From Tribonema minus (taxonomy: Eukaryota > Sar > Xanthophyceae > Tribonematales > Tribonemataceae): 64,000 nucleotides of DNA. The notes beneath the pieces are model-generated. The model had not been told where the DNA came from. It searched no databases and saw only the letters and a program-made list of their open reading frames with translations. The position numbers and the translations under genes are program-made. Shown here one piece after another: positions 1-64,000 of this stretch. The stretch lies in assembly GCA_017506865.1 (NCBI GenBank), contig JAFCMP010000290.1, forward strand, positions 124,001 through 188,000. Reading direction: 5' to 3'. The stretch's first letter is position 1. Every line of letters starts with the position of its first letter.

Positions 1-138
1 AACATCAGTCTTGCTGTCTGGTTCGTACTGCCAGTCGACATGTGACTGTGGCTGACGTCTTCCTCAAAAACTTGCACATGTAAATCGGCAGCCCTCTGGA
101 ACTGCTCATCAGGGCTGCATGAAAGTATACTCCGTCAG

Positions 139-3100
139 CTGGAGCTTATACCACAACAGCCTTCCTGGAGAACATCGTGCTTCCTCTTGTGCTTGCGTCA
201 AATTTTATCGACCTGCTACTCCCTGCGAACAGCTTGGCCCGTTGCGCCCTAGCTGACTTTTTAGCCCTCAAAGTGCTAGTGTTTGGAGCATACATAAGCG
301 GCAAATACCCTATCGGCGGAAACTCAGATAAGTAAGCTGTACGCAACACTGGGGCACACCATGCCAAGCGTGTGCAGGAGATGAGCACCATGTATGGTTG
401 CACGGCAGAAGACTTCCTACGGGCGGTAAGGAAGCTGAGTGCATGCACAGGTGCCTGCGGTCTGGTCCATATGTCAGCCAGCGCGGGGCAGAGGCAATGC
501 GCGCTGACCTCGCCATGCCACACGTGTCGACGGAATGGAAGCGCCCCCACGCGCGCACGCCCGGCAGTACCCCCGGGCCAGTCCGAGGGCGGGGGTGCGG
601 GTAGCGACGGCGCGGCCGCGGCGGCGGGGGCTGCCGCAGCGACACCTCCAAAGCCACCGGCGGTGCCGGCTAGTGGCGCTGCCAACTCAAAGTCCAGCAA
701 GAAACGCCCGGCGGCCACGGCAACCGGCGCGCAACGCCGGCGCCGAACGGCAGCTGCTGCGGCACCGCCTGGCAGCGCCGGCAGCCGCACTCAGTCTAAC
801 AGCCTAAGGCTGCAGGACAGCAGCCCCCCCCACGGGACGGCCGTGGGATGGGCGGACATGGACTTGGACCCGCCGGACGATGCCGCGTCACCGCCCCCCC
901 CGACCACCACCACCAGTGGCAGGCCCTCAAAGCCCCAGGCACGAGCATCCCTGGCTTGGGACCTCTCGACGCCCTCGGTCGTCCACGCACTTGACCAGAC
1001 CAATGAGGCGGATCTACTGCTGCTACGGTTCACCACGACTGCCAACCCCTTCCGCACTCAGCTGCAGTGCACCCAGTGGGCACGGCTAGTGGAGCACGCC
1101 ACACGACTACTGGCGGACGCCACAGACAGTGCACGTGAGGCGGCACGGGTGCGCCTCCACCATGGTGCCGGGGCGTTTGCTCATCAGGTTTCTCAGACTC
1201 TAGTGCAGCGCGGCTACAGGCTGCTGCACCTGCTAGCAGCAATGGCCTTTGGTAGGCAACCGGAGGGAACCGGTATGCCGCCTGCGGCCCGGCTGGCAGC
1301 GTTGCTGTCTGGCGACTTTGCGGAGCTACTGAGAAAGACGCTGTCAGCAGCAGCGGCGCTGCGGGCCCCCAAACCAAACAACGCAGCTACGGCGTCGGCA
1401 CAAACGAACTTCGATGCCGACTGGACGGAGGCTGACTCCAGGCAGCAAACAGCATGCGCTGCCCTCTCAGGCAAGCGACGGGGGGTAGGCCTGGCTGCCG
1501 CACGACTAGAGGCGCGTGAAGCATGCGCCCCAGCAGACGAGGTCACGGCACAGGTGCTGGCAGCAAAGCACCCTGAAACTGGCACCCGGCCCGGGGTAGT
1601 CGATACGCCAATGGAGCAAGTGCGCGGCCTGGTACGCGACGCCCGGCGGCACTGCTTGCACGGCGCAGGGGTGGCAACGACCGCCGGGCCCGCTGGCAGC
1701 GGCAGTCCCGTCTTCGAATCGGGTCAGGCGCATGATCGCAGCGATAGGCCTGAGGATGCTGCCAGCGCAGCCGGACGGCGCCTCGAGGTGGAGGCGACAG
1801 ACATACTGTCGACCTTGTCCGCAGCAGGGGCGGGGAAGGCAGGAGGGCTGGACGGCCTACGCTATGAACACCTCTTGATGGCCGCTGGGCCTGGTGCACC
1901 AGTGAAAGCAGCCACCCGCCCCGTGGGCAGTGCCTCGCCAGGACTAGCTGGTGATTCAGAATCGGATGTGATGGAACCGGCATTCGCCCATCACCTGGCC
2001 AAGGTGTTCACGACGCTGCTTGTTGAGCCCGAACTGCTGCCGGAGCAATCGCAACGGCTTCTCCGCGCCGCGGCCCTCTCAGGCATAGGACAGAAGCGGC
2101 GTCCGATCGCCTGCTCCAGTGTCTGGCGCAGACTCCTCGGGTCCACAGCGGCACGGGGTGTCAAGGGCAAAATATCGGGGCTGCTGGCCTCCATGTCGCA
2201 GTTTGGCGTAGGATACCGGTCTGGCGTCGAGCATGTGGCAGCGCGCGCGCGCGTGTGGCACGAGCTGTATGGCACCACAATCCAGCTGGACTGTGAGAAC
2301 GCATTTAACAGTGTGGATCGCGCCGCCATTGTGCGGGGACTTATGCTCTTCTGTCCGGAGCTGCTCCCGCACTTTGAGTCCGTATACTGTGGTGACACTG
2401 CCCCAGAGATGCGAGTGGAGGTGAACGGTGAAGCTCGCATTATCTGCTCCCACCTAGGGTGCCAGCAAGGGGACCCTCTAGGGCCGCTGTACTTTGCAGT
2501 GGCAGCGGCATTCCTACTCTTCTACCCTGATGGAGTGAATGCGACGCCCGGCAGTATGCCGGCCTACGGCCACAGCACAGCGGAACCGCCAGCCCCGCAC
2601 TGCGCTTTCCTGGATGACCTCAACGTGCTGCAAGCTGCCTACTTCGACGATGCAGCGGCCGCTGGGGTGGCAGAGGTGATCCGTCGGCTTGCGGCAGGGG
2701 GGCTACGCGTTCGACCAGACAAGTCGCTGGCCATTGCCATGCGCGGCACAGTGTTTGATGAAGCGGCCAGAGCACGCCTGCGCGCCCTTGACATACCGTT
2801 TGTGGACGCCACCATGCCAGAATCCAGTCAGGGCTTTACGTCGGTCGGGGTACCGGTAGGGCACCCAGCCTATGTGCATGCTGCCATGAGCAAGCATCTT
2901 GTTGACGCAGGGACATGGCGATTGTCGTGGCAGCTAGCTGGGATGGCGCGGCATCACCTACAGGCAGCACAGTTCATTCTGCGCAGGTCACTGACGAAGC
3001 GGATGGGCTTCTTAGCTCGGGTCGTTGACACGGCTTTGAGTGAGACATGGCTGCACGCATTTGACGGGTTCTGTGCATGGACGCTTGAACGCATGCTGCA

Positions 3101-6100
3101 CCTGCACGGCTGCGCTACCGCGGCAGTCATGAAGTCACACCTGCTGGCCGCCTGCACTGCTGGTGACAATGAGGTAGCCAGCAGTGGCAGCGTGCTGGTA
3201 TTGCCGCGCTTGGGCCCACCAGAACTCACGGACATCGCAGTGCCACTGCGGGCGTCACGGTTGCCGGAGCGACGAGGCGGTCTGGGCATGCCGCTTTTGG
3301 GGCTACTGGCACCAGCCGCATACACGGCCCAGGCATGCACAACACTGCGGCCTGCAATAATTCATGCCACTGTGGCAGCAGGGGCCCTGAGGCTCGGCAC
3401 TGACGAACACGGCGCAGTCACCTGGTTCGCGCAGCACTCATGCGCAATACGCGAGGACCAGGGACTGCCGCCAATCATCGAGGCCGTGCGACGCTCTACG
3501 CGAGCGCTGACAGCTGATGGCGGCGAAAAATCACGCACAGCTGTGGCCGAGCAGCTCCCAGCATCGTTGCTACGGTGGGCAGCGGATACAACGGCCGCAG
3601 CGTCGACGCTCCCCACTGCGGTGCAAGCGATCTACGCCGCAACTGCCGTCACGGAGACGGGGACCACTGAGCCAGCCCCACACACCCACGGCATTGTGCC
3701 TGGCGCCGAGGCGGCCGCTGCGGCGGCGACCGTACCTGGCCCTCAAGCCGCTGCCGCGGCTGCCTCTTCCACGCCCGCTAAAACACAAACTAGCGCGGAA
3801 GAAAGCAGCTGCAGCGGCGGGCAGGAGGACGACGACGACGACTGGGAGGCCTATGCTGACGAGATCTGCAGAAAGGTAGTGCCCCGCCGCCGGCGCGGTC
3901 ACTTCACGCACGGACTACAAGCCCGCCTTTCAAATGTTCTTCGACGTCAATACGAGGACTGCCTGGTGGAGGACCTAGAGGCTGCCTCGGCTGGTGCCGT
4001 GGGCAAGCCGACGCAGGCTACACTTATTGGTGACTTGCGTGACACCAGCCGCCGCCGCCAACAGGCTAGCGCGCGGGTCCTGGCGCAGCTGCGCAGCCAG
4101 CGTGCGTCCGGGGCAATGGCGTGGATGAGCGTGCCACCCGCTGCCAATGACCGCCCGGGTGCGGCGCCCATGTCCAGTATGGCAGCAGCCACGATGATTA
4201 TGGTTGCGATCTTCATAGACGGGTGGGGCATACAGGGCGAGGTGTGCCCATGGCGGTGCAGTGACGTGAGCCCCACCTCCACGCATGCGATCAGCTGCCC
4301 CAGCCAGCACATACGGGGGCACAACGCGACACACACTGCCCAAAAGCGGTGCCTACAGCGCATCTTGAGACAGCACCATGTCTCTATTGTCCGCAATGAG
4401 GACGCTAGCGTCTTCAAGGTACCGGGGTATCGGGCGGACACAGTCATTGACCCAGGGTGTCTGCACTTTAGCAGTGCATACCGTAACAAGGGAATAGTGC
4501 TAGACACAAGTGTGCGCGCGCCCACAGCGAGCTCGTACCTGACAGGCAAAACAAATGCCTCGAACACGGACGGCTATGCTGCTGGGGTGGGGGAGGACGC
4601 GAAGGTCAAGCACCACACCGGCACCTTGACGTCATCTTGGGCTTTTGTGCCATTCGTGCAGGAGTCGTACGGACGGCTGGGCAAGCAGACAAGCCTTTTT
4701 GTTAAGGAGTTGGCAATGCACTCAGCACTGTGCTCAGGGGGGGGGAAGGCAGATGTGTTACGCAAGGCCGGGTTAGCTAAGCGTCAGATCCACATTGAGC
4801 TGAGCATATCGCTGGCGCGGGAGTTGGCGGAGCGCGTCATGGCATACACACGTGGAGCGCGAATGCTGGGCTGTGTTGCGGCGCCGGTATCCAAACTCCT
4901 AGGGCACAGCGCAGACTAGGCTGCTGCGTTGACGCAAGCTTTTCGATTGCATAGGCAACCCGGCCTCCCTTGGGCCTTTATAAATACAAGTCCATACGTA
5001 CATAATATCAACATTGAAAGAGTCATTGCAGTTTGCTGCTGGTACCTGTGTACCTTGCTGCATACCTCGCCAGCGTGGTCATACTGGTGATGTCTCAGAT
5101 ACATTCGGTACACGTGATCTGACAGCTTCAACATATCGTGCATCGTATGTCAATGTAATGACAATTTTCGCGTTTACTTGCATTATTATGATTGGCATTC
5201 ATGCAGCACAAGCAGTTCACTATCGTCGCGGCAGAAGGAGGAGCAGCGCCTGCCAGCATGGATGCTTGATGATGCTGACAGCAGTGCGCAAGAGAAAGGT
5301 AAGCTTTTATCGTCGTTATGTGATACTGGCAAGTTTGAGATTGCTTCATGCAAGTCACAGTCACCATGAGTCAAATTGTAAGACAAGCCGGTACGTGAGT
5401 ACTGAAAGGAAGTACTCCTGAAGTATAGCTTACTTGAAAGCAGATGTTATTGTTTCATTTCATGTCCATGTGTACCTCCAGACTGTACTCCTGATTGTTA
5501 TATGTTTATTTTCATGCTTGTTGTGTTTTTAGAGCTTCAATGTCACTTGCAGCTCTGACCTGAATCAATGGTCCTCCAAAAGTAGATGCTTGACTTCATC
5601 AGGATTGTTTTTACCACATGCATTCATGAAGACTGCCTCCCATAATATGCCCTCTTGTCTAGGACGTTTGCACAGTGTTTTCTACACACATGCATCTGAT
5701 ATTTTCAGGCCGCAGTGAAGTCTAGGGCATGTCAGGAAGTTCTGGCATCAACTCAGCAACATGACACATGCAGTACATGACATGGCGACAGGGAATTTAT
5801 CTGGTACCAGGAATTAGCACGTTGTGTAGCGTATTTCTTCAAGAGGTTTATTGTCCGCCAAGCAACAACTTTGTGACAACCCATTATTCCATGATATCAA
5901 TATACATACTCAGCACCGTATCGGTTGCTTGCAGGTCCGGGGCTCATGCCATTTTTCACTTCCTTGCCTGGTCTGCAGAAGCACCCAACAGCAATCTGGC
6001 GACGCCATTCAAGTCCCTGGCTGGCCTGGGGAGGAATACGCTTGCTGACGCTTTTAAGGTAACAGGGCAGTGCAAGTGAAAATGTTTCGTTAGATATCAA

Positions 6101-9100
6101 GACCTTGTGGTGCCCTCTGGGTTGACTTCAAATTTGTCGTCTAGTCTTGCAATGCCTGTCCTCACGCACCATGTCAACGATTATCACCGCACTGCAATGT
6201 TGTTTTGCCACTTAGCACTGCAGAGCAGCCAACATGCAGTCGTGCGACAAGCACTCACATGGAAACGAACAGATAGCCACATATGCGCAACCACACAAAC
6301 TCCCTGTCAGGGCTGTCAATAGTTTGCATTTTCTTGAGCTTGCCATTGTACATGCGCCTGCTGCATGATGTGACCACACCAGGGTCGTCTCAATGCAGAG
6401 CAGCAGCTTGGGTGTCATGTTTTCATATTCGTGCTGTGTTTCGACTTGCCTAATCTGGCAGCCGTAATACTTTAGTCACGTCGCATAAGTGGTGTGCAGT
6501 TAAGAGGTACTGATGATGTGGAACACAACTACAATGAGCTTATCAAGCGGAAGCAGCATGAGTGTTGTAACAGTATGCCACTTGGTGTGGTTTTTGCTTC
6601 GTACTTGCATATTGCAGGTTGGCGGCACAGCATTAAAAGGGGTTGGAGATGCTGTCTTCCAAGTGGGAGCCGTGGCAGAGAGTGTCACCAGCGGTACAGG
6701 GCAGGTAAGCTTGCACCTGAATCATACAAGCTGTCGATGCATCTGTGTTGACATTTTTGCCCAAGTGAGAGATGCGCATCTGCTCGCACACGATGATTGC
6801 ATGAGGCCGCAAGCCAGAATCGCTTTTGTCACTTGCATAATGGTGAAGGATCCCCTTCAGACTAAGTTTGTGGGCCCAGTTTCTTACGCTTGGTGCCAAA
6901 TACATGAGTGTTACTCAGGTAAAGCGACTGCGGCCAAGTGTGTGAGAGACCAGGAGGGTGACGCAGCAATTTCCAGTTTCAGTGAAGTCAGTTTGGTGCA
7001 GTCATAGGGGATTGTGTGTGTGTGGGACATCCACAGTCATGTCAGTAGGACTGGCGGCATCATCCATGCTGACCAGTTGGCAAAGGCATCCCTGGCCTTA
7101 TGATGTGCCACATATGCTCAAGTACCCTGCTTGTGCTGCACAGTCATCGGCAAATAGAATCTGGACACTGTTGAGCAATACGCCATCTGACAGCCATGAT
7201 GCCACTTAGCATTGGCGTTGCAGTGTGCTCAGTTTTTACGCATGTTTGTTGCTCTAAGTTGAGGTGGGCGCCAAGTTTGAAACGGCGTGACTAAGTGCTT
7301 GACTTGCATGGCTCAGGTGGTGTACTTATTCGTCTGCAATAGACAACAGCAACATCAATAACGTTCACGCCCTTGCACATTGTCATACCCATTGAATGTC
7401 CACATTCCCTCAATCTTGCACATTAGGTGGCAGAGGACGTTGTACGAGTGTTTGATGGCGTCTTGGGCTTTGCCCGGTCAGCAGTGGACCCCAGACTAGA
7501 CCCTGAAGCCCGCAAATCCACCATGCCAGCAACGCTCAACAGCGACATGGCCGACATCGCAGCAAAGGCAAGTTCTTTTTGACTTGCAAACCTGAGCCTT
7601 GGCTATTGCTTCATGTATGCACATGCTGCTACACCTGAACAGTGATGTGCTTGGCGCAGCAGACTTGCCATTGCCGCTTGCCTTGTGGCTTTCAGGCCCA
7701 GCATCTTGTCATGAATAACTCAGGGGATTATTTCTGGATGTGCCCTGCCGAGTGTTGCATATACAAACAGCAAATCTGGTACCGAGACACTTGTGGTAGA
7801 TGCGAACATGTGGCACATCAGGCGTTGATTGCATCGTCAGCACTTGTCACGACTGACGCTGATGGTATCGTAAATAATCATGTAGAGGGGGAGAGTTCAA
7901 GCAATGACATCAGCTGGTGTGCTTTTGTGCATTATTTGCAGGCATGAAGAGTTGTTATGCAAGTTATAGGTTAAGCTGCTGTGACTGAGCGCCCTGCCTT
8001 TTTTCTGAGCTTCAACTCAGGCTAATGGCATGCGGGCACGTGCATCAGCTCATAGCTCTGCCCAGCAGACCAGTGTTAGGTAACTTCACATTGCATGAAA
8101 GGTCGATGGTTTTGTTCCCTTCACTGCAACCCAGAAGGCACTGCAGTACCTCAGAGCACTACAGGCAGCTGCTGATACCACTTTGTTGCTGCACCAACGC
8201 ACGCCGACTCTCCTCTGGCACAGCACACAGATGAGTTGAATAGACCATGTGTGTTTTGCTGACATGCATGCTCACCATCAGCTGTACCTGAGCTGAACCT
8301 ACACACTGAGACTGCATTTATCTTGTGGGCAGATATGTGATGCAATCATTTAGCGTCACAGGCACCATCTCTGTTGCGCTGTTTGGCACAGGATCTCACA
8401 AGTGTGGAAACTGGGTACCCACAAATCTCAGAGCCAGCTCCGACCACTGTATGGGGACGCTTGTGGAGTTTTGTAGCCATGGCCTTCAGGGCAGTTTGCT
8501 GGCTTGCAGCTCGTACATTGCACAAATTTCATGTGCTGATCACTGGGGACAGCAGGTACGATGAGTATGATGAGATTTTGAAATTATCATTTAGTCTATT
8601 TTACAGCAATGCATTTCAGCAGGAGCTACTATGGTCAATGTGATGATATTATATTGCTAATGAACGATGCTGTCATTGCTTTGTACATCTGTCATTTGTG
8701 AACGCCTTGTAGTCAGGTGTTGCTGAAATGAGCTCAGGCAAAGCTCAGCTGTGTGGGAGCTACGATCTGTGCTCCAGAATCAAAGAGGTCAACTGATGGC
8801 TGATGTTCTTGGGATCTGTATTGAGGCATGACCTTGGCGCATAACATTCACATGGCAGCTGAGGTGGGGGCGAATGCACTAGTCTGTACTACTGCACTGA
8901 CTTTGCTGTGTGGCTTGTTGATGCTACTACACAGTGCTCAAGTCGCGCATTCATGCCCTGCAAAAATGGGGATGTTACCAACGCCTCAGCCCTGTTATTC
9001 CATAGCTTGCTGCTACAAGCGGTGATGCCATAAATGCTGAACTTGCTTTCTTTGCCAACTGCATCTCATTCATGCCACAGTTCCGGCGCAGGATTCGTGC

Positions 9101-12100
9101 CATCGCTGGGACCACACCTGGCTGTGGCTCTCATGGCCACCGCAACTGTTGTACGGCGGCCCTGGAAGAAGAGGCGTCGGACTGCTGCTATGGTCATGAT
9201 CTGGCTGGTCACAGCAAATGTGGATCTGCGTCACAGGTAACCGACTGCTCATGCCCCAGCTGAGAAAGTGCAAGTTTTGTTTGAGATCTGGACGATGGGT
9301 GGACTTCAACTTACAGTTCGCAAGCGGCACACTCTTGGGGGGAAATGTCAATGCTGTTGTGGCAGTGGGGACAGGGTCGCTTGACATGTTTGACTGGCGC
9401 TGCCTGAAGGCAATGGGGACAATCAGCGTAGAGAGTGTCATGGCAGCACTATTTGAAGTACTGGCATGAAGCGGTGAAGTTGCTGTCCATGACCGGAATG
9501 TAACTGATGGTAAAACCAGTGCAGCATCGTTGTAACTGCACTTAGTTCAGCAGCAGCACATGACTTTGGCTAGATACTGTGTTCATGTAAAGATGGATCT
9601 GAAGTACATCAGAAAGGCGGGCAAAACCCCTTTTGGACAAAAGTGGCTCAGGCACATGCACCCAAGTGATGTTGGGCATGGTCACAAGCGTAACATGGTG
9701 TACTGCAAATGGTGGAGGTCGCAGAAGTCAAGATACCTCAGTCGTGTGGATATGCGGGGGGCAGCACACCAATTATTTATTGCATCAAAGTGCGGCACCT
9801 GAGTCAGGCGTTAAAATTACTGGCATTCTGCCATTCCAGGCTTCAAGTTTACATTCACTGGGCTGGTGCATGACGTTCAGCTGCGTCTCTATGCTAACAC
9901 ACAAGCTGCACCTGCTTGTGATAAGATATAAACTTTGTGCACATGACTCGTCTCTGGCATGTTGAGCTAATTCTTGGATGCAATTGGCTGCGTTCTACAG
10001 GCGGCGATTGATGTGGGCGGGAGAGACAGCTGCGGAGCGCAGGCTTGATGGTCTGAGAGCAGCAGGAGGGGAGAGCACGGCTTGGATCAACACCATGCTG
10101 CAGCTAATGTGGAGGCCCCCAGGTGCGATGCCTACTTCTGTACTTCTGAAGTTTGACTCTTGACTCACGGCTGGCCGAATATGGCAGCAGTCAAGCACTT
10201 GAGGCCTCTTTGCATTCATGCATTCATAAATCTTACTTTCTGTTGCGAATGGCGTGCATTCAAGCTCTCACCACCACTGTGATAAGAGTATACTTCAGTG
10301 GTGACGCCGTCACAGCAGCAGCATCTTTGCAGCCCGGCGAAGTACTTGCAAGACGTGCTGTCATGCGCTGTTTGCCAGCCCTTATTGTCAAAGCGCCCCA
10401 TGCTGCAGCTGCATCAGCGACAGACACCCCAACGCCTGGTTCTGGCGATACCTGACAATGATGCATTTGCTGCCGTCTTACAGCGGATCCAGGCGTCACT
10501 GGAAAGTTAAAGGACCAAGTGGTGCCAAAGCCAACTGGATTGAGTGCTTACGTTGCGCGACAGATTGGAGCCGAGGCGTACAAGGCACTTTCGGCGACAG
10601 CGCCAAAGAGTGTTGCTCAGATTGAGGCAAGATCAATACCCACTGCTTCAATGTGCTGGTTCTATTACTTTTCTGTTCAGGGCATTCCCATTGCTGGTCT
10701 GGTCAGCAACGTCAACGTCACAACAACAAACAGTCGGTGGGGCATCCCTCACCTAGTGATATGCCAGCACATGTGCATGACCACCCTGTTTGGGCCCCCG
10801 TCATTGGCGAGGGATCAGAGCATCCGTCATTGGCGAGGTGTCAGAGCATCATCTGTAACATAGCACGATGCCCCCCCCCCCGCGCGCGTGGCTGAATGTT
10901 GTGTACGACAAACCATCTCGGTTTCTGACAAACCATCTCGTTTTCTGATGCAATGGTACCGCTGCTGTGCTACTGCATGTGCTACTGCCTTGTGGGATGT
11001 GAAGACTACCACTATACTCTGGTGAACAGCTGCCCCCCCCCCCCCCCTCCCCCCCCTCCTGTGGCTTATGATATGCTGTCGTTTTAGCCTGCTGGCATGA
11101 CAGCACCGCACACTCATGACTTTGCAATTTTGATGCTTCAATCAACACGGCTGTTGGCATGGTTGCAGCATAAAAGCAGGAAACAGAGACACACTTGCCT
11201 GCGTCAGTGTGCAATCTACATGACGTGCAATCATCTCGTGCGAATGCCGTTGTGAATGCCATGTGTGTTGTGCCACTGCAGATTTCGGAGCTCAATCTTG
11301 GCACGGTGCCGCCACGTTTACGGGGCATTACTCTGATCAGCCCTGATGAGGCGCCTGTGCCATCCATTGCTGGGCGCCCCGCTTACAATATTGCGCTCGA
11401 CTTTGAGATCAACACAGCGTAAGTGGCGTATGCAGATATGAACAGAAACCCAATGTACCTCAAAGGGTTAATCTTCACAGCACAGTAAACAACTTGTCAG
11501 AATTACGGTATTTCAAGTGGTCAGAAATTTTATCAAGCCTGTGCATGGCCTCCAGGCTCGCAGGCGCGACTGTGCAGTTGCTGTCAGTGTACCGTGGCCA
11601 TATGCCACAGTTGATGCATTAATGTCCGGGTGGTGTAAATACGCTCAACAAATTAGATGCTTGTTTTCCAGTAGCAAGGCTTGTCTATATATATGCACAT
11701 GTCAAGCAACGGCTCGGCTCAGCGTCATGTGATCACGATTCTTGTTATTTTGTACCATTGAAAACCGAGGGGCGCGTAAAATCTCGTCTTTTTGTGATTT
11801 TTGCTGACTGATGGCAGGGCTGTGATGTTTCCCAGCGTGAGGGTAGGGTAGACACAACTCAATTACAAACAGCATTCACTTCAATCTCAATTGCATGCAA
11901 TCATGCTGCATGCCGTTGGGATTGTCCCCTGCTGCATCTGCCAACCTTTGTTCCTGCTGCCAGTGAGCACTGAAAATCAGTTTGCACAGCTGCATTTGGT
12001 TCATCTTACCTTGTCTAGTTACTTGCTTAGTAGATTTTGCTCTGACAATGCTGACAGATTCGCTGGCAGACTCAGCTGATGCTTCTGACACTCCAACAGC

Positions 12101-13853
12101 CACTTTAGGAGCACGCATTGGTTCACCCGATCATGCCTGGTATACGTTATACCACACAGCCGGCACGGCCTCACCATATTGCGCTGCCACGCACTTGGAC
12201 ATACCCGTTGCTACTGATGTTGTACACAATGTTGAACAACTTGGCACTGATGTATGGTGATGTTGATACCAAGTCCATCTCTTGCATACATGCCCATGTG
12301 CAGTGACATGGATATTGTGGTGGTGGTCAAGATGAGCAAGCTGGAACGCGCCAAGTTGCCCACTGGAAATATACGCCTATCTGCACTCAGGTTCAGAGCG
12401 AGGCTGCTGGCCAGCATTGAGGTCAGTCCACGGATACAGAATAAGAATAAGTAACTTGTAATGATGCCTTGCTTAGATATTTGAAATGCAGCGCATTCAT
12501 ACAGTTAATAGTGTAGTTACGTGCCTGTAAATCATCATTCTCTGCGACTTTTCACACATCGAACTCATCAGCGAACAATGACTTGGTACTGTGTGCTTTT
12601 TGCAATTGTGTCCATGCCAGCGCTTGATGTCCATGCCAACTCTTGATGATCACATCAAGCCTGAAGTGTTTTCACCATGCCGACACAGTGCCTAATACGT
12701 CATGGCGATGCTCACTATTAGTCTATGTGTTTGCCGTTCCTGCATGCTGCAGATGGTGCCATCGTTTCCGTTTGTCGGCATAGCCGTTGTGTCGTTCGCT
12801 GATGTCCCTGACATTGACCTCCATGTCAGCCTGGGGTCCGGTCTAGGTGAGTCATATTCCAAAGTGGAAGAGAAGGGAGCAACCTCACCTCAGCTAAACC
12901 TTTCCGACGTTTTGCGACATCAATGGTCCTTGCAGCACTTGCTAGGCCCGTCACTGTTCAAAAATTGCTTTGACGTTTTATCAATTGTGATGCCTGTGCC
13001 TGTTCTATGTACATGTACGTATGATTGATTGCCAGTGCTGCTACAGTATTGCTTTCCCTCTCTAGTTGATGACACGTGTTTCGCGTCGTCGATGAGTGTA
13101 TAATGTCATGCTTTGTCATTCAGAAATTTGGCAAGCTATTGTGTGCGCCGTAGCGACTTGTGTGACTGCATTTGGATGTGCTGTAGGACTGCCTCAACAG
13201 CGGGCCTGTCATCTGTGTAACAATGGTGATGTTCGCAACCAGACAACTAAGATTTTTAAGAATCGCCTATTGTTGCGTGCTGACATTGGCAATCCCCTGC
13301 GGTGCTGTATGTGACGGTTGTTCCAGATGTCATGTCTCTAGGCAGTGCAGACTCATGGGTGAGGCATGCACTGCAAGCCTCTCTCAGAGCCTACGTCAAG
13401 CCACGCTTCATGGAAATTGAGTTGGGCCCATCATCAGCTGGTAAGAAGTTGGGCAACACGCTTGATAGGGTTGGGACTTGTTGTGACGCCACATATGCTG
13501 TGATATACTTGACTACTTGGGGATGAGCTAGCATACACGTGACTCGTGGTGTCGGTTTGTCTGAGGTCAGGCGGCAATGCTAGGCTTTGAAACGATATAC
13601 AGACCATCAACATGGCCAAGTAGTAGCATGGACGACAAGTATAGCAAAGAAATTGTTTGACGACAAATACAGCAAAGAAATTGTTTCCAGAGATCCCACC
13701 TTTCCGTCAAAGCTTCTTTTTTTAAATTTTTAATGTCACCATTGATTGGCTGCAGGCGAGGCCAACGTCCATGTCAATCAGACAGCCAGGCGTGCCGCTT
13801 TTGAAGTGTACCAAAACATGCACAGGCTCCCATACCATCTTGTTGATGATTAA
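139..13853 (+). CDS. SMP-domain (E-Syt/tricalbin-like) membrane-contact lipid-transfer protein, 5' partial, no C2 domain
   Basis: Spliced gene entering from the left edge. Exons read: about 139-330, 5216-5298, 5979-6058, 6618-6704, 7427-7567, 8135-(end unclear), 8392-8555, 9081-9236, 10001-10122, 10484-10626, 11282-11418, 12304-12421, 12753-12846, 13327-13440 and 13756-13853 (TAA). Apart from the exon at 8135, whose donor is uncertain, every reading phase joins. Donors after 7567 and 10626 look like GC-AG introns. The 10001 exon carries ESTAWINTMLQLMW, 11282 carries LNLGTVPPRLRGI, and 12753 carries VPSFPFVGIAVVSF followed by DIDL. These are the successive landmarks of an SMP domain, which in E-Syts and tricalbins carries lipids at ER contact sites. 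Exons at 139, 8392 and 9081 are hydrophobic and probably anchor the protein. The protein stops 32 residues after the SMP, so the C2 domains of ordinary E-Syts are absent. The left-edge exon is the least certain part. Confidence 0.8.
342..5002 (+). mobile_element. Non-LTR retrotransposon copy 1 (RLE type) inside an intron of the SMP gene
   Basis: The left limit is where similarity to the copy at 50.8-52.9 kb starts (about 333-350; the exact base is unclear). The right limit is where three copies stop matching, just after a shared GTACA. Stop codon to 3' end is 83 nt, the same as in the copy ending at 61876. There are no LTRs and no poly-A tail. The 3' UTR carries a TATAAATACAAG motif. The element lies in the same orientation as the host gene, starts about 10 nt after the donor at 331, and would be removed with the intron. 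No target-site duplication could be fixed because the 5' limit is blurred. Confidence 0.8.
372..4919 (+). CDS. Retrotransposon polyprotein: reverse transcriptase plus restriction-like endonuclease, intact ORF
   Basis: Uninterrupted ORF of 1515 residues. The first 400 or so residues are Ala/Pro-rich with a basic stretch. Reverse transcriptase: GLDGLRYEHLL near 495, RRPIACSSVWRRL near 577, motif A LDCENAFN with catalytic D640, motif B QQGDPLGPLYF near 698, and motif C FLDD at 746-749. An Ala-rich and Asp-rich linker follows. The C-terminus has a Cys/His cluster C1292-x3-C1296-x8-H1305-x3-C1309, then IRGHN, then RAD at 1354-1356, LDTSVR with D1378, and E1408-x2-K1411. That order is the signature of the PD-(D/E)XK-like endonuclease of R2/RLE-type non-LTR elements, which nicks the target and primes reverse transcription. 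No apurinic-type endonuclease was seen. All catalytic residues are present, so the ORF may be active. Upstream coding of the related 52.8-kb copy reads through this start, so the true N-terminus may be longer. Confidence 0.9.
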   Translation: MQEMSTMYGCTAEDFLRAVRKLSACTGACGLVHMSASAGQRQCALTSPCHTCRRNGSAPTRARPAVPPGQSEGGGAGSDGAAAAAGAAAATPPKPPAVPASGAANSKSSKKRPAATATGAQRRRRTAAAAAPPGSAGSRTQSNSLRLQDSSPPHGTAVGWADMDLDPPDDAASPPPPTTTTSGRPSKPQARASLAWDLSTPSVVHALDQTNEADLLLLRFTTTANPFRTQLQCTQWARLVEHATRLLADATDSAREAARVRLHHGAGAFAHQVSQTLVQRGYRLLHLLAAMAFGRQPEGTGMPPAARLAALLSGDFAELLRKTLSAAAALRAPKPNNAATASAQTNFDADWTEADSRQQTACAALSGKRRGVGLAAARLEAREACAPADEVTAQVLAAKHPETGTRPGVVDTPMEQVRGLVRDARRHCLHGAGVATTAGPAGSGSPVFESGQAHDRSDRPEDAASAAGRRLEVEATDILSTLSAAGAGKAGGLDGLRYEHLLMAAGPGAPVKAATRPVGSASPGLAGDSESDVMEPAFAHHLAKVFTTLLVEPELLPEQSQRLLRAAALSGIGQKRRPIACSSVWRRLLGSTAARGVKGKISGLLASMSQFGVGYRSGVEHVAARARVWHELYGTTIQLDCENAFNSVDRAAIVRGLMLFCPELLPHFESVYCGDTAPEMRVEVNGEARIICSHLGCQQGDPLGPLYFAVAAAFLLFYPDGVNATPGSMPAYGHSTAEPPAPHCAFLDDLNVLQAAYFDDAAAAGVAEVIRRLAAGGLRVRPDKSLAIAMRGTVFDEAARARLRALDIPFVDATMPESSQGFTSVGVPVGHPAYVHAAMSKHLVDAGTWRLSWQLAGMARHHLQAAQFILRRSLTKRMGFLARVVDTALSETWLHAFDGFCAWTLERMLHLHGCATAAVMKSHLLAACTAGDNEVASSGSVLVLPRLGPPELTDIAVPLRASRLPERRGGLGMPLLGLLAPAAYTAQACTTLRPAIIHATVAAGALRLGTDEHGAVTWFAQHSCAIREDQGLPPIIEAVRRSTRALTADGGEKSRTAVAEQLPASLLRWAADTTAAASTLPTAVQAIYAATAVTETGTTEPAPHTHGIVPGAEAAAAAATVPGPQAAAAAASSTPAKTQTSAEESSCSGGQEDDDDDWEAYADEICRKVVPRRRRGHFTHGLQARLSNVLRRQYEDCLVEDLEAASAGAVGKPTQATLIGDLRDTSRRRQQASARVLAQLRSQRASGAMAWMSVPPAANDRPGAAPMSSMAAATMIMVAIFIDGWGIQGEVCPWRCSDVSPTSTHAISCPSQHIRGHNATHTAQKRCLQRILRQHHVSIVRNEDASVFKVPGYRADTVIDPGCLHFSSAYRNKGIVLDTSVRAPTASSYLTGKTNASNTDGYAAGVGEDAKVKHHTGTLTSSWAFVPFVQESYGRLGKQTSLFVKELAMHSALCSGGGKADVLRKAGLAKRQIHIELSISLARELAERVMAYTRGARMLGCVAAPVSKLLGHSAD
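10799..10946. repeat. Two short tandem duplications and a C-run in an SMP-gene intron
   Basis: A 26-bp unit starting CGTCATTGGCGAGG occurs twice (10799-10824 and 10825-10850), differing at two bases. A 20-bp unit starting GACAAACCATCTCG occurs twice (10907-10926 and 10927-10946). A C-run followed by alternating CG lies between them at about 10871-10888, and a longer C-run is at about 11034-11058. Confidence 0.8.
13631..13686. repeat. 28-bp direct tandem duplication in the last SMP-gene intron
   Basis: Two adjacent 28-bp units, each starting GACGACAA and ending AATTGTTT, differ at two bases. They lie about 70 bp before the final exon. Confidence 0.8.
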
Positions 13854-15199
13854 TGACGCCAGACAGCTTTCTCAGTTTTTTAGCACCAGGATATTTAAAG
13901 ATATATATATGCATTTACCAGAACATGCATTAGAATTTATTTCAACTGGCTGCACATTACAGTGTGTCCACCTCCTCCATTGGTGTGGTATGGTGGATGC
14001 TCTGCGTTTTTACTCAAGACGCCACAGTGCTGATGAGCTGATGCTGCTTGGTGCCTTACAGCAACTGCGCGCTGCCGCTGCGTGACTGGCTTGAAGCATA
14101 GCAGAGTCTGACAGTGCCAGCTTGAGGATTCCATCCCCGCTCCGCTGGCTTCTTTTGAGTCTGGGGGGCTGCTGTCGTTGCTAATAGTATGCATGGCTGT
14201 GTGTGCTGCGCTGTACTTTGTTGTGTGCTTGACATTTGTTTGCTGCTGAGGCGGTAACACGTGAACTCTGTCCAATTGCATCCGATGGAGTGGTTCACTA
14301 TAGCTCTTGGCCGCTGCGTGCTTTGCTGCAGAGCAGGCAAGCAACGCATGAAGAAGAACGAAGTGTTATTGTGGCTCAAATACAATGTTCGTGCTTTTCG
14401 TGGTTTTTTTGAAATTGTATTTGGTCCAATATTTGCACCACAAAAATGATGCATAACCCCCTTTTTGACACTTCCTAAACATGAAGGCCGTCCAGTGCCA
14501 TCGTATTGACAAGAAGGTAGTATGTGGGGGAGTTTAGCTTGCAGGCCTTTTAGACCCCCCACCGGTCACGCCACAGGCTGTTATTCCGTGATTGCCCACT
14601 AATTGCTGCTGTTACTGCGACTGCCCAGCCGCATCGAACCATACTTCTATACTCCCAAGGCACTCTAATCAGAGCTTCACTGCCCCCCTGCGGCTCTCCT
14701 GTGCCCTCTTCCACTCGCAGCAGCAGCAGTGGCACCACCAGCGGCAGCACCAGCAGCGCATGCCAAATCTTAGGCTACTGGTCATCAGGCAAAAGTTTAC
14801 CATCTGAGGCAGGGTGGCGGTTGTTGTCCTTGCTGCGGCAGAACTGACGGCCCGTGGACCAGTTCATCCCCACCAGCGCTTGTCACGCCGCAAAGAGGGT
14901 GTTGACAGCGCTGGTATGGCCTCGACCCCCCTGGACTGCATTGCATGACGGAAGACGCGCCATCCCCGTTCTGTGCAGCGCAAGGGTGCCGGCACTGGGG
15001 GGCATGCGATGCAATTCCTGGACTTATTGGTCAGGACCGCTGGCACCCAGCTGGCCAGCTCGCAGATGCGCCGCGTTGAGGGGCAGGGAGCTGTCGGAGC
15101 CCCTGTTGAAGTCTGCTTTTAGTCACACCATGCAGCGTGCGCCTTGTTTGGGGGGCTCGATGATGTCCACAGACTTGTCAGCAATTGCGGTCTCTCTGG
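13854..15199. other. Downstream region without a resolved gene
   Basis: Nothing certain is seen. On the - strand between about 15200 and 14800 there is coding-like sequence broken by stops (for example GMNWSTGRQF near 14850). It may be a decayed gene that continues into the dispersed repeat to the right. Confidence 0.35.
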
Positions 15200-15985
15200 C
15201 GCAGAAGCTTTGACATCCAACTCTCGCATGCGCCACTTTCACCTGCTGCAGCATCATCTCGTCCCTACCACCAGCATCTGGGAGGTCACCTCAGTCACCA
15301 CGGTTAGCTGCAGCGCCAGGCTTGCACAGCAGGGTGTCAAGCGCAAACAGCAACTTTGCCAGCCGAAGTTGAGCCAGGGGGTGGCGCACGTCTGGTGATA
15401 TCTGTCCATTGGCTGTTGGCAGCCTCAAAGCTTGCATACTTTGAGGCTTGTTGTTGTGCCGGAGAAAAGGGGATGGGTGGCGGTGGGAAGGGCAATCAGT
15501 CGGCATTAAAAAACTCAATCTCTCGTAGCAACATGGAACTAGAAGGATGGAGTGCCGTTCCCTCAACAACACCATGCATGTGCGTTTTGTTCTCAGCCTT
15601 GCACACCGCGATCATTTGTTCTTGACGCACTTCATGTCTCGCACCCTGCACAAACACACACACCATCGCTTGGCGCTGAAGCGATGGATCGGCGTACCTA
15701 TACATTGTTAGCTATGCCAATGACAAAGACCACATGCTTCTGCTTTGGCGTACATATGCATTGTAAGCTATGCAAATGGCAAATAACGGGGGTTTTTGCG
15801 CATGTTTTGGCCATACAAATCACCACATGCGAGGTACATAGTGGGGCGCCAAGCTCTTGTCTGTGCAACTCTTGCTATCTCATGCCAGTGTGAAACCATC
15901 AACTCTGCGAACTCTGAGTACTAAGTATATGAAACATAGAGAATTTGGATGGTAGTAGGAGTTGCAATGAAAGCAGCACAAACGA
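15200..15985. repeat. Dispersed repeat A, copy 1
   Basis: About 780 bp that align along their length with 26190-26970 in the same orientation, with frequent substitutions and small indels. Read on the - strand, both copies carry related coding-like pieces: LAQLRLAKLLFALDTLLC here against LAQLRLAKVLIAFLTPCC in the other, and a Cys/Met/His-rich terminal stretch containing HMHGVVEGTA here against HMHCVIEGTA. This suggests a duplicated gene fragment on the - strand and not a simple repeat. Function unknown. Confidence 0.7.
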
Positions 15986-18430
15986 TGCTGGCGCACCTAG
16001 GCTCTGTTGGTGTGACCACACCACGGTGGCCGAGGGTTGTCGAGGATTTTCAGAGGCTGCGATGCAACGGTACACTCCAGATGTGCCCTGCAGTGAATTC
16101 AAAGCCCAATAGTCACAGCATCTGGCAGGTAAGCCAAAAGGAACTGATTGACAGTTCGTAACCCACACCCCACGACACGTACATTTGCTACACCAGCTAC
16201 CATGCTACCGCAACCTTGTTGCTACTTGTAGGCACCCCCCCCTGTCGCAAGTGCCACCACCGGCAGGCAGCACGTGCAGTACTACTGGCAACTGCCTGCA
16301 CTGGCCTGCGGGCAATCCCCAGCACTGCCACCCCCCCACCATGACTTGCATCCCTCCCTCACCCCATGGTCTACTCGTCCCCAATACCCTCAGGCCCCAT
16401 CCAAGACTACCCCGGGATGATGTCCTCCACGCCGCAGACCGCGCACACGCCACGCATGCCCATAATGGTGCCGCCGCTGCGGTCGCGGTTGAAGACCACC
16501 AACCCCTGTCAGTGATTCCCGCCGTTCGCGGCTGCCTGAATGGGGCAGACGCCGTGCGGCAGTTGGAGTTGCACACACAATTCCTGTGGCCGTGCTGCTC
16601 GCTGCCTGGCTGAGTGCGCTGGCCACACCCCGGGCAGCAGATGGTGGTGAAAGCCTCCGGCCCCATGACGACTGCACGGCACGCCAGCTGCCACACCACC
16701 ACCTTGGTGGGAATGGGAGGACGGCCGCGCGCCGCCACCCGTGCGGCGACACCAAGAACACGACGCGCCGTCCCGCCCGGCGATTGGTCGCCACTTGCAG
16801 TGCTTCTGTTTCCGCTGCCGTGTGGGTCGCCATTCAGGCGGCGTCCGCCGCCGTCGCATCGGCGCGATCACCTCTGCCACCCTGGCAACCGCTCTCTGTC
16901 GCGCGCTGAAACAAATGGGCCTCTGAACACTCCGCAAAGGGTGCAGCAGCTCATCGTACATGCTGTCGTGCTCAGCCAAGGTGGTGCAGTACTACTAGTA
17001 GTCTGTGAGGACCTACACGAGGGCAGAGCAATAGCAGACATGCGATGCACAGGTTAGGTGCTGAGCACAAGGCGCTCTTTGACCGTCAAGCAAACCTATG
17101 CCAGGGACGCCGTGTTGGTGCATCATGCTGACGTGCACCTACTGCAGGCCACACTCAGACAGACAGCCTGACGCTACACACACAGGAGACTCTAAGGCTG
17201 GAACAGGTGCCCAGGAGAGTTTTGCACTCAGTCTAGGCTACCCCTTGCCCAGCTCACCTCAATGTCGCAGGTGCGCGTGCGCTCCCCTGCCAGCGCCGTG
17301 CACACATCTCTGTTCTTGTCATTGGATGGACAGCGCCCGCGTGCAGTACAATTCGCCGGACACCTCTAACACCTCCACAAGCCAAACCGCAGGATCGAGC
17401 ACAAAGCCTGCGGCATTTTTGCGTCGCCAGTGCTTGTCATGGGTAGCAGCTCCACTACTGCCAGCACCTGCCCGGGGTCGACGCCAGTCATCGCGACACC
17501 GTTCAGAGCCTGCAGGCAGTCAGCAGGGCCACACCCCACAGGGTCAGCCCCCACCTCCCTGTTTACTCGCTCCAGGCGGAAAACTCCATTGCCTCTGCAG
17601 CACAGCATCCAGCTGCTTGTCCTCATACCCAACCTGTGACATCACACAACACAGCCGCGGGCAAGGGGCAGTCAGTCAGACTGAGTACTGCCCAATGTCA
17701 ACCCTAACCCTAAATATATATGGCTTGGTGTCGGAAGCTGAAGCTCATGGCGCATGCACTGGATGCGTGGGTGCATGAATGAATGCTGTGTTTCGTTTCG
17801 CATTGAGGTCGGGCAATTTAGAGTGGCAATGCTGCTGATTGCCAGGTACGGTATGCTTGCACTAGTAGAATGTGAGAGGTGTTCTGAATTCTTCAAGATT
17901 GACACTGTTGTGCGCAAGGAAACAACAGATTAATCAGAGGTTGTCTTCAGATTTGTTAATTATAAACCCTCTAATCATTGTTTAAAATAAAAATACATGT
18001 TGCTATACGCAGTATACTAGTCAAGTATATGTATGTTATAAGAGACCCATACCCTAATTCCGGGGCATGACCGGTCGGTTAGGGTTAAGCGCTAACCCTA
18101 ACCAGCGAGCATGTGGTCTATGGCGCTGACGCGCAGGAGACAGCGAGGCGTGTTCCAGTTGCCTCAGATTCATTCGTGCTTGCCTACCGAGCGCTTCACC
18201 TCAACATGGATGCTAGCGGCAAAGAAACCATTTTTCATGTTCAGACCTCTCAGGTTCAAAGTTTGACAGCAGCGTTGATACTTAGCGTACAACACATCGG
18301 TGATTCGAATTGATCAGTTCCGAAGTAATTTAACCAGTAGCCAAATGAATTTCCCTGCTGCACCACGTCAGGAGTCTCCTCTGAGAGATATCTCAGTGCA
18401 GACCTGGTTGTCAGACCATGTCTGCATGCG
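15986..18430. other. GC-rich gene-poor stretch with one possible exon
   Basis: Long open frames at 16.2-17.0 kb occur on both strands in GC-rich sequence and none is recognisable. One stretch on the + strand, 16947-17052, is flanked by a good acceptor and a GT donor and reads QLIVHAVVLSQGG followed by VLLVVCEDLHEG. It may be a real exon, but no gene could be built around it. 17.9-18.05 kb is AT-rich with nothing visible. Confidence 0.3.
17701..18103. repeat. Short interstitial telomere-like motifs, including an inverted pair
   Basis: ACCCTAACCCTAAA stands at about 17701-17714. At 18077-18103 an 11-nt arm GGTTAGGGTTA is followed by AGCGC and its exact reverse complement. The G-rich strand runs into the C-rich strand, the order expected at an end-to-end joint. 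Isolated CCCTAA-type motifs recur near 24180, 27555, 28405, 32160, 39095 and 47785. Confidence 0.6.
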
Positions 18431-18435
18431 TTGCG

Positions 18436-18838
18436 AGACGCCCCCCCCCCGGGGCCGCCCCGTCCCAGAGGGGGGGGGAAGGGGGGGGCAAACCTCGTAG
18501 GCAGGCCCTGGTGCAGCACAATCTGACTTCAGGCGGCTTTCCTTTTGAGCGGTCAAACACGCAATCATTTGCAATCTGTGTTTGTGGATAAGAGCAGGTG
18601 CTGCTGTGGTACAGACCGTGGCTGTGCGCGAAGCGAGATGCCCCCCTGGGCCCCCCCCCCGGAGGGGGGGGGGAAGGGGGGGGGGGGGGGGACAAGGAGG
18701 CTCTGGCACGGCAAACCTAATCCTTGACAGCTCATTGGTCAATAATATATCTACAGGTTCCGGCAAAGCGCAGGCGAGCTACATACCCCCCCCCCCCCCC
18801 CCGTCCTGGAGGAGGGGCGGGGGGGGGGGGGGGGGGGG
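18436..18838. repeat. Three C-run/G-run hairpin units
   Basis: Three units each pair a run of Cs with a following run of Gs: 18436-18489, 18633-18691 and 18786-18838. The first two share the left flank GCGAGA(C/T)G before the C-run. Each could fold into a very stable hairpin or a G-quadruplex. Spacing is about 150-200 bp. Confidence 0.75.
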
Positions 18839-20707
18839 CTCAGCGGGCAGACGCTGCAAATCACGAGTTTACAGTGCAGTAACTGTGTGAGCGAATGAAG
18901 GTGCTGCTTTGTACATGTCCCAAGCGTAAATCACATTGCTGAAGGTCAGAACCACTGCGTCGGCTACATGTAGTGTCTTCGGCATCAGCAAAACTTTATC
19001 GGCGGGCGTCAACGGTCGCGAGCGAGCGCAAGCAAGCGCGCGCCGTGCGCACGCCTTCTACTTCGTGCGCGGGGACTAAGGGATGGCGTTTAAAGTTCAA
19101 GTTTGTCTGCTGTGCGCAAAATTTGAACTCTGAAACGAAACTGAAGCGACGCGAGCGAGAGCGCAGTGTCGGAGAAAGAAGAAGGAACGAGGCGAGGCGC
19201 AGTGTCGGCGAGAGTGCAGCAGCAGTAACAGCAGCTGCAGCGTGCAGCAGTAGCACTCAATCGGCCGTCGCATCAGAGCAGCAAGGTCGCAAGCGAAGAG
19301 GTGCTAAGAGTGGCTCGTGTCCAGCGCGATAGCAGCGTGAGGAACGGGCTTGCTGTTGACCATGCTAGGCAGCCTATGTGAGAGACAACAGCGCAACGTG
19401 AGCAATGGTCTGCTGTTGACCGTGCTAGGCGGTCTGTGCGAGAAAGACCAGAGCAACGTCTCGCTGCGCGTCGTGCTAGGCAGTCTGATGCTCTTGCGCG
19501 ACAGACACCACAGCAACGTGAGCAGCGACTCACTGCAGGTCGTGCCAGCGTGGCTGCTCGAGCGTAGAGTTAACATGCTTCTCTGGACCAACGCGCACAG
19601 AGGGTGGCGGCTGAACGCAAGAGGCAATCCAATTAAAGAGCTGCGACCATTGCAAGTCGTTGCAACATAGATGACATGATTTTGTCAGTGAATGCCTTCA
19701 CCCAAGGATGCATTCGGTCCTGGTGATTGATTTCACGTGCGGAGCCTCAAATTGCACATGTGCAGTTGCCACATGGGCAATCAGCTACAGGAGGATCACC
19801 GGATGGGCTGCCACCACATGCAAATTTGCTCGAGAGTCCTCAAGTTCTAGGGTTGGCAAATGAGTTCTATGACCATTTGTATTCCTACGAAGTCAAGTCT
19901 TGCCACGTGTGTCGTGAAGGTTGGCCGCAGCAGACCTATGACCAGCGCCGGCAAGCTATGAACACCAATGCTTCTTTGAAATTCGTTCGTCCTGCAGGTT
20001 TCATCTGAAGCGAATGCATAGGTCCATACAATGCCTACCGACAACGCACATCGAGTGCTGTTATGCCACCAGACTGAGTCTTCAGCGTTGATGATCATCA
20101 TACGGTATTGAACCATGTCCCCCTGAACTGTCGGAGCTCACACATTTGCCAGTGGAATGGCTATAGTATACTAGTAGTATGCATATGCATGTATTTGCCT
20201 ATGGTGTAAATGTATCACCTTTCTGGTGGACAAGTAGGTTATGCAGGGCATGTGACACCGCTGGACAATACCAATACAGTGCAACAGATGGCTCAGTCTC
20301 TGCCCCGCCATCAATGCTTTTGCACACATGAATTTGTGCCTCGTGATGCTTAAGACAATTTTTGCATCAATGTTTGAAACAGTACACAATGCACTGCCTG
20401 TGCTTGACTGCGATGTCCTGGGTGTTGCATGCTAGCTGAATTGGCACTGGTGGTGCATGACCTACATCAAAGTCTGCCTGTCAGTGATTGACCGTAGGTT
20501 ATGACCTCGTGCCCTCCACACCTAACACCATTGCCGTCTACACCCCTGCAGCAATCACCGCAGCTTGCCCTGCCTAAATTAGGGTTTCACTGTAGAGCAT
20601 GACGACCGCCGTCGAATATCATTCTCTTGTTTCCACGTTCACGACCGTTCACGAACCGGGGACTCGACCCACTCGCGTGTGGGTCCGTCCCCGTCCTTTT
20701 TATTCTC
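18839..20707. other. Intergenic stretch with 60-bp tandem repeats
   Basis: Tandem imperfect 60-bp units start at 19351 and 19411 with TGCTGTTGACC, and a shorter degenerate unit follows near 19470. The ORF at 18973-19332 is Arg/Ser/Ala-rich and not recognised. A conserved-looking piece at 19727-19997 is listed separately. From 20.0 to 20.7 kb nothing is seen apart from what may be the promoter of the next gene. Confidence 0.4.
19727..19997 (+). pseudogene. Possible fragment of a Helitron/PIF1-helicase-type protein
   Basis: Open frame of about 90 residues ending at a good GT donor (after 19997). It carries EFYDHLYSYEVKSCHVC followed by REGWP. A hydrophobic-acidic lead into a C-x2-C and an aromatic residue resembles the Cys-containing region found upstream of the helicase in eukaryotic Helitron-type and PIF1-like proteins. 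No helicase motif was found nearby, so it is at best an isolated exon or fragment. Identification is weak. Confidence 0.25.
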
Positions 20708-23700
20708 ATGCCTTCATCATCATGGACGACGACGACGGGGGCGAGCGAAGGAGATCGCCAGCCTCCACGGCAGGCGCAGCAGATGCAGCGCGTGCAGCAG
20801 CAACATCTAGTGAAATCGCGGCACAAGCAAGATGTGCGAGTGTTTAAGCTGAAGTCCAGCCCAAAGTTTCAACACATCTTGGACGCGGTTAAGACAGCTT
20901 ATGGCCTGGCCCAGGTCGAGCGAATCACATACAAGGACAACGAAGGAGATTATGTCACGCTGAGTTGCGATAAGGAGCTGGAAGTGGCGCTGAGGCTGAG
21001 CGGATCTCCCCTGCGCATTGCTGTGCTAGAGCCACAAGCTGGCGTTGGCAGTGGCGGTGCCGCGACTGCAGGTGAGGTTTGGGTGTGTTGGTGAAATGGG
21101 GTGTTATCCGCGTTGCATATGCTCTTGCGTCTACCTTACAGATCGCAAAGGGTAGCGCCACATCATCACCTGTCTCCAGTGGTGGTGGTGGCTCAGGTAT
21201 CCACTTCGATGCAGGGCGCTATCTCGCATTTTCTGTGCCTTGGGTGTCGGTAGCTCATGCGTGCATGTTTGCAGGCACACCAGGTTAAGCAAGGGGCGCT
21301 GCCTGAGTCTGTATCACGTCACAACCTTTTGCTCCGTGCACCTGACGCACTCTCACCTAATGTTGTGAATGTTGTGAATGTTGAAATGTGATATGTGGGA
21401 TACGTTGTCATGCTTAGAACAACATAATGCTGCAGGAATGATGATGATTTTTGGCTCAGGTCATGAGAGAACATGAAACATCAACGGTGAACTAAACTTG
21501 GAGTTCACCTCCAAAGTGAAGCCTCAACAGTGCTTGTTGCTAGTTGCGGAAACCAATCTCGATGTTTTGTTTTACCTTGTAACTGCAGAGTCATGTTGAA
21601 ATGCTGCAAACGCCGGTCGGATTTAAGTACTTCGAAGTAGGCCACAGATATGGCAAGTGCAGGTCCTGCTTTTCCACTTGAAGGCTGGTCACACCGTCAC
21701 ATGCAACAGGTAAAATTTATGCGCTGCTCCTCTTTGTGCATCCGTGCGCTTGCCTAACCGTCTTTAAACCCAGGAGTTGTACAGGAAGACCTCGGTGGTG
21801 GTGGTGCAGCAGGTGGATTTGAACAACTGAACTCATATGCTACTAAGGCTCTTGTTCTTGTTTGGAAATGGGAAGGTTGCTTACGGCACAACAATATGCC
21901 CCGCCGAGCATGTGCTTATTTGCCTGCATGTAGTACAGTAGCTGTTGCAAATGGCCGTTCACGTCGCACTTGTCGTGATCTAATCAACTTCGCGCTGCCT
22001 CTGCACCTTGTGTGCACCTTCGCTCTGCGCCCGCACACAACGGCGTTGACATTGGCAGTCTGCAAGTGAGGTTCAATATTGCTCACGCGCCACACAATGT
22101 TGCCGATGATGTAGCTGCCAGACATAACACGGTGTCTGCTGCCTCTGTGCTGGCAGGTCGATGCTGCTCTCAACAAGCTTCAAGTACATAGCTATCAGCT
22201 ATCTCTTACCAACTCTGGTTGATCTGCACCAACCACTAGTCTGGACCTTGTTGTTTCTCACTTCGTTTGTGCTGCAGGGTCCGAACCTTTGGGCAAGACC
22301 AGGCGGTCAGGCAGTGAGGGCAAGCGAAGACGGTGACTGCCAGCACCTGCAGTTCATACAACACTGCAATGTGATTGTGCGCAGTGCCTACTGAAACACT
22401 GCCTACACCACAGCCAGCATGTTTGATACAATGTGAACAAAATGTGCTCTAATTTGTAAAGGTTACGCCAACGCACACACGCAGGATTTTCGGGCTTGGA
22501 TGAGGTGCGGGTCGTGTTCCAAGAGGAGCTGGAGAAATGGCAGCAGCGGGAGAAAGAGCAGAGACAGCAAGAGCGGCAGCGGGAGAAAGAGCGGAGACAG
22601 CAAGAGCGAGATGAAATGCGGCAACAGCACATGCAATCGCTGGAGTCCATCAGGGCCGAAGTGGCGCAGCAAAGGCAAATGTTGCGAGCGATGCAGCAGA
22701 AAAACGGTGAGCTTTGCAGGCCGGTCATTGACGATACTGCTCAGCTGCTGCAAAGCCGTCGTCTGCGCTTTGTGCACTACATGACCACTTATTATCTCAC
22801 CTCTGTACTCTGTCGGTCCTCTGCAAATATGCGTTGCACACAGCAGGTGTGCTCGGCTCATCATCAATAATCATACATTGGTGTATTCGGCAAGACCAAG
22901 TGTGAGCTGCACGCAGCCCTCTGCAAGTCGTGCATGGGCGCAGGATGGGCCGGTCAAGGAACGCTTTGAACAAATTTTCAGAGAGGCTGCCATCGATAGT
23001 AGTAAGAACAATGCTTATCTCCCCGCTTGCAAGCGCATGTTTGGATGTCACGGCCAGGGCGCTGGAGAGCAAAAACATCGACCGACCTGATGCAGAGTGG
23101 AAGAGCCTCTCCGCATGCAGCCGTGTCATCATTGATACTCACACAATGCCTGGCTACTTGGAGCGCCTGGCCCCAGATATCTCTGTGTGCTCTCTGTACA
23201 CTTGTACGGCAGCTGTGCACGCCTTCCACATGGTCTCGTTGGTGGAGCTGCAGGTAGGTACCTTTTTGCAAACTTGGCACACACTTGCCCTTGGCTGATT
23301 ACTGGCTCTGACCTATGCATGTAGAGCTGGTCAGGACTGTGTGCCTATCCTTGTGTTATATGAACGCGAATGTTTGTCATGTATTCCGCTGCGCTGCATT
23401 GCTTAATTTTGTTGTATTTATCTCAAAGCTGTTTGCCTAACATTGCCATGCTTGGCCGCAGAAAGTATGAGGACGCACCTAGCACCTCATTCTGCGGGAG
23501 ACCCTCCAAAACCGGTTGCCCCATTTCTGGGTCCAAAGAGCTGCATGTATCTCTCGCTACGCTGCCGAAAAACACATCCCTTCTGCTGGAGTTCATGTGT
23601 GTGACAGATGAACAGGCGGGATGGCAAGCGCTCATTGTGGCCCTCGACAATGGATGTTTCAGGGCCACTGGCCATGTGGCTTCAACCACTAGCGTGGACG

Positions 23701-25913
23701 TCTGTTCCGGCATCTGGACTAGCACAAATGCCAGCTTTGCAGCTGCGACATCCGACCTACAGGCAAGCCCATGGCCTTCATCTATGCACCATCGTCACTT
23801 TTTTCATGCATCTGATTTTTGAAGGATGCTAATGGCGAGCATCTGTGCAGCCGCATGCGATACACACACATATATATAACTGCGTCATCTGGAGCATGCC
23901 ACTCGCACATTGCTGTGTCGCCCTGGTTTTCAGGTCTGCAAGGTCTACAAGCCTGGCTGCAGCGCCGCGCGCAACGCTGTAATGCGTGAAGTTCATGCCC
24001 TTCAGAAGATTGCAGCGTCTGCTACACCTCCTGCCATGTTTCCTGCACTGCTGGCATGGAGCACAGAACAGGGGCTGGTCATCACAAACGGCCTTGGCAG
24101 GACCCCTGGTATGTCGGCCGCTGGTGTTCTTACAGTATGCCCTGCACCTCGGGTGCTAGGGGTTTGGTCTAATCCTTAACCCTAAGGGTTGCATCTGCAC
24201 TGCGCCATCCGTTGGGTTTTAGTGTTCCAGTATGAAGCTACCTAGTTGACGTCTTATATGGCATTGTGTTTGAAGTGTGCAGTTTGGCGTCGTTGCCTAT
24301 GATGACGTACATGTAAAAGGGAATGCATTGGAAATGAACGCCATCAGCGCTTTACCAGCTCCTCAACATCAGGATCAGGTCACCCTCGGCTTAATCAAGC
24401 CCAGCACTAGGCTTCGCCTCACGACTTTGTTGGGCTGCAGCCGCGATGAAGCTACCTGTGCAGAGGACAGTCATTAAGCACATGCATCTGGCTGTTGGCA
24501 ACATTGAGGTCAGACTGAATAGTCTACAGTTCATTGTTCTGATGAGTCAATTCATGTGGTGTCTGCCTCTCCGAGTTGTGTTCCCGTAAAATTTTGGTGC
24601 CATGACATGGTTTACCTTTTTGCAAGCAGCTGGCATTTGACCTTTTGCTTCATGATTGCAGCGGCAGCACTGCGCTGCTTGTTGGCCGCTGTCACTGCAT
24701 CAGTGACCGCTGGCAGGCCGACCCTGCGGGAGAAAGTCTTGATGCCCAGTCTGCAGTGTTTTGCGATGTGCATCACAACCGTCACAGCTCGCTCATGACG
24801 CCACATTGAGAGACGCTGCACCCTCATTTGCTGCCCATAGCGCTGGCTACACCTGTATAAAGCCCCCAGTACAAAGCCCCAGATTGCACTCAAAGGCTCT
24901 TCTCCTTCTCGGAAGGCATGCCTCCCCGTGTGAACAAAGAGCATTCCTCATTGTTTTTATTAAATATCTTCATCTAGCGTTGACTCATCTTCAACTAGCG
25001 TTGACTCATCCTCATCTAGCGTTGACTCACCTTATCAAGGCCTGTGTAATGCTGCGCTTGTAGCCTCTGAGATCTCAACCTCAGAAACCACTTACAGTAA
25101 CTGGATTTGTTGGGCTAGTACTGGAAGCGTGCCAACAAATTTACTCATTGTGCTGGTTCAACCATCACTCACCTTGTCTCTCTGATGACTTGCCATGCGT
25201 GTTCTACTGCAGCACACATAACGGAATCCATGGTTGACCAGCTGCTGCAGGGGTTAAAGCACCTCCACCACACCGTGCGGCTTGTGCACAACGATATCGA
25301 GCCGAGGCACATCCTCTGCAGCAGCAGCAAAAGTGAGCAGGTGCTGCTGATCGGCTACGATCTGTGCCGTGCAGTGGCTGCCCCGCCTGAGGATGGTCTT
25401 CTATATGCCGGTGAGAAGCAGTGCATCTCTCACTGTTTGCATGGCTTGCAGGTTGTTGCCATCTGTACTGCCGTAATTGGGTTTTATTGTGCAGGTCGAT
25501 TGAAAACGAATCAGCCATCGCAGAACACTTTCAGCTCACAGATGCTGCCCGTGCATGCTGCAAACTGCGCTTTGTCCAGGCACGCTGATTATGTTGCGGA
25601 CGATGTGCTGGACCGGATAGCTAAGGGGAATGCCGTACGACCGCAGACACACCATGATCTTGTATCGCTGGTCAAGTCCATTTACGTCATGCGTAACCCT
25701 CGCATGGAAAGTGAAGTGGCGCGAGTCGTTGAGGAAGTGCGTGTTTTGAAGGAGGAGGGCGGTCCAAGCATGGCGTCACGTGTGCAAGAGTTCTGGAAAG
25801 CTTTCCCACGGGGCATTGGCTGGCGTAAGGCAATCACGCTCGCTGCGCGGCCTGCGCCTGACGCAGATGCGTACACCACCCTTGCCGAGGCAGTGAAAGC
25901 GCTATTTGAGTAG
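20708..25913 (+). CDS. PB1 domain - coiled coil - protein-kinase-like protein
   Basis: Spliced gene starting at ATG 20708. Exon 1 (20708-21071) encodes a complete-looking PB1 domain: basic strand VRVFKLKS and acidic OPCA-like stretch YKDNEGDYVTLSCDKEL, so it could bind PB1 partners through either face. Short Gly/Ser-rich exons follow (about 21142-21196, 21774-21812, 22278-22332; phases not all resolved). Exon 22485-22706 encodes a Gln/Glu/Arg-rich coiled coil. Exon about 22928-23253 ends with APDISVC then VSLVELQ; exon about 23462-23762 follows with an apparent GC donor. The kinase-like part is 23934-24108 (VCKVYKPG with the ATP-binding-type Lys and a Glu in MREVHAL), 25213-25410 (HNDIEPRHIL catalytic loop, GYDLC in place of DFG) and 25495-25913 (C-lobe, stop). 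The loop has the catalytic Asp but His where Asn is usual, so it may be an atypical or inactive kinase. Confidence 0.7.
24968..25030. repeat. 21-bp unit repeated three times in the kinase-gene intron
   Basis: Three adjacent units at 24968, 24989 and 25010, each containing CTAGCGTTGACTCA, lie in the 1.1-kb intron between the two halves of the kinase-like domain. Confidence 0.8.
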
Positions 25914-26189
25914 ACTTGGGCCTCCCGACAATCGCTCTAAGATGCAGTGGCACTCCAATATGACATTGCACATGGGTCTGGTTTGGCATGCGGTATTTCG
26001 ATGTTTTTGAGATGGCACAGATCGGTGGCTTGCATGAGGTATCGTGATTGTCGCATCATGATTGCGCAGGTTCTGCCTGTGCGTTGCACATGTTGCAGCT
26101 GGCACAGTTGCGGAACATGTGGTGCAACGTGCCAGCAGTTTGAAAGACTTTCTAACCCTAAAGCTTGTGTAGGTGTAGAAGCTTCTCAC

Positions 26190-26970
26190 ATGAAGTTCCC
26201 GCGTGCGCCACTTCCAGCTGCTGGGCATTCTCTTGTCCCTACCGCCAGCATCTGCCGCATCACCTCAGTCAACATGATTCGCTGCAGCCCTGAGCTTGCG
26301 CAGCAGGGTGTCAGAAACGCAATCAGCACCTTTGCCAGCCGGAGTTGAGCCAGGGGGTGGCGCGTGCTGGCGCAGGTCTGGTGATATCTGTCAGATGGCT
26401 CTTGGTGGCCTCAAAGTTGGCATACTTCGAGGTATGCTGTTGTGCAGGAGAAAGAGGAGATAGGTAGGGGTGGGAGGGCAGGGCAGTCAGTCGGCGCTGC
26501 AAGACTCAAGCTCTTTTAGCAACTTGTTGCTAATCCTTCAAAGGATGGAGTTGCCGTCCCCTCAATAACACAATGCATGTGCATTTCAATCTTAGCCTTG
26601 CACACCACAATCAGTTTCTTGCCGCACTTCATGTCTCGCACCCTGCACAAACACACACACCACCGCTTGGCGCTGAAGCGATGGATCAGCGTACCTACAC
26701 ATTGTAAGCTATGCCAATGGCAAAGACCAGGTGCTTTTGCTTCGGCGTACATATATGCATTGTAAGCTATGCAAATGGCGAAGAACGGGTGCTTTTGCGC
26801 ATGTTTTGGCCATACAAACCTCCACATGCGAGGTATGCGGGGCGCCGGCTCTTGTGTGTGCAACTCTTGCTATCTCATGCCACTCTGTGAAAACATCAAC
26901 TCTGCAAATGCTGAGTACTATATGAAACATGAAGTCTGCGGGTGGTAGTATGGGTTGCAATGAAAGCCAG
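26190..26970. repeat. Dispersed repeat A, copy 2
   Basis: Counterpart of 15200-15985, same orientation. On the - strand a likely terminal exon reads from an acceptor near 26650 through VRDMKCGKKLIVVCK and HMHCVIEGTA to a stop near 26516. Both copies contain an internal short duplication around ATTGTAAGCTATGC (26700-26790 here). The sequence shared by both copies ends near GTTGCAATGAAAGC. Confidence 0.7.
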
Positions 26971-27572
26971 GGGGATCCCTGGCTGTTCAACGAGCCGATT
27001 CGGAAGCTCAAAGCCGATTCGGAAGCTGATAGCCCTGTGCGTGCAGACTGGCTGTAGCAGGCATGCACATGGCAGGAGAGCCGGCTTTGCGCCATCCACA
27101 GCTGCAGATGCAGCGAGCCTGGGTGTATACTATAGCTGCACCTGCTCATGCTATGCAGCACTTATGATTGTAGCAGCCTTGCTTCCGCAATCATTATGCC
27201 TGAAATGCCAAAGAGCTGTGGTCTGCCGATTTAAATGCTGTCGTGTTGATGTGGCGCACTCATTCGATTCCAAATCACAAGGCCCAGTCATCAACGGATA
27301 AAACCGCCAATATTTTCTTACCATGTACTGTAACATTTCAACTCAAACTGGCCGCTGCAGGCCAGGCAGCAAAAAATAGCTGTTGAAACTGTCCGCATTT
27401 TTGTTAGCTGGTGCGGTGCCTGCATTCATGAAGCAGCTCTGAGTCATACAGTCGTCGCTGTGCAAGCTTGTGTTCGGGTTGGAGCAATTTCATGCAATGG
27501 GCGCCTGCATCTTCTGCCTCAGTGAACCAGCAGCCTGAGAGCTCTAGGATGGCATTAACCCTAACCTTGCAG

Positions 27573-28143
27573 CCTGTCCATTCAAAGTTTGTTAGGGACG
27601 TGCTGCTGAACGACGACCTAGTGTGCCTGCGTGACATACCAGATTTTGGGTCTGCCAGTTGCTATGATGTGGAAGAACTCTACCTCCTCGTCACCGACAC
27701 CGCTGAGGCAGGTGGCGGCGCAGGCGAGGGTGTGCATCTGCCTGGGCTGATGTTCACCTTCTTGCACGTACTCATGACGGACCAGAATGTTAGTGTTCTC
27801 AACATCAAGCAGCAAATCCTGCAACGCCGATCATGGCCACTTCATCGGCGGCGACATGTGTCAAGCCGTGCTGCACAATCTGGCGCTGCTGGCGGCGGAT
27901 CCGCCAGCGTCCATTGCCAAGGTGCTGCACCTTGTGATGGCAGCGGTGGAGGAGGCCCTATGCGGTGTGCTGCCTCTGGCGGATGGCAAATGCACTATTC
28001 AGCGTGTTGCCAATTTGTGCTCGCCCACACACAATTCCGGCATCGCTTCTGACGGTTGTCACACACAGCATGGTTTGCAACACACGAGCGGCGCGAGTCG
28101 TTGTCGACGGCATGCTGACATCGGAGTTCTCGCCATGTCATAG
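27573..28143 (+). CDS. Hypothetical protein, exon(s) with an apparent frameshift
   Basis: After an acceptor at 27571-27572 the frame reads FVRDVLLNDDLVCLRDIP, then DVEELYLLVTDTAEAGG, then FTFLHVLMTDQNVSVLN to about 27815. The coding look then moves to another frame: HFIGGDMCQAVLHNLALL, then IAKVLHLVMAAVEEALCG, up to about 28020, with the stop at 28143. No family is recognised. The frame change could be a short unseen intron or a disabling indel. The polypyrimidine tract before the acceptor includes a telomere-like TTAACCCTAACC. No upstream exon could be joined. Confidence 0.45.
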
Positions 28144-28477
28144 AAGTACCGTGCAGCACACAGCATGCGCCACATGACGAGAAAGGGTGCCGGAGCGCTT
28201 GAGGCACGCTACGAACAGTGGTTCACGTTGACATCAGGAACGCGTGCACTCGTCATCGGTGAGCATCGCGAACCTACGACATGCCATGTCAGCCCCGAGC
28301 GTGCACGACACCATCATAGCCGTTGCGGCGATCGCTTTGTCGGCGGAAGCAAATCATGTGCACGATACATCATACATGGCAACAGCATGGGAAGAACGCA
28401 GGGTAGGGTTACGGGAAGAACGCAGGGTGAAGCGCACACACCATGGAAGGTAAATGCAGAAGAAGCAATTGGTGACA
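28144..28477. other. Intergenic gap between convergent genes
   Basis: No gene is supported. A 16-bp direct repeat GGGAAGAACGCAGGGT occurs twice between 28388 and 28427, separated by AGGGTTAC. Confidence 0.4.
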
Positions 28478-31400
28478 TTAAGACATCGGCGAAGGTGCAG
28501 AAGCGTCGTCATCCTGAGCCGCGGTGCTCCTTGCAGCGTACCGAGATGATCCGCTGTAGTGATCGAACAAAGAGTTTTGACGGAGAGGGCCAGCTGCTGG
28601 TCGCAGACCTCTGTACACCAGTGCTACTTGCACAAGAGCCATTACGAGGAGCAGCACATTCAGCGCTATCAAGAGGTTGCCGACCGCTTGCTCACTGCCC
28701 CCTTCTACCCAACGCACCTGCATCAGCAGCGATGTGAACATGCTTCCAAAGAGAATTGCGTAACCCAACGTGTACAACCACTTATCCATCCCCTGCTGGT
28801 GAGGGTGAATCTGCTCGTACACCATGGCCGTGAAGAATACAAACAAGCATGCGACTGCACTCTGGCCTGGTTCGCCGGGCATGATGAAGACAAGCAGGCC
28901 CGCAAGCATCAGTCGCCGCAAGCACTCTACGGTCTCCCAATAGTAGGCACGACCCTTGTAAGGGCGCCACAAAAACGATGATGCTGTTGCCAGCCGGGAC
29001 GGCAGCTGCGTGCGATCACACTGCCTTACAGATCGCCAGAGGATCGACGCGTACAACACTGGGATCCCCACTGGGTAAACCATGATCATGAAAGCAGCAT
29101 AAATCGAAAATTTCGTGTGCAGCCCCTCGTCATCGCCGCACTCGATTGAGTAGTCCGCGCGCAGATAACTCTTGCCTGTAAATTTCAACTCGTCGCACCC
29201 GAAGGTCTCGAAGACCGTAAGCGACACGCCGGAAAAGATCAGGAAGGTGAACACCAGGAAGGCGTTGACGTCTCGTGCGACAACCTGTTGGAGCTTGGGC
29301 GCAACCGCGAGCCGACGGCGGGATACGATCCACAGGTAGAACCGGGGGCTGAATATGAGGGCGCTGATCACCAGGGGCGCTAATTTGGCGACGAGCAACC
29401 GGCCGTAAAAGTTGATGTCGGCGACGCACCCAGGCGAGGTCAGCCACCGCATGTCCAGGGACAAGAAGTCCACCGCATGCAGGAACTCGAGGTACTTCAG
29501 CGGCAGCGTGAGGCCAGTGATGCTGATGTACTGAGTGAGTACTTGTATGACAACGATCGGGATTCGAAACCGCTGCATGAGCAGCACTCCGACGCGCGCA
29601 AGTTTTGATGACGGACCGGCGGCAGCGCCAACTGCCTGAGCGCTGTCCACCCCGTCGACCACTCCAGTCGACTTTGAGCACAGCAGCCACAGCAGCAGAA
29701 GTGTGGCCAGTGCGACGACCGCCAGTATCGTGATTGTTGCTGCGGTAGCGCCGCTGGTGCACTCGACGCAGCGGTAGCCCGGCAGGCTCGCGTACCCTGG
29801 TGCACAGACTGCACAATCTGGCGGAAAGCACAATAATGAAATCATCAGCATCATGTATGCGAAGGGCGACAAAGCAGAAGGAGAATGTGATTTGGGCATT
29901 GCACAAAAAGGCCGCGAAGTCGACAGACCATGGTGCCTCTCGGTGTGAGATAGGAAACACATCATAGACTGCAGCACACGAGAAGCTGTTGACGCCACTG
30001 TTTAAAGGCATGTTCGCTCTGTTTCTCTACATCAATCGCTGATTTGATGACCTGCTGTGTCTCGTACTGTGTTATGTGACGTGCACCTCCTTGAGTCGAC
30101 TTACATGGCCCTCTGTAGCCTTTGCTGCAGTAAACGTCGGTGTTGTTCGGCCAGTTTAGGGCGTCTCCCGTGCATGCTCCATCCAACATTCCAACACGCA
30201 CGCAGATCCTCCTGGTAAAATGTCTCTCTCCAGAAGCCAGCAGCCAGTGGCAGCGTGCTGACGGTGATCCCGATTGAGGAACAGTCGAGTTCGTGCGTGT
30301 CGCAAGTTACGCAGGTGTGGTCGTTGTTGGAGTCCACCACCAGATATTGGCGTTTGTTGCAGCACGACCTGCAAATCCGAGACAACAGCAACAATAACTA
30401 AGATTGTCCACCCACAATGCAATGATTGTTAACATGAGTCAACAGATGCCACTCACCATCCTGTGCCAAACCCCGTAGAAGCATCATTGCATGGAATTTC
30501 GCTGTGTGTTGCGCTCGTGCCAGAATAGCAGCATTGTGCCACGTTGTTGACGAAGGACGTGCTGGGGTCCACGTTCACATTCAACATCGTGGCTGTACCC
30601 TGCTGAATGATGGCTCCTCCGGCACCAACTGTCGCGGTGTTGCTGGTAAACACACTGTGGGAAATGTCAAAGTTACGGGTTTCCACGACTGGAGCCAGGG
30701 ACAGCGCTCCGCCAACAGGACTGCTGTTGTTTGTGAAGTTGCAGGTGTTGATGTGCCCAGTCACTGATGGCTCCAGGTACACTGCGCCTCCCGTCTCTGT
30801 GGCGCTGTTGAAGGAAAAGGACGTACTGCTAATGTTGGCTATTGCAGCTTGCGCCAGATACATGGCAGCACCTTTCGCGCCTGCAGAAATGGGACAGCAA
30901 GCTTGATCACACATTGAGTTGTTGCACTGTAAGTTTGCAATAGACTGGCAAACGTATGTGCGTACCTGAGTTATTCTCAAACAGCGACGAGTTCATGATC
31001 ATATTCCCCACCAAAAGTATCGCGCCATCGTCAGTGGAGGAAGAGTGTTGTATGGCGACCGACGACATCTTCAATTCTGACCCTGTGGCCGCGTACACGG
31101 TGCCGCCCTTGATGGCTGCAGCAGTGCAGGCAAAAAAGCAATGATGAAGGACAGAAGGGAAATGTGAGCTGTCTGTCCATCAATTGAAGCATATCAAGAA
31201 GCTGGTCAATAGGCTGATGCAAACACCGTGTGGTGCCAATGGGGAAGTGTGCTCAAAGCTCCACGCGCACTGCAGTTTGCGGTTGCATAGAGCAAGTTGA
31301 GACAGTCGGCGTTCCACCGGATGACGATCCTGACCTGTGCTCTGTTGAAAGTTGCTCTTGGTGCACTTCAAGTATGCTCCTTGCTCCACTGTGATGCTTC

Positions 31401-34400
31401 CTCCATAATGCTTTGCGATGTTGCCATTGAAGTCTGACAGCATCAGGTATGCACCATCAGCATTCACGTAGATTGCTCCACCATCTGCAGTTCAAATGGA
31501 CAGGGTACAAGTCATGGACACGTACAACAGCTGGTGCGCACAGATCAGGCCTCCGCATTTCACTAGCCTGTTGCTCCACACCTCCAGAGGGTGATCAATG
31601 CAACAGAAGACCGATGAACAACAGGTATTTGCTGCAGGTATGAAATCAGCACAGTGTCACACACCTGTTGCGTTGTTACGGGTGAAGGAACAGAACGTAC
31701 ACCTGGTGCTCAAGCCAGGTAAGAGCGATGAGGCACCCGACGACCAAGAGCTCGAAGACGACCTCCGGGGTAAGATCAATCCCGAAACCGGCAATGGCCC
31801 GACATACACAGCTCCTCCTGAATCTGCATAGTCACAACGTCAACGTGTGCATTGAAGGTATGTCAAGAAGTCTGTAGAGCTCGGTGCAATCAGCAACAAC
31901 TCAGTGCAACAGCTGTTACAATGCAGCAGGAAATTAAACGTCCTTGTAATTGCATGGTAGACCTGTGGCCTTGGGGCCTCAAAAAGTCTATAGGCTACGC
32001 GTTTCCGGGGAGTTTGCCATATGTTCAATGACCATATCCATGAGAGGTAAGCTTCCAGCTTTTTTCAGGGTTTCCAATGATTTCATTTTTCAAAGAGTTT
32101 GGTTTTATTAAAAGTTGCAAGCAGCGCAGCATTGCTCAGCGCATCACCATGCGTACCCTTAACCCTGCTTGCCACTGAAGGTTACCTCGACTTCAAGTTG
32201 AACTTGCAAGTTGTGTCAAAACATGCTGTTCAGCATCTGCTGATCAACAACCACACATGCTCTGCTGCCACAGACCAGCATCGCTGCACACAGCAGTGGC
32301 CACTGAACACACTTGAAAGTTTGCACTTACGTGCACTGTTCAGGGTGAACGTTGAGTTGCCGCAGGTGAAATTGCCTTCTTCGTTGATGATGGCTCCACC
32401 AAACTCTGCAACACAACCAGAAACAACCAGCAGAATACTGCTTGGTGAATGCCACGATCGGTCACATATTGCACAGACATGGCCACGCATTTGGAGTAAC
32501 TGAGGTGCACCCAAACCACAAAACACTCGTGCCACAGCATGCGCGTGCAATTGGGCACTGCATCGCCTCACATTGCGAGCGAGCAAAGTAAATGACTCAC
32601 CTGTTGCTGTGTTGTAGGTGAAGGCAGAGCTGCTGCAGGTGACAGTGCCTAGACTGTTGCAGATGGCTCCACCATCATCTGCAACACAACAGAATTCAAA
32701 ATGCTGCTGGATTGTTGACACGACTGATTTCAGACTGGACAACCATCGTCATACATGCAGAACAAATCAGGTGTGCGTCTCAGCGCTCAAGTCATGGCAT
32801 GCGCGCACCATTGGGGATGTCATCGCCCCCTTGCATTGCAACTGCGAAACAAAAGGAAGACTCACACACTGCAGTGTTGGAGGTGAAGGTCGCGTTGTGG
32901 AAGGTCAGAGCGCCACCATAGTTGTTGTAGATGGCTCCACCAACCTCTGCAACAGAACCAAAAAGACCAGTCAGAACGCTGCTCAGGGATGCCATGAATA
33001 TCCCAGCATGCACAGACGTCACCAATCATTTTAAGCGCCTCACCTGCACCATTCACATGACGCCCACGTCACGGCATGTATGCACCCCTGGACACAATCT
33101 CGCAACACAGCACGATGAGCAAACAAATCGATGACTCACCATGTGCTGTATTGGAGGCGAAGGTCGATCTACTGCAGCTGACCTCGCCAGCTGCATTGGC
33201 GACGGCTCCACCTTGGTCTGCAACAGAACCCACACAAGCAATCAGAATGATGCTCAGTTGTTGTTGCCCTTGACTCAATTCTCACTCTGCACAGCCATCA
33301 CCACACATATGAAACTTGAGATGCGCCAGTCACAGCACGGGTATGTCATTATGACGGCATGTGCGTCTTGGCACGCATGCGCCAGTGGGCATGGCATTGC
33401 CTCACATCGCGACGGGCAAAGCATGACTCACCTGCTCTATTGGAAGTAAAGGTCGATGTGATGAAATCACTGGAACCGCCTTCATTGTAAATGGCGCCAC
33501 CTAGAGCTGCAGCAGGACCAAACACGAGCAATCAAAGCGGTACTTGGCCCGTGCCACGATTGGTCCCCAAATTGTACAGCAGTCACAATGCGGTTCACAA
33601 AGAAGGCAGGTGTATCGGTCACAGCATGCTTCACGCCACGCCATACGCAAGCCATTGGGCACGGCATGGCCGCACACCAAGTCGTGCAAAAAGAAGTGGT
33701 GACTCACTCTGTGCTGTGTCGGAGCTGAAATGCGCAGGTCACAGCATGCCCACGTCACCGCATGCATGCACTATAGAGCATGGTATCTCCTCACATAGCA
33801 ACATGCGAGACGAAACGATGACTCACATCCTGTGTTGGAGGCAAAGGTCGAGTTGCGGCAGGTGAAATTGCCATAGTTGTTAATGGCTCCACCGTAGTCT
33901 GCCATGGAATCACAACGAGCAGTCAGAGCGCTGCGTTACCAATGCCGTGATGAATGCTAGCATAGGACTCGAGCAGGAAATCCCATTAGCAATTCTTTTG
34001 CGTTTGCATGATAGGCAAGCACCGCTGCACATCAGCGGCCTTTGGACAATGGAAGCGACGCACTCACATCCGTTGTTGAAGGAGAATCTGGATCCAAAGC
34101 AGTTGAAGTTGCCCGAGTTGCTAACGGCTCCACCACGAAAGGGTTCGTAGTATCCGCCATCTGCAACAAACAACACCACAGACGCCGCCACTCGTTTTAC
34201 AGATTCAGCTGCGCCGGTCATGGCATGTACATCCTGAAATGCATGCACCATCGTACACGCTTCAAACAGCAATGCGCAGATCACATTGATGACTCACATC
34301 CTGCTATGTTGGAGGTAAAAGTCGATCCAAAGCAGTCGAAATCGCCTATGTTTTCGACGGCTCCACTTTGCTCTGCAATGAAACAGAAACCAGCAGTCAG

Positions 34401-36630
34401 AACGTCGCTTGACCACCTCCACAGTTGATCCCACAGTGCACAAAATTGCCATGCTTTTCAAATATTTCAGGTGCGCCGGTCACGGCCAGCAGGAGTCAGA
34501 GCATGCGTGCGCCATGGGACACAAAATCGCCTCACATTGCAATAGAAGTATATAAATGATGACTCACGTTGTGCGGTGTTGTTGGTGAATGTGGATGTGG
34601 TGCAGGTGAAATAGCCACTGTTGTAGACGGCTCCACCGTAGCCTTGATGGCCACTGTCATCTTCATATGCAACAAATCAAAACGAGCAGTCAGAACGCTG
34701 CTTGAGCCGTGCCACAATTGATCGCACAATGCATAGATGTCGTCACGCGTTTCAAAGACCTCAGGTGCGCCAGTCACAGCACGCTCACATCACGGCATGT
34801 GCACGGCATCGGGTACGGCATCGCTTCACATCGCCACATGCAGAGCAAAATGGACTCACTTGATGCACGGTTGGCAGTGAAGGCTGAGTTGCCGCAGTCA
34901 AAAGAGCTGTTGTCGTTATAGATGGCTCCACCATCTGCAACAGAACAAAAGCGAGCAGTGAAAAAGCTGCTAGATCAATGCTAAAATGGAGCCTGCTAGA
35001 TTGATGCCACAATAGAGCTCAGAGTGCACAGATTGGTACCATGCTGTTCACAGAATTCAGGTGCGCCAGCCACTGCAAGCTCAAGTAACAGTGTACGCCA
35101 TCTGGCACGGCATACGATATCGCCTCACATTGGCAACACGCCACCCAGAATTAGACTCACCTACTGCTGTGTTGTTGGCAAAGATGCATCCAGTGCAGAT
35201 GGAATTGCTCTGACGGAAGTTGAATATGGCTCCACCAAAATCTGCAAAGAAACCAATAGAGCTATCAGAGCAGTGCTTGACCGATGCTGCAATTGATCGC
35301 AAATTGCACAGATGTATACGTCGCCACGCGGTCCAAAGGATCCTCAAGCCAGGTGCGCTGGCCACTCAGTCTGCATGCTCACGTCACAGCATGCATGCAC
35401 CATCGAGCACGGCACCGGAACTATAACTCGAATTCTGTGTTGGAGGCGGGTGCAACTTGAAGCCAGAGTGCACTCACTTGTAACTCTGTTGGAGGTGTCC
35501 ATGGTATGCATGCACCATCGGGCACGGCATTGCCTCACATCGCATCATGTCAGGAACAGGATAACGTCACTGCTTCAAACAAAGGCGGAGGACCGAGTCA
35601 AGCAGCTAATGTAAATTCGCAGTGACGCATAGCCTGAGTGCTCCATCTTGCATATCTGCAATAGAGCCAGCACAGTGACTGTAGCTGACCCGCACACATT
35701 CAAACGAATGGCTCACCTGCAGCATTTTTAAAGAAAGCTGAGGAGCGGCTTTTGACGTTGCCCCTGTTGTAGATAGCTCCACCATGTGAAAACGCTGTGG
35801 ACAAAGTGCACAATCAATTTGCAGGATTACGTTGGCATGCTGCGAAGAGAGCCCGCGGCGTCCTACGCTTGCTTATAACACTGCAAACACCAGAGTGACA
35901 CACTGGCACTGTGCTGCACATGCATTAGTGCTCTCGCAATCAAGAGGTGTATCAATCACACACACACACATACACATGCCGAAAGGCTTCACGCTTCTGT
36001 GTTGCTAGTATAAATCGCAGTCTCTAATTTGCGAGGTCGGAGTAACAATCGCTCACCTCGGTTGAACCAGAACTGGCAACCCTCCAGTAACAGCTGCCCA
36101 CCTTTGGAGACCTTCACGGCTCCACCTCCAACTTGAAGGTTATCATTCTCACCCGCCTCAGCAAATCCGTCCCTGAGCCAAAGGTTTCGCAGCGTCACGG
36201 AAGCACCCGCCTGCACGCGTATCAGCTGAGTCTCGTTCCACCCCGAAATTGAGGCGACCTCTGAGTCCGTGTCGACACCGGTGATCTCAAGGGAAGTCCT
36301 GGCGCCGACGATTATTGGTTCGGTGAGCCCCACAAACCCTTGCCACTGAACTTTGATGGTCTGATTCAAGCACGCCGCCGCCTCTGTAAGCTTCATTGCA
36401 GACGCATGGTCATCGATGGTGTGAGAGGTGGCTTGCACACCGGGGCAACAGGGGCCGCGGTCGCTCTCAGGCCTGCAGTCCGGACCAGCGCAGCCCAGGC
36501 CCAGATGACAAGTTTTCTCACCAACTGTGTCAGACGCATGGCAACTGCTTGGGGGATGCCTGCACCTCTTGCTCCTCTGCGCCACCTGGCTCCGACAGAC
36601 ACAATCGCAAACAACCATAATCATTGTCAG
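28478..36630 (-). CDS. Beta-helix repeat, Cys-rich, multi-pass membrane receptor-like protein
   Basis: Gene read right to left. The first supported exon (about 36630-36057) has a Cys-rich segment, then beta-helix lead-in (LTEPIIVGARTSLEITG, VTLRNLWLRDG). A chain of exons follows, each encoding about one helix coil of the form GGAI-x-N...C-x-S-x-F-x-x-N-x-A: 35794-35717, 35241-35161, 34934-34860, 34660-34568, 34372-34298, 34160-34068, 33898-33827, 33506-33432, 33217-33140, 32946-32866, 32678-32601, 32405-32331, 31823-31665, 31484-31335, 31115-30966, then the larger 30880-30457. Exon 30368-30105 is a Cys-rich stalk (TCVTCDTHELDC, GFWRETFY). The last exon, 29817-28478, starts CAVCAPGY and has about eight hydrophobic segments of the TRP-like/7-TM type seen in algal Pmp-like proteins. 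The role is probably surface sensing or adhesion, by inference. A one-base shift near 30185 breaks the frame as read. The 5' end and signal peptide are unresolved. Confidence 0.8.
33703..33745 (-). pseudogene. Decayed beta-helix exon relic
   Basis: On the + strand, GACTCACTCTGTGCTGTGT followed by GGAGCTGAA matches the donor half of the neighbouring repeat exons. It then stops matching, and the glycine-rich half and acceptor are missing. It sits in the unusually long 395-bp step between two working exons, where one unit is expected. Confidence 0.6.
35425..35515 (-). pseudogene. Two further decayed beta-helix exon relics
   Basis: ACTCGAATTCTGTGTTGGAG at about 35428 and ACTCACTTGTAACTCTGTTG at about 35471 each resemble the donor side of the repeat exons, but neither has an intact acceptor half. 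They lie in the 475-bp gap between exons 35161-35241 and 35717-35794. Confidence 0.5.
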
Positions 36631-37500
36631 GCCTTGCAAAATCAGCACACAACGGGTTGTGGTGGTATAGAGGTGGCATTTTCTCCGGGCACTGAGCTCA
36701 ATACTGCTGCGGCTTTGTGCATGCAGGTACATTATTTTGAATATAATCAGCTGGCTGAACAAGTGCAGCCCGCTGATAGCTGCGGATATGTCATTGAACT
36801 GGTACGTATGTACGTACCAGTTCGTGCTACTATGTCATGTCGCCAGCTCATACTTTGTGGTCCTACTTGTGGGTCATATTTGGGGGTCATACTTTGGGGG
36901 TCATACTTGGTGGTCATAGTATTACTTAGGGGGTTGTACTTGGGGGTCGTTCTTAGGGGTCGTACTTAGGGGTTATACCCGCCGGCGGGGTCACACTCAT
37001 CGTGTGAGGGGTTGTATGTTCAAGTTGGGTGACTATTTTGTCTCTCTTTCTTATGCTTCCAAAGCATGCATATGATGTCCTCTATGCAGTCCATCCTCAG
37101 GAAAAAGGGGTGGTCTCATTTCCTTGTGAGACGCCACGTTTGCCGGCAAATCATCCGCCGTTGCCGTCGCCCGTTGGTTTGCCGGCGATTTGCCAGAATG
37201 TTCTGCGGCAAGTGTGCGGCGAGCGTAGTGAAAGCCGCTTGAACCGGTGAATGGTGGCTGACTGCCGAGGTGCACCATTTGCATTTGCCGGCTGACGGGT
37301 ATGATAAATTGCCAAATCATTGCTAATCAAGGGCTGACGGATGTTGAGCACCTGACAGCTGTGACTTGAGCTGAATTGTACACACAGCAAGAGTGCGCCT
37401 GGGCTGGAGCGATGCAGTGTTGCTGGCGTATGTGGCCTTGAGCTTTCCAAAGTGCTGCATGCATGCAGTCCGCCATTTGCTGGACTCCACAGCTGGAGCT
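36631..37500. other. Upstream region with GGTCATACTT-type repeats
   Basis: Between about 36860 and 36980, a 15-17-bp motif close to GGGGGTCATACTT repeats about seven times with drift. The rest up to 37500 shows no supported gene; GC-rich open frames on the - strand here are not recognisable. Confidence 0.5.
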
Positions 37501-37592
37501 CTCCAACGGCCAGTCGATTGCCACCTTCTAGGGCACTGCAGCACAACTCCAACGGCCGGTCGACTGCCACCTTCAAGGGTACTGCAGCACAA
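37501..37592. repeat. 46-bp direct tandem duplication
   Basis: Units 37501-37546 and 37547-37592 both start CTCCAACGGCC and end ACTGCAGCACAA, with four differences. Confidence 0.8.
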
Positions 37593-39209
37593 CACATGAG
37601 CAGAAATCGCGCACTTAATCTCAGAGGCTACTAAGTGGGCAACTTGAAGTGGAGGCCAGGGACGCTGGCGTGCATATTGTTTTTGTTTCATATGCAGCAC
37701 CTGTCTTTTGCAGCAGCTTTTGAGAGCACAACTGCAATAAGCCTTAGGGTGTTGAACAAAGTTCAGAAGCAATTAGGAAAATGAAGCGTGCTGCGACTTG
37801 AACAAAACACGGTTGACGTGAAGGGTTTGAGCCAGACCCACTTGTGCGGTTCTGGTGAGTAAAGCCTCGCAGACCTGAAACCGTCACAGGGTCGACACTA
37901 GGAGATTCACAGCATTCCGGTCCATCCCGTGTACTGTCACACTCTGGCAAGTGCATCCATTCTTGTGCAGTTCATTCCTGCATCTGTACCCATTCTGGGC
38001 TACTGTGCCCTGGCACCAGAACAGACCCAAAATACACACAGAACAGATACTCTGGAGGACCAGAGTCTCAGCACCATTGTCGGCAAGTTCTGGTGCTAAT
38101 AAACAGCCTGATGTCACTGGCCACTGCCAGAGTGTTATGGCAGTCATTGCTTCGTGGTGATTGCATTCCCGTGGCAGTCATTGCTTCATGATGAATGCTG
38201 TAGAGGGTTTGCAATGGCCGTGAACTGCTGAGCAGTGGCATTCACTGCAGTGCCTTGGCAAGGAAATCCGTTACACAGTATATCCTTATCGAGTAGCATA
38301 CTTGAAGCAAAAAAGTGGAGGTGATGGCCACTGCAGCCTCCATTGTCAAATCGTCTACTGAGTTGAGGATAAACATTGTCCATCTTGCTCTTCTGTGTGT
38401 GACCAAATAAAATGTGGTGCGCTTCAACTCTGAGAACGGCAAGCTTGTCAGTGAAAACTGAGCATATGCAATGTATACTTATACCAAATGTGTTTTAAAT
38501 GACCTACTAGTAGCCAGACCCGATCTGGCCGTTCAAGGGCAACATCAGCTTATGTTAAACATACTGTGCCAGTTGCAGTATCCAGCGCTGGCATCTTTCA
38601 CACCTACGCGTTAATCCTCTCAAATGACACCATCGTCAGGGTGACAAATCTTCAGCAAAGTGTGAGTACAATACGAAAACCTTAAAGTCCATGGTAATGG
38701 CTCTTGATTACAGCCTGAGCATCCGCTGCATTCTTCACGGTCACCTGGGACACCCTTGCCCATCGAGTGCGCAGCTGCGTGGTACTTTGTTTGTATTGCA
38801 AACGCGGGCTCGGCATCAGCCATCCTGACTCCTTCGCTCTGACACACGGAACTGTCACGTTTGGTGCACACAACAGTTAAACTGTTACTGAGAGCATGCA
38901 ACCTGCGCAGGCGTCAACTCGCTAGAAATGACTAATTAGTACCGTCGGTTTAAGATTCGCTGATCGCGTGCAGAGCTGGCGACATCAGCGCACGGCAAAT
39001 CCTGATACCCCTTTGTATGATAATGAAAACTCTAAGGCTAGGCGCAGTCCTGTCCTGACCCTGACCTGTGATAGTTGTACTCCTAATCCTAACCCTAACT
39101 TCGACGACGCAGCGCGCGCATACACCACCAGCCGAGATGAGCAAGGCAGGATGAGGGTTCGGGGTTGCCAACAGACAGCAGCGCTCCTCCAGATCCAGAA
39201 CACATATGT
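37593..39209. other. Gene-poor stretch
   Basis: No gene supported. Only short open frames are present, and a telomere-like CCTAACCCTAACT lies near 39088-39102. Confidence 0.4.
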
Positions 39210-39896
39210 CATGACAGCTTGCAGGGTTGAAGTGTTGTGCCGCTGAAGCGCTCAGCTGAGCCAGTGGCATCTGAATTGAAGCTGCGACGCCGCCAGCTGC
39301 CCTGCAAGTTACAGACACATGCAGGCTTCACAAGCTACCAGCTCATCGCTTGCACAAGCTGTGCGTTCACCATCGGGGACCGCCACTCATGACAAATGGA
39401 ACAGACAAAGTGAAGTGCCAGGCAAGGCGGCACTCGACTGAGCCAGCAGCACCCGCCCTGATCTGCTGCAACGTCGCCAGCTGCCACTGGCACTCAGTTA
39501 CGAACACGTACTGGCTTCATACCTTGCTAGCTCATCGCTTGCGCAGGCTGCACATTCACCAGCGGCGACCACCAATAATGAAAGTTCGTGAGTTGAAGTG
39601 GTACGTCAAACAAGCGCCTGAGCTAGCCTGTGGCACCCGGACCGAGCGTTCGCGCGGCCGCTAGTTGCTGCACATGTCACAAACGCACGAAGGTTTTCAA
39701 ACCTGCCTGCTTGTTGCTTGCAACAAGCTGCGCTATCACCACTGGCATCCGCCGGTCATGACAGCTCGCGGGATTGAATGTCCGGCAAGATGAGTCTTCG
39801 GCTGAGCCAATGGCACCTGGCACTGAGCTGCTGCAACTCCGCCAGCTGCCACGCAAGTTACAACGCATATAGGCTTCAAATCACCAGCACTAATTT
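39210..39896. repeat. About 180-bp satellite-like tandem repeat, nearly four units
   Basis: Units start near 39210, 39388, 39576 and 39757, marked by CATGACA or a variant. Internal landmarks are shared: CGCCAGCTGCC, then AAGTTAC or AGTTACGA, then GGCTTCA, then AGCTCATCGCTTGC. Units have diverged by many substitutions, so this is an old array. Confidence 0.7.
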
Positions 39897-40391
39897 TCGA
39901 ATCTGGCCGTCAGTCACAAGCTGCCGCACTGTGTCCGAATCGGCATGTAATCTCCAGCACCGACAGCAGAGGCTCACTGCCATCAGCTGACAACAAATGC
40001 ACGCAGGCCATGCGCAAGTGGAATACAAACTCAGGGTTTGTGAAGCGTGCCATACATCAGAACTTGTGTGTAAATGTAAAGTCCATTTATAGAGCACGTT
40101 TGGAAAGCACAAAGATGTGAACATATACCATTGTAACATATAACGTCGTAGCAACGTAATCTGATAACATTATGTGCAAAGAGTCCGAGAATTTGTTGAT
40201 TGTGCTCATCTTTATGTAATGAAAAAAGCTGTTTCGGATTAATATATGGACACACTTGCCGAAGCTGTTTCCATGGCCCGAATAGATAGACAAACGCTCT
40301 CTTCAGTGCTCAGTAGGCACGTCTATTCGATGTACACATCTGCCGAGTTCTGACACATTCAGGCTCACAAAGTTCGATGCTGCTCATTACT
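39897..40391. other. AT-richer spacer
   Basis: Nothing recognisable is seen between the satellite-like array and the duplicated phosphatase exon. Confidence 0.4.
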
Positions 40392-40690
40392 TACCACGCT
40401 GCCTGCTTCTCTTATGAAGCCCGGGAAGGTGACTAGGACCATGGTCGTGTCGTCCTTGCCACCCATGTGTAAGCAGTTGTCTAGCACCTCTGCACAGCAT
40501 GCGCCCAGTGTCTTGTAGGTCATTATCTACCACGCTGCCTGCTTCTCTTATGAAGCCCGGGAAGGTGACTAGGACCATGGTCATGTTGTCCTTGCCACCC
40601 ATTTGTAAGCAGTTGTCTAGCACCTCTGCACAGCATGCGTCCAGTGTCTTGTAGGTCGTGCTGTCCTTCAGGACCGCCATGGTGCGTCTC
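40392..40690 (-). pseudogene. Tandemly duplicated PP2C-type phosphatase C-terminal exon
   Basis: Read on the - strand, the right-hand unit (40528-40663) gives CAEVLDNCLQMGGKDNMT followed by MVLVTFPGF. This is the last conserved motif of PP2C-family Ser/Thr phosphatases, where the DN pair helps bind metal. The left-hand unit (40392-40527) is a near copy with HMGGKDDT, so that motif is altered. The unit is 136 bp, not a multiple of three, so a read-through changes frame. The left unit ends at a good donor (GTAAGTA on the - strand), while in the right unit it has become GTAGATA. No other part of a phosphatase is seen. Confidence 0.6.
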
Positions 40691-42544
40691 CGTACGCCCT
40701 GTGATGCACCATGCAAGCATGAAGCAGTTGCATTACAAAGGTGCACTGTTCAAGGTGCTATGTCATTTTGACAATAAATGATTGTTGGGTGATGAATAAA
40801 CTGGAAGAGATGCTGCATAGAACATGTATTGCACTAGTGCTCTGCGCTCTGCATGCGAGTTTATTACCTTGGTACTAATCAGAGCTGCTGGTGATAGCGC
40901 AGGTCCAATAGAACCGCGTTTCATGCGGCATCAGTCGAGGAGGTCGAAAGCCATCTGGAGGTAAAAACCCCCTCCAGCGGAGCGCTGGCAATAAGCACTG
41001 CATTACTCGATGCAGACGCATCAAATAACAGCTTGAACGCCGACAACACACATTGCATCAAGAAGCAAGCTGATGTTAGGATGCAGCAAGCAGCCCCAAA
41101 CCAGTGATTCCCTCAGTGCTTAGCATCCGATGTGAGGTTCAGACCTTTGGAGTGGTCCCCGTCTTGGTCTTGGCACTGGTCACAGGCTGAGAACAACAGA
41201 AACTGCCATGCATTCAAAGGCTCCGGTCCTAAGCACGAGACACCACCCGTTGTTGAAAGATGAGGACAGCATCAACTGCTGAATGCACTGCACCTTGCCA
41301 CCAAGATTAGGCCGTCAGCTCTGAGGTGCGCCTTGCTAGACTTGTCTGTGCAGTCATTACATCAATGGCAACAATAGCAAAATAATAGGATCAATAACAC
41401 ACGTCATGAACACTTTTGACAAGACACCAGCTGGTCGCAGACAGCGCGTTGTGCAAACGTGTGGAATGTACACCGAATACTAGCTCAGAGTGCATAATGA
41501 GCAACAAAATAATTCAGATTTATTCACCAGGTGCAAAATGATAACCTTGAATACGGATGACCCCCGCACAACATTTCCATCGTATTTTTGTGCGAACGTT
41601 CGGCCTTACGACACACAATGAGACTTGCATGTAATTTGCGCACTGTCTTATCCGCTCCACACCATCTCGTCCCCTGCTCAACTGTGATACATAATACAGC
41701 TACAGCCAGTCCGCTCATTGAGATTGCTCTTCATGCTCATGATGAATGCGGTTCCACAAGTCATAAGACCTCCGTATTGCAATGTATATTGCAATGGTAC
41801 AGCACTGCAGTCGTTTGCGATTTGCGATTTGCGATTAGGCAGTTGAACTACGGCAAAGTGCGAACTTCAACATAACATTGTGCAGCTGTTTCTTCTATGT
41901 GCGGATGGAGGGCGACGGCTGGCGGGTGGCGGGGACCTGGCCAGGAGTGAGACCGCGGGACACGGCAGGGACAAGCTTGGTCTGACCGTTAACAATCGGT
42001 AATTGCCCACTTGCCCTTGTCTTGCCGAGGTCAGACGTGCAAGTTTCACGTTTTGGGACGGTGGGTCAGCCCTGTTGCCTGTCTTCGTGAGACAATTGGT
42101 ATTTGACTTGGTTGTGTCATTTCTGTGTTCAAGTAGAATCTGTTGTCTCCTTGCCTTAGACCGCCGGTAAAGAGTACTTGGGGAACTCATCAACGAGGTT
42201 GAGTGAAATCTTTCATGACACCAACCAGTGGGAATAGCCTGTCCCGAATGTCTCGCCCCGTGCAACCCCAAAGTGTCACATAGACAATGCGCATACATGT
42301 GGAGAGTACATTGATTCTGACTGTGGAAGTCTGCTTTGGCGTAGAGAAAAAATCACCAATAGTTATTCAGGAGAATGTCTACATGCTCGGAGTCCTGCAT
42401 GGCACACATCGCGGTCAGCTGCTGTCGTTTGAACGAGTCCAGTGCGGCTGGCTCTTTAGCTTTTGTACGGATGTGTGCATCCGACCGCTTGTAGTCATAT
42501 GCAAACTCTCCGGCCGCGCGCTTGCGCGTGTTGGCGTCCGTCAT
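40691..42544. other. Gene-poor stretch
   Basis: No supported gene. Around 41817-41835 GCGATTT is repeated three times (TTTGCGATTTGCGATTTGCG). Confidence 0.4.
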
Positions 42545-43343
42545 TTACGCATATCGCTCTTGCATTAGAGATGTAGAGAGGGTCAAGAAACTCCATGCAA
42601 TGTACAGCGATAGACCGAAGCTGCTATGATCATGCTTGGGCCTGCTCTGCGCGACGACCAAGCGCTGCACCGGTACTTCGTCCAGCACTCCGTTCTGCGC
42701 GTTGGGTCGGATCGCGGACTGAGCATCATTGATTGTCTGTGCCAGGCGCTGTTCGCGCCGTGCCCTCTGCGCAATCACGAGCTGGTCACTGGCGATTTGT
42801 ACTGCCATTAGATATCACCGTCAAAGCGTACAGCTGTCGCGGCGTCAGGCACCAGCGTGCCTACTGCAGCTGGCAGTTGCCGTTGCTGCTGCATTAAAGC
42901 GTGAGCTGAGGCGGATTATCTCACGACGCACATCGCCGAGCAGCTTCTGCATGCCGCTTTGCTCTTGCATCTGCATCGCCTGTCACTGCACCCCCTGCCG
43001 CTGGGCGAGGCTCATCATGCGTGTCGCTTGCTGGTGGGCTAGGCCTTACACCTTGACCGGTTGTTCACGCGGTCCACCTTGTCATCCATATTCACAGCAG
43101 CTGCGGCAGCGCCTGCAGCGCTCTCCTGCTGAGATGTCTGAGCCTTGATAGTGTCCAGCTCGCGCTAGACAGCATCCACCGCCTGAGCATTGCCGCCTCA
43201 TGGCGCATGCGCTGCTCTGCCATGTCGCGGCGCAGGAGCAGCTTACGCAAGGGCCCCAGTGTCTGCTGTGTCTCGTCCATCATGGCCCTGCTGGCCTCGA
43301 CGCGCTGTCCCTGCTTGGCATGCGCGAGCAGCTCAGCAGCCAC
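42545..43343 (-). CDS. Hypothetical coiled-coil protein, exons
   Basis: Two open stretches on the - strand look like parts of one gene. 43343-43092 contains MMDETQQTLGPLRKLLLR and RDMAEQRMRHEAAMLRRW. 42808-42545 contains IASDQLVIAQRARREQRLAQ and ends at a stop. Both are rich in Arg, Gln, Glu and Leu with heptad-like spacing. The connection between them was not resolved. No family is recognised. The neighbouring duplicated segment at 43.7-44.0 kb has a zinc-finger-like pattern on the same strand and may belong to it. Confidence 0.4.
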
Positions 43344-43705
43344 CTAAACCCCTGCAGAAAGCAGCTCCGTCGCCGCCGCCGCCCGCCGCCACTGGCGCGA
43401 TTCGCCGCCGTACGCTCGAGGCGGCTTTGCGCCTGCGCCGCCGCCAACGCCGCCAGCAACTGGCATGTTTACGGAGGCACAGAGGTGAGCACCTGTGGCG
43501 CTGGCGGTGTCATGTTGATGGTCTGCCTGGCAGGCTGCGGCAGTGCCTATGCTGAACGGCACACTGGTGCGTATTATTTGAGGGGCCCACAGTGCATCGC
43601 CTCGGATGCCGCTCGCGCTGCTGTCGTCTGCATCCTGCGTGCTGCTGCGGACGCGTGCTACTTTCGTGTTTTCACTCTTGTTAACCTCTGCAACACCACC
43701 GTGAC

Positions 43706-44036
43706 TGCCCCGATGCCTCCCCTGCACATTTCGTGCACTGGGTCTGCTTGAGCGGTCCAGGGGGGGTGCCGGGGGGGGTGGCGGTGCGGCGATAGTGCAG
43801 AAAGGCAGCTGATGCGCCCTGTGCGATGCACTGCGATGCACCAGGTGGCTTTTGAAAAATGACGCGACAGACTGCCCCGATGCTTCCCCTGCACATTTCG
43901 TGCACTGGGTCTGCTTCAGCGGTTCAGGGGGGGTGCCGGGGGGGTGGCGGTGCGGCGATAGTGCAGAAAGGCAGCTGATGCGCCTTGTGCGTTGCACTGC
44001 GATGCACCATGTGGCTTTTAAAAAATGACGCGACAG
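43706..44036 (-). repeat. 167-bp tandem duplication carrying a zinc-finger-like pattern
   Basis: Units 43706-43872 and 43873-44036 match closely (both start TGCCCCGATGC). On the - strand each encodes a variant of CTKCAG...SFFKSHLVH...H, separated by Pro-rich sequence. C-x2-C followed by H-x3-H and a further His resembles BED or C2H2 zinc fingers. 167 bp is not a multiple of three, so the two units are read in different frames. Confidence 0.5.
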
Positions 44037-46189
44037 CCTGAGGCACGTGCACGACCAAAAGCAGTGAGGTACATCGCGAAAATGCGGCAGTGAGGTTGCA
44101 TGTCACTTAGACGGGAAAGTAGCAGTCCACCCGTTGTGCTCTCTGCGCACCTTCAAGATCAGTTGCCTTTCCGCCGTTCGGCTCGCACTGCATATACCAA
44201 CTTAAAGGTGCAGGTTATTCAGTGCACTTGGGTGCCTGCTGATCTCCTGCACATCTGACGTATCAGCTCTGCCTGGGCATGATTGCCACAGCTGGATGCG
44301 CTCTCACATCGCCCAATGAGCACTGAATTCGTCTTGGCTGCAGCTTATCATTCATGTCTCCCACCTTTCTCAGGACAGGAAGCTGCTAGGAAGCGCACAG
44401 CTACTGCTGGAAACTTCAAGATCAGTTGCCACTCACGTGCATATAACTCGATACATGTCGCTGTACCATCGTGTCTGCAGCTGCACTGACTGCACTTCGC
44501 TTTCCGCCGCTCGCCCTGCGCTCAGCACTTTGCCTATAGAGCAGTGAATTAGTGCGGTTACACGCCTGTCGTTCGTGTGCAGCTCAGCACGCACCTCTCC
44601 CACCGTCGTCCTTAGGACCAGAAGCCGCTAGGAACCGCTCAGACACTGCTGGCGATGGACGGCGCAGTCATGACTGGAGTGACCAAACTTGACACACAAG
44701 CGAGGTTGCTGCTCTCATACAAAGGCAAGCACCTTCCAGTAGTAAACACTGCACACCCTGAGATGCGCGCGTCGGCCAAGCCAAGCAGTTACAGTGCATC
44801 AAGCAGCCGTGAGATTTCTGTTTCTGCGCATTTGTGCGTCCAGGCGTATCGGCGCCTGTACGACCAGAGCTGTGCTTGCGCAATCCTATTCCCCCCCCAG
44901 CACCGAAGCACAGCGACGGTGATGAAAGTACAACTAAATTGCCAAGCACAGCGCACACAGACGAAGTGAACGCAAGCCCTCTATAGCAGACCCTGTCCAC
45001 CAGCAGATTTACACACTCGTGCGACACACGTACTAAAATAGTTATCAGAAGAGATGGTTACCACCGTCAGCGAAAGCAGCAACTTCCTCTGCTCCAGATT
45101 CGTTTGCAAGGCGCAGCAGGACCACTTACCCCCGTCCCCGTGACGCTGCCCACAGTAACCGATGGTGCTTGAAAGCACTTCCGCTCCAGCCCTGTCAGCA
45201 GCCGCGTCCTTCTTGAGCCGCTACGCGCAGCTTACGTCCTGTCCTGGTCTCGCTAATCCCGTACTTGAAGTAGCCCGCAGTTACCTTAGCAGGCGCCGTG
45301 GCGTGGCGTGGCCCTCCGCTACCGCTGACTCTCGTGAAGGCCGCGGGCGTCTGGTAGACTATGCTAATGGCGGACGCCCTCCGCTACCGCTGAACCTTGT
45401 GAGGATTGTCCCAAAGGACAGCGGGCGTCTGGCTGAGTTAACTCCGAACGAAGGCCCTCCGCTACCGCATGGCTCCAGTAGAGTGCGCGGGCGTCTGGCT
45501 ATGCACAAGTCCTGCCGAGATCGCCATTGTGGTGACTGGGTGGTGTCCCAGCTCACAGTGTTGACTCTTCAGGAGTGAGGAACTGCTCCATTGCTCCAGT
45601 TACAGCCTAAAGCCTGCGAATGTTGCCTTGAGAAAGCAGCGGCGCTTGCAACTACTCCCTCCAGATACCAAGTGCCATGGCGCCGGTAAACGTGGCGGTG
45701 CAAAAGCAGACAAAAGCCTTCCTTAAAGCATGTAGATCGGTTTCTGATCATTAGGCGAACACAAGCACAAATGCAGCTGAGCGCTGCTGCCATTCAACTT
45801 GAGGTGACTGTTGACAAATACGGGCACAACTCTCCAATTCAGCCCTGGCCACCTCAAGGCGTGCTACGTGCTGCCAACACACATCTATCATCCTAATGCA
45901 CGCTAATGGCGGCCGCTTCACGACACATTCATGATTACACAAAGATGGACGAAATGGCCAACAGCTCAATGGAGGCAGTGAGTGCTCAAACCCAGTCTAG
46001 AAGAATGCAAGCAGTCAATGCTGAAGGGTAGTCCACCAGTAGCAAGTGACTGCCATCTGCTCAGTTGATCACACATGTATCGACATCGACATTGAGACAT
46101 TTTTGCTGTTTGTTAAAAGCAGAGATAAGCATGGGGGTTCACGTGCTTCAAAGCAGAAACGCCTGTCACGGGTGTCACCTGCGTCCCAG
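44037..46189. other. Repeat-bearing gene-poor stretch
   Basis: 44.1-44.6 kb holds degenerate repeats, for example CTTCAAGATCAGTTGCC near 44150 and near 44415. 45300-45505 has three units of about 65-80 bp, each starting CCCTCCGCTACCGC and containing GCGGGCGTCTGG. No recognisable gene. Confidence 0.5.
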
Positions 46190-46649
46190 TTTGGCATCTG
46201 GAAGTCAGGCACAAAGTATGCTCTCTCCTCTACGGCTTCCACACCTATGATCTGCACCTGCGTGCCGAGGGGCAGGTAAGCAGATGCAATGCATATGCCG
46301 GTAGCTGCTCCTGTCATGGTCTTTCGTTAAACCCCTCTGTGTAGTGCTTTACCATGACGTCATCGATCCGTGGTAGGCTGTGGTTATAGCGCCACGGTTC
46401 AATGGTGCGCCCTCACATCAGTGTTAATCGGAGTTGTGTCTACGCCAGCCTTTCCGATGAGCTATGTATGGACGCGCACCACGCTGAGATCTACCTGAAA
46501 GGGCCCGTCAACGCCAATGATGTCCCCCAAGATCTGCTTGTTATCCGCCATGAGACGCACAGCTCTCGGGTGGTGCGGCATGTCATTATATTTGGCACGT
46601 CCTGCACTGCACCAAAGCGAAACAGCAGCAGATGTTTACGTTGTGGTAG
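46190..46649 (+). CDS. Hypothetical exons, + strand
   Basis: 46190-46275 has a CAG acceptor and a GGCAG/GTAAGC donor and reads VWHLEVRHKVCSLLYGFH then TYDLHLRAEGQ in the frame without stops. A second open piece up to 46649 reads HHAEIYLKGPVNANDVPQ and DLLVIRHETHSSRVVRH and ends at a GT donor. No family is recognised. The opposite strand is also open across the first piece. Confidence 0.3.
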
Positions 46650-47817
46650 GTTTCATAAACCAAGACTTGTCACAATCATCGACTTCTGATAAGGCAAAGG
46701 CGCTCATCATTGTACTTCATCTCACGAATGGATTTGAGCATGACACTTGAAGTATGTAGAAAGTTACCATCACTGAATGCCAGGCGTGAGTGTAGCCATG
46801 CAGCACCGTTTGGCTCCTGTACACGCTTACACTAGGATTCGCAAGTTGCACATAACGGTTGCACGTGGCAGGTGTGGTGTGTGAATAAAAGCACCTTCTG
46901 ACACAATCCCTTTCAACGCCTCTTGCAGGCACGTATTTAATTTCAATTCGCCCCAGATGTGAGCATAAGCGCTCCTGACACTTCAGTACTTCTTTCATTC
47001 TCAACTTTCCTGTAAAGTTGGTATGATCCTTCGCAAGTGCGGGCTCATGCTATGTATGCGGGGCGCCGGGTGCTTCCCTGCACTACCTGCGCCACGGGCT
47101 TGTTGTGCCCGCCTTCCTCGAGCCGCACAAGACTTAGTGCGCCAATTCTCGACAATGCCATGCATCAACTGTCCAATGCAGCTGCCCTTGCAGTTTGTGT
47201 TTTTGGCCAGCTTCTGCACTTGTGTCCGGTGTGCATCCTGAGAGGTGCCCGCACACGGAACCTCCATGTACCGGTACCGGTACCTATGTGATCAATGTAA
47301 CCTCCGAGGTTAGTGCAATCGCACCTTATATGGTGCAGCAAGCGATATCCCTACCTGGTATTTTGTTGTGGTCAATGGTAACTGCACGTGTCGCGATCAT
47401 GGCTGATGATCCGCAGGGCCAAGGCTACCAGCGGTGTGCAAGGATCTGAAATGGCATCGTCTGCGATGATCAGATCAAAGACAGTGCAGGTTTTTGGACC
47501 AACATGATTGATGGCCTTACCAGCATCAGGTGAGATGTGTTTCATAGCAGTTATGGGCTCGTCAGTGATCTCTGGTGATTCGGTGGGACGAACTCACTGT
47601 CTTACACTGCGGTCTGAAGTACCACAAGACGTACTTTGAAAGCCCAGCGGCAGACGAGAAGCAAAAAGCTTGTCCACCTGCATGCCACCTGCATGGATTG
47701 GCATCATCTCCCTTGCAAGAGTGCTCAGCAAGTCTCGCCGCGTGTATCAATTTAGAAGTGCACTGCTAGCCTTTAGCCCTAGTCCTAACCCTACCTGTTA
47801 CCGAGTGCGGGCGAGCG

Positions 47818-48235
47818 TCATAGGCTGCGTAATTGATTCGCAAACTTTGATTTAATCTCGTTCAAGGACATCACACCCTTTGTGCACTGAATGCCAAGCA
47901 TACTTTGGTGCACTGCTAGGTTGATAATGCAGCACAAGTCACTGAGCGGAACTGCGTAAGCGTCGCGGCCGCCGTGCTTGCGTACAATGCTAATGTCAAC
48001 AATGGTGCCCTCCACCAGCCGTTCGTCGAGCCCCACACTGAAGTGGTGCACCAGGTCCTGGGGCGTGCGGTCGAACAAGCGTGCAGCCGAATATGCATGC
48101 AGCATCACTCTCGTAGTCAGATACGAACGTGGACATTGCACCGTTGAGGCCCCTTTTTCTTGAGGAACGCCATGAATGGTCCAGCTTCGTCAAGCAGCAA
48201 AGCTTGGTCTGGCAATGCCTTTACCTCCTTTGTAG
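47818..48235 (-). CDS. Hypothetical protein, C-terminal exons
   Basis: The - strand stretch ending at a stop at 47818 reads HHFSVGLDERLVEGTIVD, then VPLSDLCCIINLAVHQ, then MSLNEIKSKFANQLRSL. An upstream piece in another frame, DQALLLDEAGPFMAFLKK, can be joined to it in phase through a short intron ending at CCCCAG near 48061. The composition looks truly coding. Family not recognised. Another coding-like - strand piece (VFDLIIADDAISD) lies at about 47450 but lies downstream of the stop. Confidence 0.4.
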
Positions 48236-50726
48236 TGCAAACCGGTCATGGGTCAATGCTGAACATGAGCGAAATGACAATTGCGCAACAGCCAGACACA
48301 GTGATGAAAACCACAGATTGATGAGATGCAAGGCTCATGAGCACTGCCACTGCTGTGCCACATCAGACGCGTGCCTCGAAGTGCCACAAGTCCTCAACGC
48401 CAACACTTCGAAGTCCGCATCTGATGCAACACTTGAACACGGTGCTGCGCGACCATCAGCAGCGCATATTTGAAGCAAACACTCATCGTCAAGTTCAAGT
48501 ACTATCTACAATTACTGCTGATTACATCCAAGCGTTTTTACTAGGCCATGCGCTTGGACTGTGCGCAGTGGCTATAAAGCAACAGTGCTGAGTACCTTCA
48601 GTTCAGTAGTATATTAATATCATGGGCATCATGTACATTGTGGCATGGTAGCTGCCTGGTAGAAGCGATTTCGCACCTGCTGCGTGTATTAAGGGGACCG
48701 TCCCAGGGCATACCACTTGAGGTACGCTGCAACGCGATTGCACACCTTCAACTTGCGCGTTTAGCAACGCATCCAGAGTCTCTGCGTGTGATCATTATGC
48801 GGATTTCTGTCTCACCAGGCTGAGTCCAGGTGCAGCCTGGCAGTGCCACAGTTGAACGCATCACCTGCCATGCATGTATACAAGGATTTTTTTGGTGCCA
48901 GTAGGACCAACACAGTCTGGACTTCAAGGGGCAGCGAGGTCATCAAGCGACCCTTTCCTTGTTGCCATGAAGGGACTGCATGCACACAAGTGATTAAGGG
49001 CACTCAGTCATCCGCCTTAATTATGGCGCTGGGCACAGCGCTCGCCTTGGAAAGGAGTCCCACAGCTGCAAATAGGCGCCACGACCGCCGCTGCGCCATT
49101 AGCGCCGCACGTCACGTCTGACCTGTTGTGGAAACAGCAGGCAGCCAGCCAGGTTCGCACCGTTTCGATTTGTCACAGATCAGCGTCTACCGGACCGGGT
49201 GCCATATTGTGTGCTTCGGCTTGTATTCCAGTCAGACGCAGCGCTTGTACTTCACCTGTTGGCATAGAACTGCGCCAGCGGCACGTGCGACTGCTCACAT
49301 ACTGATGACGCAGTCGCTCAACGCGTGACTGATCTTTGCGCAGAAACAGGGAGCACAGCGGCGGCATGCAGAATTGACTCAACTCAGCCAGAGTGGCGCT
49401 CGCTAACATCAGTCATCCCCAACCCATTTGTGGGATACAGACTATGCTGCGGAGCACCGCGAACACTACGCGTCAGGACGCCCAAGCACGTGTCCGGGCG
49501 CTAATAGCACGCCACAGTGTCCTTACTGACAGCAGTTCCTCTGCCACACACGCACCGCGGCACAGAAGCAGCCTGCCATGTCATATTCTTCAGGTACACC
49601 GTGTCAATCCCTCAGTGTAGGCATCATGAGGACAACGCGTTCAGCAAAAGCGCTATGCTTTGCCCTTTGTCTGGCCTCTGGTACACAGGCTTGAGGCGCT
49701 CAGTCTCGCAACTGATTGATCATAAAGGTGATGGTCATGCATGGATTACCCAATAGCCACGATCTTCTCAAACTGTCACCCCCCTCCCCCATCCCCCACC
49801 CCACACACACACTTACACGCACATGCAGTTGTACACAGGTGCTTTCCACAGTCTCAACCATTCCCCATGCCACTAGGAGGCCAGCATCCACGGAGCCAAG
49901 TGGTGACAAATGACAATGGCAATATAACAGTGCGTGCACACGTGCCAGCGAACATGCACCTGTATCACGGTGCTAGACACTAGGCGAAGTAGTGTCAGCA
50001 AAATCGAAGCAAGCGTGCAAAGGGTGCCAGCAGCTTATGCAGTGTGATTGGTGCCAGCAGCTCTCAGGTGTACAACAGTGGTAGCAACATAATCATCGGG
50101 CCTCAGACACACGTGTGAAAACACACCATAAGACAGCAAGTCAAAATGAGACATGGTCGATGCGCACTGTGCTCAAGTCCATGGAGTCAGTGCCTGCAAT
50201 TTGTATTCTTTCATGAACATGATTGCTCTACTGCCGCAACCACTGCAAGATTCGTATGCTGCACTGCTGTGTGAACATCCAACGTATTGGCATTGCAATT
50301 CCAGCACCGCATTCGTAAGGTGCTTTAGTGAGGCCGCTGCGCCACGCTCGATAGCCACACCAATAGTCTTGTTGTTGCATGCTCGCTGCACATCGATCGG
50401 GCTCATGTGCGTGTTTTGCCAGCTGCGCTGCCCTGCCCTTGACTCTTGTGTTGTTATGCACGCAAACCTGTCTATAGTCGTGCACGGTGCAGCTCCGCAG
50501 CTGAACCGTCACGGTGCATAGATCAGCACAACAACCGCACTAAGTGCGGCACGGCGGACCGCACGGGGGAGCCCCAGTGCTCCACGCCGAGATGGTTCAT
50601 TGTCCTAACGTGTTAAGGCCATGGATCAATGGATGCAATTGCAGAAACGGCATGAAGTGCTGTTCGTGTGAAATGCCCAGTGCCCGTATTTATTTGATGC
50701 TGATGCTGCACTTCAAGTGCGCACTG
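48236..50726. other. Stretch with scattered open frames, no supported gene
   Basis: Short open pieces (for example 48660-48820 and 50153-50521 on +) look partly coding, but no splice-consistent gene was found. 49775-49815 is a C/A-rich low-complexity run. Confidence 0.35.
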
Positions 50727-50774
50727 GGCGGGGGGGGGGTTGACCCCCCGGGCGCAGAAAATTTTGTGCGCCCG
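50727..50774. repeat. G-run/C-run palindrome and GC-rich hairpin at a transposon breakpoint
   Basis: A G-run (from about 50728) is followed by TTGACCCCCC, then CGGGCGCA, GAAAATTTTG and TGCGCCCG (50749-50774), which folds back on itself. Similarity to the reverse transcriptase element begins only about 25 bp further on, near 50799. Confidence 0.6.
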
Positions 50775-50798
50775 CCGGGCGCAAATATGGGGTTCGAT

Positions 50799-52856
50799 CC
50801 GATGCTTGAGAGGGCTGCGGCGCGGAGAAGCCGTTGCGATTGCTCTGGCAGCAGTTCAGGTTCAAGAAGCAGCATCGTGAACACCTTGGCCAAGTGATGG
50901 GCGAATGCCGGTTCCATTACATCTGAATCACCAGCTAGCCCTGGCAGGGCACTGTCCACGGAGCGAGTGGCTGCTTTCACTGGCACACCAGGCCCAGCGG
51001 CCATCAAGAGGTGTTCATAGCGCAGACCGTCCAGCCCTCCTGCCTTCCCCGCCCCTGCTGCGGACAAGGTCGACAGTAAGTCTGTTGCCTCCACCTCAAG
51101 GCGCCGTCCGCCTGCGCTGGCAGCATCCCCGGGCCTATCGCTGTGATCATGCAGCACCTGGCCCGATTTGAAGACAGGACTGCCGCTGCCAGCGGGCCCG
51201 GTCGTCGCTGCACCCCTGCGCTGTGCAGGCAGTGCAGTCGGGCGTCGCATACCAGGCCGCGCACTTGCTCCATTGGCGTATCGACTACCCCGGGCCGGGT
51301 GCCGGTTTCAGGGTGCTTTGCTGCCAGCACCTGCAAGCACCTGTGCCGTGACCTCGTCTGCTGGGGCGCATGCTTCACGCGCCTCTAGTCGTGCGGCAGC
51401 CAGGCCTACCCCCCGTCGCTTGCCTGAGAGGGCAGCACACGCTGTTTGCTGCCTGGAGTCAGCCTCCGTCCAGTCGGCATCGAAGTTTGTTTGTGCCGAC
51501 GCCGTAGCTGTGTTGTTTGTTTTGGGGGCCCGCAGCGCCTCTGATGCTGACAGCGTCTTTCTCAGTAGCTCCGCGAAGTCGCCAGACAGCAACGCTGCCA
51601 GCCGGGCAGCATGCGGCATACAGGTTCCCTCCAGTTGCCTACCAAAGGCCATTGCTGCTAGCAGGTGCTGCACTGTGTGTGCGCCCAAGTGGTCAATGCA
51701 ACGCATTTCGACCTGTACGATTGTCGTACAGGTCGAAATGCGTTGCATTGACCACTTGGGCGCACATGTGCAGCAGCCTGTAGCCGCGCTGCCCTAGAGT
51801 CTGAGAAACCTGATGAGCAAACGCCCCGGCACCAATGATGGAGGCGCACCCGTGCCGCTTCATGTGTGCTGTCTGTGGCGTCCGCCAGTAGTCGTGTAGC
51901 GTATTCCATTAGCCGTGCCCCAATGGGTGCATTGCAGCTGAGTGCGGAAGGGGTTGGCAGTCGTGGTGAAACGTAGCAGCAGTAGATCCGCCTCATTGGT
52001 CTGGTCAAGTGCGTGGACGACCGAGGGCGTCGAGAGGTCCCAAGCCAGGGATGCTTGTGCCTGGGGCTTTGAGGGCCTGCCACTCAGTCTGGTGGTGGTG
52101 GTTGGGGGGGGCGGTGACGCGGCATTGTCCGGCGGGTCCATGTCCATGTCCGCCCATCCCGCGGCCGCCTCGTGGTGGGGGGGGGGCAGCCGCTGCTGTC
52201 CTGCAGCCTGTCAGACTGAGTGCGGCTGCCGGCACTGCCAGGCGGCGCCGCAGCAGCTGCCGTTTGGCGCCGGCGTTGCGCGCCGGTTGCCGTGGCCGCC
52301 GGGCGTTTCTTGCTGGACTTTGAGTTGGCGGCGCCACTAGCCGGCATCGCCCGTGGCTTTGAAGCTGTCGCTGCGGCAGCCCCTGCCGCTGCTGCTGCGC
52401 CGTCGCTACCCGCACCGTGACCCTGGGGGCCTCGGACTGGCCCGGGGGTACTGCCGGGCGTGAGCGCGTGGGGGCGCTTCCATTCCGTCGACACGTGTGG
52501 CATGGCGAGGTCAGCGCGCATTGCCTCCGCCCCGTGCTGGCTGACATATGGACTAGACCGCAGGCACCTGTGCATGCACTCAGCTTCCTTCAAGTTACCG
52601 CCTGTAGGAAGTCTTCTGCCGTGCAACCATTCATGGTGCTCATCTCCTGCACATGCTTGGCATGGTGTGCCCCAGTGCTGCAGGTACTGCTGCCTGAAGG
52701 GGCACGGTCACCGGATGGGTCGTGATCAATCTGTTGCCGGATGCCCTTGGCGTATGCTGCCGCCGGATTTCGCTGACAGTGTGATGTGCTCGCCTCAGGG
52801 TTCAGCATCGACCTCGTGCAGCTACCACCTTTGAAGTGGGCCACTACCGGTGCCAT
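50799..52856 (-). pseudogene. Reverse transcriptase ORF, 5' part, broken copy
   Basis: Homologous to residues 1 to about 570 of the 372-4919 ORF, in pieces: 52856-52590, 52626-52084, 52147-51860, 51748-51308 and 51250-50799. Each change of piece marks a frameshift or insertion. Similarity ends within the stretch before RRPIA, so the catalytic motifs A-C and the endonuclease are missing. Upstream of the point matching copy 1's start, the frame stays open from about 52856 (containing FKGGSCTRSMLNPEAS), which suggests the family's protein starts earlier than residue 1 of copy 1. Confidence 0.8.
51678..51766. mobile_element. Perfect foldback (MITE-like) insertion in the reverse transcriptase copy
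   Basis: Arms 51678-51720 and 51724-51766 are exact reverse complements of 43 nt around a 3-nt centre. In copy 1 the same place reads straight through GGCTGCTGCACCTGC, so this is an insertion. It is flanked by TGCTGCAC on one side and TGCAGCAC on the other (element strand), possibly an 8-bp target duplication with one change, as made by hAT-type transposases. Confidence 0.75.
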
Positions 52857-54591
52857 GCGGCTTGCAGCTGACAGTTTGCCTCGCTGTTTGCTGTCCTCTT
52901 TCTGACCAAGCTGCCAAAATGCCAGTGCGCATAGTGGGCACCTCAGTGGCTCAGGCTGCTGTTACAACTGCAGCGCCGTACGGGGCTGTGTCCGACTCCG
53001 AGTCGGAGCCGTGATGCGGGTGCTGTCAGCTCGAGTGGACGCCGACGCTGTCACAGTGATTGGCAGGGGCGGAGCTACGGCAGCCGCAGGGGCGACAAGC
53101 AGTTCAAAGTGTCCCACATTTGTGTATAGCCCAGGCGGCGTCCACAGCACATCCAGGCTGAGCTGGAGTCGCCGGTGCGAATACTGCTGGCAGCTGGTCC
53201 CATCAGTTGTGCCAGCACCAGCCCTCGCGTGCTGCCAGTGGCCTGAGGCTTGTCCTGCCATACCGTCACCGAGACCGCATAGACCGCTGCAACAATGGCC
53301 CACACAGACAAACCGAGGCGTCGTCCCCATACGCCCTCTTCTTGTAGGCGTTGCAGCAGGAGCGTGTGCCCGCTGTCCTCGCTGTCCGTTTCGTCTGTGC
53401 CGTACTCGATTGCGAGGCGGCGAGCGCGTGACCCGTATGTGTCAAATTGTTCACGTGTACACGCAGGTTGGGCTGCTGCGTGCGCGGTCAGTTGACGCAT
53501 CGATGACATGCTGGCCCCTTGTTTGCCCGCCCCCTGCGTGACGTACGCCACCATCCCGTCCAGCAGTGCCTCTCGCATGGTAATCACCAGCGCTGGGGCC
53601 GGCAGTCCTTGCTCAACTGCGACGCTGCCTATGCCGTGTAGAGCTGTATGAATCAAGCAGTTGCCGTTGCCCATGTTGCTCACGGGGCGAAGCTCCCCAC
53701 CATGTGCTAGGCTAAGCGTCGCTGTGTTTTCCCCAAGCGCCTGTTCGTGGAGTGCCTGCAGGCCCGTGTGTCAAGTGGAGAAACCATAGTGGTTGGCTTT
53801 TGCCAGCGCGTCTTGCCGCTCCTCCACGGTAACTGTATGGCACACGGTTGATGGTGTTCGGGTCGCCACCGTCACGGTGGTGACCTTCGCCGGCCCGGAT
53901 ATTGGTGCCGAGGGGGCAGAGGCACCGCCCCTCGGCGGTGTGGCGGCTGGTGCCAGAGGTGCAGGAGAATTGTCACACTGGGTCTGTCGCTCCTGCTTCC
54001 GCCGTCTGTGTTCACCTCTGCGTCGACTGCGCTTCCCACTGGCAACCGTAGCCGTCACAGATGCTGTCTCGGTCATTGTGGCGAGGGTGCTGGTATCACC
54101 AGCCTGCGTTACGTCTGACTCACTACGTTTCCCGGCTGGCTGGCGAGGCGACCTGTCAACGACCGGTTCCCTAAGGGAGAGTTGGTGAAACACCGCTGCC
54201 AGGTCGTTACCCTCTTCTCGGAGGAGAGCAAGCTGAACGTGACCGTCAGGTCATGCATCTGATTCTGAATCACCAACGGTGCGCAGGGAGTCCGGCCCAG
54301 CAGGGTCTGTGTTGCTGGCGCGTCGCTAGCCGCCGGCCGCATATGCAGTCGACGTGACGTGCGGCGGGGCCCAGGCTTGGTACCCGTCGGCCAAGCGCAG
54401 AGCACCGTGACGCGTGCCCGATTGGGGGCGAGGGCCAGCGCACGTACCCTGCGCGCGAGTGCGCCAGCCGCCCCCAGCAAGCCTTGCCAGTGAGATCCCG
54501 CCGGGTCCCTGGGGCATGCGCTAGACTGAGCGCCCGCTGCGACAGCTGCTGCACTGCCAGGTGTGCTGGGCACACGATTGTTGCTTGACAT

Positions 54592-55113
54592 TGTCGGAAG
54601 CGAAGGATCTAGCAGGAGTCTCCAGCAAGTGACCAGGCAGGAGCAAGGGCACGAGGCAGGAGGAAGAGAGACTCCGGCTTGGCCGTGTGTAGAAGAGAGA
54701 GTGAATTGATGGGAGTGAGGCGACCTTCCAAGGTGCCGAACTCCAGAGAAGCCGAGAACTCCAGAGAACTCAAGAACTCTGTAGAACCGGCCTGATGCAA
54801 CTGGCCGATGTGCCGACAGGCCGAACTGTAACTACAAGTGGCCGATGTCACAACCTCAAGTTCAACTTCCTTCTTCAACATGTACTTGAAGTTGACCAGC
54901 AAACTTCAACATGTACAGTTCAACCTGCTGGTGAACCCTGCTACTGCTGAGCATCGCTACGCTACAGGATAGCGCACCCAGTCATGACTCTCCTGGGGAT
55001 GGGGGCATTTCACCGCTCTTGCGCACACACTAGGATGACAGCAGCTCTTGCTACAGCTGCTGCGGTATGCTACACTAGACTCATGTGAGGGTGTACATGA
55101 CCATATTCCGACA
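54592..55113 (-). repeat. 3' LTR
   Basis: Long terminal repeat, 522 bp, downstream copy relative to gag. Same length as 56768-57289, with one visible mismatch. Confidence 0.93.
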
Positions 55114-55189
55114 CCCCCTCTCGCACTCAACATGAGTCTTGGCTACTGCACATATCCTGGAGCCCCCTCTGGCTCTGACGTGGCTCACG

Positions 55190-56029
55190 CTAGAAGCCTA
55201 CGTTCGGTCTAGGCTTCGTACCTGGTGTGCGGCCCTGAGCCTGGCACTCGAGATCAGAGTGCGACGTGGACTTGTGGTATTCGCACCACTTGTCCCCCGA
55301 TGGTCTGGACCTGAGTGGGCACGCATTGGCCTTGTGCCCCTTCCTCTTGCAGTTGAAGCAGACAGGATTGCCGGTGGCGAGCAGTGCTGCGTCGTCGGGT
55401 GGCGGTGCGGTGGTGATACGCCGGCTGTAGAACGCCCGAATCTTGTCCTTCGTCTCTTCGTAGGTGAGGTTGTCGGCGGAGTCGAGCACAGTGGTGAGCT
55501 CGGCGTAGGCCTCCGGTAAGGCGTTGATGGCGATCCCGATGAGCCAGTCATCGTCGATGTTGCGGAGGTTTTCCCAGTAAGAGAGCTGTTTGACGACTTC
55601 GTTGACCTTGGTGAAGAGCTCCTCTGGGTCTTGAGAAGGGGTGAGCTTGATCCGCATCAGCTCGCTGAGCAGCTGTATTTTCTGTGCTCTGGTCTTGGTC
55701 TCGTACCTGTTGAGAAGTAGCTGCCAAGCTTTGTTGCCCTGGTCCTCAGGTGCTTGTGAGACGACGTTGAAAGCTGCGTCGCTGACGTTGGTGATGATGA
55801 AGGTGTAGGCGGTGCTGTTCTTGGTGTCGAAGCTGGCTCGTGCACTTGGTTCAGAGGGTGGCGCTGTCCTGCCGACCATGACGTCGTACACGTCGATGAG
55901 CTTCATCCATGCTGTGAAGCGTAGTTTCCAAGGCGTCCATGCCTCGTTCTTGCCGTCGAATGGTAGTCGTGGGATTCTCGCAAGGCTCTTGAAGTCCGTT
56001 GCCGATGAAGTCTCCCCGCTATCTCCCAT
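55190..56029 (-). CDS. Copia-type Gag protein with zinc knuckle
   Basis: 279 residues. It starts MGDSGETSS, then RIPRLPFDGKNEAWTPWK, a UBN2/DUF4219-type capsid start, and continues through LLNRYETKT and a helical region with LSYWENLRN and ALPEAY to about residue 200. A zinc knuckle CFNCKRKGHKANAC (CX2CX4HX4C) is at 224-237, followed by CEYHKSTSHSDLEC at 249-262. The latter usually sits at the gag-protease border of copia elements. The ORF ends 17 residues later, 76 bp before the 3' LTR, where pol should begin. It would package RNA into particles and would need enzymes from a full-length relative. The ORF is intact. Confidence 0.9.
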   Translation of the reverse strand: MGDSGETSSATDFKSLARIPRLPFDGKNEAWTPWKLRFTAWMKLIDVYDVMVGRTAPPSEPSARASFDTKNSTAYTFIITNVSDAAFNVVSQAPEDQGNKAWQLLLNRYETKTRAQKIQLLSELMRIKLTPSQDPEELFTKVNEVVKQLSYWENLRNIDDDWLIGIAINALPEAYAELTTVLDSADNLTYEETKDKIRAFYSRRITTAPPPDDAALLATGNPVCFNCKRKGHKANACPLRSRPSGDKWCEYHKSTSHSDLECQAQGRTPGTKPRPNVGF

Positions 56030-56767
56030 GTCGCTCGCTGACGAAGCCCGTTAGGCGTCCACCTGTATAGGGCGAGCACTGTATGGAGTCTTGTCCGAAG
56101 ATCTCGCTAGCCGCTCCCCTGTGTAGGCCGAACCCTGTGTAGAGCCTCCGCTGCGTCCTGTATAGGCCACTCCTGTGATGTAGGAGTCCTGTGTAGGACC
56201 TCGTTGCTGGTGCCGTGTTGAGACGCTCGCAGGTCAGGTCAGACCTTCCCTATTCCCGCTGCTCCTGTCCGAGGATGCGCGCAGTACTGTCCCTGCAGCT
56301 CCCGTATACGCGCTACCAGATCTCGTAGTCGTTCTGCTACGCCGCCTTCTGCAAGGTGTTCGACCTACTCCAACCTGGCAGGTTCGCAGCCGTTCGCGCT
56401 AAGGCGCACACTCGCACCAGTCGCAGTGCGCGTGTGGAGAGCCGCAGCAGTGTCTCACCAAGGGGGACTTGACAGGTTTCGAACCCCAGTGCCGCCCTTG
56501 CGTGGTTTGCCCGCGCTCTGTGAACCCACACCACACTACTCTGTGGAGCTAGGCAGGAAATGCCAGTATTGGACGTACCACGGGGTGGTTGCAGTCCAGG
56601 CCAAGCTGCTCACCTGTAGAGTGATTCGATGCAGCTGATTTGTTCTCGCACTGGTGCTGTGCGGATTGAGCCGGCTCCAAGCCGTGCACTTGACTGTGCA
56701 GATTTGATGACGCACTGGTGCTGTGCGGACTCCCTCGCTGATGGCTCCTAAGCTGTCGGTGTGACCA
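56030..56767 (-). other. Untranslated leader of the LTR element
   Basis: Lies between the 5' LTR and the gag start. No supported ORF. It contains short imperfect repeats around GTGTAGG and CACTGGTGCTGTGCGGA (the latter twice, near 56650 and 56712). Confidence 0.6.
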
Positions 56768-57289
56768 TGTCGGAAGCGAAGGATCTAGCAGGAGTCTCCA
56801 GCAAGTGACCAGGCAGGAGCAAGGGCACGAGGCAGGAGGAAGAGAGACTCCGGCTTGGCCGTGTGTAGAAGAGAGAGTGAATTGATGGGAGTGAGGCGAC
56901 CTTCCAAGGTGCCGAACTCCAGAGAAGCCGAGAACTCCAGAGAACTCAAGAACTCTGTAGAACCGGCCTGATGCAACTGGCCGATGTGTCGACAGGCCGA
57001 ACTGTAACTACAAGTGGCCGATGTCACAACCTCAAGTTCAACTTCCTTCTTCAACATGTACTTGAAGTTGACCAGCAAACTTCAACATGTACAGTTCAAC
57101 CTGCTGGTGAACCCTGCTACTGCTGAGCATCGCTACGCTACAGGATAGCGCACCCAGTCATGACTCTCCTGGGGATGGGGGCATTTCACCGCTCTTGCGC
57201 ACACACTAGGATGACAGCAGCTCTTGCTACAGCTGCTGCGGTATGCTACACTAGACTCATGTGAGGGTGTACATGACCATATTCCGACA
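56768..57289 (-). repeat. 5' LTR
   Basis: Upstream LTR relative to gag, 522 bp. It should carry the promoter for the element, read leftwards. Confidence 0.93.
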
Positions 57290-59713
57290 GACATTGTTGC
57301 GCCGCTATCGCTAGCACGACTTTCGCCAGGCAGCACACCCATTGTGTTGCTCCGAGTCAGTCTCGGCATCGGCGCAACTGCCACACCGTCCAACGTAGAT
57401 GCATGGGCTTGCCTGGGGTCTACCCCCTGGTGCTCGCATCCGAGGATTTTGCGTATGGGACCACATTTGCTAGCGGCGGCGAGCAGCGCGGCTGTTGGCT
57501 TCAGGCTATTCCCCCCACCAACAGCTGCACCACCCGCTGCCGCTGCGCATGTCGTTGGTCGGGTGTGTATGTCAGCAATGTGATCATGGCCTGATGCACG
57601 GTCACTGCCTGACAGTGTGCATGCTGTCGCGTCGACCGGGCCTGCAAGGCAGTCGGCGCAGTGCCACAGGTCGCACTGTGGTCTGGTCCAGGGCCCCTAG
57701 ATCACCCGGTGGTGTCGTGGCGCTTGCTGCTGTACGTCTGATGAAGAGGTTGCCGCACACATCGCAGACCTGCTCCAGTCCGCCGCATATTGGTCGGTGG
57801 TATAGGAAAAGCTGAACATGCAGTTCTGCAAATTGCTTCCCCTTCCCTGTGTGGCACGTGTGTTGGTGTGCACAGGCGTGTGCCGCTGGGCAATCCTTTC
57901 CCGGGGCTTGAGGATTCGCCCGCACTATGAACTTGTCGCACACGCGGCAGTCCAGCCCCGGGATATGGACCTTCAGGTTGGCAGCGTGTATCTTGGCAGG
58001 CGCCAAAACTGTTATAGCGGTGATGCCGGAAATTGGGTGCCCGTTGCGACTGTTAATGTCAGAGGTGACCCCGCCGCCTGACAGAGAGACGCCGCTGTCA
58101 GCTGGCTGCAAAGTACGGGACGTGATCCGGCCCTGGTGACCCGCCGGCACACTGGCAGGTTCGCCAACTTCCATCGGTACAGGCACGGTCACTGCGACCG
58201 GCTTTGCCAGCGCACCGCCAGACTGCGACTCTAGACGGGTGGAGCTGCCAGACTGAGTGCTTCGCGCGCTGGCGCGGCGCCGACTCGGACCCCGCCGGGG
58301 CCGCGGCGTATGTGCCCCACGTTGGCCACCCGTCGCAGCAATGATAGCGGCCGCTGGACCAGGTGCTGTTGTCACTCTGTCTGCTGCACATGGGGTTGCC
58401 GCCACCGCGGCGGTGGCCTCCATCGGCTGTGGACCGGCGTGGGGAGAGGCGCCGTTGCCAGCTGGCTGTAAAGGCCAACGGCGTGATGTGATCCGTCTCT
58501 CGGACTGGTGACCCGCCGGCCCAGGTTCGTCAACTTCCATCGGGACGGGCATGGTCACGGTGACCGTCTTTGCCAGCGCACTGTCGGACTGTGACTCTGG
58601 GCGCTGCGTGACGCTGCCAGTGCTTTGGGCGCTGGCGTGGCGCTGGCCCCCAGGCCGCTGGGGCGCAGCCGCCCCACGTTGGCCACCCGTCGCAGCAGCG
58701 GCCGCTGGTGCTGTTGCCACTCTGTCTGCTGTACATGGGGTTGCCGCCGCGGTGACCTCCATCGGCTGTAGCACATGCGCGCTGGCGTGGGGAGAGGCGC
58801 CGCTGCCAGCTGGCTGCGAGGGCCGCGATGTGAGCCGACGGCGTCTCTGGTGACCTGCTGACCCAGTTTCGCCAACTTCCATTGGTACGGGCGTGGTCAC
58901 GGTAACCACCTTCACCAGCTGAGCGCACTGCCAGACGGCGACTCTGGGCGGGTGAGGTTGCCAGACTGAGTACTTCGGGCGCTGACGCCGCGGCGCCGAC
59001 GCTGCCGGGATTCAGCCGTCCCACGTTAGCCGTCCGTCACAGCAGCGGCCGCCGGCGGTTTTATCGCCACGTCTACGGCACATGGGGTTGCCGCCGCCGC
59101 CGGGTCAAAGGTGAGCTTGGGACCGTATGCAGCGGCGGCTGCGACAGTCGTCCGTGGCTGTGCAACCACTGGGTTGGCCAGTGCCGGTGTTGCCGTCGCC
59201 ACATTGACTGCTGGGGGCGCCGCTTTCCGCCGCGAGTGTTTTTGCATTGGCGTAACGGTTGTCGCCGCTGGTGCATCCGGTGGCAGTGTCGCCCGTGCAC
59301 TTGCCGCTGGTGGCGGCAGTAGCACCACGCTCAGTACAATAATTATTATCGCCGTTGGCGGTGGTGCCTCCCGTAGACTCGCCGTTTGAGACTCCGAGTC
59401 ACTGACAGGCTGATGCCGTGAGAGCTTCGCCTGTGGGCATCCCGACGGTGTGTCATTCATGGCACCTGGGCTGGTCAGATGGCGGCGGCGCTTCTTGGCG
59501 TGCGTATGCCTGCCACTGCCCTCGTCGGCTGACGACAGTTGTAGCCTGCGCATGCTTCTGCACAGCTCCGCGACCTGGCTGCAGACTGGCTCCTCTGGCA
59601 TCGGCGGCGGGCCCAGGATCAGGATCGGAGGCGGGCCCGGGATCGCCGGCGAACCCGGTATCGGTGGCGGTCCCGGGGTTGGCGGCGGACCCGGTATCGG
59701 TGGCGGGCTCTCT

Positions 59714-61645
59714 TGTACTTATGGACTTGTATTTATAAAGGCCCAAGGGAGGCCGGTTATGCAATCGAAAAGTTAGCGTCAGTGCAGCAGCCTAGTCTGC
59801 ACTGCACCCCAGGAGTTCCGATACCGGCGCTGCAACACAGCCCAGCATTCGCGCTCCGCGTGTGTACGCCATGATGCGCTCCGCCAACTCCGGCACCAAC
59901 GACATGCTCAGCTCAATGAGTATCTGACGCTTAGCTAGCCCGGCCTTGCGCAACACATCTGCCCCCCCCCCCCCCCGAGCACAGTGCTGAGTGCATTGCC
60001 AACTTCTTGACTAAAGGCCTTCCTGCTTGCCCAGCCGTCCGTACGGCTCCTGTGCAAATGGCACAAAGACCCAAGATGACGTCAAGGTGCCGGTGTGTTG
60101 CTTGACCTTCGCGTGCTCCCCCACACCAGCAGCATAGCCGTCCGTGTTCGAGTTGTGCCTGTCAGGTACAAGCTCGCCGTGGGTACGCGCACACTTGTGT
60201 CTAGCACTATTCCCTTGCTGCGGTATGCACAGCTAAAGTGCAGACACCCTGGGTCGATGACCGTGTCCGCCCGATAACCCGGCACCTTGAAGACGCTGGC
60301 GTCCTCATTGCGGACGATAGAGAAATGGTGCTGTCTCAAGATGCGCTGGAGGCACCGCTTTTGGGCAGTGTGTTGCGTTGTGCCCCCGTATGTGTTGGCT
60401 GGGGCAGCTGATCGCATGTGTGGAGGTGCGGCTCACGTCACTGCACCGACATGGGCACACCTCGCCCAGGGCCTGCATGCCCCACCCGTCTATGAAGATC
60501 GCAACCAAAATCATCGCGGCTGCTGCCATGCTGGACATTGGCGCTGCACTCGGGCGGTCATTGGCAGTGGGCGGCACGCTTATTCACGCCATGGCCCCGG
60601 ACGCACGCTGACTGCGCAGCTGCGCCATGACCCGAGCGCTAGCCTGTTGGCGGCGGCGGCTGGCAGCGCGCGAGTCACCAATAGGTGCACCCTGAGTCGG
60701 TTTGCCCATGGTACCAGCCAAGGCAGCCTCTAAGTCCTTCACCAGGCAATCCTCGTATTGACGTCGGAGAACATTTGAAAGGCCGGCCTGTACCCCGTGC
60801 GTGAAGTGACCGCGCCGGCGGCGGGGCACTACCTTCCTGCAGATCTCGTCAGCATAGGCCTCCCAGTCATCGTCGTCGTCGTCATCCTGCCCGCCGCTGC
60901 AGTTGCTTTCTTCCGCGCTACTTTGTGTTTGAGCGGGCATGGAAGAGGCAGCTGCGGCAGCGGCTTGAGGGCCAGGTACAGTCGCTGCTACCGTGGCTGC
61001 GGCCGCCACGGCGTCAGGCGCCATGCTAGGTAAGTGCAGGGCTGACTCAGTGGTCACCGTCTCCGTGATGGCAGTTGCGGTGTAAATCGCTTGCACCGCA
61101 GCGGGGAGCGTTGACGCTGCGGCCGTCGTATCTGCTGCCCACCGTAGCAACGATGCTGGGAGCTGCTCGGCCACAGCTGTGCGTGACTTTTCACCACCAT
61201 CAGCTGTCAGTGCTCGGGTAGAGTGTCGCACGGCCTCGATGATTGGCAGCAGTCCCTGGTCCTCGCGTATTGTGCACGAGTGCTGCGCAAACCAGGTGAC
61301 TGCGCCGTGTTCGTCAGCACCAAGCCTCAGGGCCCCCGCTGCCACACTGGCATGAATGATTGCCGGTCGTAGTGTTGTGCATGCCTGGGCCGTGTATGCG
61401 GCCGGTGCCAGTAGCCCCAGGAGCGGCATGCCTAGACCGCCTCATCGCTCTGGCAACCGTGATGCCCGCAGCGGCACTGCGATGTCCGTGAGTTCTGGCG
61501 AGCCCAAGCGTGGCAATACCAACACAATGCCACTGCTGGCTGCCGCATTGTCACCAGTAGTGCAGGCGGCCAGCAGGTGTGACTTCATGGCTGCCGCGGT
61601 GGCGCAGCCGTGCAGGTGCAGCATGCGTTCGAGTGTCCATGCATG
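59714..61645 (-). mobile_element. RLE retrotransposon copy 3, 5'-truncated and decayed
   Basis: Matches copy 1 from about residue 900 (WTLERMLHLHGCATAA) to the 3' end. It carries a nonsense change where copy 1 has ERRGGLG (CGA to TGA near 61442) and frameshifts in the endonuclease region (for example after YLTG near 60150). A C-run at 59962-59977 is longer than in the other copies. Its 3' UTR is diverged and lacks a few bases present in copies 1 and 4. Its 3' end abuts the Pro-rich start of the OTU-containing element. Confidence 0.85.
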
Positions 61646-61875
61646 TCGCTTGTTTTCACTCTTGGATGCAGCATGCAACGCTTGCACGCCACACGCTCCC
61701 CACATACCCCCAACAAAGCACCCGCAAGCGACTGTCCCCCACATACTAGCAGGGATACCAAATAAAGCCATAAGACTCTCCCCCCACAGACAGACCCGTC
61801 TTAGGGCCACCCAGCTCCACGCAGACTCCATCTCAAAGTTTTCATGCAGGCCAAGGTCACCATAATGAAGAGGTT
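61646..61875. other. Spacer between two retrotransposon copies
   Basis: 230 bp without similarity to the element and without a supported gene. It may be the original target DNA. Confidence 0.5.
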
Positions 61876-63299
61876 TGTACGTATGGACTTGTATTTATAA
61901 AGGCCCAAGGGAGGCCGGGTTGCCTATGCAATCGAAAAGCTTGCGTCAACGCAGCAGCCTAGTCTGCGCTGTGCCCTAGGAGCTTGGATACCGGCGCCGC
62001 AACACAGCCCAGCATTCGCGCTCCACGTGTGTACGCCATGACGCGCTCCGCCAACTCCCGCGCCAGCGATATGCTCAGCTCAATGAGGATCTGACGCTTA
62101 GCTAACCCGGCCTTGCGTAACACATCTGCCTTCCCCCCCCCTGAGCACAGTGCTGAGTGCATTGCCAACTCCTTAACAAAAAGGCTTGTCTGCTTGCCCA
62201 GCCGTCCGTACGACTCCTGCACGAATGGCACAAAAGCCCAAGATGACGTCAAGGTGCCGGTGTGGTGCTTGACCTTCGCGTCCTCCCCCACCCCAGCAGC
62301 ATAGCCGTCCGTGTTCGAGGCATTTGTTTTGCCTGTCAGGTACGAGCTCGCTGTGGGCGCGCGCACACTTGTGTCTAGCACTATTCCCTTGTTACGGTAT
62401 GCACTGCTAAAGTGCAGACACCCTGGGTCAATGACTGTGTCCGCCCGATACCCCGGTACCTTGAAGACGCTAGCGTCCTCATTGCGGACAATAGAGACAT
62501 GGTGCTGTCTCAAGATGCGCTGCAGGCACCGCTTTTGGGCAGTGTGTGTCGCGTTGTGCCCCCGTATGTGCTGGCTGGGGCAGCTGATCGCATGCGTGGA
62601 GGTGGGGCTCACATCACTGCACCGCCATGGGCACACCTCGCCCTGTATGCCCCACCCGTCTATGAAGATCGCAATCAAAATCATCGTGGCTGCTGCCATA
62701 CTGGACATGGGCGCCGCACCCGGGCGGTCATTGGCAGTGGGTGGCACGCTCATCCACGCCATTGCCCCGGACGCACGCTGGCTGCGCAGCTGCGCCAGGA
62801 CCCGTGCGCTAGCCTGTTGGCGGCGGCGGCTGGTGTCGCGCGAGTCACCAATAGGTGCAGCCTGCGTCGGCTTGCCCACGGCACCAGCCGAGGCAGCCTC
62901 TAGGTCCTCCACCAGGCAATCCTCGTATTGACGTCGAAGAACATTTGAAAGGCCGGCTTGTAGTCCGTGCGTGAAGTGACCGCGCCGGCGGCGGGGCACT
63001 ACCTTCCTGCAGATCTCGTCAGCATAGGCCTCCCAGTCGTCGTCGTCGTCCTCCTGCCCGCCGCTGCAGCTGCTTTCTTCCGCGCTAGTTTGTGTTTTAG
63101 CGGGCGTGGAAGGGGCAGCCGCGGCAGCGGCTTGAGGGCCAGGTACGGTCGCCGCCGCAGCGGCCGCCTCGGCGCCAGGCACAATGCCGTGGGTGTGTGG
63201 GGCTGGCTCAGTGGTCACTGTCTCCGTGACGGCAGTTGCGGCGTAGATCGCTTGCACCGCAGTGGGGAGCGTCGACGCTGCGGCCGTCGTATCTACTGC
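61876..63299 (-). mobile_element. RLE retrotransposon copy 4, 5'-truncated, young
   Basis: Matches the last third of copy 1, beginning at TTAAASTLP and ending at the same TGTAC-bounded 3' end. Stop codon to 3' end is 83 nt, and the 3' UTR looks identical to copy 1. 5' truncation is typical of target-primed reverse transcription. Confidence 0.9.
61959..63257 (-). CDS. Retrotransposon polyprotein C-terminal part with restriction-like endonuclease, open
   Basis: About 432 residues open to the stop, co-linear with residues 1084-1515 of the 372-4919 protein. Only a handful of substitutions are visible (for example MILIAIFI for MIMVAIFI, and GDSRD for GDLRD). The Cys/His cluster, RADTVID, LDTSVR and EDAKVK are all kept. 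The reverse transcriptase is absent, so it cannot move itself. There is no natural start codon of the family here; the open frame begins within the truncation. Confidence 0.8.
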   Translation of the reverse strand: MQAIYAATAVTETVTTEPAPHTHGIVPGAEAAAAAATVPGPQAAAAAAPSTPAKTQTSAEESSCSGGQEDDDDDWEAYADEICRKVVPRRRRGHFTHGLQAGLSNVLRRQYEDCLVEDLEAASAGAVGKPTQAAPIGDSRDTSRRRQQASARVLAQLRSQRASGAMAWMSVPPTANDRPGAAPMSSMAAATMILIAIFIDGWGIQGEVCPWRCSDVSPTSTHAISCPSQHIRGHNATHTAQKRCLQRILRQHHVSIVRNEDASVFKVPGYRADTVIDPGCLHFSSAYRNKGIVLDTSVRAPTASSYLTGKTNASNTDGYAAGVGEDAKVKHHTGTLTSSWAFVPFVQESYGRLGKQTSLFVKELAMHSALCSGGGKADVLRKAGLAKRQILIELSISLARELAERVMAYTRGARMLGCVAAPVSKLLGHSAD

Positions 63300-63324
63300 A
63301 ACGGGGACTTGAGCATTGATGCAG

Positions 63325-63488
63325 ATGGATTGATGTATGCGCGGCAGCGGTCGCTATCCCCGTCGTATGGAGGCACTGCTGTGCGTGTGGGGTTTGAATC
63401 TACTCGCGAGGCAGATGCTCAGTTGCCGCGGCCAGAAGAGCTGGGGGCGCTGGCAGCAGCCAATGACATGCTCAACTATGGCGCGCTG
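63325..63488 (+). CDS. Exon of an unrecognised host gene
   Basis: Acceptor GATGCAG before 63325 and donor CTG/GTGAGG after 63488. The open frame reads DGLMYARQRSLSPSYGG, then VRVGFESTREADAQLPRP, then LAAANDMLNYGAL. It looks truly coding. The next exon was not found before the window ends, and the upstream part would lie beyond the transposon cluster. Family not recognised. Confidence 0.5.
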
Positions 63489-64000
63489 GTGAGGCATGAC
63501 ACTGTGTTGAATTGTACAACTGTTGTGATGTGGTGCCTCGTTGCTGTTGTGATGTCGTGCTTCGGCGCAACAGGAGTTAGCGCTGTGCACAAGGGATGCA
63601 ATTGCGGTCTGTGTGTTTAACTGTGCAGATCAGTATTGGCCTTTTTTATCTCGTGACATGCCGAGAGCATGCAGACCAGCCAAGTGTGTACATGTGCATA
63701 CATTCAGACATGTACACAGGGCAGTGTTGTGTTGCTTGTGCATCATAGGCTGCTGTTGACCTGATTCAACCTGTGCATGCGTGCGTGCCACCTGTGCAAT
63801 GAATGATATAACAGTATTTTCATCTCCACCACATTCGAATTACGAAAAACGGGACCTGAATTCAAAACGGGACCCACAGGGGTGAACTCTGCTAATGGAC
63901 TTCTCCCAATTGTGATGGCGTGGGTGTACTGTTCATGCATAGAAACAGATAATTAGATAAAAACAATCGTTTCTGCGGTCAGGATCTTGACACATACCAT
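63489..64000. other. Probable intron or spacer at the right edge
   Basis: AT-richer sequence, no exon supported. GAATTACGAAAAACGGGACC and a nearby second ACGGGACC stand at about 63836-63873. Confidence 0.4.

Follow-up and report, generated by a model that had tools for sequence, protein, structure and literature searches.

LRR exon arrays in the ROCO genes of brown algae are said to have been recognized by Zambounis in 2012. Other systems bear comparison: lamprey VLRs are modular solenoids with hypervariable strand residues, assembled somatically from LRR cassettes; the exons of arthropod Dscam are mutually exclusive; and the Pmp proteins of Chlamydia, which are bacterial and intronless, consist of a beta-helix passenger and an autotransporter barrel. 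The brown-algal ROCO arrays comprise 72-bp phase-2 exons encoding LRRs, in genes with ROC-COR domains, and splice variants of these repeat-exon arrays are reported by Teng 2024 (PMC11378527), where arthropod Dscam exon arrays are also named. Brown-algal repeat-exon arrays with a few hypervariable residues have already been described on LRR and, by report, TPR scaffolds.

Here we analyse a gene in a 64,000-nucleotide stretch of the Tribonema minus genome (the window; contig JAFCMP010000290.1, positions 124,001 to 188,000), for which the one-repeat exons of the brown-algal LRR-ROCO genes are the closest precedent, the scaffold in this case being a Pmp-type beta-helix on a membrane protein. In this genome, one light-harvesting fragment has its nearest PDB relatives among FCPs of the diatom type, so the source is probably a chlorophyll-c alga. 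As in the LRR-ROCO genes, the array has one structural repeat per symmetrical exon, a single phase, many units and a few fixed positions, four in both cases, with signs of diversifying selection, judged here by divergence ratios; the brown-algal proteins have been proposed as algal immune receptors. Unlike the LRR-ROCO genes, the T. minus exons are 72-93 nt long, in phase 1 and encode beta-helix coils, and the protein has a signal-peptide-like start and a polytopic membrane C-terminus. It shares with the Chlamydia Pmp proteins the PF02415 motif GGA[IV] ... F..N in its coils, but differs from them in its exons, introns and polytopic helical membrane part. The likeness to lamprey VLRs lies in a modular solenoid with hypervariable residues; VLR assembly is somatic. 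Like Dscam, it would be a surface receptor gene with tandemly duplicated exons, but all its coil exons contribute to the same solenoid, one coil apiece, and several are probably used together. Among the open-access papers listed by literature searches, judged by titles and abstract openings, none described such an exon array on a beta-helix scaffold.

The window gene lies on the minus strand, and its exons were called from the DNA sequence rather than from transcripts. The first coding part, E0 (36057..36539), contains a signal-peptide-like start and an N-terminal helix cap terminating in GGGAVKVSKGGQLLLEGCQFWFNR; its exact start was placed from paralogues, and start and cap are not in one frame in the window copy. 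Twelve coil exons of 72-93 nt follow, each encoding one beta-helix coil, with AG/GT borders, phase 1 and a length that is a multiple of three: E1 (35717..35794, 78 nt), E2 (35161..35241, 81 nt), E3 (34860..34934, 75 nt), E4 (34568..34660, 93 nt, or 75 nt if it begins at 34642), E5 (34298..34372, 75 nt), E6 (34068..34160, 93 nt), E7 (33827..33898, 72 nt), E8 (33432..33506, 75 nt), E9 (33140..33217, 78 nt), E10 (32866..32946, 81 nt), E11 (32601..32678, 78 nt) and E12 (32331..32405, 75 nt). Beyond these lie three longer phase-1 exons, E13 (31665..31823, 159 nt), E14 (31335..31484, 150 nt, with the weak donor gtcagg) and E15 (30966..31115, 150 nt). An earlier note on this DNA had held that 15 neighbouring exons are all in phase 1 and all divisible by three, each encoding about one or two coils; exon reading (35794-30966, minus strand) confirmed both points, with one coil in each of E1-E12 and about two in each of E14 and E15. 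E16 (30457..30880, 424 nt), which encodes several beta-helix coils, is the exception to this pattern. It is followed by a cysteine-rich membrane-proximal exon, E17 (30100..30361, borders approximate), and by a C-terminal exon (28478..29824, 5' border approximate) that is open to its stop and encodes a Cys motif and a polytopic membrane domain.

A scan of the genome for symmetrical phase-1 exons only, keeping calls that scored above 24 bits against the profile and independently of which the window exons had been read, led to 14 analysed loci with 167 open coil exons (6-21 per locus). C9, the second copy of the window gene, C201, near-identical to C298, and C511c, with two exons, were kept outside this set. 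The earlier expectation that such arrays lengthen and shorten agrees with the range of unit number among paralogues; the window gene and C9 both have 12 units. In 10 regions, C9 and C201 being excluded as near-copies, an exon DNA profile gave 25 extra matches where no open coil exon had been called, of which at least three are longer exons of the E13/E14 type and several others are visibly broken, while some may be true exons with borders that the scan rejected; in the window, the 12 profile matches are the 12 coil-exon calls, with none extra. In a tree of 109 units, each with an intron of 160-235 nt, units group by gene in most genes, those of C223b and C521 showing no such grouping. The membrane exon is free of stops in nine relatives with 72-84% identity across all 445 residues, and has two stops in C479, one of the 14 loci. 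In the upstream stretches of C62, C379 and C68, phase-1 coil-exon calls were scattered, for the most part weak, and did not line up as a long regular array, and a search of viral contigs for relatives of the membrane domain confirmed none.

The 11 introns between E1 and E12 measure 137-475 nt, with a median of 195 nt for those shorter than 340 nt. A unit of about 270 bp, as had been suggested, is found where the array is regular; two introns are longer, E1-E2 at 475 nt and E7-E8 at 320 nt. Local alignments, which took in the splice-site ends, bore out the resemblance of the central introns: 42 of the 55 pairs scored above the 99th percentile of shuffles, and 30 above the maximum of 220 dinucleotide shuffles, whereas 11 of the 13 weak pairs include intron E5-E6 or E6-E7. 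Exon plus intron is the unit of duplication in the family, and this part of the earlier proposal is well supported at the family level by a shared intron consensus, by intron matches confined to arrays and by duplications of whole units. The introns of 13 loci fit one consensus at about 76-85%. A 196-nt intron compared with the whole 158-Mb genome had all of its 92 matches within receptor arrays, in a search that missed four of the family's own arrays (window, C301, C521 and C298) and that diverged copies elsewhere could likewise escape. C298 carries a recent repeat of 550 bp, spanning two units, at 96.7%, the second copy having one exon broken, and the C511 loci contain recent whole-unit tandem copies at 94-98%. 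Paralogous arrays vary in unit number, and some hold recent one- and multi-unit tandem copies.

The coil motif, GGA[ILV] / FxxN, is that of Pmp-type repeats. A hand-joined peptide of the cap and E1-E12 scored 47.7 bits against PF02415 (Chlamydia Pmp repeat) and E16 scored 27.5 bits, both above the Pfam gathering cut-off of 20.6. Stacked coils with about three short strands and a match to known beta-helices identify a right-handed parallel beta-helix; the structure model covers E16 residues, from 30878-30459, and not the coil exons, and by Foldseek alone it had no significant match (best E 0.25). The C-terminal exon shows 6-7 hydrophobic peaks of helix length in five full-length members, and matched no Pfam family above any cut-off, a picture other than that of an autotransporter beta-barrel. 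The membrane domain had no match among PDB sequences at E up to 1, and its AlphaFold model (pLDDT 34) was unusable for assigning a fold. Neither LRR nor ROC-COR was found by Pfam in the peptides scanned, namely cap plus E1-E12, E16 and the membrane exon. The signal-peptide-like start of the paralogues, the beta-helix ectodomain and the C-terminal hydrophobic peaks together suggest a receptor, and the family members are probably cell-surface proteins.

The strongest clue, absent from the earlier note, is a set of hypervariable positions. Four fixed residues in each coil (1, 6, 8 and 10) diversify faster than the introns of their own units: codon positions 1+2 diverge 2.1-4.8 times as much as introns of the same locus in all 13 loci tested, and exceed position 3 in 13 of 13. 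This comparison retained 144 of the 167 exons, those of 66-93 nt that do not open the coil array of their locus, and C511a2, with fewer than five units left, is absent from the 13 loci. Such divergence is as would be expected under diversifying selection, the evidence being divergence ratios and not a codon-model likelihood test. The four sites were found and tested within one family, for which a leave-one-out version helps, yet the loci are related by descent. In 8 of 13 loci, the 17% of intron columns that vary most, when chosen per locus, are as divergent as the hypervariable codons or more so, and only in the leave-one-out version do the hypervariable codons separate from variable intron columns. 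None of the 14 loci had a pooled whole-exon Ka/Ks above 1, the values being 0.39-0.99; the greater part of the coil is therefore constrained, and the case for diversifying selection rests on the four sites. Synonymous divergence exceeded intron divergence in 14 of 14 loci (Ks/Ki 1.24-2.98). Since the ratio of conserved four-fold codons to introns ranges from about 0.4 to 2.3 (13 loci), this excess may sit mainly in the hypervariable codons.

We consider it probable, at roughly 0.7, that these genes constitute an algal family of beta-helix membrane proteins, built from symmetrical exon-intron units with four fast residues, whose coils recombine and which recognizes varied ligands. The ectodomain is a right-handed beta-helix in which most coils each derive from one symmetrical phase-1 exon, and the introns that follow these exons, some 200 nt long, are homologous to one another. 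The homologous introns may serve as recombination substrates, so that unequal crossing-over and conversion could add, drop and reshuffle coils with the frame kept. The fast residues are predicted to point outward, lining a putative binding surface along the stacked coils, through which the protein might recognize putative ligands of a microbe, a virus, or self and non-self, and signal via its polytopic C-terminal membrane part. The divergence excess of four residues over introns is new here. The family resembles a receptor repertoire for recognizing many partners; if this is true, modular fast-evolving recognition arose in algae more than once. More tentatively, and with less than even confidence, we envisage a germline-diversifying repertoire of beta-helix surface receptors in a chlorophyll-c alga. 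In it, homologous introns would turn every coil into a recombination cassette, four outward residues per coil would be under strong diversifying selection, and the choice of exons might vary the receptor further inside a single organism, making it an independent beta-helix equivalent of the immune repertoires built on LRRs. The family is also a natural test bed, since a unit's own introns supply a built-in neutral clock for each coil residue.

Several other accounts of the arrays deserve consideration. Introners often share a near-constant length and a consensus, and intron length is indeed near-constant in several loci (C158, sd 1.1; C511b, sd 8.2), as would suit a single mobile-intron family inserted into repetitive coding sequence, together with the family consensus noted above. 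The near-identical introns in many unrelated genes that mark introners were, however, not seen in the one-intron search, with its four missed arrays; the confinement of every match to receptor arrays therefore argues against a mobile-intron origin, as does the joint copying of exon and intron in the C298 repeat, and we regard this origin as highly improbable. It is unlikely, too, that these are repeat proteins with a plain structural or adhesive role, whose exon array is left over from the growth of the protein and homogenized by gene conversion, and whose residue variation reflects no more than relaxed constraint at the surface. Whole-exon Ka/Ks below 1, the clustering of units within most genes and the equal unit number of the two window copies all accord with it, but relaxed constraint alone should neither give four sites 2-5 times the intron divergence in 13 of 13 loci nor lift codon positions 1+2 above position 3 in every one of them. 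Somewhat less unlikely, though still doubtful, is alternative splicing of the coil exons in the manner of Dscam or the brown-algal LRR arrays, by which one gene would somatically yield many ectodomains. Every coil exon is interchangeable in frame, several of the extra profile matches are broken exons that could be skipped without frame loss, and brown-algal arrays of this kind have splice variants, according to PMC11378527. Nothing in the sequence demands skipping, though, and some of the 25 extra matches may be exons whose borders were not accepted, the window having none.

That the window locus is a mere pseudogene without wider interest also seems improbable: lesions are present in both its copies, but nine relatives have a membrane exon without stops, and small indels could be assembly errors. 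The receptor-family reading is compatible with a window gene that is itself an aged member, probably in a copy no longer functional. Its second copy on contig C9 is 96-98% identical and has the same 12 unit positions. The fast variation proposed for the window gene itself was not upheld, as C9 keeps 12 units, both copies carry lesions, and the window units are ungrouped by gene in the tree (7 changes, where shuffling gave 7.8 on average and as low a count in 89 of 500 shuffles), so that its array gives no sign of recent duplication. The window copy is lesioned near 36425 and, in E17, near 30190, where the frame is disrupted relative to paralogues; C9 shares the lesion near 30190, lacks one base in E8, has a stop in E16 and misses 29 bases in the membrane exon. 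The 29-base gap can hardly be an assembly error. A multi-copy element, not aligned in the C9 copy, lies directly 5' of the window gene on the plus strand (36795..39888).

The unit duplicated across this putative receptor family is an exon plus its intron. The earlier note had claimed that the introns between the twelve single-coil exons of the window gene (E1–E12) resemble one another, and they do so above chance: among these eleven introns, 42 of 55 pairs score beyond the 99th percentile for dinucleotide-shuffled sequences, and 30 of 55 outscore every shuffle. The likeness extends beyond the window, since 103 introns (165–225 nt, from 13 loci) align across 200 columns, with commonest-base agreement of 76–85% per 20-column bin. 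A mobile intron family would be an alternative source of such likeness. A whole-genome search with a 196-nt intron from the array on contig C445 gave 92 matches, all 92 inside receptor arrays, which is unlike the behavior of a mobile family; this single query missed the more diverged arrays of the window, C301, C521 and C298. Within the sensitivity of that search, the sequence matches indicate that the introns move together with their exons.

A unit HMM, run on symmetrical phase-1 exon candidates from fetched regions, detected arrays on other contigs of the same genome: two on C223, at least three on C511, and others on C445, C158, C479, C279, C434, C301, C521 and the near-identical C298/C201. 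The 14 loci retained hold 167 open coil exons, 6–21 per locus, with median introns of 179–206 nt, and unit number differs among paralogues. An exon DNA profile gave 25 matches in 10 regions without an open coil-exon call (none in the window); at least three are longer exons of the E13/E14 type, several show evident damage, and some could be exons whose borders lay outside those accepted by the scan. The C-terminal membrane exon (28478–29824, minus strand) has 106 exon-level matches in the genome. Eleven of them, counting the window's own, extend over the full 445 residues with an identity of at least 72%, and the one on C479 bears two stops. One family member is present in six copies with equal match scores over four contigs (C201, C209, C269, C298). 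C201 and C298 are 99.7–99.9% alike over the compared parts, and one C201 intron is ~3.8 kb longer than in C298, probably owing to a mobile element. On C511, a 167-bp stretch recurs at 98.8% identity with ~20 kb between its copies (868501–868666 and 888509–888675, L017/L018); an insertion may have split a single gene here, leaving its first exons at 889 kb and its coil array at 868 kb.

Recent tandem copies are apparent from the sequences of some loci. A two-unit block of 550 bp is followed directly by a second copy at 96.7% in both C298 and C201, one exon being broken in that second copy, and in C479 a block of ~683 bp is duplicated at 95.8%, broken exons included. At two C511 loci, units 1/3 and 2/4 (C511a1) are 94% and 98% alike, and units 5/10 (C511b) 98% alike. 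On a quick tree of 109 units, gene labels require 35 changes against 82.8 for shuffles (0 of 200 as low). Units of the window gene do not cluster by gene (7 changes against a shuffled mean of 7.8; 89 of 500 shuffles as low), nor do those of C223b (500 of 500) or C521 (60 of 500), implying that these three arrays are old or mixed.

Variation among coils is concentrated in alignment columns 7, 12, 18 and 20, which correspond to consensus residues 1, 6, 8 and 10. At codon positions 1+2 of these columns, units differ by 0.43–0.70, versus 0.11–0.33 for introns of the same locus; the ratio is 2.1–4.8 in 13/13 loci, with all bootstrap intervals above 1, while the 17% of intron columns that vary most, chosen within each locus, equal or exceed the hypervariable codons in 8/13. 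When columns were chosen with the tested locus excluded, the identical four were recovered in 13/13 cases, and intron columns chosen likewise remained below the hypervariable codons in 13/13 loci. Restricting the comparison to standard-length gap-free units (67 of 144) leaves nine loci with four or more such units, whose ratios are 1.8–5.1. Positions 1+2 also exceed position 3 in 13/13 loci, as expected of selection on amino acids and not of a simple mutation hotspot. The claim of fast change is limited to these four sites; the coil scaffold is conserved, since pooled whole-exon Ka/Ks is 0.39–0.99 (14 loci). Synonymous sites of the coil exons diverge 1.2–3 times more than same-locus introns in the 14 arrays, an excess that the hypervariable codons explain only partly. 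Mapped by motif onto a model of exon E16, the column 12 residue sits at the center of the first short strand and that of column 20 at the start of the second; the hypervariable residues are predicted to face outward.

We propose that the homologous introns serve as substrates for crossover and conversion, that phase-1 symmetry would preserve the reading frame at any unit number, and that selection may favor coils that combine exposed residues in new ways, the simplest reason being the binding of varied partners. Skipping of coil exons is also possible. According to a study of brown-algal ROCO genes (PMC11378527), each LRR there is encoded by one 72-bp phase-2 exon, four sites of the concave face are under positive selection, and the genes yield splice variants. 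The logic of an exon per repeat and four fast sites is common to both systems, whereas the Tribonema arrays use a Pmp-type β-helix scaffold and differ in phase, topology and C-terminus. We file them as a variant of the brown-algal repeat-exon kind, not as members of the ROCO family; no repeat-exon array on a β-helix scaffold appeared among the open-access literature matches listed.

The second copy of the window gene, on contig C9, matches 27178–36794 at 96.6% over the stretch and 98% over the array, with identical positions of the twelve units. Collinearity of C9 with the window on the gene's 3′ side, interrupted by insertions, suggests that this copy is an allele; on the other side C9, up to its position 224000, does not align to the window, and a segmental duplicate is a possible alternative. 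Directly 5′ of the gene, a multi-copy element (36795–39888) has no alignment in C9; at least 15 long copies of it, at 93–96% identity, lie elsewhere in the genome. The window copy is one base short near 36425 relative to C9 and four paralogues, and near 30190 its length differs from six paralogues, as does that of C9. The C9 copy has E8 one base short, a stop in E16 and a membrane exon lacking 29 bases. The small indels among these may be assembly errors. Because both copies are damaged, the window gene is best read, from its sequence, as a decaying member of the family, with which its irregular introns are consistent.

Elsewhere in the window, a frame of 1527 aa on the plus strand (336–4919) resembles reverse transcriptases, as judged by eye, and related, partly degraded copies lie on the minus strand towards the other end (50.7–53.8 kb and 58–63.4 kb). 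Two segments, of 136 and 166 bp, are tandemly duplicated with 94–95% matches at 40384–40657 and 43703–44040.
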